NCBI RefSeq assembly: GCF_964058995.1
Contig: NZ_OZ060382.1
Location: 124,001-188,000, forward strand
Direction of reading: 5' to 3'
Source of the DNA: Buchnera aphidicola (Chaitophorus populicola)
GTDB taxonomy: Bacteria; Pseudomonadota; Gammaproteobacteria; Enterobacterales; Enterobacteriaceae
DNA: 64,000 bases
The translations under genes and the position numbers were made by a program. This document shows positions 1 to 64,000 of this stretch, one piece after another. Below the pieces are notes generated by a model. That model was given only the letters and a program-made list of their open reading frames with translations. It did not search any database and was not told the DNA's origin. How positions within the stretch are numbered: the stretch's first letter is position 1; each line of letters opens with the position of its first letter.

Positions 1-2606
1 CATTTAGAAGTTAAAAATATGAATTTTAATTCATTTTCAAAAATTTTAAATTTTTGAAATAGTTTTGATTTTAAATATAATTTTAATGATATTTCTAAAG
101 AACTATAAATTTTTTGATCTTTTTTTTCTTTTTCTATCATTTTATTTATTTCATTTTTGATTTGAAAAATTATCTTCCAAGTTTGTGCATTAATTATATC
201 TGTATTCGGTATTAAGAAAAGTTTATTAAACCATTTTTGTGTAAAGATATTTGTGTTTATATAAGGTATATTTTTCCATATTTCATAAGATGTAAATGGT
301 ATGATAGGTAAAATCCATATAGCAAAAGCCTGTATTATTAAGTATATTGCTGTTTGACAACTTCTTCTATTTTGACTATTTTTATGAGACGTATATAAAC
401 GATCTTTAATGATATCAAAATATATAGAACTCATTTCTAAAAAACAAAAATTTAAAATTTTTTTAGTAACTTTATGAAATTTGTATTTTTGATAAAGATT
501 TTTAATTTGTATTTGTACTTTTAAAGTTTTTTCTATTGCCCAAAGATCTATTTTTAACATTTTATCTTTTGATAAAGAATTCTTTTTAGGATTAAAATCA
601 TATAAATTACTTAATAAAAATCTTGCTGTATTTCGTATTTTTCTGTAAGAATCTGTAGTTTGTTTGATAATATTTTGAGAAACAGAGATATCTTTAGAAT
701 AATTGCTAGATGCAACCCATAATCGTAATATATCTGCTCCAAATTTTTTAATTATATCATTTGGGCTAATTGTATTTCCAACAGATTTAGACATTTTTTG
801 TCCGTCTTGATCTATTGTAAAGCCATGTGTAATGACTTGTTTAAATGGAGCTTGGTTTTTTATAATAGAGGAAATTATTAAAGATGACATAAACCATCCT
901 CTGTGTTGATCTGATCCTTCTATATATAAATCAGAAATATTTTCTTTTTTTTTATATAAATATATAGGAGAAGTATGTATACAACCTGATTCAAACCATA
1001 CGTCTAAAATATCTGAGGATTTACGATAAGATTGACTATCTTTTTTTAAAAATTTATTTTTGTCTAAATTCCACCATGCTTCTATTCCATTTTTTTTCAC
1101 AAGATAAATAATTTTTTTTAAAAGTTTATTTGTATCATTATGTAATAATCCTGTGTCTTTATGTATAAAAAAAGGTAATGGTACACCCCAAGATCTTTGT
1201 CTAGAGATACACCAATCTGGTCGATTTTTTATTAATAATTGTAGATTATTTTTAGTCCATTTTGGTATCCATGAAACATTTTTTGTAATATGAATTGTTT
1301 TTTTTTTAAATGTTTTTTTATTAATGTTAATAAACCATTGTTGAGTAGATCTAAATATAACTGGAGATTTATGTCTCCAACAATGAGGATAACTATGTTT
1401 AATAGATTTTAGTTGTAATAAAGAATTATTTTTTTTTAATAGAGAAATAATTATTTGATTAGATTTAAAAATATTTTTTTTATATATATTTGTATGAATA
1501 TTTTTTTTGTAATTACCATAAGAATCAATTAAATTTTTTGGTTGAATATGATATTTTTGACATGCAATATAGTCTTCTTGACCATGTGCAGGAGCTGTAT
1601 GTACAATTCCAGTTCCAATTTCTAAAGTTACATGTGAACTTAGTATTGTTGGAATATTTATATTAAGAAAAGAGTGCCAAAAATTTAAATTTTCTAATTT
1701 TTTTCCTATAATAGATCCAATTTTTTTATATTTTTTTATTTTTAGAGTTTTAAATACTTCTTTAACTTTTTTTTCAGCAAGAATAAATATTTTTTTTTTT
1801 GTTTGAATTAAACTGTAAATAAATTTTGAATTGATTGAAATAGCTTGACTTGCTGGTAAAGTCCATGGTGTTGTAGTCCAAATAATAATATATATATTTT
1901 TTATAATAGTTTTTTTTTTACTATATTTAAATATTTTAAAAATTTTTTTTGGATTACAAGATTTTAAAGAAAAATATATAGAATCTGATTTTTTTTCTTT
2001 ATATTCTACTTCTGCTTCTGCTAAAGAAGATTGACATTTAATACACCAATGTATTGGTTTTAATCCTTGATACAAAAAATTTTTTTTAAGAATTTTATAA
2101 ATTATTCGTATTATATTTGCTTGATTATGATAATCCATTGTTAATAATGAATTTTTCCAATCAGCTAAGACACCTAATCTTATGAAATCTTTTTTTTGTT
2201 TTAAAACTTGTTTAAGTGCATGTTTTCTGCATTTTAAACGAATGTCTTTTTTAGTTAAATTACAAAAATTTTTTTTATGTTTTTTTTCGATATTATGTTC
2301 AATAGGTAAACCATGACAATCCCAACATGGAATAAATGGTACTTGATATCCTTCAAGTGTTTTATATTTAATAATTATATCTTTTAAAATTTTATTTAAA
2401 GCATGACCTATATGTATTTTACCATTTGCATATGGAGGTCCATCATGAATAATAAATTTTTTTTTATTTTGTCTTGATGTAATAATTAATGCATAAATAT
2501 TTTTTTCTTTCCATTCTTTTAATATTTCTATTTCTTTTTGTGGTAAATTTCCTCTCATAGAAAATTTAGTTTGAGGTAAATTTAAGGTATTTTTATAATT
2601 TATCAT
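1..2606 (-). CDS. ileS: Isoleucyl-tRNA synthetase, 3' end outside window
   Basis: Cytoplasmic class I aminoacyl-tRNA synthetase that charges tRNA-Ile. The ATG at 2606-2604 begins MINYKNTLNLPQTKFSMRG, which matches the E. coli IleRS N-terminus. The frame stays open for 868 codons to the left edge, so about 70 residues, including the C-terminal zinc-binding region, are missing here relative to the usual length near 938. The ATP-binding HIGH motif is at residues 65-68 (within PPYANGKIHIGHA) and KMSKS is at about 604-608 (783-797), both at family positions. The reading frame looks intact, though it holds long T runs on the plus strand (11 at 1790-1800). It is divergent from rpsT, as in E. coli relatives. 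Confidence 0.96.
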   Translation of the reverse strand, partial: MINYKNTLNLPQTKFSMRGNLPQKEIEILKEWKEKNIYALIITSRQNKKKFIIHDGPPYANGKIHIGHALNKILKDIIIKYKTLEGYQVPFIPCWDCHGLPIEHNIEKKHKKNFCNLTKKDIRLKCRKHALKQVLKQKKDFIRLGVLADWKNSLLTMDYHNQANIIRIIYKILKKNFLYQGLKPIHWCIKCQSSLAEAEVEYKEKKSDSIYFSLKSCNPKKIFKIFKYSKKKTIIKNIYIIIWTTTPWTLPASQAISINSKFIYSLIQTKKKIFILAEKKVKEVFKTLKIKKYKKIGSIIGKKLENLNFWHSFLNINIPTILSSHVTLEIGTGIVHTAPAHGQEDYIACQKYHIQPKNLIDSYGNYKKNIHTNIYKKNIFKSNQIIISLLKKNNSLLQLKSIKHSYPHCWRHKSPVIFRSTQQWFININKKTFKKKTIHITKNVSWIPKWTKNNLQLLIKNRPDWCISRQRSWGVPLPFFIHKDTGLLHNDTNKLLKKIIYLVKKNGIEAWWNLDKNKFLKKDSQSYRKSSDILDVWFESGCIHTSPIYLYKKKENISDLYIEGSDQHRGWFMSSLIISSIIKNQAPFKQVITHGFTIDQDGQKMSKSVGNTISPNDIIKKFGADILRLWVASSNYSKDISVSQNIIKQTTDSYRKIRNTARFLLSNLYDFNPKKNSLSKDKMLKIDLWAIEKTLKVQIQIKNLYQKYKFHKVTKKILNFCFLEMSSIYFDIIKDRLYTSHKNSQNRRSCQTAIYLIIQAFAIWILPIIPFTSYEIWKNIPYINTNIFTQKWFNKLFLIPNTDIINAQTWKIIFQIKNEINKMIEKEKKDQKIYSSLEISLKLYLKSKLFQKFKIFENELKFIFLTSK

Positions 2607-2735
2607 AAGTTTTTTTTCTTATTTTGTATTAATAGTATATAATTGAGAATTAATTTTTATAATTTTATCAAAAGTAAATTTTTATTAATTGTAGAATTTA
2701 TATATTTTATATTGAAAATATTTAATTTTTATGTT

Positions 2736-2764
2736 TTGTACTAAAAAAATTATTTTAGTATAAT
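2736..2764 (+). promoter_or_regulatory. Sigma-70 promoter for rpsT
   Basis: A -35 box TTGTAC (2736-2741) and a consensus -10 box TATAAT (2759-2764) are separated by exactly 17 bases and lie about 40 bases before the rpsT start. An inverted repeat with arms TACTAAAA (2739-2746) and TTTTAGTA (2753-2760) spans the spacer and touches both boxes. The promoter call is by consensus. Any regulatory role for the repeat is a guess. Confidence 0.6.
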
Positions 2765-2802
2765 GAAATTATATTATAAGTATTTAAATGCAGGAGTTTA
2801 TT

Positions 2803-3069
2803 ATGGCTAATTTAAAATCTTCTAAAAAAAGTATTCTGTTATCTGTTAAAAGAAAAATTTCTAATAATAAAAATCGTTCTATGATTAAAACATACATAAA
2901 AAAAGTTTTATTATGTATTACGATTAATGATTTTAATAAATCAATGATTGCTTTTAAAAAAATGCAATCTGTAGTAGATCGATATTCTATGAAAAAAATT
3001 ATACATAAAAATAAAGCAGCACGATATAAATCTAATTTATTAAAAAAAATTAGAAACATATCAAAATAA
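2803..3069 (+). CDS. rpsT: 30S ribosomal protein S20
   Basis: Small, basic primary-binding protein of the 30S subunit that contacts 16S rRNA. The 88-residue product starts MANLKSSKKS and ends KNKAARYKSNLLKKIRNISK, close to the 87-residue E. coli S20 pattern, including the conserved IHKNKAARxKxNL region. An upstream in-frame ATG at 2788 would add five residues. The start at 2803 is preferred because AGGAG (2792-2796) sits six bases before it and the protein then begins exactly as the family does. It is transcribed alone from a good promoter, divergent from ileS and convergent with dnaJ. Confidence 0.96.
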   Translation: MANLKSSKKSILLSVKRKISNNKNRSMIKTYIKKVLLCITINDFNKSMIAFKKMQSVVDRYSMKKIIHKNKAARYKSNLLKKIRNISK

Positions 3070-3099
3070 ATATTTTTATTTAATAAAAAATTTTTAGAG

Positions 3100-3150
3100 A
3101 AGCAGTATTGTTTCTAAATTTTATATTAATTTATGAAATTAATACCGCTT
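3100..3150. terminator. Imperfect hairpin between rpsT and dnaJ
   Basis: Arms AAGCAGTATT (3100-3109) and AATACCGCTT (3141-3150) pair at nine of ten positions. A shorter AAATT/AATTT stem is possible inside the loop. T-rich sequence follows on the plus strand and a T run follows on the minus strand, so it could end both convergent transcripts. The mismatch and long loop make this a weaker call than the other hairpins in the window. Confidence 0.42.
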
Positions 3151-3162
3151 TATATTTTATTC

Positions 3163-4299
3163 TCATTTTGTTAAATCTTGAAAAAATTTTTTTACACCAT
3201 CAAAAAATCTTTTTGAACGAGGGTTATTTTTATCTCCTTGATTACCTTTTAAACTATTATTTAAATCATATAGAAGTTTTTTTTGATATTGATTAAGATT
3301 AATTGGTGTTTCCACTATAATTTTACATAATAAATCTCCTGTTATATAGTTTCTAATTGATTGTACACCTTTTCCTTTTACTCGAAATAATTTACCTGTT
3401 TGTGTTTCTGGTGGAATTTTGATTTTTACTTGTCCATTTAAGGTTGGTACTTCAACTTTTCCACCTAATGCTGCTAGAGTAAAATTAATAGGAATTTCAC
3501 AGTATAAATCATTTTTTTTTCTTGTGAAAATAGGATGTTTTTTAATATTGATTTGTATATATAAATCTCCAGAAGCAGCTCCGTTTTCTCCAGCTTCACC
3601 TTCGTTGTTTAATCTAATTTTATCATTATTATCTACTCCAGCAGGAATTTTTATAGAGAGTTTTTTAGATTTTTGAATTCTTCCATATCCATTACAAGTA
3701 TGACATGGATTTTTAATAAATTTTCCTTGACCTTGGCACGAAGGACATGTTTGTTGTACTGTAAAAAATCCTTTTCTCATATGTATATTTCCTTTTCCAT
3801 GACATGTATTACAATTTTCTGGAACTGTTCCTGTTTGTGTTTTATTTCCACGACACGTATGACATTGTTGCAAAGATGGAATATGAATTTCTTTAACTAC
3901 ACCTTTAACTGCTTCTTCTAAGTTTAATGAAATATTATACTGTAAATCTGATCCACGATTATTTTGTCTTTGATTGCTGTTTTCAAAAATATCTCCAAAT
4001 ACATCTCCGAATATATCTCCGAAATCAGTTGAACTGCTAAAAGATCCATTAAAATCATTTCCAGAAGAATTTTGTTCAAAAGCAGAATGTCCATATTGGT
4101 CATACGCTGCTCTTTTATCTGGATTAATTAAAATTTCATATGCTTCTTTAATTTCTTTAAATTTTATTTCTGAGGATTTACTGTTGTTATTTCTATCAGG
4201 ATGGTGTTTTACAGCAAGTCTTTTATAAGCTCGTTTTATTTCTCTATCAGTAGCTGATTTAGAAATATTTAAAATTTTATAATAATCTTTTTTATTCAT
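3163..4299 (-). CDS. dnaJ: Chaperone DnaJ (Hsp40)
   Basis: Co-chaperone that delivers unfolded clients to DnaK and stimulates its ATPase in the cytoplasm. The 378-residue protein has a J domain at about 1-70 with the HPD motif at 33-35, and a Gly/Phe/Ser/Asn-rich linker around 75-115. It also has the complete zinc domain with four CxxCxGxx repeats ([32 protein letters not shown]) and the C-terminal substrate-binding beta domains. Length is essentially that of E. coli DnaJ (376). It follows dnaK on the minus strand after a 111-base gap that holds a GC-rich hairpin, and is presumably co-transcribed from the dnaK heat-shock promoter. Confidence 0.97.
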
Positions 4300-4337
4300 A
4301 TTTTTATCTCTTTTTAAATATTTATTATATATATTTT

Positions 4338-4373
4338 AAACGGGCGTAGATTTTTTTATTTCTTCGCCCGTTT
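4338..4373 (-). promoter_or_regulatory. GC-rich hairpin in the dnaK-dnaJ spacer
   Basis: Perfect 9-bp stem: AAACGGGCG at 4338-4346 pairs with CGCCCGTTT at 4365-4373 around an 18-base loop. Read in the direction of the operon it lies after the dnaK stop and before the dnaJ start, with an A/T-rich sequence behind it. It could be a partial terminator that lowers dnaJ relative to dnaK, or an RNA-processing or stabilising structure. Six consecutive G/C pairs are striking in a spacer that is otherwise almost pure A/T. Confidence 0.7.
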
Positions 4374-4410
4374 GCACTAAAAAAATTAATAAATATTAAT
4401 AATATTAACT

Positions 4411-6330
4411 TTATTTTTTTGAATTTTTTACTTCTTCAAATTCCGCATCTACTACTTTTGGATCTTTTTTTGATTCAGAAGAAGTATTATTTTCATTAGA
4501 TTTGTTAGATGTGTTTTGTTGTTTTGTAGCTTCTATTAATTTTGAAGATACTTTTAACAATTCTTGTATTTTAGATTCAATTTCTTGTTTATTTTCTTTT
4601 TTTAATGCTTCATCTAGATTTTTTAACGCTAATTCAATAGATTCTTTATCTTTGATATCAATTTTATCTTTACATTCTTCTAATTGTTTTCTAGTGCTAT
4701 GTGAAATTTGATCTCCTTGATTTCTAATTTGAACTAATTCTTCAAATTTTCGATCTTCTTCAGCATGAGCTTCTGCTTCGGAAATCATTTTCTTAATTTC
4801 TTCTTCTTTTAATCCAGAAGAGGCTTGTATAGTAATTTTTTGTTCTTTTCCAGTTTTTTTATCTTTTGCAGATACATGTAAAATTCCATCTGCATCAATA
4901 TCAAATGTTACTTCTATTTGCGCCATTCCTCTTGGTGCTGGCTGTATTCCATCTAAATTAAATTGTCCTAAAGATTTATTATCGTTAGATTTTTTACGTT
5001 CACCTTGTAAAACATGAATTGTTACAGCTGATTGATTATCTTCTGCTGTAGAAAAGATTTGGCTATGTTTAGTTGGTATTGTAGTATTTTTATTAATTAA
5101 AGTTGTCATTACACCACCCATAGTTTCAATTCCTAGAGATAATGGTGTTACATCTAATAATAAAACATCTTTTACATCACCCGCTAAAACTCCACCTTGT
5201 ACTGCTGCACCTACAGCTACAGCTTCATCTGGATTTACATCTTTTCTTGGTTCTTTTCCAAAGAATTCTGATACTTTTTTTTGTACCATCGGCATTCTTG
5301 TTTGTCCGCCGACTAATATTATATCGTTTATATCTTGTACAGATAGTTTTGCATCTTTTAATGCTATTTTTACAGGATTAATAGATTTTTTTACTAAATC
5401 TTCTACAAGTGATTCTAATTTAGCTCGAGTGACTTTAATGTTTAAATGTTTTGGTCCATTTGCATCTGCTGTGATGTATGGTAGATTAATATTTGTTTCT
5501 TGCGTAGAAGATAATTCAATTTTAGCTTTTTCTGCAGCTTCTTTTAATCTTTGCATAGCTAATGAATCATTTTTTAAGTTAAATCCTTGTTGTTTTTGAA
5601 ATTCTTCAACTAAATAATTTATTAATCTGCTATCAAAATCTTCTCCACCTAAATGTGTATCTCCGTTAGTTGCTAATACTTCAAATGTTTTTTCTTTATC
5701 TACTTCATCTATTTCTATAATAGAAATATCGAATGTTCCACCACCTAAATCATATACAGCAATTGTTTTATTCCCTTTATTTTTATCTAATCCATATGCT
5801 AATGCTGCAGCAGTAGGCTCATTAATTATTCTTTTAACGTTTAATCCTGCTATTTTTCCTGCATCTTTTGTTGCTTGTCTTTGTGTATCGTTAAAATATG
5901 CTGGTACAGTAATAACAGCTTCAGTAACTTTTTCTCCTAAATAATCTTCTGCTGTTTTTTTCATTTTTTTTAAAACTTCAGCAGATATTTGAGGAGGTGC
6001 TATTTTTTGATTTTTTATATTAATCCATGCATCGTTATTATTTGATTTAACAATTTCATAAGGCATAATAGAAAGATCGCGTTGTACTTCTTGATCTGTA
6101 AATTTTCGACCGATTAATCTTTTAATTGCAAAAAGTGTATTTTTTGGATTAGTAATAGCTTGTCTTTTAGCAGGTTGCCCAACGAGAATTTCTCCATTTT
6201 CAGTATAAGCAATAATTGAAGGTGTAGTACGTTCTCCTTCAGAATTTTCTAAAACTTTAGCTTTATTACCATCCATAATAGCTACACAAGAATTTGTTGT
6301 ACCTAAATCGATTCCAATAATTTTACCCAT
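4411..6330 (-). CDS. dnaK: Chaperone DnaK (Hsp70)
   Basis: ATP-driven chaperone that binds exposed hydrophobic segments with help from DnaJ and GrpE. At 639 residues it has the usual length (E. coli 638). The N-terminal actin-like ATPase begins [20 protein letters not shown], with YDLGGGTFD near 200 and the VGGQTRMP phosphate motif near 340. The substrate-binding domain starts around 390 ([14 protein letters not shown]) and is followed by the helical lid and a Ser/Asn/Lys-rich tail that ends with the typical VVDAEFEEV. It heads the dnaK-dnaJ operon. A strong AAGGAG ribosome site precedes the ATG and a sigma-32-type promoter lies about 100 bases upstream. Confidence 0.98.
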
Positions 6331-6658
6331 GTAAATCTCCTTGTGTTATGTGATTATAAAATTAAAAATTTTTAAAAATATAATTTTTTTAAAAAATGAT
6401 ATAAATTTAATTATTATCAATAACAATAAAATGGGGACTATTTAAAATACCTCAAGTCTTTGAGAATAAATTATTTTAAATATAATTTAAAAAGTTAGTT
6501 TTATAATTTTATAATATTTTTTTAAAAATATATTAACAATGTTATTATACTTGAAAAATGATTATTTTACATGTGATATATCAATAGAATTAAAATATTT
6601 ATAATTTAAATATTTTAAAATATTTTTATTTATAAAAATATTTTTTCCTGGAGAGAAT
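6331..6658. other. Divergent dnaK/nuoA spacer
   Basis: Besides the heat-shock promoter for dnaK, this 328-base spacer must hold the start signals of the nuo operon. A possible -35 box TTGAAA at 6551-6556 is visible on the plus strand, but the matching -10 (TGATAT, 6574-6579) is poor, so the nuo promoter is unsettled. GGAG at 6650-6653 is the ribosome site of nuoA. No coding remnant or RNA gene is seen. Confidence 0.5.
6431..6456 (-). promoter_or_regulatory. Sigma-32 heat-shock promoter of dnaKJ
   Basis: Read on the minus strand, CTTGAG (6456-6451) is followed after 14 bases by CCCCAT (6436-6431) and then TTT. This fits the enterobacterial RpoH consensus CTTGAA-N13/15-CCCCATnT with one mismatch in the -35 box. 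It lies about 100 bases upstream of the dnaK start, in the dnaK-nuoA divergent spacer. A CCCC run is very unlikely by chance in this AT-rich spacer. It implies that RpoH is encoded elsewhere in the genome. Confidence 0.85.
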
Positions 6659-7063
6659 ATGCTTTATCAAAATATTATGCAATATATAAATTTTTTTTCT
6701 TTTTTATTTTTTATATTTTCATTTTGTTGTATTGTATTGTTTTTTAGTTGGATTTTAGGAGGAAAATCTTCTTCTTATGAAAAAAATCTACCTTTTGAAT
6801 CTGGAGCTCCTTCTACTGGAAACGCTAGTTTAAGATTTTCAATAAAATTTTATTTGATAGCAATGTTTTTTGTGATATTTGATATTGAATCTTTATATAT
6901 ATATTCTTGGTCTATATGTGTTAGAGAAGCAAAATGGGTTGGATTAATTGAAATGTCTTTTTTTATTTTTATGATATTATTATCTTTAATATATTTATTT
7001 AGAATAAAAGCGTTAAAATTTTTTGAAGATAATAAGTTTAAAAATCATAATTCATCTGAATAA
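6659..7063 (+). CDS. nuoA: NADH-quinone oxidoreductase subunit A
   Basis: Small membrane subunit of complex I at the joint between the peripheral and membrane arms. The 134-residue protein has three hydrophobic segments (about 10-35, 63-85 and 95-115). It carries the family motif of the loop after helix 1, [21 protein letters not shown], followed by [17 protein letters not shown] with the conserved acidic pair DxE. E. coli NuoA is 147 residues, so it is slightly short at the N-terminus. GGAG five bases before the ATG supports this start. It is the first gene of an uninterrupted nuo operon. Confidence 0.94.
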
Positions 7064-7077
7064 TATATGAGGATTTA

Positions 7078-7740
7078 ATGAAATATACTTTAACTAAGAT
7101 AAATTTTAAAAAAAATAATGAAAAAATAGAAAAAATTACTAATGATCCAATTAAACTAGCGATAAAAAATAATATTTTTTTTGGAAATTTAAAAAAAATT
7201 ATTAATTATTTAGTTAATTGGGGTAGAAAAAATTCTTTATGGCCTTATAATTTTGGATTATCGTGTTGTTATGTTGAAATGGTTACTTCTTTTACTTCCG
7301 TACATGACGTATCTCGTTTTGGTTCAGAAGTTTTAAGAGCATCTCCACGACAAGCAGATGTTATGATTATTGCTGGAACCCCATTTATTAAGATGGCACC
7401 TATTATTAAACGTTTATATGATCAAATGTTAGAACCAAAATGGGTAATTTCTATGGGTTCTTGTGCAAATTCTGGTGGTATGTACGACATTTATTCAGTA
7501 GTACAAGGTATAGATAAAATTTTACCTGTAGATATCTATATACCTGGTTGTCCTCCTAGACCTGAAGCTTATATGCAAGGATTAATGCTTTTGCAAAAAG
7601 TTATTGCAGAAGAAAGAAGACCTTTATCTTGGGTTGTAGGTGACCAAAAAATTTATAAAGCAAATTTTAAATCTAGAAGAGAAAAGAATCGCTCTAAAAT
7701 AGTTTCTTTATATGATCTTAAAAATCCAAATAAAGTATAA
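7078..7740 (+). CDS. nuoB: NADH-quinone oxidoreductase subunit B
   Basis: Peripheral-arm subunit that holds cluster N2, the last iron-sulfur centre before quinone. The 220-residue protein keeps the cysteine ligands: the CC pair in GLSCCYVEM near 64, the cysteine in [12 protein letters not shown] and the one in VPGCPP (here [14 protein letters not shown]). Length equals E. coli NuoB (220). AGGA precedes the ATG. Transcribed 14 bases after nuoA. Confidence 0.97.
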
Positions 7741-7808
7741 TTTTATAATTTTTAAATAATATAAATTAATTTAATTATAGAATTTTATAGTAAGGTATAA
7801 AAAAATTT

Positions 7809-9605
7809 ATGTTGAATGATAATAATGATGTTTTTTTCTCTAAAAAAAATACATGGGAAGAATATTTTAGATTTCCTATTATTAAAACTTTATCTAATAT
7901 TTTTGGAGTAGAAAGTTTTTTTATACAAAAAACTTGTATTGATCATCCAGTTATTTGGATTAAAAAAGAGAATTTATTAGATTTTATAGATTTTTTATAT
8001 AAAAATAATTGTTATGATATGTTATTTGATTTACATGCAATTGATGAAAGAATGAGAGTAAATAGAAACACTTTTCCTAAATCTGATTTTTCTGTTTTTT
8101 ATTATTTTTTATCTATTAATAAGAATTTAGATTTAATGCTGAAGGTTCCATTATTTGAAAAAAATTTAACAGTTCCAACAATTACTAATTTTTATTCAAA
8201 TGCTAATTGGTATGAACGAGAAATATGGGATATGTTTGGAATTAATTTTTCTGGACATCCGTGTTTAAAACGTATTTTAATGCCTAAAAATTGGATAGGT
8301 CATCCATTAAGAAAAGATTATCCTGCAAGAGCGACAGAATTTTCTTTATATACTTTAACACAGGAAGTACAAGATTTAGAAATGTCTGCTTTAAAGTTTG
8401 ATCCAAAAGAATGGGGTATGCAAACAAATAATCATAATGAAGATTTTATGTTTTTGAATGTAGGACCAAATCATCCTTCTGCTCATGGTGCTTTTCGTAT
8501 TATTTTACAATTGAAAGGAGAAAAAATTATCAATTGTGTGCCAGATATTGGATATCACCATAGAGGTGCTGAAAAAATGAGTGAACGACAATCTTGGCAT
8601 AGTTATATTCCTTATACAGATCGTATTGAATATTTAGGTGGATGTGTTAATGAAATGCCATATATTTTATCAATTGAAAAACTAGCTGGAATTGTTGTTT
8701 CTGCTCGTGTTGAATGTATTCGAGTAATGCTTTCAGAATTATTTCGTATAAATAGTCATTTATTATATATTTCAACTTTTATTCAAGATGTTGGATCTAT
8801 GAGTTCTGTTTTTTTAGCATTTACTGATCGTCAAAAAATTTATGATGTAATAGAATTAATTACTGGATTTCGAATGCATCCTGCTTGGTTTAGGATTGGA
8901 GGACTAGCTAATGATTTACCTAAAGGATGGGAAAGACTATTAAAAGATTTATTAGATTGGATTCCTAAAAGATTAAATTTATATATTAATATTGCTTTAA
9001 AAAATAGTATTTTAATAGCGCGATCTAAAGGAATCGCAGCTTATAATAAAAAAGAAGCTTTATCTTGGGGAGTTACAGGAGCTGGATTAAGAGCAACAGG
9101 AGTTAATTTTGATTTAAGAAAAAATAGACCTTATTCAGGATATGAAAATTTTGATTTTGAAATACCTATAGGTAATGGAATTAGTGATTGTTATCATAGA
9201 GTTTTATTAAAAGTAGAAGAAATATATGAAAGTTTAAAGATTTTAAAACAATGTTTAAAAAATATGCCTGAAGGTTCATATAAATCTGATCATCCTTTAA
9301 CTACTCCTCCTTCTAAAGAAAACACATTACAAGATATAGAGACTTTAATTACACATTTTTTACAAGTTTCATGGGGTACTGTAATTCCATTTGGAGAAAA
9401 TTTACAAATGATTGAAGCTACTAAAGGTATTAATAGTTACTATATAATTAGTGATGGAAGTACGATGAGTTATCGTACTAGAATTAGAACTCCTAGTTTT
9501 GCACATTTACAGCAAATTCCTTCTGTTATAAAAAATAGTTGTATATCAGATTTAATTGTATATTTAGGTAGTATTGATTTTGTTATGTCAGATGTGGATA
9601 GGTAA
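7809..9605 (+). CDS. nuoCD: NADH-quinone oxidoreductase fused subunit C/D
   Basis: Fused subunit that builds, with NuoB, the quinone-binding cavity of complex I. Residues about 1-185 are NuoC (30-kDa family, with [25 protein letters not shown] and LRKDYP). Residues about 205-598 are NuoD (49-kDa family), with [25 protein letters not shown] and the C-terminal [13 protein letters not shown]-like end. The fusion and the 598-residue length match E. coli NuoCD (about 600), so this is the normal enterobacterial state. A weak AAGG about 13 bases before the ATG is the only ribosome site seen. Confidence 0.97.
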
Positions 9606-9612
9606 AGATAAA

Positions 9613-10113
9613 ATGAATAAAATAAAAAAATTTAATCAAAAAATATTTATTATTAATAATATAATATATAAAGAAATTAATAGTTTAACAAAGCATACTT
9701 TAGATAATCGATCGATTTTAATTGAATCTTTAAAAATTGTACAAAAATATTATGGATGGGTTTCAGATAAGTCTATTATATTTTTATCTGAAGTATTAAA
9801 GATTCCAGTTAGTGAAATAGAAAGTGTAGCTACTTTTTATAGTCAGATTTTTAGAAATCCTGTAGGTCGTTATGTAATTAAATTTTGTGATAGTGTTGTA
9901 TGTTATATTACTGGATATAAAAAAATTAAACGTTTATTAGAAAATAAATTATGTATTAAATGTGGCGAAACAACTACAGATAATAATTTTACATTATTGC
10001 CCATTTGTTGTTTAGGTGCATGTGATAAAGGACCTGTACTTATGATTAATAATAAAATATATTTTCATTTAAATAAAAATTCTATTTTAAAAATTTTGGA
10101 TTCATTAAAATGA
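9613..10113 (+). CDS. nuoE: NADH-quinone oxidoreductase subunit E
   Basis: 24-kDa subunit that carries the [2Fe-2S] cluster N1a beside the NADH site. The 166-residue form starting [10 protein letters not shown] at 9613 equals the E. coli length. An in-frame ATG at 9574 lies inside nuoCD and would add 13 unrelated residues, so it is rejected. Cluster ligands are visible as FCDSVVC near 96-101 and CCLGAC near 136-141. The start lies seven bases after the nuoCD stop, and the gene ends in an ATGA overlap with nuoF, which suggests translational coupling. Confidence 0.94.
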
Positions 10114-11441
10114 GCAATAAAAATTTATTAGAAGAATCAAATCCTTTAACTTGGCGTTTTAGAGAAGATAAAAAAACTATATGGATTAAAGAATATATTA
10201 AAAAAAATGGTTATTCTGCTTTAAAAAAATGTTTGAATGAAATGACTTCTCAGCAAGTTGTTGAAAAAGTAATTCAATCAGGTTTAAAAGGACGAGGAGG
10301 AGCAGGATTTCCAACAGGTATAAAATGGAGTTTAATGCCAAAAGGTAAAGAATATACAACAAAATATTTAATATGTAATGCAGATGAAATGGAACCTGGT
10401 ACATATAAAGATAGATGGATAATTGAAAATTCTCCTCATCAATTAATTGAAGGAATGATCATTGCAGCTTATGCTTTAAATGTCTCATATGGATATATTT
10501 TTTTACGTGGTGAATATTTTGTTCCAGAAAATATATTAATTAAGGCTTTAGATCAATCGTATAAAAATAATTTTTTAGGTAAAAATATATTAAATAGTAA
10601 TTTTTCTTTTAATCTTTATTTACATACTGGAGCAGGAAGATATATTTGTGGAGAAGAAACAGCTTTAATTAATTCTTTAGAAGGAAAAAGAGCTAATCCA
10701 AGGATTAAGCCTCCATTTCCTGCAAATATAGGATTATGGGGTAAACCTACTTGTGTAAATAATGTTGAAACATTAATTAATATTCCAGTAATTATTTCTC
10801 ATTCTGTTAGTTGGTATAAAAATCTTTCAAAAAATGAGGATTCCGGAACAAAATTAATGGGTTTTTCTGGGCTTGTAAAAAATCCAGGAATATGGGAACT
10901 ACCATTTGGTATTACTGCAAGAGAAATTTTAGAAAAATATGCTGGAGGTATGAAAAGTAATTTAAAATTAAAAGCTTGGTTACCTGGAGGAGCAGGAACA
11001 GATTTATTATTAGAAGAACATTTAGATGTAGAAATGGGTTTTACGAGTATTCAAAAAATTGGTAGTAGATTAGGTACAGGATTATCTTTAGCTATAGATA
11101 ATAAAACAAATATTATTAAATTATTACTTAATTTAGAAAAATTTTTTGCTAGAGAATCATGTGGATTATGTACACCCTGTCGAGAAGGATTACCATGGAT
11201 AGTAAAAATTTTAAAGTCTTTAAAAAATAATAAAGGATGTCAAGGAGATGTAGAAATTTTAAAAAATTTATGTTTACAAATGAGTCCTGGAAATACATTT
11301 TGTGCACATGCACCAGGAGCTGCTGCACCATTAAAAAGTGCTATGAAATACTTTATTCAAGAGTTTAAAGATAAAATTACGATTAAAAAAAATGATATCG
11401 TAATAAAAATTCCAGGTATACAAACTAATTTTAAAAAATAG
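10110..11441 (+). CDS. nuoF: NADH-quinone oxidoreductase subunit F
   Basis: 51-kDa subunit where NADH is oxidised; it binds NADH, FMN and a [4Fe-4S] cluster (N3). The 443 residues (E. coli 445) contain the nucleotide/flavin motifs [16 protein letters not shown] near 60 and [19 protein letters not shown] near 175. The cluster motif [12 protein letters not shown] is near 350, with the fourth cysteine at [10 protein letters not shown]. The start overlaps the nuoE stop (ATGA). No defects seen. Confidence 0.97.
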
Positions 11442-11542
11442 ATTAAATAAAAATTTTTAATTTAGTTTAATAATTTTATCAGTATTGTATAAGTTATTTA
11501 ATATTATTCTTTATTTTAAGAAAAAATTTGGAAAAATTAGAT

Positions 11543-14263
11543 ATGTTTAAAATTAATATAGATGGGAAAGACTATAATGTTCACTCATCAAGTAATTTAC
11601 TTCAAGTTTGTTTAACTTTAGGATTTAATATTCCTTATTTTTGTTGGCATCCAAAACTAGGTAGTGTAGGAGCATGTAGACAATGTGCTGTAAAAAAATA
11701 TCAAGATAAAAATGATGTTTCTGGAAGAATTGTTATGTCTTGTATGACTCCTATAGAAGAAAATTCTATAATTACTATTAATGATATTGAATCTAAAAAT
11801 TTTAGAAAAAATATTATTGAATTATTGATGTTAAACCATCCACATGATTGTCCTATATGTGAAGAAGGTGGAAATTGTCATTTACAAGATATGACAGTTA
11901 TGACTCAACATACTCATCGTCGTTATAGATTTGAAAAAAAAACATATAAAAGTCAATATTTGGGATTTTTTATTTCTCATGAAATGAATCGATGTATTTC
12001 TTGTTATAGATGTGTCAGATATTATAAAGATTATGCAGATGGAAAAGATTTTGATGTATATGGTTCTAATCAAAATATTTTTTTTGGTCGATTTCAAGAT
12101 GGAGAATTAGAAAGTGAGTATTCTGGAAATTTAATAGAAGTTTGTCCAACAGGTGTTTTTACTGATAAAACGCATTCAAAAAATTATACTAGAAAATGGG
12201 ATTTACAGAATGCTCCTAGTATATGTTCTCACTGTAGTATTGGATGTAATATTACTGTTGGAGAAAGATATAATAAAATTAGACGTATAGAAAATAGATA
12301 TCATGAAGATATAAATAATTATTTTTTATGTGATTTAGGTCGCTTTTCATATGGATATTCTAATTCTAAAGATAGATTAAATCATTGTTATATAAAAAAT
12401 AAAAATATATATCAAAAAATTGATTTCAATATAGCAATAAAAAAATTTGTTAAAATACTTCGTAATTCATCAGTTATAATTGGTATTGGATCTCCTCGCG
12501 CTAGTATTGAAACAAATTTTATGTTAAAAACTTTAGTTGGTGAAAAAAATTTTTCTACTGGTATGATTGATATAGATCATAAATGTGCATCTTTGATTTT
12601 TAAAATATTAAAAAAAAATACTATTAAAATACCATCTTTAAAAGAAGTTGAAGATTATGATGTAATTTTTATTTTAGGAGAAGATGTAACACAAACTTCT
12701 TCAAGATTAGGTCTATCTATTAGACAAGCTTTAAAAAATATTCCTAAAAAAATATTAAAAAGTAATAATATACATAATTGGCATGCTTTAGCAATAAAAA
12801 ATTTATCTTATTCTAACAAGAATTTTTTATTTATAACAAATGTATATAAAACAAAATTAGAAGATTTATCAAATTTTTCTTATGAAGCGCACGCACAAGA
12901 TCAAGCTTATTTTGCATTTTGTATTTCAGAAAATTTAAAAGATAACTTTTCATATTCAGATACGTTACCAGATTATTTAAGAGAAAAATCCAGATATATT
13001 ACAAATATATTACTTCAAGCAAAAAAAGTTTTAATTATTTCTGGATCACATTCTCGTAATTTAGATTTAATTAAATCTTCTTATAATATTGCAAGTAGTT
13101 TAAAAAAAGTAGGATCACAAGTTGGTTTAATTTTTTTAACACCTTATTCAAATTCTATGGGAACTTCTATTATTAATGGACGATCTGTAAATAATGTTTT
13201 AAATCAAGTTAAAAATAAAAACAATTCTACATTAATTATTGTAGAAAACGATTTATTTTGTGCATTTTCTAAATCTGATTTAAAAAAAACTTTAAAGAAT
13301 ATTAATAATATTATTGTTATAGATCATCAAAAAACAAAAATTTTTAATTATGCGAATATTTTTTTCCCAGCTGCAAATTTTTTTGAAAGTTCTGGGACTT
13401 TAATAAATTATGAACTCCGAGCACAAAGATTTTTTCAAGTATATAATACAAATTTTTATGATAATAAAATTAATATTCTTCCTGCTTGGAAAATTTTAAA
13501 TTTATTAAATAAAAAAAGAGACTCTAAAAATAATTTTTTTAATAATTTAGATGAAATTATTAATGCATGTATACAAAATATATCTTTTTTAAAGAACATA
13601 AAAGAAGCTGCACCTGATTCATCTTTTAAAGTCATAGGGCAGAAAATTCCTCGTTCTTCAAATAGATCTAGTGGACGGACTTCTTTAAGAGCAGATATTG
13701 ATGTTCATGAAATTTCTCAAATACAAGATAATGATACAATGTTTGCATTTTCTATGGAAGGTAGTGGAATTTACAAAAAATATACATCTTTTATTCCTTT
13801 TATTTGGTCTCCTGAATGGAATTCATCTCAAGGCATTCATAAATTTCAAAAAGAAGTTTCTGGAAGTTTATTATCTGGTAATACAGGAAAATTTTTATTA
13901 CATAATAAATTAAATAATAAATATATGAGCTTTTCTAAAGTTCCAATTAGATTAAATAAAACTAATAATCTTGTTATTGTACCGTATTATTTATTATTTG
14001 GAAGTGAAGAGATTAGTCAATATTCTTCAGTTATTCAAAAAAAAATGATTAGTCCATATTTAATAATTAATACAAAAGATGCTCAACGTTTAAAAATATC
14101 AAATAAAAATAAAGTTTCTTTTACATATTTATCAGATACTTACACTTTTTATACAAGATTTTCTGATAGTCTAGCTTTAGGATATGTAGCTTTACCTATA
14201 GGTCAATCTAGAATTCCTATTTCTTTAATTGGAAAAGAAATACAAGATTTAAAGGAAGTATAA
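11543..14263 (+). CDS. nuoG: NADH-quinone oxidoreductase subunit G
   Basis: Largest peripheral subunit of complex I, carrying several iron-sulfur clusters. About 906 residues (E. coli about 908). The N-terminal ferredoxin domain has [18 protein letters not shown] and CMTP, followed by [18 protein letters not shown] and [14 protein letters not shown] further ligand set, CSHCSIGCN, begins the molybdopterin-oxidoreductase-like region. The C-terminal half is less conserved and Asn/Lys-rich. A TTG at 11528 could add five residues, but ATG at 11543 gives [13 protein letters not shown], which aligns with the family start, and GGA lies at a usable distance before it. It follows nuoF after about 100 noncoding bases. 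Confidence 0.94.
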
Positions 14264-14264
14264 A

Positions 14265-15242
14265 ATGAATTATTTATTTATAAAAAATTATGATTTTATA
14301 TTAAATTTATTTAAAACTTTTTGCATTTTTATTATAATAATTTTTTTTGGAGCGTTTTTAAGTGTCATAGAAAGACGTGTATTAGCTTTATTTCAAAATA
14401 GATATGGTCCGAATAGAGTAGGATATTTTGGTTCATTGCAGTTATTTGCTGATATGATTAAAATATTTTTTAAAGAAGATTGGACTCCTCCTTTCGCAAA
14501 TAAGTTTATTTTTAATATTGCTCCAGTATTAGCATTTAGTACTGTTTTTTTAATATGTATAATTATTCCATTTGATATTAATTTTTGTATATTTAATTTA
14601 AAAATCGGAATATTATTTTTTTTAATGATGGCAAGTTTATCTGTTTATTCAATATTATTAGCAGGTTGGTCTAGTGGAAATAAATATTCTTTATTAGGTG
14701 CAATACGAGCTGCAGCTCAAACTATAAGTTATGAAATTTTTTTAGGTTTATCAATAATGCCAACGGTAATTAAATGTGGATCTTTTAATTTAATAGATAT
14801 TATTGATAATCAAAAACATTTATGGAATGTCATTCCACACTTTTTTAGTTTTATTATATTTTTTATTTCAGCTTTAGCAATATGTCATCGACATCCTTTT
14901 GATCAACCAGAATCTGAACAAGAACTTGCTGATGGTTATCATATAGAATATTCTGGTATGAAATTTGGAATGTTTTTTATAGGAGAATATATTTCTATGA
15001 TAATTATGTCTTTTTTAATTACATCTCTATTTTTTGGAGGTTATTATGGTATATATTGTTCTTCTTATATTTGGTTTTTTTTAAAATCCTTAATTTTTAT
15101 ATTATTTTTTATATTAATTCGGGCTTCTTTACCGAGACCAAGATATGATCAAATGATGATATTTGGATGGTTAATATGTTTTCCTATTGCTTTAATAAAC
15201 TTAATTATTATTGCATTTTTTACATTAATTTATAGAATTTAG
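14265..15242 (+). CDS. nuoH: NADH-quinone oxidoreductase subunit H
   Basis: Membrane subunit that forms the quinone tunnel with NuoB and NuoD. The 325 residues (E. coli 325) form about eight hydrophobic helices. Conserved loops are visible: [18 protein letters not shown] near 37-53 and [23 protein letters not shown] near 213-235. The start is one base after the nuoG stop, with AAGGAAG as ribosome site inside nuoG, so translation is probably coupled. Confidence 0.97.
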
Positions 15243-15255
15243 TATCGAGGTTAAT

Positions 15256-15798
15256 ATGTTTTTTAAAAATTTTTTTGTAGGAATAATATCGCAAATAAAT
15301 AGTATATTTTTAGTATTTTTAAACGCTTTTTCTAAACGAGAAACTAAATTATATCCAGAAAATCCTGTTTCTTTATCTCCTAGATATCGAGGAAGAATAA
15401 TACTAACTAGAAATAAAAATAAAGAAGAACGTTGTGTAGCTTGTAATTTATGTGCAGTAGTATGTCCAGTAGGATGTATTTCTTTACAAAAAGAAAATTT
15501 ATCTAATAATCGTTGGCGTGCAAAGTTTTTTAGAATTAATTTTTCTAGATGTATTTTTTGTGGATTATGCGAAGAAGCATGTCCAACAGCAGCAATTCAA
15601 TTAATTCCAGATTTTGAATTATCTGAATATAAAAGACAAGATTTAATATATGAAAAAGAAGATTTATTAATTTCAGGTCCTGGTAAATATTCTGATTATG
15701 ATTTTTATAAATTTTCTGGAGTATCAATTAAAGAACCTAAAAAACAATTAAAAAATAAAAAAAATAAAACTATAGATATAAAAAGTCTTTTACCTTAA
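15256..15798 (+). CDS. nuoI: NADH-quinone oxidoreductase subunit I
   Basis: TYKY-type subunit with two [4Fe-4S] clusters (N6a, N6b) that bridge to NuoB. The 180 residues equal the E. coli length. Both ferredoxin motifs are complete: [15 protein letters not shown] near 60-74 and [15 protein letters not shown] near 99-113. The N-terminal 25 residues are hydrophobic and would sit on the membrane arm. It follows nuoH by 13 bases. Confidence 0.97.
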
Positions 15799-15810
15799 GG
15801 AGAAAATTTA

Positions 15811-16317
15811 ATGCAAGTTTTTTTTTATATATTTAGTTTTATAACAATTTTTTCTACAATATGTGCTATTTTTCAAAAAAATCCTATATATTCTTTATTA
15901 TATTTAATAATTTCTTTTTTATCTATTTCAGGTATTTATTTTTCTTTAGGATTATTTTTTATTGGTTCTATAGAAACTATTATATATGCTGGTGCTATAA
16001 TGGTTTTATTTGTTTTTGTAATTATGATGTTAAACTTAAAAAATGATTTTTTTTTTAAAAAAAAAGATTTTATTATAAAATTTTTTACTATATGTATTTT
16101 TTTTATTTCTATATCTTTGATAATTTATATACTTTATATATTTCGTATATTAGATTATAAATCTATATATATAGATATCATAAATATGAATATTCTTGGA
16201 AAATATCTATTTCATAAATATATATTTTTTATAGAACTTATTTCTGTAATTTTATTAGCATCATTAATCGTTGTTGTACATTTATGCATTCATAAAAAAA
16301 ACATTAAAATTGAATAA
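15811..16317 (+). CDS. nuoJ: NADH-quinone oxidoreductase subunit J
   Basis: Membrane-arm subunit with five predicted transmembrane helices. The 168 residues (E. coli 184) include the family signature GSIETIIYAGAIMVLFVFVIMML-like helix 3 at about 51-74. This contains the pi-bulge segment thought to take part in coupling quinone reduction to proton transfer. The C-terminal helix and tail are shorter than in E. coli. AAGGAG precedes the ATG. Confidence 0.95.
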   Translation: MQVFFYIFSFITIFSTICAIFQKNPIYSLLYLIISFLSISGIYFSLGLFFIGSIETIIYAGAIMVLFVFVIMMLNLKNDFFFKKKDFIIKFFTICIFFISISLIIYILYIFRILDYKSIYIDIINMNILGKYLFHKYIFFIELISVILLASLIVVVHLCIHKKNIKIE

Positions 16318-16332
16318 TTTTTGGAGTTTATT

Positions 16333-16635
16333 TTGGTTACTATTTTTAGCGGTTTAATTTTATCAATGTTATTATTTTTTTTAGGATTTATATGTTTAAT
16401 TATTCAAAGAAATTTATTATATGTTTTAATTGGTTTAGAGATTATGATTAATGCGATAGCTTTAATGATAGTATGTATAGGTAATTATTGGAAACAAATA
16501 GATGGGCAAATTATGTATATTTTTATAATTACTATTGCAGCTTCTGAGGCTAGTGTTGGTTTAGCGTTTTTAATAAATATTTATAAATATAAAAATACTT
16601 TAGATATTAATGTTTTAAGTGAGATAAAAAAATGA
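16333..16635 (+). CDS. nuoK: NADH-quinone oxidoreductase subunit K (TTG start)
   Basis: Small membrane subunit with three helices; it belongs to the Mrp/MnhC family and carries conserved glutamates in the proton path. They are visible in GLEIMINAIALM and in AASEASVGLAF. No ATG opens the frame. The TTG at 16333 has GGAG (16323-16326) six bases before it and gives exactly 100 residues, the E. coli NuoK length. An earlier TTG at 16321 would add four residues but would include the ribosome site in the gene. The gene ends in an ATGA overlap with nuoL. Confidence 0.9.
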   Translation: MVTIFSGLILSMLLFFLGFICLIIQRNLLYVLIGLEIMINAIALMIVCIGNYWKQIDGQIMYIFIITIAASEASVGLAFLINIYKYKNTLDINVLSEIKK

Positions 16636-18497
16636 ATGTTTTGTGTTTAACAGTTTTCATTCCATTATTAAGTTTTATATTAATAATTTTTTCTCGAAAA
16701 AAATTTTCAAATTATATATATAATATTTTAGGTGTAATGCCTGTATTTTTTTGTTTTATATTAATAAATTATTTTTACATAAATTTTTTTTCTGAAAATT
16801 CTTATATTGAAAAAAATTTTTGGACTATATTATCTGTAAATAATTTTAATATTACTTTTGGTCTATATATAGATAATTTATCTTTAACTATGTTACAAGT
16901 CATTACAGGAGTAGGTTTTTTAATACAAGTGTTTTCTATTTGGTACATGCGAAAAAATATTGATCTTTCTAGATTTTTTGCTTATATAAATTTTTTTATT
17001 TCTAGTATGAATTTATTGGTTTTATCTAATAATCTTTTATTAACTTATGTAGCATGGGAGATAGTAGGTTTTTGTTCATATGCTTTAATTGGTTTTTATT
17101 ATGTAGAAAAAAAAAATATTGAATCTGCAATGAAAGCATTTGTTATTACAAGAATTGGTGATTTATTTATTTTACTTGCTATCTTTTTATTTTTATTTCA
17201 ATGTAAAACATTAAATTTTCATGAATTAAATGCAATAGCTTTACGATATAATACATCTTTACCATGGAATGATATTTTAACTTTAAGTGCATTTTTTATC
17301 TTCTTAGGTACGATGACAAAATCAGCACAGTTTCCATTTCAAGTATGGTTAACTAAAGCAATGGTAGGACCAACTCCTGTATCTGCATTAATTCATTCAG
17401 CTACTATGATTACAGCAGGTATTTATTTAATAATTAGAATGCATAATTTGTTTGAATTATCTTCGACATTATTAACTTTAATTTCTATCATTGGATCAAT
17501 TACTATTATTTTGTCTAGTATATCTGCTATTTTTGAAAAAAATATAAAAAAAATTCTTGCTTATTCTACTATGAGTCAAATTGGTTATATGTTTTTAGGA
17601 TTAGGAATGAAATTTTGGAATGTTGTTTTAGCACATTTGGTTATTCATTCTTTTTTTAAAGCATTATTATTTCTTTCATCTGGTTCCTTAATTTTTTCTT
17701 GTTATAATCAAATGAATATTTTACGTATGGGTGGCCTAAAATATAATTTACGATTTTTATATATTGTTTTTATCATCGGTATATCTTCTTTAATTGCGTT
17801 GCCTTTATTTACTTCTAGTTTTTATACTAAAGGATCTATTATTTGGGATTCTTTTTCTAAAGAATATTATTATTTTTTTATAGTTGGAATTATTGGATCA
17901 TTTTTAACATCTATATACGCATCTAGACTTTTTTTCTTAATTTTTTATGATGATTTAAACATTTCAATAAAAAAATCAAATAATTTTTTTAATATATTTC
18001 CGTTATTTATTTTATGTATATTATGTTCTTGTTTGAGTATTGTGTATTTTCGTCCTTTCTTAAATATATCAATCTATTACGAAATTACAAATTTAAAAAA
18101 AAATATATTTGAAATATTTTTATCTATTTTGATTTTTTTAGGAATATTTATTTCATATTATTATTTTGTGATACATAAAAAAAATACTTTAACTGTTTTA
18201 AAAAAACATAAAAATTCTGTTCTGTTAACGTTATTAAAAAAAAATTTTGGTTTAGATTTTATTTATAGTATATTTTTTGTAAATTTATTTATTTTTTTAA
18301 AAAAAATTTTTTATATAGATTACATAGAAAAAATTATGAATATCTTTTATTTTTTATTAAAAATAAGTAATAAATTTTTAATTAAATTTCAAAATAAATC
18401 TTTACAATTATATATCTTATATATTTTTCTAGGAATCATGATATCTGTTTTATTTATTAATATAATTTTTTATATTTTTTTTGAGGATATTTTTTAA
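16632..18497 (+). CDS. nuoL: NADH-quinone oxidoreductase subunit L
   Basis: Distal antiporter-like proton pump of complex I, with the long lateral helix at its C-terminus. The 621 residues (E. coli 613) contain the conserved WEIVGFCSYALIGFY segment (key glutamate) near 140, TKSAQFPFQVWLTKAMVGPTPVSALIHSATMITAG near 230-265 and a lysine in KKILAYSTMSQIGYMFLGLG near 315. The last 130 residues are poorly conserved and rich in Phe/Ile/Lys but still end in a hydrophobic helix. Confidence 0.97.
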   Translation: MNVLCLTVFIPLLSFILIIFSRKKFSNYIYNILGVMPVFFCFILINYFYINFFSENSYIEKNFWTILSVNNFNITFGLYIDNLSLTMLQVITGVGFLIQVFSIWYMRKNIDLSRFFAYINFFISSMNLLVLSNNLLLTYVAWEIVGFCSYALIGFYYVEKKNIESAMKAFVITRIGDLFILLAIFLFLFQCKTLNFHELNAIALRYNTSLPWNDILTLSAFFIFLGTMTKSAQFPFQVWLTKAMVGPTPVSALIHSATMITAGIYLIIRMHNLFELSSTLLTLISIIGSITIILSSISAIFEKNIKKILAYSTMSQIGYMFLGLGMKFWNVVLAHLVIHSFFKALLFLSSGSLIFSCYNQMNILRMGGLKYNLRFLYIVFIIGISSLIALPLFTSSFYTKGSIIWDSFSKEYYYFFIVGIIGSFLTSIYASRLFFLIFYDDLNISIKKSNNFFNIFPLFILCILCSCLSIVYFRPFLNISIYYEITNLKKNIFEIFLSILIFLGIFISYYYFVIHKKNTLTVLKKHKNSVLLTLLKKNFGLDFIYSIFFVNLFIFLKKIFYIDYIEKIMNIFYFLLKISNKFLIKFQNKSLQLYILYIFLGIMISVLFINIIFYIFFEDIF

Positions 18498-18551
18498 TTT
18501 TATATATTTTTTTAAGTATAATTAATATTTTTTAAAATAGGATTTTTTATT

Positions 18552-20024
18552 ATGTTTCTTTGTGCATTAATTTTTATACCTTTTTTAGGAGGATTTTTTT
18601 CTTGGCAATTTGAATTTTTAGGAAAAAAAATACCTCGCTGGATTGCATTATTTTTTATAAGTTTAAATGGTTTTTTACTTTTAGATTTTTTTTATAAGAA
18701 ACAATTTTATTTATTAAAAAAAAATATTGATCATTTTTTTTATACAGAAATTAATGTTTCTTGGATATCTAATTTAGGTATACATTTTCATTTAGCTTTA
18801 GATGGTTTATCATTTTTAATGATTTTTTTAACTATTTTTTTAACTTTTATTTCAATTTTATTAACTTGGAATGAAGATATAAAAAATATAGGTATTTTTT
18901 ATTTTTGTATGATGTGTATTGTTTCAAACTTAATAGGTATATTTTTATCTTGGGATTTATTTTTATTTTTTATTTTCTGGGAAATTATATCTATACCAAC
19001 TTATTTTTTAATGACATTTTGGGGTAAAAAAAATAATTTTTTAAATCGATCTCAAATTGCAAATAAGTATTTAATATATTCACAAATATCTGGATTAATA
19101 TTTTTACTTTCTATGATCAGTTTAGTAAAAATTTATTATGATAAAACTCATATTTTAACTTTTGATTTAAATATTTTAAAAAATTTTTTTGAAAATAATA
19201 TATATACATTGTTTATTTTAATTGGATTTTTTATATCTTTTATGATTAAAATCCCTTTAATTCCTTTTCATAGTTGGTTTCCAAGTTTTCATAAAAATAC
19301 TCCTATTTCTGGAGCTTTTGATTTAGTTGGAATTATAATTAAAGTAGGTATATATAGTTTATTACGATTTCATCTATTATTATTTTCTAACATATCTTTA
19401 AAGTATTCTATTTTTTTTTGTATTTTAGGAGTAATTTGTATTTTTTATAGTATTTTTATAGCTTTTAATCAAAATAGTATTAAAAAAGTTATAGCATATA
19501 TGTCTATTTCGCATATGGGTTTTATTTTAATTGCAATTTTTTCTAGGAATATTTTAGCTTATCAAGGAATTATTTTATATATGATTTCTTATAGTTTGTC
19601 TACATCAGCATTGATCATTTTAACGAGAATATTATATAAAAATTTTCAAACAGATAATTTTAAAAAAATGGGTGGATTATGGGAACATATGTTTTTTGTT
19701 CCAGGTTTTTTCTTATTTTTTATTATGTCTAGCTTAGGAATACCAGGAACAGGGAATTTTATTGGAGAGTTTTTAATATTATTAGGTAGTTTTCATGTTT
19801 ATCCTATATTAACTGCAGTTTCTATGATAGGATTAGTTTTTTTTGCAGTTTGTTTTTTAAATATGTTTCATAAAATTTTTTATGGATCTAATAAAAAAAT
19901 TTTATTTTTATATAAAATTTCTATTTTAGAATTTATAATTCTTTTTATTTTGTCTTTTTTATTAATATTTATTGGATTATATCCGAATATTGTATTAAAT
20001 ATTTTTGATACTTCAATAATATAA
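18552..20024 (+). CDS. nuoM: NADH-quinone oxidoreductase subunit M
   Basis: Middle antiporter-like proton pump of complex I. The 490 residues (E. coli 509) form about 14 hydrophobic helices. Conserved features are FWEIISIPTYFLMTFWG (glutamate near 141), KIPLIPFHSWFPSFHKNTPISGAFDLVGIIIKVGIY near 230-265, KKVIAYMSISHMGFI near 310 and GIPGTGNFIGEF near 400. In most relatives the second of these reads LPDAHTEAP; here the sequence SFHKNTPISG is diverged but the prolines and the following lysine remain. About 50 noncoding bases separate it from nuoL. Confidence 0.96.
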   Translation: MFLCALIFIPFLGGFFSWQFEFLGKKIPRWIALFFISLNGFLLLDFFYKKQFYLLKKNIDHFFYTEINVSWISNLGIHFHLALDGLSFLMIFLTIFLTFISILLTWNEDIKNIGIFYFCMMCIVSNLIGIFLSWDLFLFFIFWEIISIPTYFLMTFWGKKNNFLNRSQIANKYLIYSQISGLIFLLSMISLVKIYYDKTHILTFDLNILKNFFENNIYTLFILIGFFISFMIKIPLIPFHSWFPSFHKNTPISGAFDLVGIIIKVGIYSLLRFHLLLFSNISLKYSIFFCILGVICIFYSIFIAFNQNSIKKVIAYMSISHMGFILIAIFSRNILAYQGIILYMISYSLSTSALIILTRILYKNFQTDNFKKMGGLWEHMFFVPGFFLFFIMSSLGIPGTGNFIGEFLILLGSFHVYPILTAVSMIGLVFFAVCFLNMFHKIFYGSNKKILFLYKISILEFIILFILSFLLIFIGLYPNIVLNIFDTSII

Positions 20025-20074
20025 ATTTAACGAGAAAATTTCTATTTTTATTTTAATTTCAAGGTAAATTTACT

Positions 20075-21526
20075 ATGCCTTTTATTTTAAGCAAGTTTTC
20101 TTTATTGCTTCCTGTTATTGTATTGATTTCTGCAGTTATAATAAATTTATTGATTATTATTTTTAAAAGACATTTTTTTTTATCTTTTTTAGTTACTTTT
20201 ATAAGTTTATGTATATCTTTTTATTGTACAGTTAAATTAATTCACAATGTAGATTTATATGGATTGTACTTATTATTTTTAGAATCTATTAATTTTTTTT
20301 ATATTATAATATTTTTTTGCAGTAGTATATTAACCTGTATTTTTTCTTATATATTTTTACGAAGTAAAAATATTAATAAAGAAGAGTTTTTTATATTATT
20401 ATTATTATCTAATATTGGCGGGTATGTATTATTATTATTTAATGATATGATTTCATTATTTTTGGGAATAGAGTTATTATCTTTACCTTTATTTGGATTA
20501 ATGGGATATTTTTCTTCTAAAAATTTTAAAAATTTAGAATCTTCTTTTAAATATTTTATTTTATCTTGTATAACTTCTATATTTTTATTGTTTGGTATAG
20601 CATTTATTTATTTATCTTTTGGCACTTTAGATATTGTTACATTAATATCTATTAATTCTTTATTTTTGAAAAATTTTAATTATTTATTTTTTTTAGGAAC
20701 AGTAATTGTATGTTTAGCATTATTTATTAAATTTATTTTATTTCCTTTTTATTCATGGATTCCTGATATTTATGAGGGTACACCTTATCCAATTTTAATT
20801 TATTTATCTAATTCAGTAAAAATTGTAATTTTTTGTACATTATCAAATATATTATTGTTATTACCAAATCAATATAGTATTTTTTTATTAATTTTAAAAA
20901 TTATGTCTTTAATATCTATTATTGTAGGTAGTATATTAGCTTTTTTTCAGAATAATTTTAAAAGACTATTAGGATATTGTACTCTCGTAAATTCTGGTTA
21001 TTTAACTATTTTTTTAATATTTTTTAATAAAAATACTATTTTTTATGAATCTATTAAATTTTATTTAATAGGATATTTACTTAATAGTATTGTGTTATTA
21101 GGATCAATGACGTTAATATCTGTTGTTTTAGAAAATAAAAATTCTTATTCGTTCAAAAATTATTTAGGATTATTTTGGAAGAGTAAGATTTTATCTATTT
21201 CTATAATAATTTCTTTATTATCTATGATTGGAATACCATTAACTATTGGTTTTTTCAGTAAATTTTATTTATTAAAATTTTTAATTGAGAATAATTCAAT
21301 TGTATTTATAATAAGTATATTATTTGGAAGTGTTATGAGTATATATTATTATTTTAATTTTATAAAATTATTTTTCTATACAAAAAATGTTAAGTATTCT
21401 AGTACTTTGTTTAAACCAACTAAATTATATATAGTATTAAAAATTTTATGTTTTATTTTTTCATTACTTATTATAATAGTTGGAATTTTTCCAGATTTAA
21501 TTAATAATTTTTTATATTTATTATAA
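20075..21526 (+). CDS. nuoN: NADH-quinone oxidoreductase subunit N
   Basis: Third antiporter-like pump, nearest to the quinone side. The 483 residues (E. coli 485) have the helical antiporter pattern: GIELLSLPLFGLMGY (glutamate near 133), FIKFILFPFYSWIPDIYEGTPYPILIYLSNSVKI near 217-250, NNFKRLLGYCTLVNSGYLTI near 300 and SMIGIPLTIGFFSKFYLL near 388. It is the most diverged of the nuo genes here and closes the operon. No clear hairpin terminator follows it. Confidence 0.95.
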   Translation: MPFILSKFSLLLPVIVLISAVIINLLIIIFKRHFFLSFLVTFISLCISFYCTVKLIHNVDLYGLYLLFLESINFFYIIIFFCSSILTCIFSYIFLRSKNINKEEFFILLLLSNIGGYVLLLFNDMISLFLGIELLSLPLFGLMGYFSSKNFKNLESSFKYFILSCITSIFLLFGIAFIYLSFGTLDIVTLISINSLFLKNFNYLFFLGTVIVCLALFIKFILFPFYSWIPDIYEGTPYPILIYLSNSVKIVIFCTLSNILLLLPNQYSIFLLILKIMSLISIIVGSILAFFQNNFKRLLGYCTLVNSGYLTIFLIFFNKNTIFYESIKFYLIGYLLNSIVLLGSMTLISVVLENKNSYSFKNYLGLFWKSKILSISIIISLLSMIGIPLTIGFFSKFYLLKFLIENNSIVFIISILFGSVMSIYYYFNFIKLFFYTKNVKYSSTLFKPTKLYIVLKILCFIFSLLIIIVGIFPDLINNFLYLL

Positions 21527-22344
21527 AATTTTTTATATAAAATTTAATTAAAGTATTTATGCGTTATGTATTTATTTTTATAAATTTTTTATTATTTATA
21601 TAGTCTATAAACATAGAAATTTGATTTTAAAATTTTTTAGTATATAAAATATAAAAAATATTAATATATTATTTGAATTTAATATAAATTTAAATTTTTA
21701 TAAAATGAATTAAAATTTTAAACTCTATAAAACATAAGAATACATATTATTAAATAAATTTATTTAATATATAAGATGATTGTTAATATTAAATAACTTA
21801 TATTTATTGAATAAAATAAATTTAATTTATTTTTTTTATATTGACATTATTAGATTAAAAATTATATTAAATATTTTTCATATATTTATGTATTCTTAAT
21901 ATAGAGTATATTTAAATTTAAATTGAAATTGAATATAATTTAATATATTTTATTTTTTTTAAAACATATAAATTTATTATATTTTTAATAAAATTAAATA
22001 TTATAAAAAAATTTTAAAAAATTTATTGGGTTTATTATTTAATAAATAATTTTTTTAAAATAATTTTTTATTTATATAAAAATTTTATTTTAAATAATAA
22101 AATAATTTTTTAGAGATAAGTTTGTATTGTAATATATAAATTAAAATTATTAATATAGAATAAATATTTTATTCATTATTAAAAATAATTTTTTTTATAT
22201 AAATAAATAATTTTTTATTATATATTTTCATATAACATTGATATATAAGAATTTTGTTTTAATAAAAAATTTATTAATAAATGCTGTTATAAAAATATGT
22301 TTTAATTTTAACTTAAATAAATTATAATTTTTTTTGGAAGATAT
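21527..22344. other. 818-base gap between nuoN and cvpA
   Basis: Almost pure A/T with stops in all frames and no recognisable coding remnant, tRNA-like element or GC-rich hairpin. The only distinct signal is a consensus-like sigma-70 promoter on the plus strand (21841-21868). In E. coli cvpA is preceded by folC and dedD, so a gene such as folC may have decayed beyond recognition here. That is inferred from gene order, not from sequence similarity. Confidence 0.6.
21841..21868 (+). promoter_or_regulatory. Isolated sigma-70-like promoter
   Basis: A perfect -35 hexamer TTGACA (21841-21846) is followed after 16 bases by TATATT (21863-21868), five of six matches to the -10 consensus. It lies about 475 bases before cvpA in a gap without genes. 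It may drive a long leader for cvpA-yqhA, be the relic promoter of a lost gene, or be chance, since -10-like boxes are frequent in such AT-rich DNA. Confidence 0.4.
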
Positions 22345-22794
22345 ATGAATTTATATGATTTTTCTATAATTATTGTTGTTTCGTTATCTACTTTTTTCGG
22401 ATTAATAAGAGGTTTTTTAAGAGAAATAGTTTCTATATTGATTTTTTTTATTAGTATTATGATTTTTTGTTTATTTAATTCATTAGTTTTAAAATTTTTT
22501 TTTTCAATTAATAATGGATTTTTTGAAATAATTTTTTTTGTTATTTTTTTTAGTTTAATTTTTTTGTTTTTAGAATCTATGTCGTATTATTTTTTAAAAA
22601 ATGTATTTCAGGATTTAGGGATACTTGGTTTAAATAATTATATTTTAGGTTTTTTATTTGGATTATTAAGAGGAATATTGATAGTATTACTTTTACTTTT
22701 ATTTATAAATAAATTTTTACATATAAATAATAAATGTTTTTTAATGCATTCTTATTTTTTTCCAATTTTAATTAAGTTTTTATATTTATTTTAG
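22345..22794 (+). CDS. cvpA: CvpA family membrane protein
   Basis: Inner-membrane protein first named for colicin V production in E. coli; its biochemical role is not firmly known. The 149 residues (E. coli 162) have four hydrophobic segments. The family motif GLIRGFLREIVSI is near 19-31 and the second conserved stretch, LGLNNYILGFLFGLLRGILIVLL, is near 93-116. The C-terminal polar tail is shortened. GGA precedes the ATG at normal distance. In E. coli it neighbours purF; here the next gene is yqhA. Confidence 0.88.
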   Translation: MNLYDFSIIIVVSLSTFFGLIRGFLREIVSILIFFISIMIFCLFNSLVLKFFFSINNGFFEIIFFVIFFSLIFLFLESMSYYFLKNVFQDLGILGLNNYILGFLFGLLRGILIVLLLLLFINKFLHINNKCFLMHSYFFPILIKFLYLF

Positions 22795-22894
22795 TATTTT
22801 ATAAAATAAATTAAATTTTTTATAATTTTTTTTATTTTAAAAAAATAAATATTTAATTATAAATAAATTTTTAGTATAACGTGAAGTAAGAAAT

Positions 22895-23380
22895 ATGATT
22901 AAAAAAATGATATATGCGTCTAGATGGTTTATGTTTCCAGTATACTTTGGCTTGTCTTTAGGTTTTATTTTATTAACTTTAAAATTTTTTCAAGAAGTTT
23001 TTTATGTGCTTCCAGAGATATTAGTTATTTCAGAATCAGGATTAGTATTAGTAGTTTTATCTTTAATTGATATTGCGTTAGTTGGAGGTTTATTAGTAAT
23101 GGTGATGTTTTCAGGATATGAGAATTTTATATCTAAAATGCATATGGAAGATGATAAAAATAGATTAGAGTGGATGGGAAAAATGGATGTAAACTCAATT
23201 AAAAATAAAGTATCTTCTTCTATTGTAGCCATTTCTTCTGTTCATCTATTAAAACTATTTATGGAAGCAGAAAAAGTTTCTGATAACAAAATAATTTTAT
23301 GTGTAATTATTCATTTAACTTTTGTTATTTCTGCTTTCGGTATGGCATATATTGATAAAATGAGTAAAAAAATAAAATAA
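22895..23380 (+). CDS. yqhA: UPF0114 membrane protein YqhA
   Basis: Small integral membrane protein of the UPF0114 family with unknown function. The 161 residues (E. coli 164) match the family along the whole length: [18 protein letters not shown] (about 7-24), [23 protein letters not shown] (about 57-79), [23 protein letters not shown] (about 102-124) and a last hydrophobic helix ending in GMAYIDKM. In many Buchnera this gene is carried on the leucine plasmid near repA. Here it sits in a chromosomal setting between cvpA and prs. It is better conserved than neighbouring cvpA, which suggests real selection. Confidence 0.93.
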
Positions 23381-23440
23381 TAAAAATTTATTTATTATTT
23401 TATTAATTTACTCAATTTTTGATAAGAATTATTATAAATT

Positions 23441-24388
23441 TTAGTTTTTAAACATTGCTGAAATAGATTCTTCATTACTTATTTTTTTAATTGCTTCAGC
23501 AAGCATAGTAGATAAAGTTAATATTCTAATTTTAGGTATTTGTTTTATATTTTTTGATAATGGAATAGTATCACATACAACAATTTCATCTAAACATGAT
23601 TTTTTGATATTTATATATGCTGATCCAGAAAAAATTGGATGTGTAGCATATGCAAAAACATTTTTTGCTCCTTTATTTTTTAAAGCGTAAGCTGCATTAG
23701 ATAAAGTTCCACCTGTGTCAATCATATCATCTATTAAAATACAATCTCTATTTTTTACATCTCCAATAATGTTCATTACTTTAGAAACATTTGCATGAGA
23801 TCTTCTTTTATCAATTATAGCCATATCTGTATCATTTAAAAGTTTAGCAACAGCTCGTGCTCGAATTACGCCCCCAATATCTGGAGAGACTATTATCGGT
23901 TTTTTAAAATTTTTTTGCAACATATCTTTTAATAGTATTGAGCTTCCAAAAACATTATCTACAGGTACATCAAAAAATCCTTGAATTTGTTCTGCATGTA
24001 AATCTACAGTTAATATTCGATCTATTCCAACATTTGATAATAGATCAGCTACTACTCTCGCTGTAATTGGAACTCTTGATGAACGAACTCTTCTATCTTG
24101 TCTAGCATAACCGAAATAAGGAATGACAGCTGTAATTCTTCCAGCTGAAGCTCTTCTTAATGCGTCTACCATTACAATTAGTTCCATTAAATTATCATTA
24201 GAAGGTGCACAAATTGATTGAATAATAAATATATCTCCACCCCTTACATTTTCATTAATTTTGACATTAATTTCTCCGTCACTAAATCGACTAACTGTAG
24301 CTTTTCCTAAATTTGCATTTAGTAATTTAACTATAGAGTATGTTAATTTAGGAACGGAATTTCCAGAAAATATTTTCATATTAAACAT
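23441..24388 (-). CDS. prs: Ribose-phosphate pyrophosphokinase
   Basis: Makes PRPP from ribose 5-phosphate and ATP, feeding nucleotide and histidine synthesis. The 315 residues equal the E. coli length. The N-terminal domain starts [10 protein letters not shown] after a two-residue extension (MFN), with [16 protein letters not shown] and the flexible-loop and ATP residues [10 protein letters not shown]. The PRPP signature [15 protein letters not shown] is near 215-229 and the Mg-binding [17 protein letters not shown] precedes it. AGGA lies before the ATG. It is convergent with yqhA. ispE, which precedes prs in E. coli, is absent here. Confidence 0.97.
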
Positions 24389-24746
24389 ATCAATCCTATA
24401 TTAGTATAGATAATTTAAAACTTTAAAATATTTTATACAAATTATAAAATAAAAAACATCTATTTGAATAGTTTTCATATATATAAAAATTATATAAAAT
24501 TTTGATATGATTTTTATTTAAAGAAAGTTATTCTTAAAAGAATTATACATGAAAGTATTTTAATGAAGAATAATATTTTTTTATTTTTTTTTAAATAATT
24601 TTTTTAACATATTAATTATATCTATTTTAAAAAAAATTAATTAAATAAAATTATTAATCTAATAAAATAAAGATATGATAAAATTTAAATTAAATATTTT
24701 AATTTATTTGAAAATTTTATAAATTTAAACAGGTTTATTATTTTTT
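24389..24746. other. Divergent prs/prfA spacer
   Basis: 358 bases of A/T-rich DNA that must contain the prs and prfA promoters, although no box stands out clearly against the background. In E. coli lolB, ispE and hemA lie in this neighbourhood. No coding remnant of any of them can be recognised here. Confidence 0.5.
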
Positions 24747-25832
24747 ATGAATACTTCTATGTTAAAGAAATTAGAATTTTTAGAAAATAGATTTAATGAA
24801 ATTGAAGCAAATTTATCTAATAAAAAAATTATAAAAGATAAAAAGCATTTTTTAAATTTGTCTAAAGAATATTTAAAAATTTCTAATACAGTATTATTAT
24901 TTAAAAAATGGAAAAAAAATGAGTTTAATATTATTAAAACAAAAAAATTACTATTAGATTCAGAAATTTTTTTATTAGCGCAAGAAGATTTAAAAAATTT
25001 AAATCAAAAAAAAATTCATTTAGAAAAAAAAATTAATTTATCTTTATTATCGTCAGATTCTCAAGATAATTTAAATTGTTTTATAGAAATTCGAGCTGCA
25101 ACAGGTGGAGATGAATCTTCTATATTTTCTGGAGATTTATATAAAATGTATGTTCGTTATGCAGAATTAAAGAATTGGCATGTAGATTTGATACATTCAC
25201 ATAACGGTGATCATGGTGGATTTAAAGAAATTATTATAAAAATTATTGGTTATGGAGCATATGGTCGTTTAAAATTTGAATCTGGAGGTCATAGAGTACA
25301 AAGAGTTCCTAAAACTGAAGCACAAGGAAGAATACATACATCTACTTGTATTATTGCAGTCATGCCAGAATTGCCAAAAGATGAGGAAATAAAAATTGAA
25401 AGTAAAGATTTAAAAATTGATACTTTTAGATCTTCTGGAGCAGGTGGGCAACATGTGAACACAACAGATTCAGCTATTCGAATTACACATATTCCTACTG
25501 GAATTGTTGTAGAATGTCAAGACGAACGTTCTCAACATAAAAATAAAGCTAAAGCTCTTTCTGTTTTATCTTCTAGAATTTATTCAGAGCAAGCGTTAAA
25601 AAAACATCAAGAATCTGCATTAATGAAAAAAAATCTTTTAGGTAGTGGTATGCGTTCTGATAGAAATCGAACATATAATTTTTCTCAAAATAGAATCACT
25701 GATCATAGAATCAATTTAACTTTATATAAGTTAGATAAAATTTTAGAAGGAAATTTAGATGTTTTAATTGATCCAATAATGCAAGAATATCAAGCAAAAA
25801 AATTATTAAAATTATCTGAGATTTATGAATGA
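24747..25832 (+). CDS. prfA: Peptide chain release factor 1
   Basis: Terminates translation at UAA and UAG. The 361 residues match E. coli RF1 (360). The catalytic GGQ lies in SSGAGGQHVNTTDSAIRITH, near 235. The codon-recognition tripeptide, PAT or PVT in typical RF1, reads PKT here (HRVQRVPKTEAQGRIHTS, near 190). The Thr that reads the first stop base is kept, but the middle residue is an unusual lysine. The N-terminal coiled coil is lysine-rich. The gene ends in an ATGA overlap with prmC, whose product methylates the GGQ glutamine. Confidence 0.97.
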   Translation: MNTSMLKKLEFLENRFNEIEANLSNKKIIKDKKHFLNLSKEYLKISNTVLLFKKWKKNEFNIIKTKKLLLDSEIFLLAQEDLKNLNQKKIHLEKKINLSLLSSDSQDNLNCFIEIRAATGGDESSIFSGDLYKMYVRYAELKNWHVDLIHSHNGDHGGFKEIIIKIIGYGAYGRLKFESGGHRVQRVPKTEAQGRIHTSTCIIAVMPELPKDEEIKIESKDLKIDTFRSSGAGGQHVNTTDSAIRITHIPTGIVVECQDERSQHKNKAKALSVLSSRIYSEQALKKHQESALMKKNLLGSGMRSDRNRTYNFSQNRITDHRINLTLYKLDKILEGNLDVLIDPIMQEYQAKKLLKLSEIYE

Positions 25833-26662
25833 AGATTAAAAAATGGAAGAAATTCGCATTAAATTTTTTAAAGAAAATAAATAATTCTAATTTAGATATA
25901 GAAGTTCTATTAAGTTATGTATTAAAAAAACCGCGTAGTTGGATTATTTGTTACGATAATTATTATTTAAATTTAAAAGAAATAAAAAAATTAAATAAAT
26001 TATTAATACGTCGTTTTTATAATGAACCATTAGCATATTTAATTCATAGAAAAGAATTTTGGTCGTTAAATTTTTTTGTTTCTAATAAAACTATGATTCC
26101 TAGACCAGATAGTGAAATTTTAATTGAACAATCTTTAATAAAAATTAAAAATAATTCTTATAAAATTTTAGATTTAGGTACAGGATGTGGAAATATTGCT
26201 ATATCAATTGCGTATTCTAAATCAAATTGTTATGTTACAGGTATTGATTATTCAAGTGAAATAATTAATATTGCTAAGTATAATGCAAACAAATTTAATT
26301 TAAAAAATATTAATTTTATTTGTAGCAATTGGTTTAATTCTATATTTAATAAAAAATATCATATTATTGTAAGTAATCCACCATATATTAGTTATAAAGA
26401 ATTTTTTTATTTACAGGAAAATTTGCGATTTGAACCAATTACAGCATTAATAGCAAAAAACAATGGTTTTTCTGATATAATTAAAATTATTAAATATTCT
26501 CAAAATCATTTATTTAATCGAGGATGGTTATTTATTGAACATGGTTGGACTCAAAAAAAAATAGTTCAAAAATTTTTTAAACAATATCATTATATTAATA
26601 TTAAAACGTATAAAGATTATAGCGGACGAAATAGAGTAACTTCAGGTCAAAAATATTATTAG
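25829..26662 (+). CDS. prmC: Release factor glutamine methyltransferase
   Basis: SAM-dependent enzyme (old name hemK) that methylates the GGQ glutamine of RF1 and RF2, raising termination efficiency. The 277 residues equal the E. coli length. The SAM-binding motif ILDLGTGCGNIAISIA is near 112-127 and the substrate motif SNPPYIS near 184-190. The N-terminal helical domain, which docks on release factors, is Lys/Asn-rich but present. The start overlaps the prfA stop by ATGA, keeping enzyme and substrate translationally coupled as in E. coli. Confidence 0.96.
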   Translation: MKIKKWKKFALNFLKKINNSNLDIEVLLSYVLKKPRSWIICYDNYYLNLKEIKKLNKLLIRRFYNEPLAYLIHRKEFWSLNFFVSNKTMIPRPDSEILIEQSLIKIKNNSYKILDLGTGCGNIAISIAYSKSNCYVTGIDYSSEIINIAKYNANKFNLKNINFICSNWFNSIFNKKYHIIVSNPPYISYKEFFYLQENLRFEPITALIAKNNGFSDIIKIIKYSQNHLFNRGWLFIEHGWTQKKIVQKFFKQYHYINIKTYKDYSGRNRVTSGQKYY

Positions 26663-26748
26663 TAAATATATTTTTTAATAAAATAATCTTAATAAATCCT
26701 TTATAAGTTAAATTTTAATTAATTTAACAAATTTACTTTGGTCAATAT

Positions 26749-27558
26749 ATGAAATATTTTTCTGATATAAATTTTTCTAAATTAACTATTTTAGAATCTG
26801 TTTTTTTTTGCCTTAAAAAAATTAAAGATGATTTTTCTATAAAAACAGTTTTTTCTAATTTAAAAGTTAAGTTAAGAGAAGCAAAAAGTTATCTTTCTCA
26901 TGAAAAAAATTCACATAATAAGTTAAAAAAGCTATTAGAATTATTTTATTTTAATTGGAATTTTAGAGAAATTGAAGGTAAATATAATTTATCAGATGTA
27001 TTGTGGTTAGATAAAGTTTTAATAACATATCAAGGAACAGCAATTTCTTTAGGAATCATTTTATTACATTTTGCAAATAAATTAAAAATACCTTTAAATC
27101 CTGTTATTTTTCCTACTCAGCTTATTTTAAGAGCAGATTATTCAAATAAAAAAACTGTTTTAATTAATCCTTTTAACGGAGATTTTTTAAATCATAATAT
27201 TTTAGAATTATGGTTAAAAGGTAATATTAGTTTTTCAGCTGTATTATATGAAAAATATTTAAAAGTTTCGCAACCTAAAGATATTTTAAAAAAATTATTA
27301 AATACTTTAAAATCAGCTTTAATGGAAGAAAATCAAATTCTACTAGCATTAAAAGTAAGTAATGTTTTATTAAAAATTTATCCAAATGATCCTTATGAAA
27401 TTAGAGATAGAGGTTTAATTTATTCTCAGTTAGAATGTTATTCTTTAGCAATACAAGATTTTTCTTATTTTATCAATAAATGTCCAGATGATCCAATTAG
27501 TGAAATTATAAATTTAAAAATTAAATCTATAAAAAAGAAAATTCATATCATACATTAA
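26749..27558 (+). CDS. sirB1: SirB1/YchA family protein
   Basis: Conserved protein with an N-terminal transglutaminase-like fold and a C-terminal tetratricopeptide region; the precise function is unknown. The 269 residues equal E. coli SirB1 and share long blocks: YNLSDVLWLDKVL near 80, NPVIFPTQLILRADY near 125, LINPFNGDFL near 142 and the C-terminal NDPYEIRDRGLIYSQLECYSLAIQDFSYFINKCPDDP. Position after prfA-prmC matches E. coli (where sirB2 intervenes), but the neighbour kdsA has been lost. Confidence 0.92.
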   Translation: MKYFSDINFSKLTILESVFFCLKKIKDDFSIKTVFSNLKVKLREAKSYLSHEKNSHNKLKKLLELFYFNWNFREIEGKYNLSDVLWLDKVLITYQGTAISLGIILLHFANKLKIPLNPVIFPTQLILRADYSNKKTVLINPFNGDFLNHNILELWLKGNISFSAVLYEKYLKVSQPKDILKKLLNTLKSALMEENQILLALKVSNVLLKIYPNDPYEIRDRGLIYSQLECYSLAIQDFSYFINKCPDDPISEIINLKIKSIKKKIHIIH

Positions 27559-27678
27559 TATATTGATTAAATTTGATATAAAAAATTTAAATTTTATAAT
27601 TTTAACTTATATTTAAGTGTATTATTAAACTTTATATAATTTTTTAAACTTGTATATTTTTAATTTGAGTATTATTTT

Positions 27679-28893
27679 ATGTTAAAAAAATTAATTTTAG
27701 TATTAAATTGCGGCAGTTCATCTTTAAAATTTTCTATTTTAAATTCTTTTTCTAAAAAAACATATGTGTCTGGAATTGTAGAACGTTTGTTTTTAAAAAA
27801 TACTGTAGTATATATTTATACACATCATAAAAAATATAAAAAAAAATTATCTGATTATACTAATTATGTAGATGCATTAAATTTTATTTTTAAAAAAATT
27901 AAAGATAAATATTATAGTTATTATAATCAAATTGATGGAATTGGTCATAGAATAGTACATGGAGGAAATAAATTAAATCAATCAGTTTTAATCACTCATA
28001 AAATATTAAAAATAATTAAAAAATTTTCTATTTTTGCTCCATTACATAATCCTGCTAATTTAATTGGTATTAAAATTTCTAGAAAATTTTTTCCACATTT
28101 AGTAAAAAAAAATGTAGCTGTGTTTGATACTTCTTTTCATTATTCTCTTCCTAAAACATCTTTTTTATATGCTATTCCTTATAAATTTTATAAAAAAAAC
28201 AAAATTCGTCGTTATGGAGCGCATGGTATTAGCCATAATTATATTTTAAATAAAACTGCTAAGATTTTAAATAAATCAAAAAATTTATTAAATATCATTA
28301 GTTGTCATTTAGGAAATGGATCTTCAGTAACAGCTATTCGATCTGGAAAATCTGTAGACACTTCTATGGGTTTAACTCCATTAGAAGGATTAGTTATGGG
28401 TACTAGAAGTGGAGATTTAGATCCTGCAATAATTTTTTTTATGTACAAAAAATTAGGTTTAAGTATAAATTCTATAGAAAAAATTTTAACATATAAATCA
28501 GGATTATTAGGTATTAATCAACGAAGTAGTGATTGTCGTTATTCTGAAAAAAATTATAAAAATGATAAAAATGCTAAGCTTGCAATAGAAATTTTCTCTC
28601 ATAGAGTAGCGAAATATATTGGAGCATATAGCTCTTTAATGCAAGGAAGATTAGATGCAGTTACTTTTACTGGAGGTATAGGAGAAAATTCTATCTTAAT
28701 ACGTAATAAAGTTATTTCTAAGTTGGGTTTATTAGGATTGTATATTGATAAAAATGCAAATGATAATGTTAAATTAAATAAAAATTATTTTATTAATAAA
28801 AAAAATTCAATAAAAATATTAGTTATACCTACTCAAGAAGAGTTATTTATTGCTCAGGAAACAAGAAAATTAATTGATAGAAAAAATGTATAA
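27679..28893 (+). CDS. ackA: Acetate kinase
   Basis: Transfers phosphate from acetyl phosphate to ADP, giving ATP and acetate: the second step of substrate-level ATP production from acetyl-CoA. The 404 residues (E. coli 400) show the N-terminal LVLNCGSSSLKFSIL, the catalytic region GIGHRIVHGGNK near 92, FDTSFHYSLP near 151, the ATP motif SCHLGNGSSVTAIRSGKSVDTSMGLTPLEGLVMGTRSGDLDPA near 210-250 and TGGIGENS near 333. It is followed 33 bases later by pta, the classic operon order. Confidence 0.97.
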   Translation: MLKKLILVLNCGSSSLKFSILNSFSKKTYVSGIVERLFLKNTVVYIYTHHKKYKKKLSDYTNYVDALNFIFKKIKDKYYSYYNQIDGIGHRIVHGGNKLNQSVLITHKILKIIKKFSIFAPLHNPANLIGIKISRKFFPHLVKKNVAVFDTSFHYSLPKTSFLYAIPYKFYKKNKIRRYGAHGISHNYILNKTAKILNKSKNLLNIISCHLGNGSSVTAIRSGKSVDTSMGLTPLEGLVMGTRSGDLDPAIIFFMYKKLGLSINSIEKILTYKSGLLGINQRSSDCRYSEKNYKNDKNAKLAIEIFSHRVAKYIGAYSSLMQGRLDAVTFTGGIGENSILIRNKVISKLGLLGLYIDKNANDNVKLNKNYFINKKNSIKILVIPTQEELFIAQETRKLIDRKNV

Positions 28894-28926
28894 AAAATTA
28901 TATTGATAATTGTTTAAAAGGATTAT

Positions 28927-31059
28927 ATGGCGCGAAAAATTATTTTAATTCCTATAGGAAGAAATAAAAATTTAACTTCTATAATGTTATCTTTATCTAA
29001 TATTTTTAGTGTAAATAAAATAGATTTTAATTTTTATACTCCTATATTACTAAAAAAAAAATTACAAAAATATTGTAAAAATATTGATATTTATTTTAAG
29101 AAAAAATATAAATCAGTAAATTATATCAAACCAATATTAATGCAAAATTTATTTACTTTATTAAATAATAAAATATATAAAAGTTGTTTAGAAAAAATAT
29201 TAGATTCTTATTATATGCAAAAAAATAAAAAATTAGTCTTAATAGAAGGTATTTCATATTTAGATCATCTTTCAATGCATTTTTATAATCAATTAAACTT
29301 AGATATTGCTCAATTATTTAATGCTGAAATAATATTTGTTTTAAATATTGAAAATAATTTTTTACTAGAATTAAGTTATAAGACGTATATTTTAGAAAAT
29401 TTTTTTTTAAAAAATAATAATTTAAATGTTTTAGGAGTAATTTTTAATAATTATGATAATAATTTTAATTTAAAAAATAATAGTTATTTGATAGATAAAA
29501 AAAATAATTTTTTTTTAAATAATAACAACTATTTTACAGAAAAATTTTTTCAATGTAATAAATTACCAATATTAGGTTTTAATTTAATACATAAAAGTTC
29601 TTTTTCTATAGATAAAAAATCTTTTATAAAATATTTCCAAGTAAAAAAAATATTTTTAAATGATAAATATAATTTTAAAATTTCTTCTATTATTATTTTA
29701 TTAAATAATGATTTAAATTTTTTAAATATTTTAAATAAAAATACATTATTGATAGTAAATTTAAAAAGTTTGTTTTATTTAGAAAAAAATTTATTTTTTA
29801 TTAAAAAACATAGAATTTTTTTTTCTTTATTAATAATTGTACATGATAAAAAAAAATATATTACAGATGTTCTTTGTAATAGTTTAATTAAAATCGGTAT
29901 TTCAATTTTTTATTCTAAAGAAAATTTTTCTGATATTTTATTTAGTTTAAATAAAATAAATTTGATAAAAAATCGTTTAATTAAGAAAAATTATTTATAT
30001 AATAATTCTTATTTTTCTATTACATCTAATAAATTATATGAAATTTGTTTAAAAAATTCTATTTATCCAAAATATATTTCATCTTATAAATTCTTGTATA
30101 AATTAAAAAATTTATCTAAAAAATTTAATAAATCTATTATTTTACCCGAAGGAGAAAATAAAAAGATTATTAAAGCAGCATATTTATGTCATAAATTGAA
30201 TTTATGTAAATGCATTTTATTAGGAAATCCTGAAAAAATTTATAAAAAATCTCATTCTTTAGGTTTAAAATTACAACAAGAAATTAAAATTTATAATCCT
30301 AAAGTAATTTTTTCAAAATATATTCAAATGTTTTATAAATTTAATCCGAATATTAGTTTAGATAAATGTAAGAAAATTTTGAAAAAAAATAATATTATAT
30401 TATCGATGTTACTTTTAATAAAAAATTCAAAATATGATGGAGTAGTAGCAGGAATTATAAATACGACAGCTAATGTAATACGCCCAGCATTAAAGTTAAT
30501 AAAGATGCAAAAAGGCACGAATTTAATTTCTTCTATATTTTTTATGTTATTTCCAGATAAAGTATTAGTATATGGAGATTGTGCTATTAATCCTAATCCT
30601 AGCGCACTAGATTTATTTGAAATTGCTATACAATCTGCAGACTCTGCAAAAAATTTTGGAATTAACCCAAGAATAGCTATGTTATCATATTCTACTAATG
30701 ATTCTGGATCAGGACCAATGGTTGAAAAAATAAAAATTGCTACTGATTTAGTACGTCAACATCGTCCTGATTTATTAATAGAAGGTCCAATACAATATGA
30801 TGCTGCGACTGATATATTTGTTTCGAATATAAAATGTTTAAATTCAACATTGTTAGGTAACGCTAATGTATTTATTTTCCCTGATTTAAATAGTGGAAAT
30901 ATTGCATATAAAGCAGTTCAAAGATCTTGTTCAATAATTTCTATTGGACCTATTGTTCAAGGTTTAAAAAAACCTGTGAATGATCTTTCAAGAGGTGCTT
31001 CTGTTAAAGATATTTTATATACTATTGCTGTAACAGCAATACAAGCAAATCAAAAATAA
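28927..31059 (+). CDS. pta: Phosphate acetyltransferase
   Basis: Converts acetyl-CoA and phosphate to acetyl phosphate for AckA. The 710 residues match E. coli Pta (714) in length, but conservation is very uneven. The catalytic C-terminal domain (about 390-710) is strong, with DGVVAGIINTTANVIRPALKLI, SYSTNDSGSGPMVEKI, EGPIQYDAA and FPDLNSGNIAYKAVQRS. The N-terminal P-loop-like domain and the central DRTGG-type region (about 100-390) have become Asn/Lys/Phe-rich and hard to align. The N-terminal nucleotide motif, PTGTSVGLTS in E. coli, reads PIGRNKNLTS. The regulatory half may have lost function while the frame is kept. Confidence 0.95.
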   Translation: MARKIILIPIGRNKNLTSIMLSLSNIFSVNKIDFNFYTPILLKKKLQKYCKNIDIYFKKKYKSVNYIKPILMQNLFTLLNNKIYKSCLEKILDSYYMQKNKKLVLIEGISYLDHLSMHFYNQLNLDIAQLFNAEIIFVLNIENNFLLELSYKTYILENFFLKNNNLNVLGVIFNNYDNNFNLKNNSYLIDKKNNFFLNNNNYFTEKFFQCNKLPILGFNLIHKSSFSIDKKSFIKYFQVKKIFLNDKYNFKISSIIILLNNDLNFLNILNKNTLLIVNLKSLFYLEKNLFFIKKHRIFFSLLIIVHDKKKYITDVLCNSLIKIGISIFYSKENFSDILFSLNKINLIKNRLIKKNYLYNNSYFSITSNKLYEICLKNSIYPKYISSYKFLYKLKNLSKKFNKSIILPEGENKKIIKAAYLCHKLNLCKCILLGNPEKIYKKSHSLGLKLQQEIKIYNPKVIFSKYIQMFYKFNPNISLDKCKKILKKNNIILSMLLLIKNSKYDGVVAGIINTTANVIRPALKLIKMQKGTNLISSIFFMLFPDKVLVYGDCAINPNPSALDLFEIAIQSADSAKNFGINPRIAMLSYSTNDSGSGPMVEKIKIATDLVRQHRPDLLIEGPIQYDAATDIFVSNIKCLNSTLLGNANVFIFPDLNSGNIAYKAVQRSCSIISIGPIVQGLKKPVNDLSRGASVKDILYTIAVTAIQANQK

Positions 31060-31068
31060 TGAAATATT

Positions 31069-31338
31069 TTATTTATATAATTTAATTTGAATATCACTCA
31101 ATACTATACAACAACATGAAACAATTTCATTTTTTTGTAACATAGCAATCGGACTTTTTTGAAAATAGCATATTTTTCCTGCTATTAAAATTACTTTACA
31201 GGTACCACAATATCCATCTCTACATTGATAATTAATTTTAATATTATTTTTAAGCAATATATTTAATAAATAAGATTTATTTTTTTTAGAAACAATTTGA
31301 AAGTTTGTGTTATATATACTAATAATATTTTTTTTCAT
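31069..31338 (-). CDS. yfaE: Ferredoxin for NrdB cofactor upkeep
   Basis: Small plant-type [2Fe-2S] ferredoxin that helps assemble and repair the diferric-tyrosyl radical of ribonucleotide reductase NrdB. The 89 residues (E. coli 84) contain the cluster motif CRDGYCGTCK near 38-47, with the fourth cysteine further on (in the NEIVSCCCIVLSD stretch). The start codon directly abuts the nrdB stop, so it is the third gene of an nrdA-nrdB-yfaE operon. It is convergent with pta with only nine bases between them. Confidence 0.92.
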   Translation of the reverse strand: MKKNIISIYNTNFQIVSKKNKSYLLNILLKNNIKINYQCRDGYCGTCKVILIAGKICYFQKSPIAMLQKNEIVSCCCIVLSDIQIKLYK

Positions 31339-32466
31339 CTATAATTTAAATTTATAAAAATTTTTTTCAGAAATTTGAGAGTTAATTTGTCCTACTAAAT
31401 AAGAAGTTGTTTCTGCTTCTTGAGGAGCGACTTGTACATTATCAGAAATTAACCAAGAATTAATCCAAGGGATTGGATTAGAACATTCTGTAAAATAAGG
31501 TTTTAAACCAATAGATCGCATCCTTATATTTGTAATATATTCTATATATTGATATATAATATCTTGATTTAAACCAAGCATAGATCCATTTTTGAATAAA
31601 TATCTAGCCCAGTTTTTTTCTTGTATAGCTACTTTTTTAAAAATTTTATATGCTTTTTTTTGACATTTTTTTTTAATTTTTAACATACCTTCTTGTGGTT
31701 CATTATGAAGAATATTTAAAATATGTTGAGTACCAACTAAATGTAAAGATTCATCTCGTGCAATTAATTTAATAATTTTTGCATTTCCTTCCATCATTTC
31801 ACGTTCAGCAAATGCAAACGCACAAGCAAAACTTACATAAAATCGAATTGCTTCTAATGCATTAACACTAATTAAGCATAAATATAGTTTTTCTTTTAAT
31901 ATATTTAAATTGACTTTTTTTAAAGTGTCATTAATTTTATATGTACCTTCTCCAAATAGATTCCAATAATATGTCAATTTAATTAACTGATCATAGTATT
32001 TAGAAATATCTTGAGCTCGATTAATAATATGTTTATTGCAAATTATTTCATTAAATATTTTAGACGGAGTATTACTGATATTTCTAATTATATGAGTATA
32101 TGATCTAGAATGAATAGTTTCAGAAAATGACCATGTTTCAATCCAAGTTTCTAGTTCAGGTATAGATACAATAGGAAGAAATGCTATATTAGGACTACGA
32201 CTTTGAATAGAATCTAATAAAGTTTGATATTGTAAATTTTTTAAAAAAATATTTTTTTCATGAGCAGGTAGTGTTTGAAAATCGATTCTATCTTGAGATA
32301 AATCAATTTCTTCTGGTCTCCAGAAAAAAGATAATTGTTTTTCTGTAATTTTTTCAAAAATTGTATATTTTTGTTGGTCATATCTAGAAATATTTACTGA
32401 TTGTCCAAAAAACATTGGTTCTTTTAATGAATCATTGTTTTTTTTTGAAAATATTGTAAATTTCAT
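31339..32466 (-). CDS. nrdB: Ribonucleotide reductase class Ia beta subunit
   Basis: Radical-generating subunit that carries the diiron centre and tyrosyl radical. The 375 residues equal E. coli NrdB length (376). Iron ligands and radical region are visible: [14 protein letters not shown] near 50-85, [22 protein letters not shown] near 110-130 (Glu and His ligands and the radical Tyr), and [38 protein letters not shown] near 205-245. The C-terminal tail [26 protein letters not shown] keeps the NrdA docking pattern. Located between nrdA and yfaE. Confidence 0.97.
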
Positions 32467-32501
32467 TTATTTACTCCTACTAAACTTAAATTTTTTATAT
32501 T

Positions 32502-34784
32502 TTAAATAAAACATGCTCCTCCAGAACAATTTGTATTACCATAATTTGCATAATTATTTTGAAATAATTTAGACCCATCTTGAGTGTTTTGATAATATAG
32601 TGTTTTTAAACCGTATTTGTAGGATATCAATAAATCATACATAAGTTGTTTCATAGGTATTTGTTCATTCTTAAATTTTTTTGGATCATAATTTGTATTT
32701 GTAGAAATAGATTGATCAATAAATTTTTGCATAATTGCAGATAAATGTAAATATCCAGTATTATTTGGCATATCCCATAAAAGTTCATAATATTTTTTTA
32801 ATTTTTCGTATTCTGGAACTACTTGTTTTAATATACCGTCTTTAGAAACTTTTACACTAACAAAACCTCTAGGTGGTTCAATTCCGTTTGTAGCGTTAGA
32901 AATTTGTGAAGATGTTTCTGAAGGCATTAAAGCTGATAATGTAGAATTTCTCAAACCATATTTAAGTATTTTTTTTCTGAGTTTTTCCCAATTTAAGAAT
33001 AAAGGTTCTTGACAAATTAAATCTAAATCTTTTTTATACGTATCAATTGGTAAAATTCCTTTTGAATAATTAGTATCTTGAAAAAATTTACATGCTCCTT
33101 TTTCTTTAGCTAATTTGCAAGATGCTTTTAGAAGGTAATATTGTATTGATTCAAAAGTTTTATGTGTAATTGAATTTGCACTTCCATCAGAATATTTTAC
33201 TTTATTTTTAGCTAAATAATACGCAAAATTAATTACTCCAATACCTAAAGATCTTCTATTTTGAGCACTTTTTTTTGCAGACGGTATTATATATTCTTGA
33301 TAATCAAGTATTTCATCTAACGCACGAACAATTAAAGTTGAAATTTTATATATTTCTTTTAATGATTTTATTTGTCCTAAATTTATAGCAGATAAAGTAC
33401 ATAGTGCAATTTCTCCTGATTCATCATTAATATCATTTATAGGTTTTGTTGGTAATGTTACTTCTAAACATAAATTAGATTGTCGAATAGGAGCTTTTTT
33501 AGGATTAAAAGGGCTATGTGAATTACAATGATCTACATTTTGAATATATATTCTTCCTGTAGATGTTCTTTCTTGCAATATTAAAGAAAATAAATTTATT
33601 GCTCGTATTTTTTTTTTTCTAATTTTAATATCTTTTTCATATTTTTTGTATAATTTTATAAATTTTTTTTGATTAGAAAAAAAATATTTATATAAATTTG
33701 GTACATCAGATGGACTAAATAAAGTAATTTTTTTATCATTAATCATTCTTTGATACATTAATTTGTTTATTTGTACTGCATAATCCATATGTCTAATTCT
33801 ATTTTCTTCAATTCCTCTATTATTTTTTAATACAATTAAACTTTCTATTTCAAGATGCCATATTGGATAAAATAATGTTGCTGATCCTCCTCTTACACCA
33901 CCTTGAGAACAAGATTTTACTGCAGTTTGAAAGTGTTTATAAAATGGAATACATCCTGTATGAAATGCTTCACCATTACGAATAGGACTTCCAACAGCTC
34001 TTATTTTTCCTGCATTTATTCCGATCCCTGCTCTTCGAGAAACATATTTTATAATTGCATTAGAAGTAGCATTAATTGAATCTAAATTATCGTCACATTC
34101 AATTAAAACACAGGAACTAAATTGTTTATTTGGAGTTCGCACTCCTGCCATAATTGGTGTAGGTAAAGATATTTTAAATGTAGAAATTGCATCATAAAAT
34201 TTTTTTATATAATTTAATCTATTTTTTTTAGGATAATTTAAAAATATACAAGCAGAAATTAAGATATATAAAAATTGCGCAGTTTCATAAATCTTGCCTG
34301 TAACTCTATTTTGTATTAAATATTTTTTTTCCATTTGTTTGACAGCAGCATATGCAAAATTCATATCTCTATTATGATCAATAAAGCTATCTATAACATC
34401 TATTTCTTTTTTTGAATATTTTTTTAATAAATTTTTATCATATTTATCTATTTTAATCATTTTTTTTATATGATCATATAATTTAGGTGGATTAAATTTT
34501 CCATATGCTTGTTTTCTTAAATGAAAAATAGCTAATCTAGCTGAAAAATATTGATAATCTGAATTTTCTTTGGAAATTAAATCAGCTGCAGATTTAATAA
34601 TTGTTTCATGAATATTTATAGTAGTAATACCGTTATAGAATTGTATTCTAGATTTTAGTTCTACTTGTGAAATAGAAATATTTTTTAGTCCTTGCGAAGC
34701 CCAATTTAACATTTTATGTATTTTTTCTAGATCAATAGGTTCTTTTCTTCCATTTCTTTTAGTAACATACAGACCATGTTTCAT
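32502..34784 (-). CDS. nrdA: Ribonucleotide reductase class Ia alpha subunit
   Basis: Catalytic subunit that reduces ribonucleoside diphosphates to deoxy forms, the only dNTP-synthesis route visible in the window. The 760 residues align with E. coli NrdA (761) throughout. The N-terminal ATP-cone (about 5-95) is followed by SSCVLIECDDNLDSINATSNAI near 225 (first active-site cysteine), SNLCLEVTLPTKPINDINDESGEIALCTLSAINLG (radical cysteine Cys439 and neighbours) and PSETSSQISNATNGIEPPRG. The C-terminal cysteine pair that takes electrons reads CSGGAC. Start of an nrdA-nrdB-yfaE operon. Confidence 0.98.
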   Translation of the reverse strand: MKHGLYVTKRNGRKEPIDLEKIHKMLNWASQGLKNISISQVELKSRIQFYNGITTINIHETIIKSAADLISKENSDYQYFSARLAIFHLRKQAYGKFNPPKLYDHIKKMIKIDKYDKNLLKKYSKKEIDVIDSFIDHNRDMNFAYAAVKQMEKKYLIQNRVTGKIYETAQFLYILISACIFLNYPKKNRLNYIKKFYDAISTFKISLPTPIMAGVRTPNKQFSSCVLIECDDNLDSINATSNAIIKYVSRRAGIGINAGKIRAVGSPIRNGEAFHTGCIPFYKHFQTAVKSCSQGGVRGGSATLFYPIWHLEIESLIVLKNNRGIEENRIRHMDYAVQINKLMYQRMINDKKITLFSPSDVPNLYKYFFSNQKKFIKLYKKYEKDIKIRKKKIRAINLFSLILQERTSTGRIYIQNVDHCNSHSPFNPKKAPIRQSNLCLEVTLPTKPINDINDESGEIALCTLSAINLGQIKSLKEIYKISTLIVRALDEILDYQEYIIPSAKKSAQNRRSLGIGVINFAYYLAKNKVKYSDGSANSITHKTFESIQYYLLKASCKLAKEKGACKFFQDTNYSKGILPIDTYKKDLDLICQEPLFLNWEKLRKKILKYGLRNSTLSALMPSETSSQISNATNGIEPPRGFVSVKVSKDGILKQVVPEYEKLKKYYELLWDMPNNTGYLHLSAIMQKFIDQSISTNTNYDPKKFKNEQIPMKQLMYDLLISYKYGLKTLYYQNTQDGSKLFQNNYANYGNTNCSGGACFI

Positions 34785-34879
34785 TTTTTTACTTTACCTA
34801 TTTAAAATATTTTTTTATTTATATAAAAATATTTATGTTAAATATATAAATAAATTTAATAATTAAAATTTTTGTATAA

Positions 34880-37378
34880 TTAAATTAATTTTTCTTGAAT
34901 TTTTTGTAAGCCAACTACTTTTTCTTGTTTAACCATTCTAATTAAAATTACACCTTGAGTATTTCTTTTTAAAACATTTATTTCTGATACTCTAATTCGT
35001 ACTAATTTTCCAGTGTTAGTAATAATCATAATTTGATTATTTTCTTTTACTTGAATTGCTTTAACTACTAGTTTATTTTTATTAGTAATTTTTATAGAAA
35101 TTACTCCTTTTGTTGATCTAGATTTTATAGGAAATTCTTTAATATGTGTTCTTTTTCCATATCCTTTTTGTGTAATTACTAAAATTTCTCCGTTTTTTTT
35201 TGGAATAATTAAAGATACAACTCGATCTTTTTTGTCTATTTTAATTCCTTTTACTCCTGTTGCTGTTCTTCCCATAGATCGAACATGTTTTTCAGAAAAT
35301 TGAACAACTTTTCCTTGAGTTGTAAAAAGCATAATATTATTTTTTCCGTTTGTTAATGAAACACCGATTAATTCATCATTTTTTTTTAGATTTAAAGCAA
35401 TAATTCCCTTATTTCTTGGATTTTTAAACTTATTAAGAGGTGTTTTTTTTACTATACCTAAAGCTGTGGCCATAAATATATTTTTCTTTTTTTGATATTT
35501 TTTTAAAGGTAAAATTGCTGTAATTCTTTCTTGAGAATGTAATGGTAATAAATTTACTATTGGTTTACCTCGAGAATTCCTACTAGATTCTGGTAATTGA
35601 TAAACTTTCATCCAATATATGATTCCTTTACTAGAAAAACATAATATTGTATCATGAGTGTTTGCAACAATTAAAGTTTCAATATAATCTTCTGATTTAA
35701 CTTTAGCTGCATATTTTCCTTTTCCTCCTCTTTTTTGAGCTTCATACTCACTAATAGGTTGATATTTAACATATCCTGAATGCGATAAAGTAACAACTAC
35801 ATTTTCATCTGTAATCATATCTTTTATTTCAATATTTGAAGTTTTATTTATAATTTCAGTTTTTCTTTTATCTCCGAAATTTTTTTTAATAGATTTGAGT
35901 TCTGATTGAATAACTTGAATCATTTTTTTTTCGTTATTTAATATTTCGTTTAAATAATTAATTTTATTTTGAAATTCTTTATATTTAGAAAAAATTTTTG
36001 TGTGTTCTAAGTTGTTTAATTTATTTAATTTTGTATTCAATATTTTATTAATTTGTTCAATAGAAAATTTATATTTTTCTTTTTTACTTATTTTATTTGG
36101 ATTAATTAAATTTTGTATAGAATTTTTAATATTCCAATTTTTTGTTAATAAAATTTTTTTTGCTTCATCAGTATTAGAAGCAGATTTAATATGTTTAATA
36201 ATAGAATCAATATTTTCTAAAGCTACAGCTAAACCTTCTAGTAAAATAATTTTTTTATTGTATTTTTTATAATCATAAATGCATCTTCGTGTAACAATTT
36301 CTTTTCTATGTGTAATAAATTCATTCAATATTTCTTTTAAACTCATTAATTTAGGTTGACCTTGAGATAACGCAACCATATTTATTCCAAATGAACTTTG
36401 TAAGGATGTTAGAATATATAATTGATTTAGAATTATTTCAGCAATAGATTCTTTTTTAATTTCAATAACAATTCTCATGCCATCTTTATCGCTTTCATCT
36501 CTTAAAGCAGAAATTCCATCTATTTTTTTTTCTTTTACCAGCAATGCAATTTTTTCTATTAATCGTGCTTTATTAGTTTGATATGGTAATTGATATATAA
36601 TGATAGATTTTTTTTGATTTTTAAAATTATTTTCAATTTTGACACGTGCTCGAATATAAATTTTTCCTTTTCCGGTTTTATATGCTTTATAAATTCCAGA
36701 TTTTCCATTAATTATTCCAAATGTAGGAAAATCTGGTCCAGGTATATATTGCATTAAATTTTTTAAACTAATATTAGGATTTTTAATATACTGTAGACAT
36801 GCATCTATCGATTCATTTAAATTATGTGGAGGAATATTTGTAGCCATTCCAACAGCAATTCCAGATGATCCATTAATTAATAAATTTGGAATAGATGCTG
36901 GTAAAATTTCAGGTATTGTTTCAGATCCATCATAATTTTTTATAAATTTTACTGTATTTTTATTTAAATCATTTAATAATGTAGTAGATATTTTTGACAT
37001 TCTAATTTCTGTATATCTCATAGCTGCTGGTGAATCTCCATCGATAGATCCAAAATTTCCTTGTCCATCAATTAGCATATATCTTAAGGAAAAAAATTGA
37101 GCCATACGCACGATAGAATCGTATACTGCTGTATCTCCATGTGGATGATATTTTCCAATAACATCTCCGACGATTCTAGCAGATTTTTTATATGGTTTAT
37201 TCCATTTATTATTTAATATATGCATAGCAAATAATATTCTTCTATGTACAGGTTTTAATCCATCTCTTACATCAGGTAATGCTCGTCCAATAATTACTGA
37301 CATTGCATAATCTAAGTAAGAGTTTTTTAATTCTTTTTCAATTTTTACTGGTATAATTTCTTTTGCAAAGTTTTTCAT
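34880..37378 (-). CDS. gyrA: DNA gyrase subunit A
   Basis: Cleaves and rejoins DNA in the gyrase heterotetramer, which introduces negative supercoils. The 832 residues are about 40 shorter than E. coli GyrA (875), mainly at the acidic C-terminal tail that tunes supercoiling. The catalytic tyrosine lies in [11 protein letters not shown] near 122 and the quinolone-region residues [24 protein letters not shown] near 72-95 are present. The GyrA box for DNA wrapping reads QKRGGKG near 560, and the beta-pinwheel blades follow. Transcribed from a minus-strand promoter near 37428-37456. Confidence 0.97.
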
Positions 37379-37427
37379 TAAATATCTTCTATTTCATATT
37401 AATTTATGGTTATATATATTTTATATA

Positions 37428-37456
37428 ATTATAACATATTGAATTGATTCGGTGAA
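37428..37456 (-). promoter_or_regulatory. Probable gyrA promoter
   Basis: On the minus strand a consensus -10 TATAAT (37433-37428) is preceded by TGT, an extended -10, and after a 17-base spacer by TTCACC (37456-37451) as a weak -35. It lies about 50 bases before the gyrA ATG. It sits back to back with the plus-strand promoter at 37459-37487. Confidence 0.55.
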
Positions 37457-37458
37457 TT

Positions 37459-37487
37459 TTGACTAAATTAAATTATGTTGATAGAAT
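37459..37487 (+). promoter_or_regulatory. Probable promoter of the DUF2076 gene
   Basis: TTGACT (37459-37464) and TAGAAT (37482-37487) are 17 bases apart, each one mismatch from consensus. The transcript would have a leader of about 140 bases before the ATG at 37633. It directly abuts the gyrA promoter region. Confidence 0.6.
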
Positions 37488-37632
37488 TTTTTAATTTAAA
37501 ATATATAAATAGAGTTTTACTATTATTTTTTTTTATTTTAAAATATTTTTATATTTTAAAAATTTTAAGTAAATTAATATTAATTAAATAATATTAATAA
37601 ATAAAAAAATATATATAATATTAAAGGAACAT

Positions 37633-38520
37633 ATGCAAATACAAGAAAAAAAATTAATACAAGATTTATTTAAAAAATTAAAATTAGCAGAAAAACAATC
37701 ATCTTTTAAAGATTCAGAAGCAGAAACTTTTATTCAAAAATGTTTAGATAACCAACCTAATTCTATTTATTATATGGTTCAAACTATTTTAGTACAGGAA
37801 GTAGCTATAAAAAAATTAAATAATATTATTAAAAAATTAGAAAATAAATTAAAAAATTTTTCTTCTTTGTCTTCTTCTGCTAATTCTTCTTCAACACCTT
37901 CTAAAAAAAGCTTTTTATCTGATTTAATAAATCGATATATTCCAAATGAATCTAATGAAACGAAGAATTTAAATTCGAATCCAACAAATAATAGTAGTTT
38001 TTATAATAAAAATGATAGACCATTAAATCAATTTAATGAAAATGTAAATTCTTCTCTTCCAGGTAGCAGTTTTCTTACAAATGCGTTACAAACTGCAGTT
38101 GGAGTGACAGGAGGCATAGTAGCTGGAAATATGTTATTAAATTTATTTGATCATAAAAAACCAGAAGAAGATATTTTAAATCATGTTGATGAAAACGTTA
38201 TTTTTACTGAAGAATATGAAAATCAATATGATAATTCAGATCATTTAAATACTTTTGAAAATTCTAAAAATTATAATAATTCATCAAATGATCTAGAAAA
38301 TTCTACGAAACATCATAATCAAGATCAAAATTTAGAAAACTCAGATATATCAGATTATGATCACAATGAAAATATACCGAATTTAAATCAATCTAGTAGT
38401 GTTTCAGATATAGATCAAATAAATAATAACAATATTTCTGAATATGAAGATTATGATATAAATAATCTAGAATCTTTTAATGACGATGATATATTAGATG
38501 AAGATTATAATAATGAATAA
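37633..38520 (+). CDS. DUF2076 protein with Asn/Asp-rich tail
   Basis: Function unknown. Residues about 1-75 (QEKKLIQDLFKKLKLAEKQ, EAETFIQKCLDNQPNSIYYMVQTILVQEVAIKKL) match the helical N-terminus of the DUF2076 family. A Ser-rich linker follows (about 78-105). Residues about 145-172 form the family's Gly/Ala-rich hydrophobic segment (SFLTNALQTAVGVTGGIVAG), perhaps membrane-associated. The last 120 residues are a low-complexity, strongly acidic stretch rich in Asn, Asp, Glu and Ser, probably disordered. A long open frame without stops and a good promoter argue that it is expressed. AAGGA precedes the ATG. It is convergent with the peroxiredoxin gene. Confidence 0.85.
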   Translation: MQIQEKKLIQDLFKKLKLAEKQSSFKDSEAETFIQKCLDNQPNSIYYMVQTILVQEVAIKKLNNIIKKLENKLKNFSSLSSSANSSSTPSKKSFLSDLINRYIPNESNETKNLNSNPTNNSSFYNKNDRPLNQFNENVNSSLPGSSFLTNALQTAVGVTGGIVAGNMLLNLFDHKKPEEDILNHVDENVIFTEEYENQYDNSDHLNTFENSKNYNNSSNDLENSTKHHNQDQNLENSDISDYDHNENIPNLNQSSSVSDIDQINNNNISEYEDYDINNLESFNDDDILDEDYNNE

Positions 38521-38615
38521 ATATAAATTTTAGATTAATTAAATTATTTTTAAATTTTAAATAATTATTTCAATTTTAAATTTTTTAGTATAAAAAATTT
38601 ATTTTATAGATAATA

Positions 38616-38662
38616 ATTCGATTAATCATATTTATTTTTTAATAAATGAAGATTAATCGAAT
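38616..38662. terminator. Shared hairpin, DUF2076 gene / peroxiredoxin
   Basis: A 12-bp outer stem pairs ATTCGATTAATC (38616-38627) with GATTAATCGAAT (38651-38662). A second 7-bp stem, ATTTATT/AATAAAT, closes on a TTTT loop after a small internal bulge. It stands 15 bases beyond the peroxiredoxin stop and about 95 beyond the DUF2076 stop, between convergent genes, and is probably a two-way terminator. Confidence 0.75.
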
Positions 38663-38678
38663 AAATAATAATATTAAA

Positions 38679-39278
38679 TTATATTATTTTATTTTTTTTT
38701 AAATATTTAGAAATTCCTAAAGCAGTAGGTTTAATTCCTTCTTTTTTAGTAGTCCAATTTGCTGGACATACTTCTCCATTTTTTTTATGAAAATCTAAAG
38801 CATCTATCATTCGAATCATTTCTTGAATATTTCTTCCATAAGGTAAATCATTAATTACTTCATGACGAATAATTCCTTTTTCATCAATTAAAAAAGAAGC
38901 TCTTAAAGCCATTCCTAAAGTAGGATGTTCAATAAAATAAGATTTTTGTATAGTTCTTTTAATATCTGATGCCATAACGTATTTTATTGGACCAATGCCT
39001 CCATTTTTATATTTTGTTTTTTGCCAAGCAGCATGAACAAATACGGAATCAAAAGATATACCAATAACTTTAACTTTTCTTTTTTTAAATTCTTCATAAT
39101 TTTGATTAAATGAAATAATTTCTGATGGACAAACAAATGTAAAATCCATAGGCCAAAAAAATAAAACAGCTTTAGTATTAGATATATATTTTTTAAAATG
39201 AAAACTATCAGTAATTTGACCATTTTCTAAGATAGCTGAAGTGATAAAATCAGGAGCAGATTGTGTTACTAATGTCAT
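38679..39278 (-). CDS. tsaA: 2-Cys peroxiredoxin (AhpC/TSA family)
   Basis: Reduces hydrogen peroxide and organic peroxides through a peroxidatic cysteine. The 199 residues show the active site FTFVCPSEI near 45-53 and the resolving cysteine in GEVCPANW near 167-174. These give a typical 2-Cys enzyme of the Prx1/TSA type, closer to this group than to the 187-residue E. coli AhpC in its C-terminal extension. Names tsaA and ahpC are both used for such genes. Its reductant is not encoded nearby. Confidence 0.92.
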   Translation of the reverse strand: MTLVTQSAPDFITSAILENGQITDSFHFKKYISNTKAVLFFWPMDFTFVCPSEIISFNQNYEEFKKRKVKVIGISFDSVFVHAAWQKTKYKNGGIGPIKYVMASDIKRTIQKSYFIEHPTLGMALRASFLIDEKGIIRHEVINDLPYGRNIQEMIRMIDALDFHKKNGEVCPANWTTKKEGIKPTALGISKYLKKNKII

Positions 39279-39487
39279 AATTTATTATCCTATATATTTA
39301 TGAAAGTTTATCAAATTTAAATAGAATGTATTATTTTAAAAATTAAATTTTTAATGTTTTAACATATTATGCGATTCATTAATAGGAATTTATAATATAA
39401 TATTTTATATATATAATATAGTATATTTTATATTATTACTTATAATGAATATATTTTTTTCTAACTAAAACTCTAATAATAATATTT

Positions 39488-40141
39488 ATGTATATTTGGA
39501 AAAATTTATTAAAGAAAAAACAAAGTAAAATTGTTCAAATTCTTAAAAAAATTAAAATACAGCGTAGAACACAAACTATTTTCCCTCATCAGAAAAATAT
39601 TTTTAATGCGCTTCATCTGACAAAATTTAAAGATATTAAGGTAGTAATTCTTGGTCAAGATCCTTATTGTAAAGTCAATCAGGCTAATGGATTAGCTTTT
39701 TCTGTAAATAAAAAAATATTTATTCCACCTTCTTTACAAAATATTTTTAAAGAAATAAAATCTGATATTAAAAAAGGTATCAAAATTGAATCTGGATGTT
39801 TAAAAAATTGGGCAAAACAAGGTGTTTTATTATTAAACTCTATTTTAACTGTATCTTGCAATATTCCAGGTTCACATAGTAAATATGGTTGGGAAGAGAT
39901 TACAGATTATATAATTAAATTAATTAATTATTATCATGTAGGTATAATATTTTTATTATGGGGATCTTATGCACAGAAAAAAAAATATTTAATTAATTGT
40001 AAGAGGCATTATATTTTATGTGCTTCTCATCCATCTCCTTTATCAGCATATAGAAGCTTTTTTGGATGTAAACATTTCTCTCAAGTAAATAAAATTTTAT
40101 TAAGTCAAAAGAAAAAAATAATTGATTGGAGTACTACATAA
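39488..40141 (+). CDS. ung: Uracil-DNA glycosylase with altered loop
   Basis: Removes uracil from DNA, the first step of base-excision repair of deaminated cytosine. The 217 residues (E. coli 229) have the family A folds: GQDPYC near 57-62, GCLKNWAKQGVLLLNSILTV near 97-116 and HPSPLSAYRSFFGC near 180-193. The water-activating loop normally reads GQDPYH, so the catalytic Asp and Tyr are kept but the His is Cys. The next block reads NQANGLAFSV instead of GQAHGLAFSV. The catalytic His of HPSPLS is present. Activity is plausible but not assured. No clear ribosome site precedes the ATG. Confidence 0.93.
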   Translation: MYIWKNLLKKKQSKIVQILKKIKIQRRTQTIFPHQKNIFNALHLTKFKDIKVVILGQDPYCKVNQANGLAFSVNKKIFIPPSLQNIFKEIKSDIKKGIKIESGCLKNWAKQGVLLLNSILTVSCNIPGSHSKYGWEEITDYIIKLINYYHVGIIFLLWGSYAQKKKYLINCKRHYILCASHPSPLSAYRSFFGCKHFSQVNKILLSQKKKIIDWSTT

Positions 40142-40172
40142 AATTTTTTTTATAGTTTTTTATAGAAAAATT

Positions 40173-40198
40173 AAATGGCTTATTTAATCAAGCCATTT
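40173..40198. terminator. Shared hairpin, ung / grpE
   Basis: A perfect 9-bp stem pairs AAATGGCTT (40173-40181) with AAGCCATTT (40190-40198) around an 8-base loop. It lies in the 66-base space between the ends of convergent ung and grpE, with A/T-rich flanks on both sides. It is a good candidate for a two-way intrinsic terminator. Confidence 0.75.
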
Positions 40199-40207
40199 TA
40201 TATAATT

Positions 40208-40786
40208 TTATATTTTTACAATAGCTTTTTTTAATATTTCTTTATTTAAGATATATCCTATACGCTTAACTTTTTTAATTATATAATTTTTATGTATTTT
40301 TATATTTTTTTTATTTTTTATCTTATGAAGATTTTGATTATATTTTTCTCCTACTTTTCCTATTTTTTGAATTTTATTTTTTTTAATAATTTCTATTATA
40401 GATTTTTGTATTAAAGATATTCCTTGAAATTCTGCATTATTTAGATTTTTAAATTTATTAAATTGTAAAGTAATTTTATTTATGTTTTGTAAGATAATAA
40501 TAAATTTTTTAAAAAATTCTTTTATATAATTTTTTTTTATCAGTTTAATTTCTTTTTTTTTCTCTTTTTTTATATTTTCAATTGTAGCTAAAAATCTTAA
40601 TGGCGCTTCTTTAATTTTTTTTTCTATATCTAAAATTTTTTTATTTAAATTAAATATTTTATTTAAAATTTTTTTATTTTTTTTTTTTTCATCATTTAAA
40701 TTATTATTGGAAATTTTTGTAGTAGGTTTATCTGTTTTTATATCATTTGTATTAGTATTTTTTTCATTATTTTTATAAAAATTCAT
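40208..40786 (-). CDS. grpE: GrpE, nucleotide exchange factor (diverged)
   Basis: Releases ADP from DnaK so that clients are let go. The 192 residues (E. coli 197) are strongly diverged and Lys/Asn/Ile-rich, but the family path can be followed. A disordered N-terminus is followed by a long helix ending LRFLATIENIKKEKKKEI near 65-82, then EFQGISLIQKSIIEIIKKNKIQKIG near 118-142. The C-terminal beta wing ends IIKKVKRIGYILNKEILKKAIVKI. The usual GYxLxGRVIRPAxV ending is kept only in outline, and the P-x-x-H-x-A motif is reduced to KYNQNLHKI. A 13-A run lies near codon 35. Some Buchnera carry two grpE copies, so the other may be elsewhere. Confidence 0.85.
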   Translation of the reverse strand: MNFYKNNEKNTNTNDIKTDKPTTKISNNNLNDEKKKNKKILNKIFNLNKKILDIEKKIKEAPLRFLATIENIKKEKKKEIKLIKKNYIKEFFKKFIIILQNINKITLQFNKFKNLNNAEFQGISLIQKSIIEIIKKNKIQKIGKVGEKYNQNLHKIKNKKNIKIHKNYIIKKVKRIGYILNKEILKKAIVKI

Positions 40787-41117
40787 AATAGTACCTAATA
40801 ATTTTTATTAATAAATTTATTATTTATATTTTTTTAATTAATTTTATATTTTTAAAATTAAAAAAATTCTTTAATAAATTGATATAATTGTTTAAAAAAA
40901 ATTTAAATTATTAAAATTAATATAATTTTATATAGAAATTATATTAGAAATAATATATTTTGATAATAGAATTTATATTAATAAAATAAGAATGAATATT
41001 TTTAATAAAGAATATTTAGTAATTAAATTTGAATTATATGATTTATATACAATTAATTTGATGAATATTTGTAATTTTTTATTTGTAATGTAAGTTTTAA
41101 TATTTATTTTTTTAAAT
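40787..41117. other. Spacer between grpE and ssrA
   Basis: 331 A/T-rich bases upstream of grpE and downstream of ssrA on the minus strand. I looked for a sigma-32 box like that of dnaK (ATGGGG with CTCAAG on the plus strand) and did not find one. No RNA gene, hairpin or coding remnant is seen. Confidence 0.5.
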
Positions 41118-41506
41118 TGGAGTTGGCGGGATTTGAACCCGCGTCCAAAAAAATTTAATTTACTGAAGCACTACATGATTAGTCTTTTATTTAATCTTTT
41201 TCCTTTTTTATTCAAGACATTTAAAAGGAACGTAATGTTTTTATTTAAAAAAATAATTAAGCTAAAACAGTAACTTAAATATTTAATCTCTAAATTTTGT
41301 GACCATTTATAAAAATTATTTATCTTTTTTGTCAGAGATTGAATACAAATAAAGATTTAAATGGGCTTAAAACAGTTTTTTAAGCTGCTAAAGCGTAATT
41401 TTGTTTATTTTTTGCAGATATTTTTTTTCGGTTTTTTAAGGAGGCAAACCGATCCTCCTCATGCGCATTAGTAAATAAATTTTTTGTCAAATCCAAAATC
41501 AACCCC
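41118..41506 (-). ncRNA. ssrA: Transfer-messenger RNA (tmRNA)
   Basis: Rescues stalled ribosomes together with SmpB. The 5' end GGGGTTGATTTTGGATTTGACA and the 3' T-arm GGACGCGGGTTCAAATCCCG plus CCAACTCCA are both readable on the minus strand. The 7-bp acceptor stem pairs GGGGTTG with CAACTCC (one G-T pair). The resume codon GCA is at 41415-41413 and the tag reads AKNKQNYALAA followed by TAA (41382-41380), which keeps the YALAA proteolysis signal. No CCA is encoded after the discriminator A. The length of about 389 bases is slightly above the 363-base mature E. coli tmRNA. Confidence 0.95.
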
Positions 41507-41656
41507 ATTATTTAAAATAGCACTAAAATTTTTTTAAATTTAATAAAAGAATTTTTTAATATTATAATATTATATTATGCAATAATACAATATTATTCAT
41601 AAAATTAATTTTTATTAATTACGTAAAAACATTTAAATATCTATTAAGGTGTAAAA

Positions 41657-41983
41657 ATGAATATAGTTTCTAAAATTAAAAATCAAATTTCTACTAATCC
41701 TATTATTATTTATATGAAAGGTTCTCCAGATTTTCCTAGTTGTGGTTTTTCTGCTAGAGCTATAAAAATTTTATTAAGTTTAAAAGTTAGATTTGCGTAT
41801 ATTGATATTTTACAACATTCAGATATTCGATCAGAATTACCTAAATTTTCTAATTGGCCAACTTTTCCTCAATTATGGGTTTCAGGAAAATTAATTGGTG
41901 GAAGTGATATTATGCTTGAAATGTTTAATAATGGAGAATTAAAAAAAATTATTATAAAAGCTTTAAAATCTAATAAAAAATAA
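41657..41983 (+). CDS. grxD: Monothiol glutaredoxin 4
   Basis: CGFS-type glutaredoxin that binds and passes on [2Fe-2S] clusters rather than reducing disulfides. The 108 residues (E. coli 115) carry the diagnostic SCGFSARA near 29-36 with a preceding YMKGSPDFP (glutathione site), the WPTFPQLWVSGKLIGGSDI block near 67-86, and a helical C-terminus. Divergent from ssrA and convergent with rnt. Probably works with ErpA in supplying complex I and other Fe-S proteins. Confidence 0.95.
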   Translation: MNIVSKIKNQISTNPIIIYMKGSPDFPSCGFSARAIKILLSLKVRFAYIDILQHSDIRSELPKFSNWPTFPQLWVSGKLIGGSDIMLEMFNNGELKKIIIKALKSNKK

Positions 41984-42055
41984 TATATTTTAAATAATCT
42001 AAAAAATATTACAAAAACAATTATGCAAATAATATAGTAATTTCATAATTACATG

Positions 42056-42088
42056 AGATATGATGTATAAATTTGTTTCATCATATCT
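42056..42088. terminator. Shared hairpin, grxD / rnt
   Basis: A perfect 10-bp stem pairs AGATATGATG (42056-42065) with CATCATATCT (42079-42088) around a 13-base loop and is followed by a short T run on the plus strand. It lies between the stops of convergent grxD and rnt, a position expected of a two-way terminator. Confidence 0.7.
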
Positions 42089-42128
42089 TTTATATTATAT
42101 AAATTTAATTTATATTAAAAACTTTTTT

Positions 42129-42782
42129 TTAAGATTTTTTTATTTTCCTATTTGTAATAGGCCATCCACCTATTTTTTTCCAAAGATTTACAATTTTACA
42201 AAATAAATTTGCTGTTTTTAAAGTATCATATAAAGCAGAATGTGCTTGATTATTATCAAAAGATAATCCCATTGCTCGACATGCTTTGGACAAAACCGTT
42301 TGACCTACAGTTAATCCACTTAAAGATGCAGTATCAAAAGTTGCAAATGAATGGAATGGATTATTTATAGATTTTGTTCTATGCGATGCTGCCATAATAA
42401 AATTATGATCAAAATTTGCATTATGAGCTACAATAATAGCTTTACTGCATTCATATTTTTTAATTCCTTGATAAATTATTGTAAAAATTTCTTTTAACAT
42501 TTGTTTTTCACTAATTGCACCTCTAAAAGGATTAAATGGATCTATTTTATTAAAAGATAATGCTTCTTTATGTATTAAAGATCCTTCAAAAGGTTTAATA
42601 TGAAAATGTATTTTTTTATCAATTTTAAGCCATCCATAGCTATTCATTTTTAATGTAACAACTCCAATTTCAAGTAATGCATCAGTTATAGGATTAAAAC
42701 CAGCTGTTTCAACATCAATAACTACAGGATAAAATGTTCTGAATCTTTTACTTAATAAACTTTTTTTTGTTTTTATATACAT
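42129..42782 (-). CDS. rnt: Ribonuclease T
   Basis: DEDDh 3'-5' exoribonuclease that trims the 3' ends of tRNA, 5S and 23S rRNA. The 217 residues (E. coli 215) contain [21 protein letters not shown] near 20-40 (first D and E), [11 protein letters not shown] near 118-128 (second D) and the last [11 protein letters not shown] near 181-191 (H and D). Conserved FDTASLSGL and [11 protein letters not shown] are also present. Trimming of tRNA tails is followed by CCA repair, which matters for tRNAs and a tmRNA that lack an encoded CCA. Confidence 0.96.
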
Positions 42783-43069
42783 TATTATTCCATAATAAAT
42801 ATATTAAGATTTAATAAAACTAATTTTTAAAATTTGATAATTTTTTTAAAAATTTTTTATATAATATAGGTTTTGAATTAGTTGTATAAATTTTATTTTT
42901 TAATTTAAAATTTAACATATTCATCTTATAATGTTAAGAATAATAAATATTTTTTTTAAATAGATATTTTTTTATTTAAAAAAAAATAAAAAATATATTA
43001 TATTTATATAAATATTTAAAAATAACATTTTGATAAATTTGAATTTTATAAAATATAGGAGCCAGATAA

Positions 43070-43684
43070 ATGATATATAAGTTACCTAAATTAAAATATG
43101 AATATGATGCTTTTCAACCTTATTTTGATGAATTAACTATGAAAATTCATTATACTAAACATCATCAAACATATGTTAATAATTTAAACAATATATTATC
43201 AAAAACAGATTTTGTGCATTATACAGAAAAAAAATTATTATCTAAAGTACATCTTTTACCTAAAAAATATCAAACTTTAGTAAGAAATAATTTAGGTGGG
43301 CATGTAAATCATAGTTTTTTTTGGAAAAATTTAAAAAAAAATACTGTTTTACAAGGAAAATTAAAAAAAGATATTGAAAAAAAATTTATTAGTATAGAAA
43401 ATTTTAAGCAAGAGTTTATAAAACATGCAATGAATCATTTTGGTTCAGGATGGGTTTGGCTAATTAAATCAAATAATAATTTACTTATTACTACTACTTC
43501 TAATCAAGATAATCCATTAATGAATTATGATTGTATAATAAATAAAGGATTTCCTATTATTGTTTTAGATTTATGGGAACATGCATATTATTTAAAATAT
43601 CAAAATAATAAATTAGATTATATTAAATCATATTTTAATATTATTAATTGGGATGAAGCTTCTAAGCAGTATCTAAAATATTAA
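43070..43684 (+). CDS. sodA: Superoxide dismutase (Mn/Fe type)
   Basis: Converts superoxide to peroxide and oxygen, upstream of the peroxiredoxin. The 204 residues (E. coli SodA 206) hold the four metal ligands in family context: MKIHYTKHHQTYVNNLNN (first His near 27), NNLGGHVNHSFFWKNL (second His near 82), LDLWEHAYYLKYQN (Asp and His near 168-172) and NIINWDEASKQY at the end. The manganese assignment rests on similarity to SodA. AGGAG lies a few bases before the ATG. Confidence 0.93.
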   Translation: MIYKLPKLKYEYDAFQPYFDELTMKIHYTKHHQTYVNNLNNILSKTDFVHYTEKKLLSKVHLLPKKYQTLVRNNLGGHVNHSFFWKNLKKNTVLQGKLKKDIEKKFISIENFKQEFIKHAMNHFGSGWVWLIKSNNNLLITTTSNQDNPLMNYDCIINKGFPIIVLDLWEHAYYLKYQNNKLDYIKSYFNIINWDEASKQYLKY

Positions 43685-43814
43685 AGTTATTTTTATTTAA
43701 ATTAATATCAATATTTTATTTATTTCTTAAATATAAATATTATATTAATTTATAATTAAAATTTTTTATATTTTTTAATATTTTATAAAAAAATTTCTGG
43801 ATGGGTTATAACGT

Positions 43815-44363
43815 ATGCATAAAATAAAAATGATAGCAGGATTAGGAAATCCATTACAAAAATATAATAATACTCGTCATAACGTCGGAATATGGTATAT
43901 AGAATCGTTATCTAGATTTTTTAATTTAAATTTTAAAGATAGCAAAAAATTTTCTGGATATATAAGTGAATTTTTTTTTTTACAAAAAAAAATTATATTA
44001 TTTATTCCAAATATTTTTATGAATTTGAATGGTTCTGCTATATTTAAAATATCAAATTTTTATCATATTCATTTAAATGAAATTTTAATAGTACATGATG
44101 AATTAGATTTATTGCCTGGAGTTTTAAAAATTAAATATGGTTATGGAAGTAATGGTCATAAAGGGTTAAAAAATCTTATTCAAATGTTTCAAAAAAAAAT
44201 TTTTTATAAACGTTTATCAATTGGTATTGGTCGTCCTGAAAAGATACAAGATATTTCTAATTTTGTACTGTCTAAACCTACATATCATGAAAAAAAAAAA
44301 ATTTTAAAATCTATTAATCATTCCATTCATTCAATTTTTTCTAAAAATATAAAAAAATTTTAA
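43815..44363 (+). CDS. pth: Peptidyl-tRNA hydrolase
   Basis: Releases peptides from tRNAs that drop off the ribosome. The 182 residues (E. coli 194) keep GLGNPLQKYNNTRHNVG with the catalytic His near 22, IFMNLNGSA near 67 and IVHDELDLLPGVLKIKYG near 93. The block that reads GGHNGLK in E. coli reads NGHKGLK here, so the active-site Asn (E. coli Asn114) is replaced by Lys. The C-terminus is shortened. It precedes ychF, the same pair as in E. coli. Confidence 0.93.
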   Translation: MHKIKMIAGLGNPLQKYNNTRHNVGIWYIESLSRFFNLNFKDSKKFSGYISEFFFLQKKIILFIPNIFMNLNGSAIFKISNFYHIHLNEILIVHDELDLLPGVLKIKYGYGSNGHKGLKNLIQMFQKKIFYKRLSIGIGRPEKIQDISNFVLSKPTYHEKKKILKSINHSIHSIFSKNIKKF

Positions 44364-44449
44364 ATATTTTAAATGTAAAATTAATTTAATTTTTTTAAAA
44401 AATTTTTTTATATAATTAAACATAAATATTTTAACTAAAGGAATAAATT

Positions 44450-45499
44450 ATGAATGTGAAATGTGGAATTATTGGATTACCTAATGTAGGAAAATCTACT
44501 ATTTTTAATATTTTAACAAAATCTAAAGTTTCATCTTTAAATTTTCCTTTTTGTACAATTTCTCCAAATATAGGATTCGCTCAAGTTTATGACAATAGGT
44601 TAATTAAATTAAAAGATATTGTATGTCCAAATAAATTGATTTCTACTGTAGTTAAAATAGTTGATATAGCTGGATTAGTTAAAGGTGCTTCAAAAGGAGA
44701 AGGATTAGGAAATAAATTTTTAAGTCAAATCAGAGAAGTAGACGCTTTAATTCATGTTGTAAGAGTTTTTCAAGATGATAATATAATTCATGTAGAAAAT
44801 TTCATTGATCCGATACGTGATATTAATATTATTAATACAGAACTAATTTTTTCTGATATAGAACAGTGTGAAAAAAGTATTTTAATGATAAAAAAATATA
44901 AAAATTTAAATAAAAATGAATTTATTAGAGAAAAAAATTTATTAAAAAGATGTTTATCTCATTTAAACAAATTTTATTTATTACGTACATTAAAATTATC
45001 TGTTAAAGAAAGATTTATAATAAATAAATTTAAATTTTTAACATTTAAACCAACTATTTTTTTAATTAATATAAATAAAAATAAAAATAACAATATTTTT
45101 TTAGATAAAGTACAGAAATTTTTAAATAAAGATTTAAATAATGTTATTTGCCCAGATGATATTGAAAGTAGTAATTATAAAGATTTTAAAAATTATTCAA
45201 AATTAAATGAAATTGTTAATACAATATATAAAATTTTAAATTTAGAAACATTTTTTACAGTAGGAAAGAAAGAAGTACGAGCATGGTCATTTATAAAAAA
45301 TTCTAAAATTATTGAAGTTGCAAAAATTATACATAGTGATTTTAGTAAAGGGTTTATTCGAGCTAAAGTAATTAAATATATAGATTTTATTCGATATAAG
45401 TCTGAAAAAGATGTAAAAAAAAAAGGAAAATTAAGATTAGAAGGTAAAAAATATATAGTTCAAGACGGAGATATTATTCATTTTTTATTTAATATATAA
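44450..45499 (+). CDS. ychF: Ribosome-binding ATPase YchF
   Basis: Obg-like P-loop ATPase, also called EngD or OLA1 in other organisms; it binds ribosomes and prefers ATP to GTP. The 349 residues (E. coli 363) show the P-loop GLPNVGKSTIFN near 8-19, switch region NFPFCTISPN, the G3 motif DIAGLVKGASKGEGLGNKFLSQIREVDALIHVVR near 69-102, and the C-terminal TGS-like domain with FFTVGKKEVRAW near 268 and FIRAKVI near 302. Its central coiled coil is Lys/Asn-rich. AAAGGAA precedes the ATG. Confidence 0.95.
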   Translation: MNVKCGIIGLPNVGKSTIFNILTKSKVSSLNFPFCTISPNIGFAQVYDNRLIKLKDIVCPNKLISTVVKIVDIAGLVKGASKGEGLGNKFLSQIREVDALIHVVRVFQDDNIIHVENFIDPIRDINIINTELIFSDIEQCEKSILMIKKYKNLNKNEFIREKNLLKRCLSHLNKFYLLRTLKLSVKERFIINKFKFLTFKPTIFLININKNKNNNIFLDKVQKFLNKDLNNVICPDDIESSNYKDFKNYSKLNEIVNTIYKILNLETFFTVGKKEVRAWSFIKNSKIIEVAKIIHSDFSKGFIRAKVIKYIDFIRYKSEKDVKKKGKLRLEGKKYIVQDGDIIHFLFNI

Positions 45500-45523
45500 A
45501 ATAATTGATTAAATTATATTTCA

Positions 45524-45545
45524 TAGAGAGGATATTTCCTCTCTA
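45524..45545. terminator. Shared hairpin, ychF / thrC
   Basis: A perfect 9-bp stem pairs TAGAGAGGA (45524-45532) with TCCTCTCTA (45537-45545) and closes on a TATT loop. It occupies the 56-base gap between convergent ychF and thrC and ends ten bases from the thrC stop. Four clustered G/C pairs make it one of the most stable hairpins in the window. Confidence 0.8.
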
Positions 45546-45555
45546 ATTTCAGATT

Positions 45556-46851
45556 TTATTTGTTTAATAAAATTTTTTTTAATTTGTTGAAGTTTGGTTG
45601 TATATTATATGATAAATCTTTTAAATGAAATATATTAGAAATAGAATTTTTTTCTTTGAGTTTGATATTTAGAATTTTTTCAACTGTATCTTGAAATTTA
45701 ATTGGATGGGCTGTTCCTAAAAACACTCCATGTTCATTTGATTTTAATTTATTTTTTAATAAAGTATATGCAATAGCAGCATGAGGTTCAGAGATATATT
45801 GATATTTTTGATATAAATCTTTAATATTTTTTTCTGTTTTCTTTTCAGATACATATCCATATTTTAGATCTTTAATGTTCCATTTTTTTTTATGAAAAAT
45901 TTCTTCTACTCTAGGCCAATTGTTTGGTCGACTAATATCCATTGCATTAGACATTGTTGAAATAGTTTTATAAGGATTCCAAATACCTGTATCTAGATAT
46001 CTTGGTACAGTATTATTAGAATTTGTTGCTAAGATAAATTTTTTAATAGGTAAACCCATAGATTTTGCTAATAAACCTGCTGTTAAATTTCCAAAATTAC
46101 CACATGGTATAGAAATTACTAATTTATTTTTTAAATCTTTAGGAATTAAATAGAAAATTTCAAAAAAATAGCATATTTGTGCAAATAATCTACTTACATT
46201 TATTGAATTAGCTGAATTTAATTGTGTATTTTCTTTAATTTCTTGATCATGAAAAGCTTTTTTAACTAATTTTTGACATTCATCAAAACTTCCATTTACC
46301 GATATTGTTGTAATATTTTTTCCTAATGTGCAAAATAATTTTTTTTGAACATTACTAATTTTTCCTTTAGGATAAAGTATAATTACTTTAATATTTTTCA
46401 TTTTATAAAATGCATGTGCTACAGCGGCGCCTGTATCTCCAGAAGTTGCTGTTAATATAGTTATTGATTTATTATCTTTATTATTTAAACAAGATAGGAT
46501 ATGAGCCATAAATCTTGCTCCATAATCTTTAAAAGCTAAAGTTGGTCCATGAAACAATTCCATACAATAAATATTATTTGTAATATTTATCATTTTAGGT
46601 TTAGAAAAGTTAAATGCAGATTTAACACTGTTTTTAATTTTTTTTTTTTTAATTTCAGATCCAATTAGCATAGATAAAATTTTTTGGCTACGAGAAACAA
46701 ATTTTTTATTTAATAATTCTTTAATTTTTTTTTTAGAGAAAACTGGTAATTTTTTAGGAAAAAATAATCCTTGATTTTTTCCTAATCCAAATTTTACAGC
46801 TTGAGAGAAGTTTACTTCTTCTTTTGTATCTTTAAGATTATATAGTTTCAT
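45556..46851 (-). CDS. thrC: Threonine synthase
   Basis: PLP enzyme that converts O-phosphohomoserine to threonine, the last step of the pathway. The 431 residues (E. coli 428) begin MKLYNLKDTKEEVNFSQAVKFGLGKNQGLFFP. The PLP lysine lies in GPTLAFKDYGARFMAH near 107, the phosphate-binding loop region in TATSGDTGAAVAHAF near 132, and GNFGNLTAGLLAKSMG is near 240. A 13-A run lies inside the gene (plus-strand T at 46638-46650). The start overlaps the thrB stop by 14 bases, so translation is probably coupled. Confidence 0.97.
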   Translation of the reverse strand: MKLYNLKDTKEEVNFSQAVKFGLGKNQGLFFPKKLPVFSKKKIKELLNKKFVSRSQKILSMLIGSEIKKKKIKNSVKSAFNFSKPKMINITNNIYCMELFHGPTLAFKDYGARFMAHILSCLNNKDNKSITILTATSGDTGAAVAHAFYKMKNIKVIILYPKGKISNVQKKLFCTLGKNITTISVNGSFDECQKLVKKAFHDQEIKENTQLNSANSINVSRLFAQICYFFEIFYLIPKDLKNKLVISIPCGNFGNLTAGLLAKSMGLPIKKFILATNSNNTVPRYLDTGIWNPYKTISTMSNAMDISRPNNWPRVEEIFHKKKWNIKDLKYGYVSEKKTEKNIKDLYQKYQYISEPHAAIAYTLLKNKLKSNEHGVFLGTAHPIKFQDTVEKILNIKLKEKNSISNIFHLKDLSYNIQPNFNKLKKILLNK

Positions 46852-47788
46852 AAGATTTTTTTCCTATTTTTCTAACGCCAATGGAATCTATTTGACATAT
46901 ATAAGAAAATCCTTGTTTTGTTTGAATATAGTTTTCTAAAAAGTATTTTTTTACTTTTTCTGCTGTCATTTCATTATCACAAATAGAAAAAATTGTTGGT
47001 CCAGATCCAGAAATACCATATGCAATAGAACCGATTTTTTGAATATTTTTTTTATGTTGATCAAAATTTTTTAAAAACTGTTTTCTATATGGTTCAGCAA
47101 TAATATCTTGAATACAAGATGCAGCTAAATTTTTCTGTTTAGTATATAAAGCATGTATAAAACATGATAAATTTTTACTATGTTCTATACAATCTTTTTT
47201 AGAATAATAATTAGGTAATACAGATCTAGATATAGATGTAGATAATTTTACTCCAGGCCATGCGATAATCCAAAACCAATTTTTAAAATAAGGGATATTT
47301 TGATAAATATTTTTTTTATTTGATATAATTAATTTTATACCTCCAAGATAAGATGGAATAACATTATCATAATGCTTTTCTCCTGAAATTTCTTTTTCTA
47401 ACATACCCATTAATTTTATTAATTTTTTTTTTTTTAAAGGTTTTTTAAAAAATATATTTAAAGCAACTAAAGTAGCTACAATAGAAGATGCACTTGATCC
47501 GAGACCAGAACTTACAGGAAGATTCTTTTCAAGTATGATATGCACATTCTTTTTTTTTTTTATTGTTTTACAAAATATTTTCCATGCTTTCCAAGTTAAA
47601 TTATCATAAATAGATGTAGGTAATTCTTTAGAAAATTTTCCAGTATTTGTTAATTTAATTGTTTTAGAGGATTTAATTGTTACTATATCTCCTAAATTTT
47701 TATTTTTAATTGGAGTAATAGCAGCGCCTAATATATCAAATCCTACGCCTAAATTTCCAATTGATGCTGGTGCATATATTTTTATCAT
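46838..47788 (-). CDS. thrB: Homoserine kinase
   Basis: GHMP-family kinase that phosphorylates homoserine. The 316 residues (E. coli 310) have the three GHMP motifs: YAPASIGNLGVGFDILGAAI at the N-terminus, PVSSGLGSSASSIVATLVALN near 91-111 (ATP loop), and GSIAYGISGSGPTIFSICD near 258-276. Two long A runs interrupt otherwise ordinary coding sequence (13 at plus-strand T 47423-47435 and about 12 near 47550-47561). It lies between thrA and thrC, overlapping thrC. Confidence 0.96.
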   Translation of the reverse strand: MIKIYAPASIGNLGVGFDILGAAITPIKNKNLGDIVTIKSSKTIKLTNTGKFSKELPTSIYDNLTWKAWKIFCKTIKKKKNVHIILEKNLPVSSGLGSSASSIVATLVALNIFFKKPLKKKKLIKLMGMLEKEISGEKHYDNVIPSYLGGIKLIISNKKNIYQNIPYFKNWFWIIAWPGVKLSTSISRSVLPNYYSKKDCIEHSKNLSCFIHALYTKQKNLAASCIQDIIAEPYRKQFLKNFDQHKKNIQKIGSIAYGISGSGPTIFSICDNEMTAEKVKKYFLENYIQTKQGFSYICQIDSIGVRKIGKKSYETI

Positions 47789-47805
47789 TCTTAACTCCAG
47801 ATAAT

Positions 47806-50268
47806 TTATACTATAGTTTTTAATAAATCAGAAAATACTCCAGATGCAGTCACTTTTTTTCCTGCTCCGTATCCTCTAATTACTAATGGCATAGGTTGAT
47901 AATATTTTGTGTAAAAAGATAATGCATTTTCACCGTTTTTAATTTCATATAATGGATCTTTGTTATTTACCGCTTCAAGTTTTACTGTGCATTTTCCTGT
48001 TTTACTAATTTTTCCAATAAATTTTATTTTTTTGTTATCTTTTTTAGCAAGTTTTATTTTTTCTAAAAAATATTGATTAAATTTTTTTGTATCTTTTAAA
48101 AATTTTTGAATTTTTGTATTAGTATTAATTAATTCCGGTAATATTTTTTTGATTTTAATATCCTTTAATTCTAGTGTATATCCGAATTCTCTAGCTATAA
48201 TTAATAATTTTCTTGCAACATCTAATCCGGATAAATCTTCTCTTGGATCAGGTTCAGTTAAGCCTTTTTTTTTAGCTTCTATAATAGCGTCTGAAAATAA
48301 TATTTTTTTTTCTAACTTTCCAAAAATAAACGATAAAGAACCAGATAATATTCCTTTAAAACTAATTAATTTATCTCCTGTATTTTTTAAATTTTGAATA
48401 GTTTGAATTACTGGAAGACCGCCTCCAACGTTTGTTTCATAAAGAAATTTTTTATTATTTTTATAAGCTATTTTTCTAATATTTTGATAATCAATAATAT
48501 TTCCTGTATTAAATTTTTTGTTTGCAGTAATAATATTAAATTTATTTTTTATAAAATATAAATACTGTTTAGAAATTTTTGTACTAGATGTACAATCTAT
48601 AATAGAAGCATTAGTAAATTTATTTTTTTTAATAATTTTATATATTTTATTAATTAGAAATTTTTCTTTAATATATTTTTTTTTAATTGTATTAAATTCT
48701 TTTTTCCATAACTGTATGTTTATTCCATTTTTTTTAAATAATATTTTGTTAGAATTTGAGATTAAACAAATTTTAATTAAAATATTTTTATTTTTTAAAT
48801 TTTTTTGCGCTTTTTTTATTTGTTTAATTAAAGTTTTACCTATTCCACCTATACCAAATAAAAATACTTGAATTATTTTATATGAGTTTATTATTTTTTC
48901 ATGTAATAAATTTATAATTTTATTTTGATATTTAGATTTCACTGTTAATGAAATAGAATTATTAGAAAAATTTTTTATATCATAAATAACTTTTATATTT
49001 GAGTTATATAAAGTCTTATAAATATTTTTAATAATTTTTTTTTGTTTTTTTATTTTAGGTTTAATTATTGAAATAATAGATATTTTTTTTTGAATTTTTA
49101 TTTTAAATATTTTCTTATTGTTGAAAATAAAATTTTTAACTATATAATTTATTTTTTGAAAGTATTTATCTTTAATATAAATTTTAATATATGGTATATT
49201 GATAAAATTTATAGATAAAAATAATATTATGGATTCTTCTTTATGAATTTTGATTAAATTTTTATATATTTTGTTTATATTTTCTTGATTTGACGTTTTT
49301 ATTGTAAATATATTTACATTTTCTATATAAGTAATATTAGGATATATTTTTTTTGTATTTTTGTTGTTTATATTTTCAATTTTAGTTCCAATAAAATCTT
49401 TATTAAATGTGTTTTTAATATAACAAGGAATATTAAATTTTTTTAATGGATAAATAGTTTTAGGATGAAGAACTTTAGCTCCTAAATTAGATATTTCCAT
49501 AACATTTTTATATGAAATATTTTTTATAATTTTTGCATGAGGAACAATTTTTGGATCACATGTTAATATTCCATTTACATCAGTCCAAATTTCGCAAGAT
49601 TGAGATTTCATGCAAGCAGATAATACAGCTGCTGAATAATCTGAACCATTACGTCCTAAAAGTACTAGTTCTTTTTTTTTATTTCCTGCAATAAATCCTG
49701 GCATTAAAATAATAGATTTTTTTTTAAAATTTATTTTTTTAATTTTTTTCATGGATTTAGGAATATTTACATAAGAATCTAAGACATTTCCTTCGGCTAA
49801 AATACTTTTTATTGGATTAATTAATTGAACGTTATAACCTTTAGTAATTAATATATTTCTCATAATTTGAGTAGATAATATTTCTCCTCGAGAAATAATT
49901 TGAGCAAATATAAGATCAGAACATATATTTGAAATATATATATTTTTACATAAATTTTTTAAAAACAAAATTTCATTATTAACTTTTTTAATTATTTTTT
50001 GAAACAAAAATTTTTTATTATCTTTATAAATGTTTTCGATTATTATATAAAATTTATTTTTTATTTTTATAATTTCTTTTTTATAATTAATATCTTTTAT
50101 TAAAGATAACTCTATAATTTTTTCTAAAGAGTTTGTAATAGTTGCTGGAGCAGATAAAACTACAGCAGTTTGTGTAATTTTAGATTTTTCTTCAATAATA
50201 TTTGATACAAAGATAATTTTTTTTGCATCAGCTAAAGAAGTTCCTCCAAATTTTAAAACATGATTCAT
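47806..50268 (-). CDS. thrA: Aspartokinase I / homoserine dehydrogenase I
   Basis: Bifunctional enzyme for the first and third steps from aspartate to threonine. The 820 residues equal E. coli ThrA. The aspartokinase domain (about 1-290) shows LKFGGTSLADAKKI, GFIAGNKKKELVLLGRNGSDYSAAVLSA and EIWTDVNGILTCDPKIV. The central ACT regulatory region (about 300-460) is strongly eroded to Ile/Lys/Asn-rich sequence. The homoserine dehydrogenase domain (about 465-820) has FLFGIGGIGKTLIKQI, NVGGGLPVIQTIQNL, GILSGSLSFIFGKL and GLTEPDPREDLSGLDVARKLLIIAREFG. Feedback inhibition by threonine depends on the ACT region and may be weakened. It is the first gene of thrA-thrB-thrC. Confidence 0.96.
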   Translation of the reverse strand: MNHVLKFGGTSLADAKKIIFVSNIIEEKSKITQTAVVLSAPATITNSLEKIIELSLIKDINYKKEIIKIKNKFYIIIENIYKDNKKFLFQKIIKKVNNEILFLKNLCKNIYISNICSDLIFAQIISRGEILSTQIMRNILITKGYNVQLINPIKSILAEGNVLDSYVNIPKSMKKIKKINFKKKSIILMPGFIAGNKKKELVLLGRNGSDYSAAVLSACMKSQSCEIWTDVNGILTCDPKIVPHAKIIKNISYKNVMEISNLGAKVLHPKTIYPLKKFNIPCYIKNTFNKDFIGTKIENINNKNTKKIYPNITYIENVNIFTIKTSNQENINKIYKNLIKIHKEESIILFLSINFINIPYIKIYIKDKYFQKINYIVKNFIFNNKKIFKIKIQKKISIISIIKPKIKKQKKIIKNIYKTLYNSNIKVIYDIKNFSNNSISLTVKSKYQNKIINLLHEKIINSYKIIQVFLFGIGGIGKTLIKQIKKAQKNLKNKNILIKICLISNSNKILFKKNGINIQLWKKEFNTIKKKYIKEKFLINKIYKIIKKNKFTNASIIDCTSSTKISKQYLYFIKNKFNIITANKKFNTGNIIDYQNIRKIAYKNNKKFLYETNVGGGLPVIQTIQNLKNTGDKLISFKGILSGSLSFIFGKLEKKILFSDAIIEAKKKGLTEPDPREDLSGLDVARKLLIIAREFGYTLELKDIKIKKILPELINTNTKIQKFLKDTKKFNQYFLEKIKLAKKDNKKIKFIGKISKTGKCTVKLEAVNNKDPLYEIKNGENALSFYTKYYQPMPLVIRGYGAGKKVTASGVFSDLLKTIV

Positions 50269-50650
50269 TTTAAATTTTCCTATTTTTTATAATTTAATGA
50301 ATAATATAAACTTTTTTTGATTTTAATAATTTTTTATTTTTATTAAATTTATAAAATTTTTATACGACTTATAATTTTTAATTATTAAAATAAAAATTTT
50401 ATTTTATAATATTTAATATTTTTGATTTATAAAATATAATTATTTTTTATATGTTTAATTTAAATTTATAAATTTTTATATTTATTTTCTAATATGGAAA
50501 AATTAATTATTTTAGTATATTATAAAATTTTATTTATAATAAATTATATATTTTTTCAATTATTTTATAATATTTTTATTTTTTTTTTAAATATATTAAT
50601 TATATATGTAAAACACAGAATTTTTATTAAATTAAATACAACATAAATAT
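50269..50650. other. Divergent thrA/hpt spacer
   Basis: 382 A/T-rich bases that serve as upstream region for thrA on the minus strand and hpt on the plus strand. In E. coli thrA is preceded by the thrL leader peptide with Thr/Ile codon runs and an attenuator. I see no leader reading frame and no GC-containing terminator hairpin here. Individual promoter boxes cannot be picked out with confidence. Confidence 0.5.
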
Positions 50651-51178
50651 ATGAAACATTCTATAGAAGTTATTTTACCTGCTTATAAGTTAAATTCTAG
50701 AGTGAAAGAATTAGGAATGCAAATTACGGAAAATTATAAAAATAGTTGTAATGAAATAATTTTAATAGGTTTATTAAAGGGTTCTTTTATTTTTATTGCA
50801 GATTTATGTAGAGCTGTTCAAATAAATCATAAAATAGATTTCATTACTATTTCTAGTTATGGAAATAATCATTTTTCTAATTTAGATATTAAAATTTTGA
50901 AAGATTTAGACGAAAATATATATGGAAAAAATGTTCTTATTATAGAAGATATTATAGATTCTGGTCGAACTTTAAATAAAGTATTAAAATTATTAAAATT
51001 GAAAAAACCTAAATCTTTATCTATATGCACTTTGTTAGATAAACCAGAATGTAGAGAAGTAGATATAATTATTGATTATGTAGGATTTTCTATACCTAAT
51101 GATTTTGTTGTAGGTTATGGTCTTGATTATGCTCAATCTTATCGTCATTTACCATATATAGCACGAGTTATATTTTAA
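50651..51178 (+). CDS. hpt: Hypoxanthine phosphoribosyltransferase
   Basis: Purine salvage enzyme that joins hypoxanthine to PRPP (from Prs) to make IMP. The 175 residues (E. coli 178) match closely: [56 protein letters not shown], the PRPP motif [17 protein letters not shown] near 98-114, and the C-terminal [28 protein letters not shown]. The flexible loop between SSYG and DIKILKD has lost its usual threonine-arginine pattern. No strong ribosome site is seen. Confidence 0.95.
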
Positions 51179-51238
51179 TTTTTTTAATAAAAATATTATA
51201 GTTTAATATTTTTTATATGTTTATAGATATTTTAAATT

Positions 51239-51255
51239 AAAAAAAAAAAAAAAAA
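51239..51255 (+). repeat. 17-base poly(A) tract, intergenic
   Basis: Seventeen consecutive A residues between hpt and pcnB. Runs this long are scarce in the window; a second run of the same length lies inside pcnB. It may be a mutation hot spot, and its exact length should be treated with caution because homopolymers are hard to sequence. Confidence 0.8.
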
Positions 51256-51409
51256 CAAATAAATAAATATATTTTAAAAGTTTGTATATATTTATATAAA
51301 AATTTTATTATTTTATAATAAAAATTTTTTTAATATTTTATTTATAATTTTTTTAATTTAAAATATAAATTTTATATTTATGTAATTAATTTAATTATTT
51401 TAATAAAAT

Positions 51410-52603
51410 TTAATTATAAAAATTTTTTTTATATTTTATATTTAAATATTTATGTTCAATTTTTTTTTTTAAAATATATAAAGTATATGATTCAAAAAAT
51501 ATTTTATTTTTTTTTATCCTGATAGGAATTTTTTTTTTACTATGAGTAATAATAATTAATATTTTCCATATTTCTTTAATTTTATTAATAATTTGCTTAG
51601 GTATAGATAATAACAAAGAGGCTTTTTTAAGAATAAATTTTAAAGATAGTCGTATTGCATTTATATGAGTAATTTTTTTTTTTTTTTTTATTTTTATTAT
51701 ATTAAAAATATATGGATACCATAATATTGCAGACCATAATAAAGATAGATGATTTTTTTTTTTTATTTTAAATCTTTGATCATTTTTTTTTAAAATAGAA
51801 ATAATTAATTTTTTAATTAAAAAATTAATTTTTTTATTATAATAAAGAAATGGAAATGGAAAAATTATTTTTAATAAAGAAAAACTTTTAAGTTTTTGAT
51901 AAGCTTTATATCCAAATCCCATTTGTAAAATTTTATTTAATTCATTGTAAAGTCTAGCTGATGGTACATGAGATATTAATTTAGATAATTTAGGAATTGC
52001 GTGAGCAGTTTTTTTTTCTATTTTCATGTTTAATTGTACAGAGAATCTAATTACTCTAAGTATTCTAACTGGATCTTCTCTATATCTTGTTTCAGGATCT
52101 CCAATTAATCGAATTATTTTTTTTTTTATATCTTGAATGCCTCCTACATAATCACGAATACTTAAATCTATTACATTAAAATATAAAGTATTAATAGTTA
52201 AATCTCTTCTTTCAGCATCTTCTTCAATTTGCCCGAAGATATTATCATATAGTAAAATTCCTAACTTATCTTTTTTTTTATGAATTTTTATATGATTTTT
52301 ATTATGATGATGTCCTCTAAAAGTAGATACTTCTATAATCTCTTTTCTAAACATAATATGTGCAATTTGAAATCTTCTACCGATTAATCGACAATTTCTA
52401 AATAATTTTTGTAATTCTAATGGTGTAGCATTAGTTGTTAAATCAAAGTCTTTCGGTTGTTTACCCATAATAAGATCTCTGACACTACCTCCTACGAGAT
52501 AAGCTTCATAACCTGATTTATGCAATCTAAATAAAATTTTAATTGCATTTTTACTAATCTTATTTCGAGATATATTGTGTTTTTTTTTAGGAATTATTCT
52601 CAT
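51410..52603 (-). CDS. pcnB: Poly(A) polymerase I
   Basis: Adds poly(A) tails that mark RNA for decay. It is PcnB rather than tRNA nucleotidyltransferase: YEAYLVGGSVRDLIMGKQPKDFDLTTNATP near 33-62, FRNCRLIGRRFQIAHIMFRKEIIEVSTFRGHHH near 68-100, and DNIFGQIEEDAERRDLTINTLYFNV, then LIGDPETRYREDPVRILRVIRFSVQLNMKIE. All follow the E. coli PcnB order. At 397 residues it is about 65 shorter than E. coli (465), lacking the basic C-terminal tail. The last 150 residues are weakly conserved and contain a run of 17 A (plus-strand T at 51673-51689) coding for five lysines. Frame integrity depends on that run being correct. Confidence 0.93.
   Translation of the reverse strand: MRIIPKKKHNISRNKISKNAIKILFRLHKSGYEAYLVGGSVRDLIMGKQPKDFDLTTNATPLELQKLFRNCRLIGRRFQIAHIMFRKEIIEVSTFRGHHHNKNHIKIHKKKDKLGILLYDNIFGQIEEDAERRDLTINTLYFNVIDLSIRDYVGGIQDIKKKIIRLIGDPETRYREDPVRILRVIRFSVQLNMKIEKKTAHAIPKLSKLISHVPSARLYNELNKILQMGFGYKAYQKLKSFSLLKIIFPFPFLYYNKKINFLIKKLIISILKKNDQRFKIKKKNHLSLLWSAILWYPYIFNIIKIKKKKKITHINAIRLSLKFILKKASLLLSIPKQIINKIKEIWKILIIITHSKKKIPIRIKKNKIFFESYTLYILKKKIEHKYLNIKYKKNFYN
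51673..51689 (-). repeat. 17-base poly(A) tract inside pcnB
   Basis: Seventeen T on the plus strand, read as 17 A in the pcnB message, spanning codons for Ile-Lys(5)-Ile. It is the longest coding homopolymer in the window and a probable site of polymerase slippage. A one-base change would shift the frame for roughly the last 90 codons. Confidence 0.85.
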
Positions 52604-52695
52604 ATGATTTTATATAGTAATTTATTTTTTTATTTGATGATATATTTACTTTTTTAAATAATTTAACTTTTTATTTAAATTAAAATTGTAATTAT

Positions 52696-52729
52696 GATAG
52701 TGAAATAAGATTTTATCTTTTTCACTATC
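52696..52729 (-). terminator. Long hairpin after dksA
   Basis: A 16-bp stem broken only by one bulged T (52706) pairs GATAGTGAAATAAGAT (52696-52711) with the segment 52715-52729, closing on TTT. It begins 12 bases after the dksA stop on the minus strand and precedes pcnB. On the minus strand the following sequence is only moderately T-rich. On the plus strand it is followed by seven T, though no plus-strand gene ends there. Confidence 0.65.
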
Positions 52730-52740
52730 TTTTTTTAAGA

Positions 52741-53193
52741 TTATCCTAGAATTTGTTTATCTCTAATTTCTTCTAATGTTTTACAGTCAATACATAAATT
52801 TGCGGTAGGTCTAGCTTCTAATCTTTTAATACCTATTTCTACTCCACAAGAAGAACAATAACCAAATTCTTTGGATTCAATTTTTTTTAAAGTTCTATTA
52901 ATTTTTTTAATTAATTTATTTTCTCTATCTCTATTTCTTAGTTCTAAATTAAATTCTTCTTCTTGAACAGCTCTGTCAATTGGATCTGGAAAATTAGAAG
53001 ATTTTTTAGAAATATCATAAACATCTTTATTATTTTTATTAAGTTGTTTTTTCCATGTTTCAAGAATTATTTTAAAATGATGAATTTGTTTATAATTCAT
53101 ATATTTTTCATTTTTTTTACTTTTATAAGAAGATACTCCTGCAATAGAAAGAATACTTAAAGAAGATTTTTTATTTTTTTTTTTTTTATGCAT
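52741..53193 (-). CDS. dksA: RNA polymerase-binding factor DksA
   Basis: Binds the secondary channel of RNA polymerase and, with ppGpp, retunes rRNA and amino-acid promoters. The 150 residues (E. coli 151) keep the coiled-coil tip motif DPIDRA near 82-87 (DxxDxA), [21 protein letters not shown], and the zinc finger CSSC near 114-117 with CIDC near 135-138. The N-terminal [14 protein letters not shown] matches E. coli, preceded by MHKKKKNKK. That stretch includes a run of 14 A (plus-strand T at 53174-53187) directly after the start. The very high conservation of the rest suggests it is still an active regulator. Confidence 0.96.
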
Positions 53194-53420
53194 AATATAA
53201 GTCCTTCATAAAATTTTTAGAATAAGAAATATAACATTATTTACAGATTTTATAATATACATGAGATATTTGTAATATGAAATGAAATATTTTATTTTTA
53301 AAAATGTTTAAGATTTTAAATTATTTTTTTATAAAATTTGTAATAATTGTATTAACTTTTTAAATTTAAAAGAATTTTTAAAAAATAAATTAAACTTATT
53401 TAAAAAAAGGTATTTGATAT

Positions 53421-54212
53421 ATGTTCAATTTAGCTTTTGGAATAGAATATGATGGAAGTAATTATTATGGATGGGAAAGTCAAATAAGAATTTATTCAAT
53501 TAAAAATATATTAGAATATGCTATATCTAAAATAGCTAATCATAAAGTAAAAATTTTTTGTGCTGGAAGAACTGATTCTGGAGTGCATGCTTATAATCAA
53601 GTAATTAATTTTAAAACTATTTCTAAAAGAAAAAAAAAATCTTGGATAAGAGGCGTAAATAGTTTTTTACCTAAAGATATTTCAGTAATATGGGTTCAAA
53701 ATGTTTTAAATGAATTTCATGCACGTTATTCTGCTATTTCAAGAACTTATCGTTATATTATATATAATAATACTATTAGATCATCTATTTTAAAAAATAG
53801 AGTTAATAATATTTTTTTTAAATTAGATGTAGAAAAAATGAATCAATCTAGTCAGATTTTAATTGGAGAGCATGATTTTTCTTCTTTTAGAGCTGCGCGA
53901 TGTCAATCTTATAGTTCTTTTAGAAAAATTATACATATTAATGTATATAGAAAAAAAAAATATTTTATTATAATTGATATAACAGCAAATGCTTTTTTAT
54001 ATCGTATGGTACGTAATATTGTCGGAGCTTTAATAGAAATAGGTCGTGGTAGAAAAAGTAAATCATGGTTATTATATATTTTAAATATAAAAAATAGAAA
54101 ATTATCTGCTCCTACAGTATTAGCTCAAGGTTTATATTTATTATCTATAAGTTATCCTAAGCATTTTAATATATTTAATCAAAATATGAATTATTTTTTT
54201 AGTTTTTTATAA
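53421..54212 (+). CDS. truA: tRNA pseudouridine synthase A
   Basis: Converts uridines 38-40 in tRNA anticodon arms to pseudouridine. The 263 residues (E. coli 270) include GIEYDGSNYYGWESQ near 7, the catalytic Asp in CAGRTDSGVHAYNQV near 51-65, the RYSAISRTYRYIIYN block near 105, and FLYRMVRNIVGALIEIGRGR near 193-212. No defects are seen. It follows dksA in divergent orientation. Confidence 0.96.
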   Translation: MFNLAFGIEYDGSNYYGWESQIRIYSIKNILEYAISKIANHKVKIFCAGRTDSGVHAYNQVINFKTISKRKKKSWIRGVNSFLPKDISVIWVQNVLNEFHARYSAISRTYRYIIYNNTIRSSILKNRVNNIFFKLDVEKMNQSSQILIGEHDFSSFRAARCQSYSSFRKIIHINVYRKKKYFIIIDITANAFLYRMVRNIVGALIEIGRGRKSKSWLLYILNIKNRKLSAPTVLAQGLYLLSISYPKHFNIFNQNMNYFFSFL

Positions 54213-54438
54213 AAATATATTTTAATATTTATAAAGTATTTTAAAATTCAAACGTTTTATGCATGATTAGATAAAAATTTTTATTGTATAAAATTATTTA
54301 AATGTTAATTTTTATTTATAAATATAAAAAATTTACATATTAGTACTAAATAAAGCAAATGCTTTTAAAAATTTTTACATCAAGATAAAATTTATATTTT
54401 TAATAATATCATTTAAATTTTAATTTAAGAGAAAAAAC

Positions 54439-57156
54439 ATGTTTTTTAATTTTTTTAGAAGATTTTTTAGTAGTAGAAATGAAAGGATATTAAATAAATT
54501 AAATATTATTGTAGAAAAAATAAATAAATTGGAATTAATTTATAAAAATTTTACAGATGAAAAATTAAAGCAAAATACGTTATTTTTTAAAAAACGTTTA
54601 CAGAATAAAGAAAAATTAGAAGATTTATTAATTGAATCATATGCTACAGTAAGAGAAGCAAGTGTAAGAGTATTTAATATGCGTCATTTTGACGTTCAAA
54701 TATTAGGTGGTATTGTTTTAAATAATCAATGTATAGCTGAAATGCAAACAGGAGAAGGAAAAACTTTAACGTCAACTTTGCCAGCTTATTTGAACGCTCT
54801 TACAGGAAATGGAGTTCATATTATTACAATGAATGATTATTTAGCAAAAAGAGATTCAGATAAAAATCGTATTTTATTTGAATTCTTAGGGTTAACAGTT
54901 GGATTAAATTTGCCTGAATTATCTTTTTCTAAAAAAAAACAAGCTTATTCTGCAGATATAACTTACGGCACAAACAATGAGTTTGGTTTTGATTATTTAC
55001 GAGATAATATGGTGACTTCTAAAAAAAATCAAGTGCAAAGAAAATTAAATTATGCATTAATTGATGAAGTTGATTCAATTTTAATTGATGAAGCTCGTAC
55101 TCCTTTAATTATTTCTGGAGAAGAAAAAAATTCTTCTAAACTATATATTAAAATTAATAAAATTATTTCTAGTTTAATACAACAAGAGACAGATGATACA
55201 GAAGAATTTACTGGAACTGGTGATTTTTTTTTAGATGAAAAATTAAAACAAGTTTATTTAACAGAAAGAGGATTAATAAAAGTAGAAAAAATATTAGTAC
55301 AAAAAAAAATTATTAATCCAAATGAATCATTATATTCTTCTAATAATATAAAATTATTACATCATATTATATCTTCTTTAAAAGCTCATAAATTATTTAC
55401 TAAAGATGTAGATTATTTAGTTCAAGGCCAAGAAATTGTGATAGTAGATGAACATACAGGAAGAATTATGAAAGGTAGACGTTGGTCAGATGGATTACAT
55501 CAATCTGTAGAAGCAAAAGAAAATGTTTTAGTAAAAAATGAAAACAAAACTTTAGCTTCAATTACTTTTCAAAATTATTTTAGATTATATAAAAAACTAT
55601 CTGGTATGACAGGTACTGCATATACTGAATCTTTTGAATTTAGAACTATTTATAATTTAGATACTGTCGTAATTCCAACGAATCGTCCTATGATTCGTGA
55701 AGATTTTTCAGATTTAGTATATATGACAGAAAAAGAAAAAATTGAAGCAATTATTAAAGATATTCAAAAATGTTACTTTAAAAAACAACCAGTATTAGTT
55801 GGCACAGTATCTATAGAAAAATCTGAATTAATTTCAAAAAAATTAACTAATTTAAATATTAAACATAATGTTTTAAACGCGAAATTTCATAAAAAAGAAG
55901 CTGATATTATCGCTCAAGCTGGGAAAATAGGTGCTGTAACTATTGCTACTAATATGGCTGGAAGAGGAACAGATATTATTTTAGGAGGATATTTTGAAGA
56001 TAAATATTTAAATAATAATCAAAATAATGCTAAAAAAGATGTTTTGGATACAAAAAAAAAAGAATGGAAAAAAAATCATAAATTAGTATTATCTGTAGGA
56101 GGATTACATGTAATTGGTACTGAAAGGCATGAATCTAGGAGAATTGATAATCAATTAAAAGGTCGTTCTGGACGTCAAGGAGACATAGGATCTTCTAGAT
56201 TTTATATTTCCATGGAAGATGCATTAATTAGAATATTCTCTTCTTCTAAAATTATAGATTTAATGAGAAAAATTGGAATGAAATACGGGGAGTCGATTGA
56301 AAGTGTTTGGGTTAATAAAGCTATTTTAAATGCACAAAAAAAAGTTGAAAATAGAAATTTTGATGTTAGAAAACAATTATTAGAATATGATAATGTAATT
56401 AATGAACAAAGAAAAGTTATATATAAGCAAAGAAATATTTTATTAAACAAAGAGAATATTTTTTCTACTATAACAGATATATCTAAAGATGTATTTTTAT
56501 CAGTAATTAAAAAATATTTATATACAAATCATACAAAATCTATTTTTAATAAATTTATTTCACTAGAAAAATTTTTATTAAAAAAATTTCATATAAAAAT
56601 TGCTTTTCCAAATTATTTAAAAAGTATGGATAAACATTATAAAAATAAAATTTTAAATTTAGTATTAAAAAAATTTAAAATAAATTATTTTATTAAAGAA
56701 AATTTAATTGGTTCTAAAAATATGAGAAATATAGAAAAATCTATTATGTTAAAAAAAATAGATTTATTTTGGCAAGAACATTTATCTGATATGGAATATT
56801 TAAGACAAGGAATACATTTAAGGGGATATGCTCAAAAAGATCCTAAATTAGAATATAAACGTGAATCTTTTATTATTTTTTCAAATATGTTAGAGTCATT
56901 AAAATATGAAGTAATTTTAGAATTAAGTCAAATTAGTTTATCTCAATTTGATCCATATGGTGATCAAAAAGTAAATTATAAATTTTCTATTAATAATAAA
57001 TATCTTAAAAAAGCAAGAAAATATTTTTTAAAAAATAAAAATATTGAAGATTATTGTATTGAATATGATAATCTTAAAAAAAATATATCAAGAAATGATT
57101 TATGTTATTGCCAATCAGGTAAAAAATATAAATATTGTCATGGTATTTTAAAATAA
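54439..57156 (+). CDS. secA: Protein translocase ATPase SecA
   Basis: Motor that drives precursor proteins through the SecYEG channel. The 905 residues match E. coli SecA (901). Walker A lies in [13 protein letters not shown] near 100-112, the [16 protein letters not shown] block near 174, the DEVD of Walker B near 210, GMTGTAYTE near 393, [14 protein letters not shown] near 506 and GRSGRQGD near 575. The C-terminal zinc/SecB-binding tail is kept as [14 protein letters not shown] (Cys-x-Cys-x8-Cys-His). The lysine-rich insert near 265-300 is low complexity. AGAG precedes the ATG. Confidence 0.97.
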
Positions 57157-57685
57157 TATTATATTTGAAAATTTGTTATTATTTTTTTAAGTTGATAATA
57201 CATTATAGATAATTTTAAAAATAAATTTTGATAGTATAAATTTACTTTTAATATAATATAAATATGTAGGTAATATTTTTATATTTTTTTATTTAATATT
57301 ATATAAGTAATTTATATTTAAAAAAATATAAATATTATTTTTTAAAATTTTTCTAAAATTATGTATATAAATATAAAATTAAAACTTTAAAAAATTAATT
57401 ATTATTACTTTACATTTATATTGATATAAACTATTTTTTCATATTTGTCATTATTATTAAATAAAATTTTTATTTATGATAACTTTTTTATATTTATATA
57501 AAAACTTTTACTTTGAAAAATTATTTTCAAATTTTAATTAAATTTTATATATATAAATTATTTAATTATCTTTCTTTTATATAAAAAATTTAAATAAATA
57601 TTATATTATTTAATATTATTCATTTTATTATAAAATAAATTTTTAAATTTTTTATTTTTTTTTTAATAAAAGAGGAGTATTTTTT
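57157..57685. other. 529-base gap between secA and aceE
   Basis: A/T-rich and without coding remnants. In E. coli mutT, coaE, guaC, nadC and pdhR lie between these genes, and some of them are kept in other Buchnera, so this looks like the scar of lost genes. One inverted repeat is visible: TTTGAAAA (57512-57519) with TTTTCAAA (57524-57531), about 155 bases before aceE. The aceE promoter should lie here but no box is convincing. AGAGGAG near 57671 is the aceE ribosome site. Confidence 0.5.
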
Positions 57686-60355
57686 ATGTTTCAAAATAAT
57701 TATAAGGATATTGATATAGATCCCATAGAAACACAAGAATGGATAGATTCTATGAAATCTATAATACAGGAAGACGGCAATAATAGAGGAATTTTTATAA
57801 TTCGTTCTATATTAAAAAAATATAAAAATATTTTTAATTCATGTTTAAAAAAAAATTTAATTTCTGATTATATTAATACTATTTCTGTTGAAAATGAAGA
57901 AAACTATCCTGGTAATCTTAAATTAGAAAAAAAAATTTGTACTGCTGTACGTTGGAATGCAATAATGATGGTTTTAAGAGCGTCTAAAAAAAAATTAGAT
58001 TTAGGTGGGCATTTAGCTTCTTTTCAATCTTCTGCTATAATTTATGAAGTATGTTTTAATCATTTTTTTCATGCAGATCATGAATCTTTTTTAGGAGATA
58101 TAATTTATTTTCAAGGACATATATCTCCGGGTATTTATTCTAGAGCATTTTTAGAAGGTAGAATTTCTGAAAATAAATTAAATAATTTTAGACAAGAAAT
58201 AGGAGGAAAAGGTTTATCTTCTTATCCTCATCCAAAATTAATGTCTGATTTTTGGCAGTTTCCTACAGTATCTATGGGTTTAGGTCCAATTTGTGCTATT
58301 TATCAAGCGAAATTTTTAAAGTATTTATGTAATAGAAATTTAATTAAATTTAATAAACGTAAAATATATGCTTTTTTAGGAGATGGAGAAATGGATGAAC
58401 CAGAATCTAAAGGTGCTATTCATATTGCCTCTCGTGAAAAACTAGATAATTTAATATTTCTTATTAATTGTAATTTACAAAGATTAGATGGACCAGTAAT
58501 AGGAAATGGGAAAATTATTAATGAATTAGAAAGTTTTTTTTATGGTGCAGGTTGGAAAATAATTAAAGTAATTTGGGGTAGTAAATGGGATAAATTATTT
58601 AAAAAAGATAAAAGTGGGAAGTTAATTCAATTAATGAATGAAACTTTAGACGGTGATTATCAAACTTTTACATCTAAGGACGGAGCATATATTAGAAAAA
58701 ATTTTTTTGGAAAATATCCAGAAACTATAAAATTAGTAAAAAATATGACTGATCAAGAAATATGGAATTTAAATAGAGGAGGTCATGATTTTAAAAAAGT
58801 TTATACTGCTCTAAAGAAAGCTCAAGAAGTTAAAAATAAACCTGTAGTAATATTTTTTCATACAATTAAAGGTTATGGTTTAGGAAGTAGTATTGCTGCA
58901 ACAAATATTGCACATCAAGTTAAAAAAATTAGTTTTAAAGATATCGTAAATATTAGCTATAATTTTAAATTATCATTTTCAGATACAGAATTAAAAAAAT
59001 TACCTTATATAACTTTTTCAAAATTTTCTGATGAATATAAATATCTCCATAATCGTAGAAAAAAATTAGGTGGTTATATTCCTAAAAGACGAAAAAATTT
59101 TACAGAACATATATTTATTCCTGATTTAATTGATTTTAAGTCTTTATTTTTACCACAAACAAAAAAAATTTCTACAACTATTGCATTTGTTAGAGTATTG
59201 TACATATTATTAAATAATTTAAATATTAAAGATAGAATTGTTCCAATTATTGCTGATGAAGCTCGAACATTTGGTATGGAAGGTTTATTTAGAAAAGTTG
59301 GAATTTATAATTTTAATGGTCAAAATTATGTTCCTCAAGATCAAGAAATATTATCTTATTATAAAGAAGATCAAAAAGGACAGATTTTACAAGAAGGTAT
59401 TAATGAACTTGGAGCAGCTGCTTCTTGGATAGCTGCTGCAACTTCTTATAGTACTAATAATTTTCCTATGATACCATTTTATATTTATTATTCTATGTTT
59501 GGATTTCAGAGAGTTGGAGATTTATATTGGGCTGCAGGAGATCAACAAGCTCGAGGATTTTTAATAGGAGGAACATCTGGACGTACGACTTTAAATGGAG
59601 AAGGATTACAACATGAAGATGGACACAGTCATATTCAATCTTTAACTATTCCTAATTGTATTTCTTATGATCCTGCATATGCTTATGAAGTAGCTGTTAT
59701 TATTCAAAATGGTTTAAAAAGAATGTATGGTAAAAAACAAGAAAATATTTATTATTATATTACAACAACAAATGAAAATTATTTAATGCCCGGATTAATA
59801 GATGGTACAGAAGAAGGAATATGTAAAGGAATATATAAATTAGAAACTTATTCTGGAAAAGAACATTTCTTGCAACTATTAGGTTCAGGATCAATATTAC
59901 ATGTTGTGAGAAAAGCAGCTAAAATTTTATTTAAAAATTATAATATTGGGTCAGACGTTTATAGCGTTACTTCTTTTACAGAATTAGCTAGAAATGGGCA
60001 AGATTGTGATCGTTGGAATATGTTAAATCCGTCTTGTCAACCTAAAATTCCATATATTAGTTCTATTTTAAAAGATTATCTTACTATTGCATCTACAGAT
60101 TATATGAAATTGTATGCTGAACAAGTAAGAAAATATATTCCTTCTCAACTTTATAGAGTTTTAGGAACTGATGGATATGGATGTTCTGATAGTAGAAAAA
60201 ATCTTCGTAAACATTTTGAAATAGATGAATATTATATTGTAGTAGCTGCATTAGGAGATTTATATAAATGCGGGAAAATAAATGTCCAATTAGTTTTAGA
60301 TGCGATAAAAAAATTTAATATTAATATAGATAAAATAAATCCGCGTTTAGTATAA
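57686..60355 (+). CDS. aceE: Pyruvate dehydrogenase E1
   Basis: Homodimeric, thiamine-diphosphate-dependent first component of the pyruvate dehydrogenase complex; it decarboxylates pyruvate and acetylates lipoyl groups on AceF. The 889 residues equal E. coli AceE (887). The cofactor-binding motif GDGEMDEPESKGAIHIASREKLDNLIFLINCNLQRLDGPV is near 230-270. GGHLASFQSSA near 105, GGTSGRTTLNGEGLQHEDGHSH near 632-653 and GTDGYGCSDSRKNLRKHFE near 830 are conserved. First gene of aceE-aceF-lpd. No PdhR gene lies upstream, so control by that repressor seems lost. Confidence 0.98.
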   Translation: MFQNNYKDIDIDPIETQEWIDSMKSIIQEDGNNRGIFIIRSILKKYKNIFNSCLKKNLISDYINTISVENEENYPGNLKLEKKICTAVRWNAIMMVLRASKKKLDLGGHLASFQSSAIIYEVCFNHFFHADHESFLGDIIYFQGHISPGIYSRAFLEGRISENKLNNFRQEIGGKGLSSYPHPKLMSDFWQFPTVSMGLGPICAIYQAKFLKYLCNRNLIKFNKRKIYAFLGDGEMDEPESKGAIHIASREKLDNLIFLINCNLQRLDGPVIGNGKIINELESFFYGAGWKIIKVIWGSKWDKLFKKDKSGKLIQLMNETLDGDYQTFTSKDGAYIRKNFFGKYPETIKLVKNMTDQEIWNLNRGGHDFKKVYTALKKAQEVKNKPVVIFFHTIKGYGLGSSIAATNIAHQVKKISFKDIVNISYNFKLSFSDTELKKLPYITFSKFSDEYKYLHNRRKKLGGYIPKRRKNFTEHIFIPDLIDFKSLFLPQTKKISTTIAFVRVLYILLNNLNIKDRIVPIIADEARTFGMEGLFRKVGIYNFNGQNYVPQDQEILSYYKEDQKGQILQEGINELGAAASWIAAATSYSTNNFPMIPFYIYYSMFGFQRVGDLYWAAGDQQARGFLIGGTSGRTTLNGEGLQHEDGHSHIQSLTIPNCISYDPAYAYEVAVIIQNGLKRMYGKKQENIYYYITTTNENYLMPGLIDGTEEGICKGIYKLETYSGKEHFLQLLGSGSILHVVRKAAKILFKNYNIGSDVYSVTSFTELARNGQDCDRWNMLNPSCQPKIPYISSILKDYLTIASTDYMKLYAEQVRKYIPSQLYRVLGTDGYGCSDSRKNLRKHFEIDEYYIVVAALGDLYKCGKINVQLVLDAIKKFNINIDKINPRLV

Positions 60356-60371
60356 AGGAGTAAATTTTAAA

Positions 60372-61604
60372 GTGAGTATTAAAATTAAAATGCCTGATAT
60401 TGGTATAGATCAAGCAGAAGTAATAGAAGTTTTAATAAATGTTCAAGATAAAATAAAAAAAAATCAAACATTAATTGTTGTAGAAGGACAAAAAGCATCG
60501 ATTGAAATTCCCTGTTCTACAGATGGAATTATAAAAAAAATTCATGTAAAAAAAGGAGATATAGTTAAACTAAATACTTCTATTATTACCTTAAAAAAAT
60601 TAAAAAAAATAAAAAATAATACATTGAATTTTATTCAAGATCCTTTATTACAAAAAAAAAATATATCTCAAGATTTAAAAAAAAAAAATCATACTTCTAT
60701 TTTAGTACGTTCATCTCCTTCTGTGAAAAGATTATGCAGAAAATTAAATATATCTATTACAAAAATCCCTGGAACAGGTAGAAAAAATAGAGTATTAAAA
60801 GAAGATGTAAAAAAATATTTTTCTTCTAAAACAAATATAAATAAACAAGATTTATATAAAAAAGATTTTAATATTTCTAAAAATTTATTACATAATAACA
60901 ATGTTAATATAAAGAAAAATAATATTTTTCTTAGTAAAATACAAAAAATTTCAAGTGAACGTTTTTCTAAAAATTGGAAAGAAGTACCTCATGTTACTCA
61001 ATTTGATAAAGTTGATATTACTAAATTAGATAAATTTAGAAATAAAATTAATAAATATTTTAAATATAAAAATATCAAATTTACATTATTAACTTTTATT
61101 ATTAAAGCTGTTGCAATTAATTTATTAAAATTTAAAAACTTTAATAGTATATTACATCGCAAAAAAGACAGAATTGTTATTAATAAAAATATTAATATAG
61201 GTATTGCAGTAAACACTAAAAATGGAATTGTAGTACCAGTGATTAAAGATGTGAATAAAAAAAATATTAAAGATATTACTGAAGAACTTATATATTTATC
61301 AGAAAAATCTCGAAATAATACATTAATAATGGATGATATGAGTAATGGAAGTTTTACTATTTCTAGTTTAGGAGGTTTTCAAGTAGGTTCATTTACACCT
61401 ATTATTAATTGTCCTGAAGTAGCGATATTAGGCGTTTCTCGTTCTAAAATAGAACCAGTATGGAATAAAAAATCTTTTATTCCTCGTTTATTATTACCTT
61501 TATCTTTATCTTATGATCATCGCGTAATCAATGGGGTAGATAGTGCTCTTTTTATGCAATATTTAAATAAAAATTTATCTAATTTTTATAAAATATTATT
61601 TTAA
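60372..61604 (+). CDS. aceF: Pyruvate dehydrogenase E2 with one lipoyl domain
   Basis: Dihydrolipoamide acetyltransferase core of the complex, passing the acetyl group to CoA. It starts with GTG, with AAGGAG 11 bases upstream. The 410 residues contain one lipoyl domain (about 1-75, lipoylated lysine in VEGQKASIEIP near 41) instead of the three in E. coli (630 residues). A Lys-rich linker follows, then an E1/E3-binding domain (about 112-152, SPSVKRLCRKLNISITKIPGTGRKNRVLKEDV) and the catalytic domain. The active site reads DHRVINGVD, with the catalytic His and with Asn where E. coli has Asp. A run of 12 A lies in the linker (60677-60688). Confidence 0.96.
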   Translation: MSIKIKMPDIGIDQAEVIEVLINVQDKIKKNQTLIVVEGQKASIEIPCSTDGIIKKIHVKKGDIVKLNTSIITLKKLKKIKNNTLNFIQDPLLQKKNISQDLKKKNHTSILVRSSPSVKRLCRKLNISITKIPGTGRKNRVLKEDVKKYFSSKTNINKQDLYKKDFNISKNLLHNNNVNIKKNNIFLSKIQKISSERFSKNWKEVPHVTQFDKVDITKLDKFRNKINKYFKYKNIKFTLLTFIIKAVAINLLKFKNFNSILHRKKDRIVINKNINIGIAVNTKNGIVVPVIKDVNKKNIKDITEELIYLSEKSRNNTLIMDDMSNGSFTISSLGGFQVGSFTPIINCPEVAILGVSRSKIEPVWNKKSFIPRLLLPLSLSYDHRVINGVDSALFMQYLNKNLSNFYKILF

Positions 61605-61667
61605 TGTATAAATGCAATTCAATAAAAATATAATTTATATTAATTATATCACTTATGGACATTACAG

Positions 61668-63080
61668 ATGAATAAAGAAATTAATACTAATTTAGTGGTT
61701 ATAGGAGGAGGTCCAGCAGGTTATTCAGCTGCCTTTAGAGCTTCTGATTTAGGAATTAAAACAATTTTAATAGAAAAAAGTAAAGTTTTAGGTGGAGTTT
61801 GTCTAAATATGGGATGTATTCCTTCAAAAACTTTATTACATTTTGCAAAATTTTTACAAGAATATCAAGAATTTCTGGATTTAAATATTTTTTTTAATAA
61901 AATTGATTTTAATTTAAAAAATTTAAAGATTTGGAAAAATAATATTATTCAAAAAATGAATAATGGATTAAATATTTTAGCTAATAAAAGAAATATAAAA
62001 ATAATTTACGGAAAAGCTTCTTTTATAAATAAAAATAAAATTATTGTTGATAATGATACTAATAAAAAATTTTTTATAAATTTTAAAAATGTTATTATTG
62101 CTTCTGGTTCAAAACCAATAAAATTACCTTATGTTAAAACATCAGAAAAAAGAGTTTGGTACTCTACAGAAGCATTAAATGTTCCTTTTATTCCAAATCG
62201 TATGTTAGTTATTGGAGGAGGAATTATTGGGTTAGAAATGGCAACAGTTTATAGTTCTTTAGGTGCGAAAGTTGATGTAATAGAAAATTCTGAAAGAATA
62301 TTACCCTCTGTTGATATAGATATTAGCAGTTTTTTTATGCAAACAATTAAAGAAAAATTTAATTTAATGTTACAAACTTCTATTAAAAATATTAATTTTA
62401 AAAAAGATTATATATTAGTTGAAATTAAACAAAAAGATATTATAAAAAAAATGCATTATGATGTAATTCTTGTTTCAATAGGAAGATTTCCAAATACAAA
62501 TTCTTTAAAATTAAATAATACAGAAGTTCAATTAAATGAACGTAAATATATTATTACAGATCAGCAATGTAGAACAAATATTTCAAATATATTTGCTATA
62601 GGAGATGTATCTGGTCCTCCAATGTTAGCTCATAAAGGTATATATGAAGGTCATATTTCTTCGGAAGTAATTTTTGGAAAAAATCATTTTTTTGATACAA
62701 AAATTATTCCTAATGTTTGTTATACAGACCCAGAAGTTGCATGGGTAGGAATTACAGAACAAGAAGCAGCAGAAAAAAATATATCATATTCTACGTCTAT
62801 TTTTCCATGGAATGTTTTAGGTCGTGCTCATGCTTCAAATTCTTCTATAGGATTAACAAAATTAATATTTAATAAAAATACTAGACAAATTATTGGAGGT
62901 TCTGTTATTGGAAGAAATGCAGGAGAATTATTAGGGGAAATTACATTAGCTATAGAAATGGGTTGTGATGTTTCTGATATTTCATTAACTATGCATGCTC
63001 ATCCTACTTTATATGAATCTATAAATTCTGCATCAAAGATGTTTGAAGGAACAATTACTGATTTATTAAATATAAAATAA
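61668..63080 (+). CDS. lpd: Dihydrolipoamide dehydrogenase (E3)
   Basis: FAD enzyme that reoxidises dihydrolipoyl groups and makes NADH. The 470 residues (E. coli 474) show the FAD motif VVIGGGPAGYSAAFRASDLG near 10-29, the redox cysteines in GGVCLNMGCIPSK near 42-54, the NAD motif VIGGGIIGLEMATVYSSLGAKVDVIE near 180-205, the FAIGDVSGPPMLAHKG block near 310, and the catalytic His-Glu in HAHPTLYES near 440. Last gene of the pdh operon, followed by a strong terminator. Confidence 0.98.
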   Translation: MNKEINTNLVVIGGGPAGYSAAFRASDLGIKTILIEKSKVLGGVCLNMGCIPSKTLLHFAKFLQEYQEFLDLNIFFNKIDFNLKNLKIWKNNIIQKMNNGLNILANKRNIKIIYGKASFINKNKIIVDNDTNKKFFINFKNVIIASGSKPIKLPYVKTSEKRVWYSTEALNVPFIPNRMLVIGGGIIGLEMATVYSSLGAKVDVIENSERILPSVDIDISSFFMQTIKEKFNLMLQTSIKNINFKKDYILVEIKQKDIIKKMHYDVILVSIGRFPNTNSLKLNNTEVQLNERKYIITDQQCRTNISNIFAIGDVSGPPMLAHKGIYEGHISSEVIFGKNHFFDTKIIPNVCYTDPEVAWVGITEQEAAEKNISYSTSIFPWNVLGRAHASNSSIGLTKLIFNKNTRQIIGGSVIGRNAGELLGEITLAIEMGCDVSDISLTMHAHPTLYESINSASKMFEGTITDLLNIK

Positions 63081-63098
63081 TTTTCTTACAACTTTTTT

Positions 63099-63146
63099 TT
63101 TTGATGTTATGCGTTATAAGTTATACATAACATCAAAATTTTAATT
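63099..63146 (+). terminator. Terminator of aceE-aceF-lpd
   Basis: A perfect 13-bp stem pairs TTTTGATGTTATG (63099-63111) with CATAACATCAAAA (63126-63138) around a 14-base loop, starting 18 bases after the lpd stop and followed by TTTTAATT. It has the clear layout of an intrinsic terminator. Confidence 0.85.
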
Positions 63147-63731
63147 ATTATAAATCATTTAATTTATTAAAAACATTATAATTATTAGTTAATAAATTTT
63201 AATTAATTAAATATTTTTTAAATAATTTTTTTATAAAATTATTATATAAATTTAAAAAATTTTTTTACATATGATTTGATATTAAACTTTCATATTTAAT
63301 TTATTATATTTAGATATTTTATAAAGAATATTATAAAATATATTTAATAAAATATAATTTTTTTAATAAATTTAAATAAGTAATTATATACATATATTTA
63401 ATTATTTTTTATCAGAAATATATAATTTAATAATTGATATAAATATTTATTTATAATAAAAAATACTTTTATTAACTTAAATTATTTTTTTAATTTATAG
63501 AATATATTTTTGAAAGATTTGTTTTAATATATTTTTAAAAATAATAATTTTCATATATATTTTTTAAATTTTGATTTTTATATATTGTATTATATGTAAT
63601 AATATTTTATAAATTTATATAATTTTTTATTTAAACTTTGTGTTTTAAAAAATTTTTTATTTATTTTTTTTTAAAATTATTATCATTTTAATATAATTTT
63701 TTTATATATTTAATAAATTTATTATATAATT
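63147..63731. other. 585-base gap between lpd and erpA
   Basis: Extremely A/T-rich, with no open frame, RNA-like element or stable hairpin. From memory of other Buchnera chromosomes, speD and speE occupy the interval between lpd and erpA. If so they have been erased here, but no sequence similarity supports that directly. Confidence 0.5.
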
Positions 63732-64000
63732 TTATATACTAAAAGATGTTCCGCAACTACATGTAGTTTTTGAGTTAGGATTAGTAACAATAAATTTTGA
63801 TCCGTTTAAATTTTCAATATAATCTATTTTCCCTCCGATTAAATATTGTAAGCTAATTGGATCAATAACAATAAAAATTTTTGATTGATAAATTATATAA
63901 TCTTTTTTATTACTTTTTTTATCAAATTTAAATCCATATTGAAAACCGCTACATCCGCCTCCTGTAACGTATATTCTAAATTTGATATCTTGATTATATT
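63732..64000 (-). CDS. erpA: Iron-sulfur insertion protein ErpA, 5' end outside window
   Basis: A-type carrier that delivers Fe-S clusters to target proteins. The stop TAA is at 63734-63732, and 88 complete codons plus two bases lie in the window. The start lies beyond the right edge (E. coli length 114). The visible part reads [19 protein letters not shown], then [44 protein letters not shown]. This includes the three cluster-binding cysteines (CSG and CSCG). The [13 protein letters not shown] block is typical of ErpA rather than IscA or SufA. It is old yadR in Buchnera lists. Confidence 0.94.

Follow-up and report, generated by a model that had tools for sequence, protein, structure and literature searches.

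A 17-A run inside the poly(A) polymerase gene pcnB of a Buchnera genome is probably a by-product of base composition

In the Buchnera aphidicola strain from Chaitophorus populicola, the message for pcnB, the gene for the enzyme that makes poly(A), itself contains 17 consecutive A. This raises the question of whether the run is a feature in its own right, at which slippage shifts part of the transcripts out of frame, a sign that the gene is decaying, or what the codon usage of this genome produces in a Lys-rich loop. We addressed it for the run within the window (the whole 64,000-nucleotide stretch of DNA that was analyzed) and by comparison with related genomes.

pcnB and its A-runs

The gene lies on the minus strand at 51410-52603, is intact, and encodes 397 aa. 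Its product scored 367 bits against the PcnB subfamily model TIGR01942 (cut-off, 305.65), and two domains were found over cut-off, i.e., the head domain PF01743 at residues 34-165 (129.5 bits) and the RNA-binding domain PF12627 at residues 192-250 (60.8 bits). The longer model NF008634 scored 446.9, below its cut-off of 702, and PF12626 (arginine-rich C-terminus) scored 16.1 bits on residues 311-384, with a cut-off of 22; the same residues are included in the alignment to the E. coli enzyme. E. coli poly(A) polymerase (3aqm) matched residues 2-384 with an E value of 5.9e-116, and E. coli PAP I was also the top match in a Foldseek search with the structure model of PcnB. The alignment to E. coli PAP I (PDB 3aqk, 3aql, and 3aqm) is continuous from residue 2 to residue 384 and takes in almost the whole region that follows the tract. 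The free-living relatives have a C-terminal extension, whereas the Buchnera protein lacks it and ends sooner, and E. coli PAP I has QESG where Buchnera PcnB carries the Lys-rich loop. By these sequence matches, the product of the gene is PcnB/PAP I, the poly(A)-making enzyme.

The initial annotation had described 17 A in the pcnB message, a second run of about 12 A, and a frame that is open across the first, and all three observations held. The long run (plus-strand T at 51673-51689) is exactly 17 and consists of the last A of an ATA codon, five AAA codons for Lys (K306-K310), and the first A of an ATT codon, giving the peptide IKKKKKI. The second (plus-strand T at 51753-51764) is exactly 12 and in frame, and the 397-codon ORF stays open across both. 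Because 87 codons remain after the 17-A run, the estimate that a shift would cost about 90 C-terminal residues is also right. Two 11-A runs in the message are likewise in frame, one near the 3' end of pcnB (51460-51470) and one before the 17-A tract in the region of the head domain (52117-52127), the latter in most relatives too. pcnB has the highest A-run density of all genes in the window, a point against reading its runs as ordinary, and the 17-A run is the longest coding run there. We note that a second 17-A run, which is intergenic, lies on the plus strand at 51239-51255, in the gap where the 3' ends of pcnB and a phosphoribosyltransferase gene (50651-51178) face each other. The gene dksA, which directly precedes pcnB in the same orientation, has an in-frame 14-A run at 53174-53187 in its first codons (MHKKKKNKK).

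Codon usage and the tract in related genomes

Lys is written AAA in 1,879 of 1,973 cases (95%) in the window. We kept the protein fixed and redrew synonymous codons according to window usage in 5,000 trials; at the pcnB site, the run reached a length of 17 or above in 29% of the redraws and of 15 or above in 79%. Over all ORFs of the window, 68 coding-strand A-runs of at least 9 were seen vs 66.2 (sd, 3.5) expected, and 9 of at least 12 vs 8.4 expected. A use of AAG to break up Lys runs, as poly(A) avoidance would entail, was not apparent, as AAG showed no enrichment within the Lys runs of the window, where numbers are small. Genome-wide counts, obtained from a pattern search plus fetched stretches, gave 22 A-runs of at least 14, nearly all inside open frames, and five of at least 17, and this genome had the fewest A17 matches of any species in the genus. 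Because AAA codes for 95% of Lys and the loop is Lys-rich, the run, which the initial annotation had treated as a special feature, is not special. Moreover, because the codon null was matched and A17 is commoner in other species of the genus, the run can be read as a composition effect, and we consider it very probable that the 17-A run in pcnB is an ordinary by-product of base composition.

The initial annotation had also called for a comparison of the run in related genomes. The identical in-frame 17-A tract recurs in two other species of the genus (G009 and G010), while in the two nearest relatives (G004 and G008) a single AAT codon interrupts the tract and leaves a run of 12, and the remaining species have runs of 7 to 10. 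Thus, 17 A is found in 3 of the 10 genus species with pcnB and is absent or interrupted in 7, and the frame is always kept. In a second symbiont genus, the tract position has 3 to 12 A. An alignment of 29 PcnB sequences, E. coli-like ones included, has zero gaps over 29 columns around the tract, which argues that the tract grows and shrinks by substitutions rather than by indels, and that species share a tract length because the length of the loop is fixed and not because the homopolymer is maintained. Mapping 17 A onto the PcnB tree takes at least three changes, and well-supported branches make two of these unavoidable; the three may be one gain and two losses, on a tree that is poorly resolved with respect to common ancestry.

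These comparisons also bear on the possibility that the run length is a sequencing or assembly error. Errors are frequent in long homopolymers, and the assembly shows a frameshift in dnaA next to a run of 14 A. However, the pcnB run is in frame, the conserved reading frame continues after it, and the same length is found in the genomes of two other species, and we regard such an error as extremely unlikely. In the reading that we prefer, a PAP I loop that is variable in sequence and fixed in length (KLTQESGL in the E. coli type) would have drifted to IKKKKKI under AT-biased mutation, and the AAA usage for Lys would then spell this peptide as 17 consecutive A.

Selection and structure downstream of the tract

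The codons after the tract (51410-51672, minus strand; 87 residues) encode conserved C-terminal helices. For residues 311-382, dN/dS was 0.20 (bootstrap, 0.10-0.40) in two independent pairs with good support and 0.23 (bootstrap, 0.14-0.37) in four pairs. In four pairs, independence being shown for two of them, 65 of 116 differences were at third positions (P 4e-7). The segment before the tract (residues 251-305) had a dN/dS of 0.31 to 0.47 and is less constrained. Residues 311-382 are under purifying selection. Mean identity within the genus was 0.67 for residues 311-382 vs 0.68 for residues 251-305, and in the second genus as well as in a small set of other enterobacterial relatives, it is residues 251-305 that are less conserved. 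The suggestion that the C-terminal third is the least conserved part consequently stands for the last ~15 residues, to which poor conservation is confined, and not for residues 311-382. The relaxed selection that it was taken to fit is not supported, given bootstrap upper limits of at most 0.40 and conservation equal to that of the preceding segment.

In a structure model of PcnB built from 15 sequences, in which residues 1-145 have a pLDDT below 50 and which is useful from about residue 160 on, the tract ends a helix (residues 286-309) and is followed by helices at residues 313-331, 336-354, and 369-386 with a pLDDT of about 90. Based on the alignment and this model, truncation at the tract would take away a conserved folded part of the enzyme.

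Another reading is that the tract marks a pcnB gene heading for loss, with selection relaxed downstream. We found no pcnB match in one species of the genus (G005), although cca is kept there, and in one genome of the second genus (G070; locus L090), pcnB is broken by eight indels of 1-2 nt, mostly in A-runs, with the neighboring dksA open; this break is either decay or the result of homopolymer sequencing errors. Based on these two cases, pcnB appears dispensable in some lineages. In addition, dN after the tract exceeds that of the head domain. On the other hand, dN/dS after the tract is lower than in the preceding segment, weaker C-terminal conservation is a trait of the family that free-living relatives share, and pcnB is intact in 9 of the 10 other species of the genus. 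Early decay of pcnB is therefore unlikely. The studied Buchnera strains have been described as lacking pcnB except for two, one of which holds a split copy (PMC10851558). Because pcnB is intact in these 9 of 10 species and in 15 of 16 genomes of the second genus, this statement does not extend to the groups compared here; the broken G070 copy may be the split case.

Slippage at the tract and a frameshifted dnaA

As the initial annotation had it, there is published evidence of polymerase slippage on poly(A) tracts in Buchnera and Blochmannia (PMC5574713, PMC3017870, and PMC5009743). In Buchnera transcripts, insertions and deletions climb exponentially with run length, the longest run measured being 11 nt (PMC5574713), and because of this rise, the slipped share at 17 could be large. 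The share of transcripts corrected in frameshifted genes of endosymbionts is reported to be 12-50% (PMC5009743), and three AAA codons are enough for ribosomes of E. coli to start sliding (PMC4363877). The five successive AAA codons of pcnB are within this sliding range, although sliding was demonstrated with reporters in E. coli systems and not in Buchnera. Given these published data on slippage and sliding, some wrong-frame pcnB product is likely, and pcnB transcripts of mixed length at the tract are plausible.

Loss of one A would give a 313-residue product ending in LLI, and gain of one A would give a 325-residue product with a foreign tail of 15 residues. The corresponding products of the other species would have 309 to 348 residues (one A less) and 311 to 335 residues (one A more). 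We found no conserved alternative-frame product at the tract among the compared species, as the tails read in the shifted frames are in most cases short, differ in both length and sequence, and are mostly unrelated between species. This speaks against a maintained truncated isoform, which had been one way to read the site. A programmed-slippage isoform of the dnaX type would have a conserved tract and a conserved alternative stop; here, the 17 A is confined to 3 of 10 genus species, and the tails vary. A closer likeness is to the genes of Buchnera and Blochmannia in which frameshifts at poly(A) tracts are rescued by transcriptional slippage (Tamas et al. 2008, as cited in PMC3017870, PMC5009743, and PMC10851558). 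As cited there, those cases also have a long A-run inside a coding gene of an AT-rich endosymbiont, with slippage plausible, but their reading frames are broken at the DNA level and full-length product depends on slippage, whereas pcnB is in frame, its 397 codons being open at the tract, and needs no slippage.

Slippage could nevertheless be functional if a shorter PAP I, with the head and RNA-binding domains and without the last helices, were a used isoform or a regulated lowering of output. That poly(A) slippage is known in Buchnera (PMC5574713), that such large shares of frameshifted endosymbiont transcripts are corrected (PMC5009743), and that the catalytic head and PF12627 precede the tract all fit this idea. 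It conflicts with the absence or interruption of the tract in 7 of 10 genus species with pcnB, with shifted stops and tails that are not conserved, and with the purifying selection and confident helices of the region that would be lost, and we consider functional slippage very unlikely. It is equally doubtful that so large a share of pcnB transcripts is out of frame that the level of full-length PAP I would be set by slippage inside its own gene.

A clearer candidate for slippage in this genome is dnaA, which lies outside the window on the minus strand (L040, 996-2434; G000:C1 about 12895-14333) and is frameshifted around a 14-A run (G000:C1:13913-13926) with a 10-A run nearby. Its two parts are in different frames, the first matching positions 1-85 and the second positions 101-437 of the DnaA model, and this would be the arrangement that slippage rescue needs. 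In nine other species, dnaA is in a single frame (the G005 sequence is a weak match only and is probably another gene), and as the frameshift is confined to a single genome, it could stem from an error in the assembly. A search within the window for frameshifted genes at A/T runs of at least 7 gave only two matches, both at gene junctions. Elsewhere in the genome, its other coding run of at least 17 is an in-frame 17-A run (L041; G000:C1:24377-24393) in a gene that, identified by eye, reads as the heat-shock sigma factor gene rpoH, and the longest run, of 20 (L051; G000:C1:412273-412292), is at the start of a frame that reads as rplV, where we saw no ATG.

Taken together, the observation behind the initial annotation is confirmed, its interpretation is partly supported, and the finding is ordinary. 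We put the probability at about 87% that the 17-A run is a composition by-product, that full-length PAP I is made, and that any slippage is noise. Selection would keep the frame and the C-terminal helices, RNA polymerase slippage and perhaps ribosome sliding would probably yield some out-of-frame products of 313 or 325 residues, and these would presumably be non-functional. The picture of Buchnera is unchanged, as long A-runs in coding sequence and slippage on them were already known. What is added is a quantitative reason for such runs, namely codon usage together with Lys-rich loops, and the demonstration that, past the longest coding run in the window, the reading frame is still held by selection. 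The gene for which slippage would have real consequences in this genome is dnaA, provided that its deposited sequence is correct.
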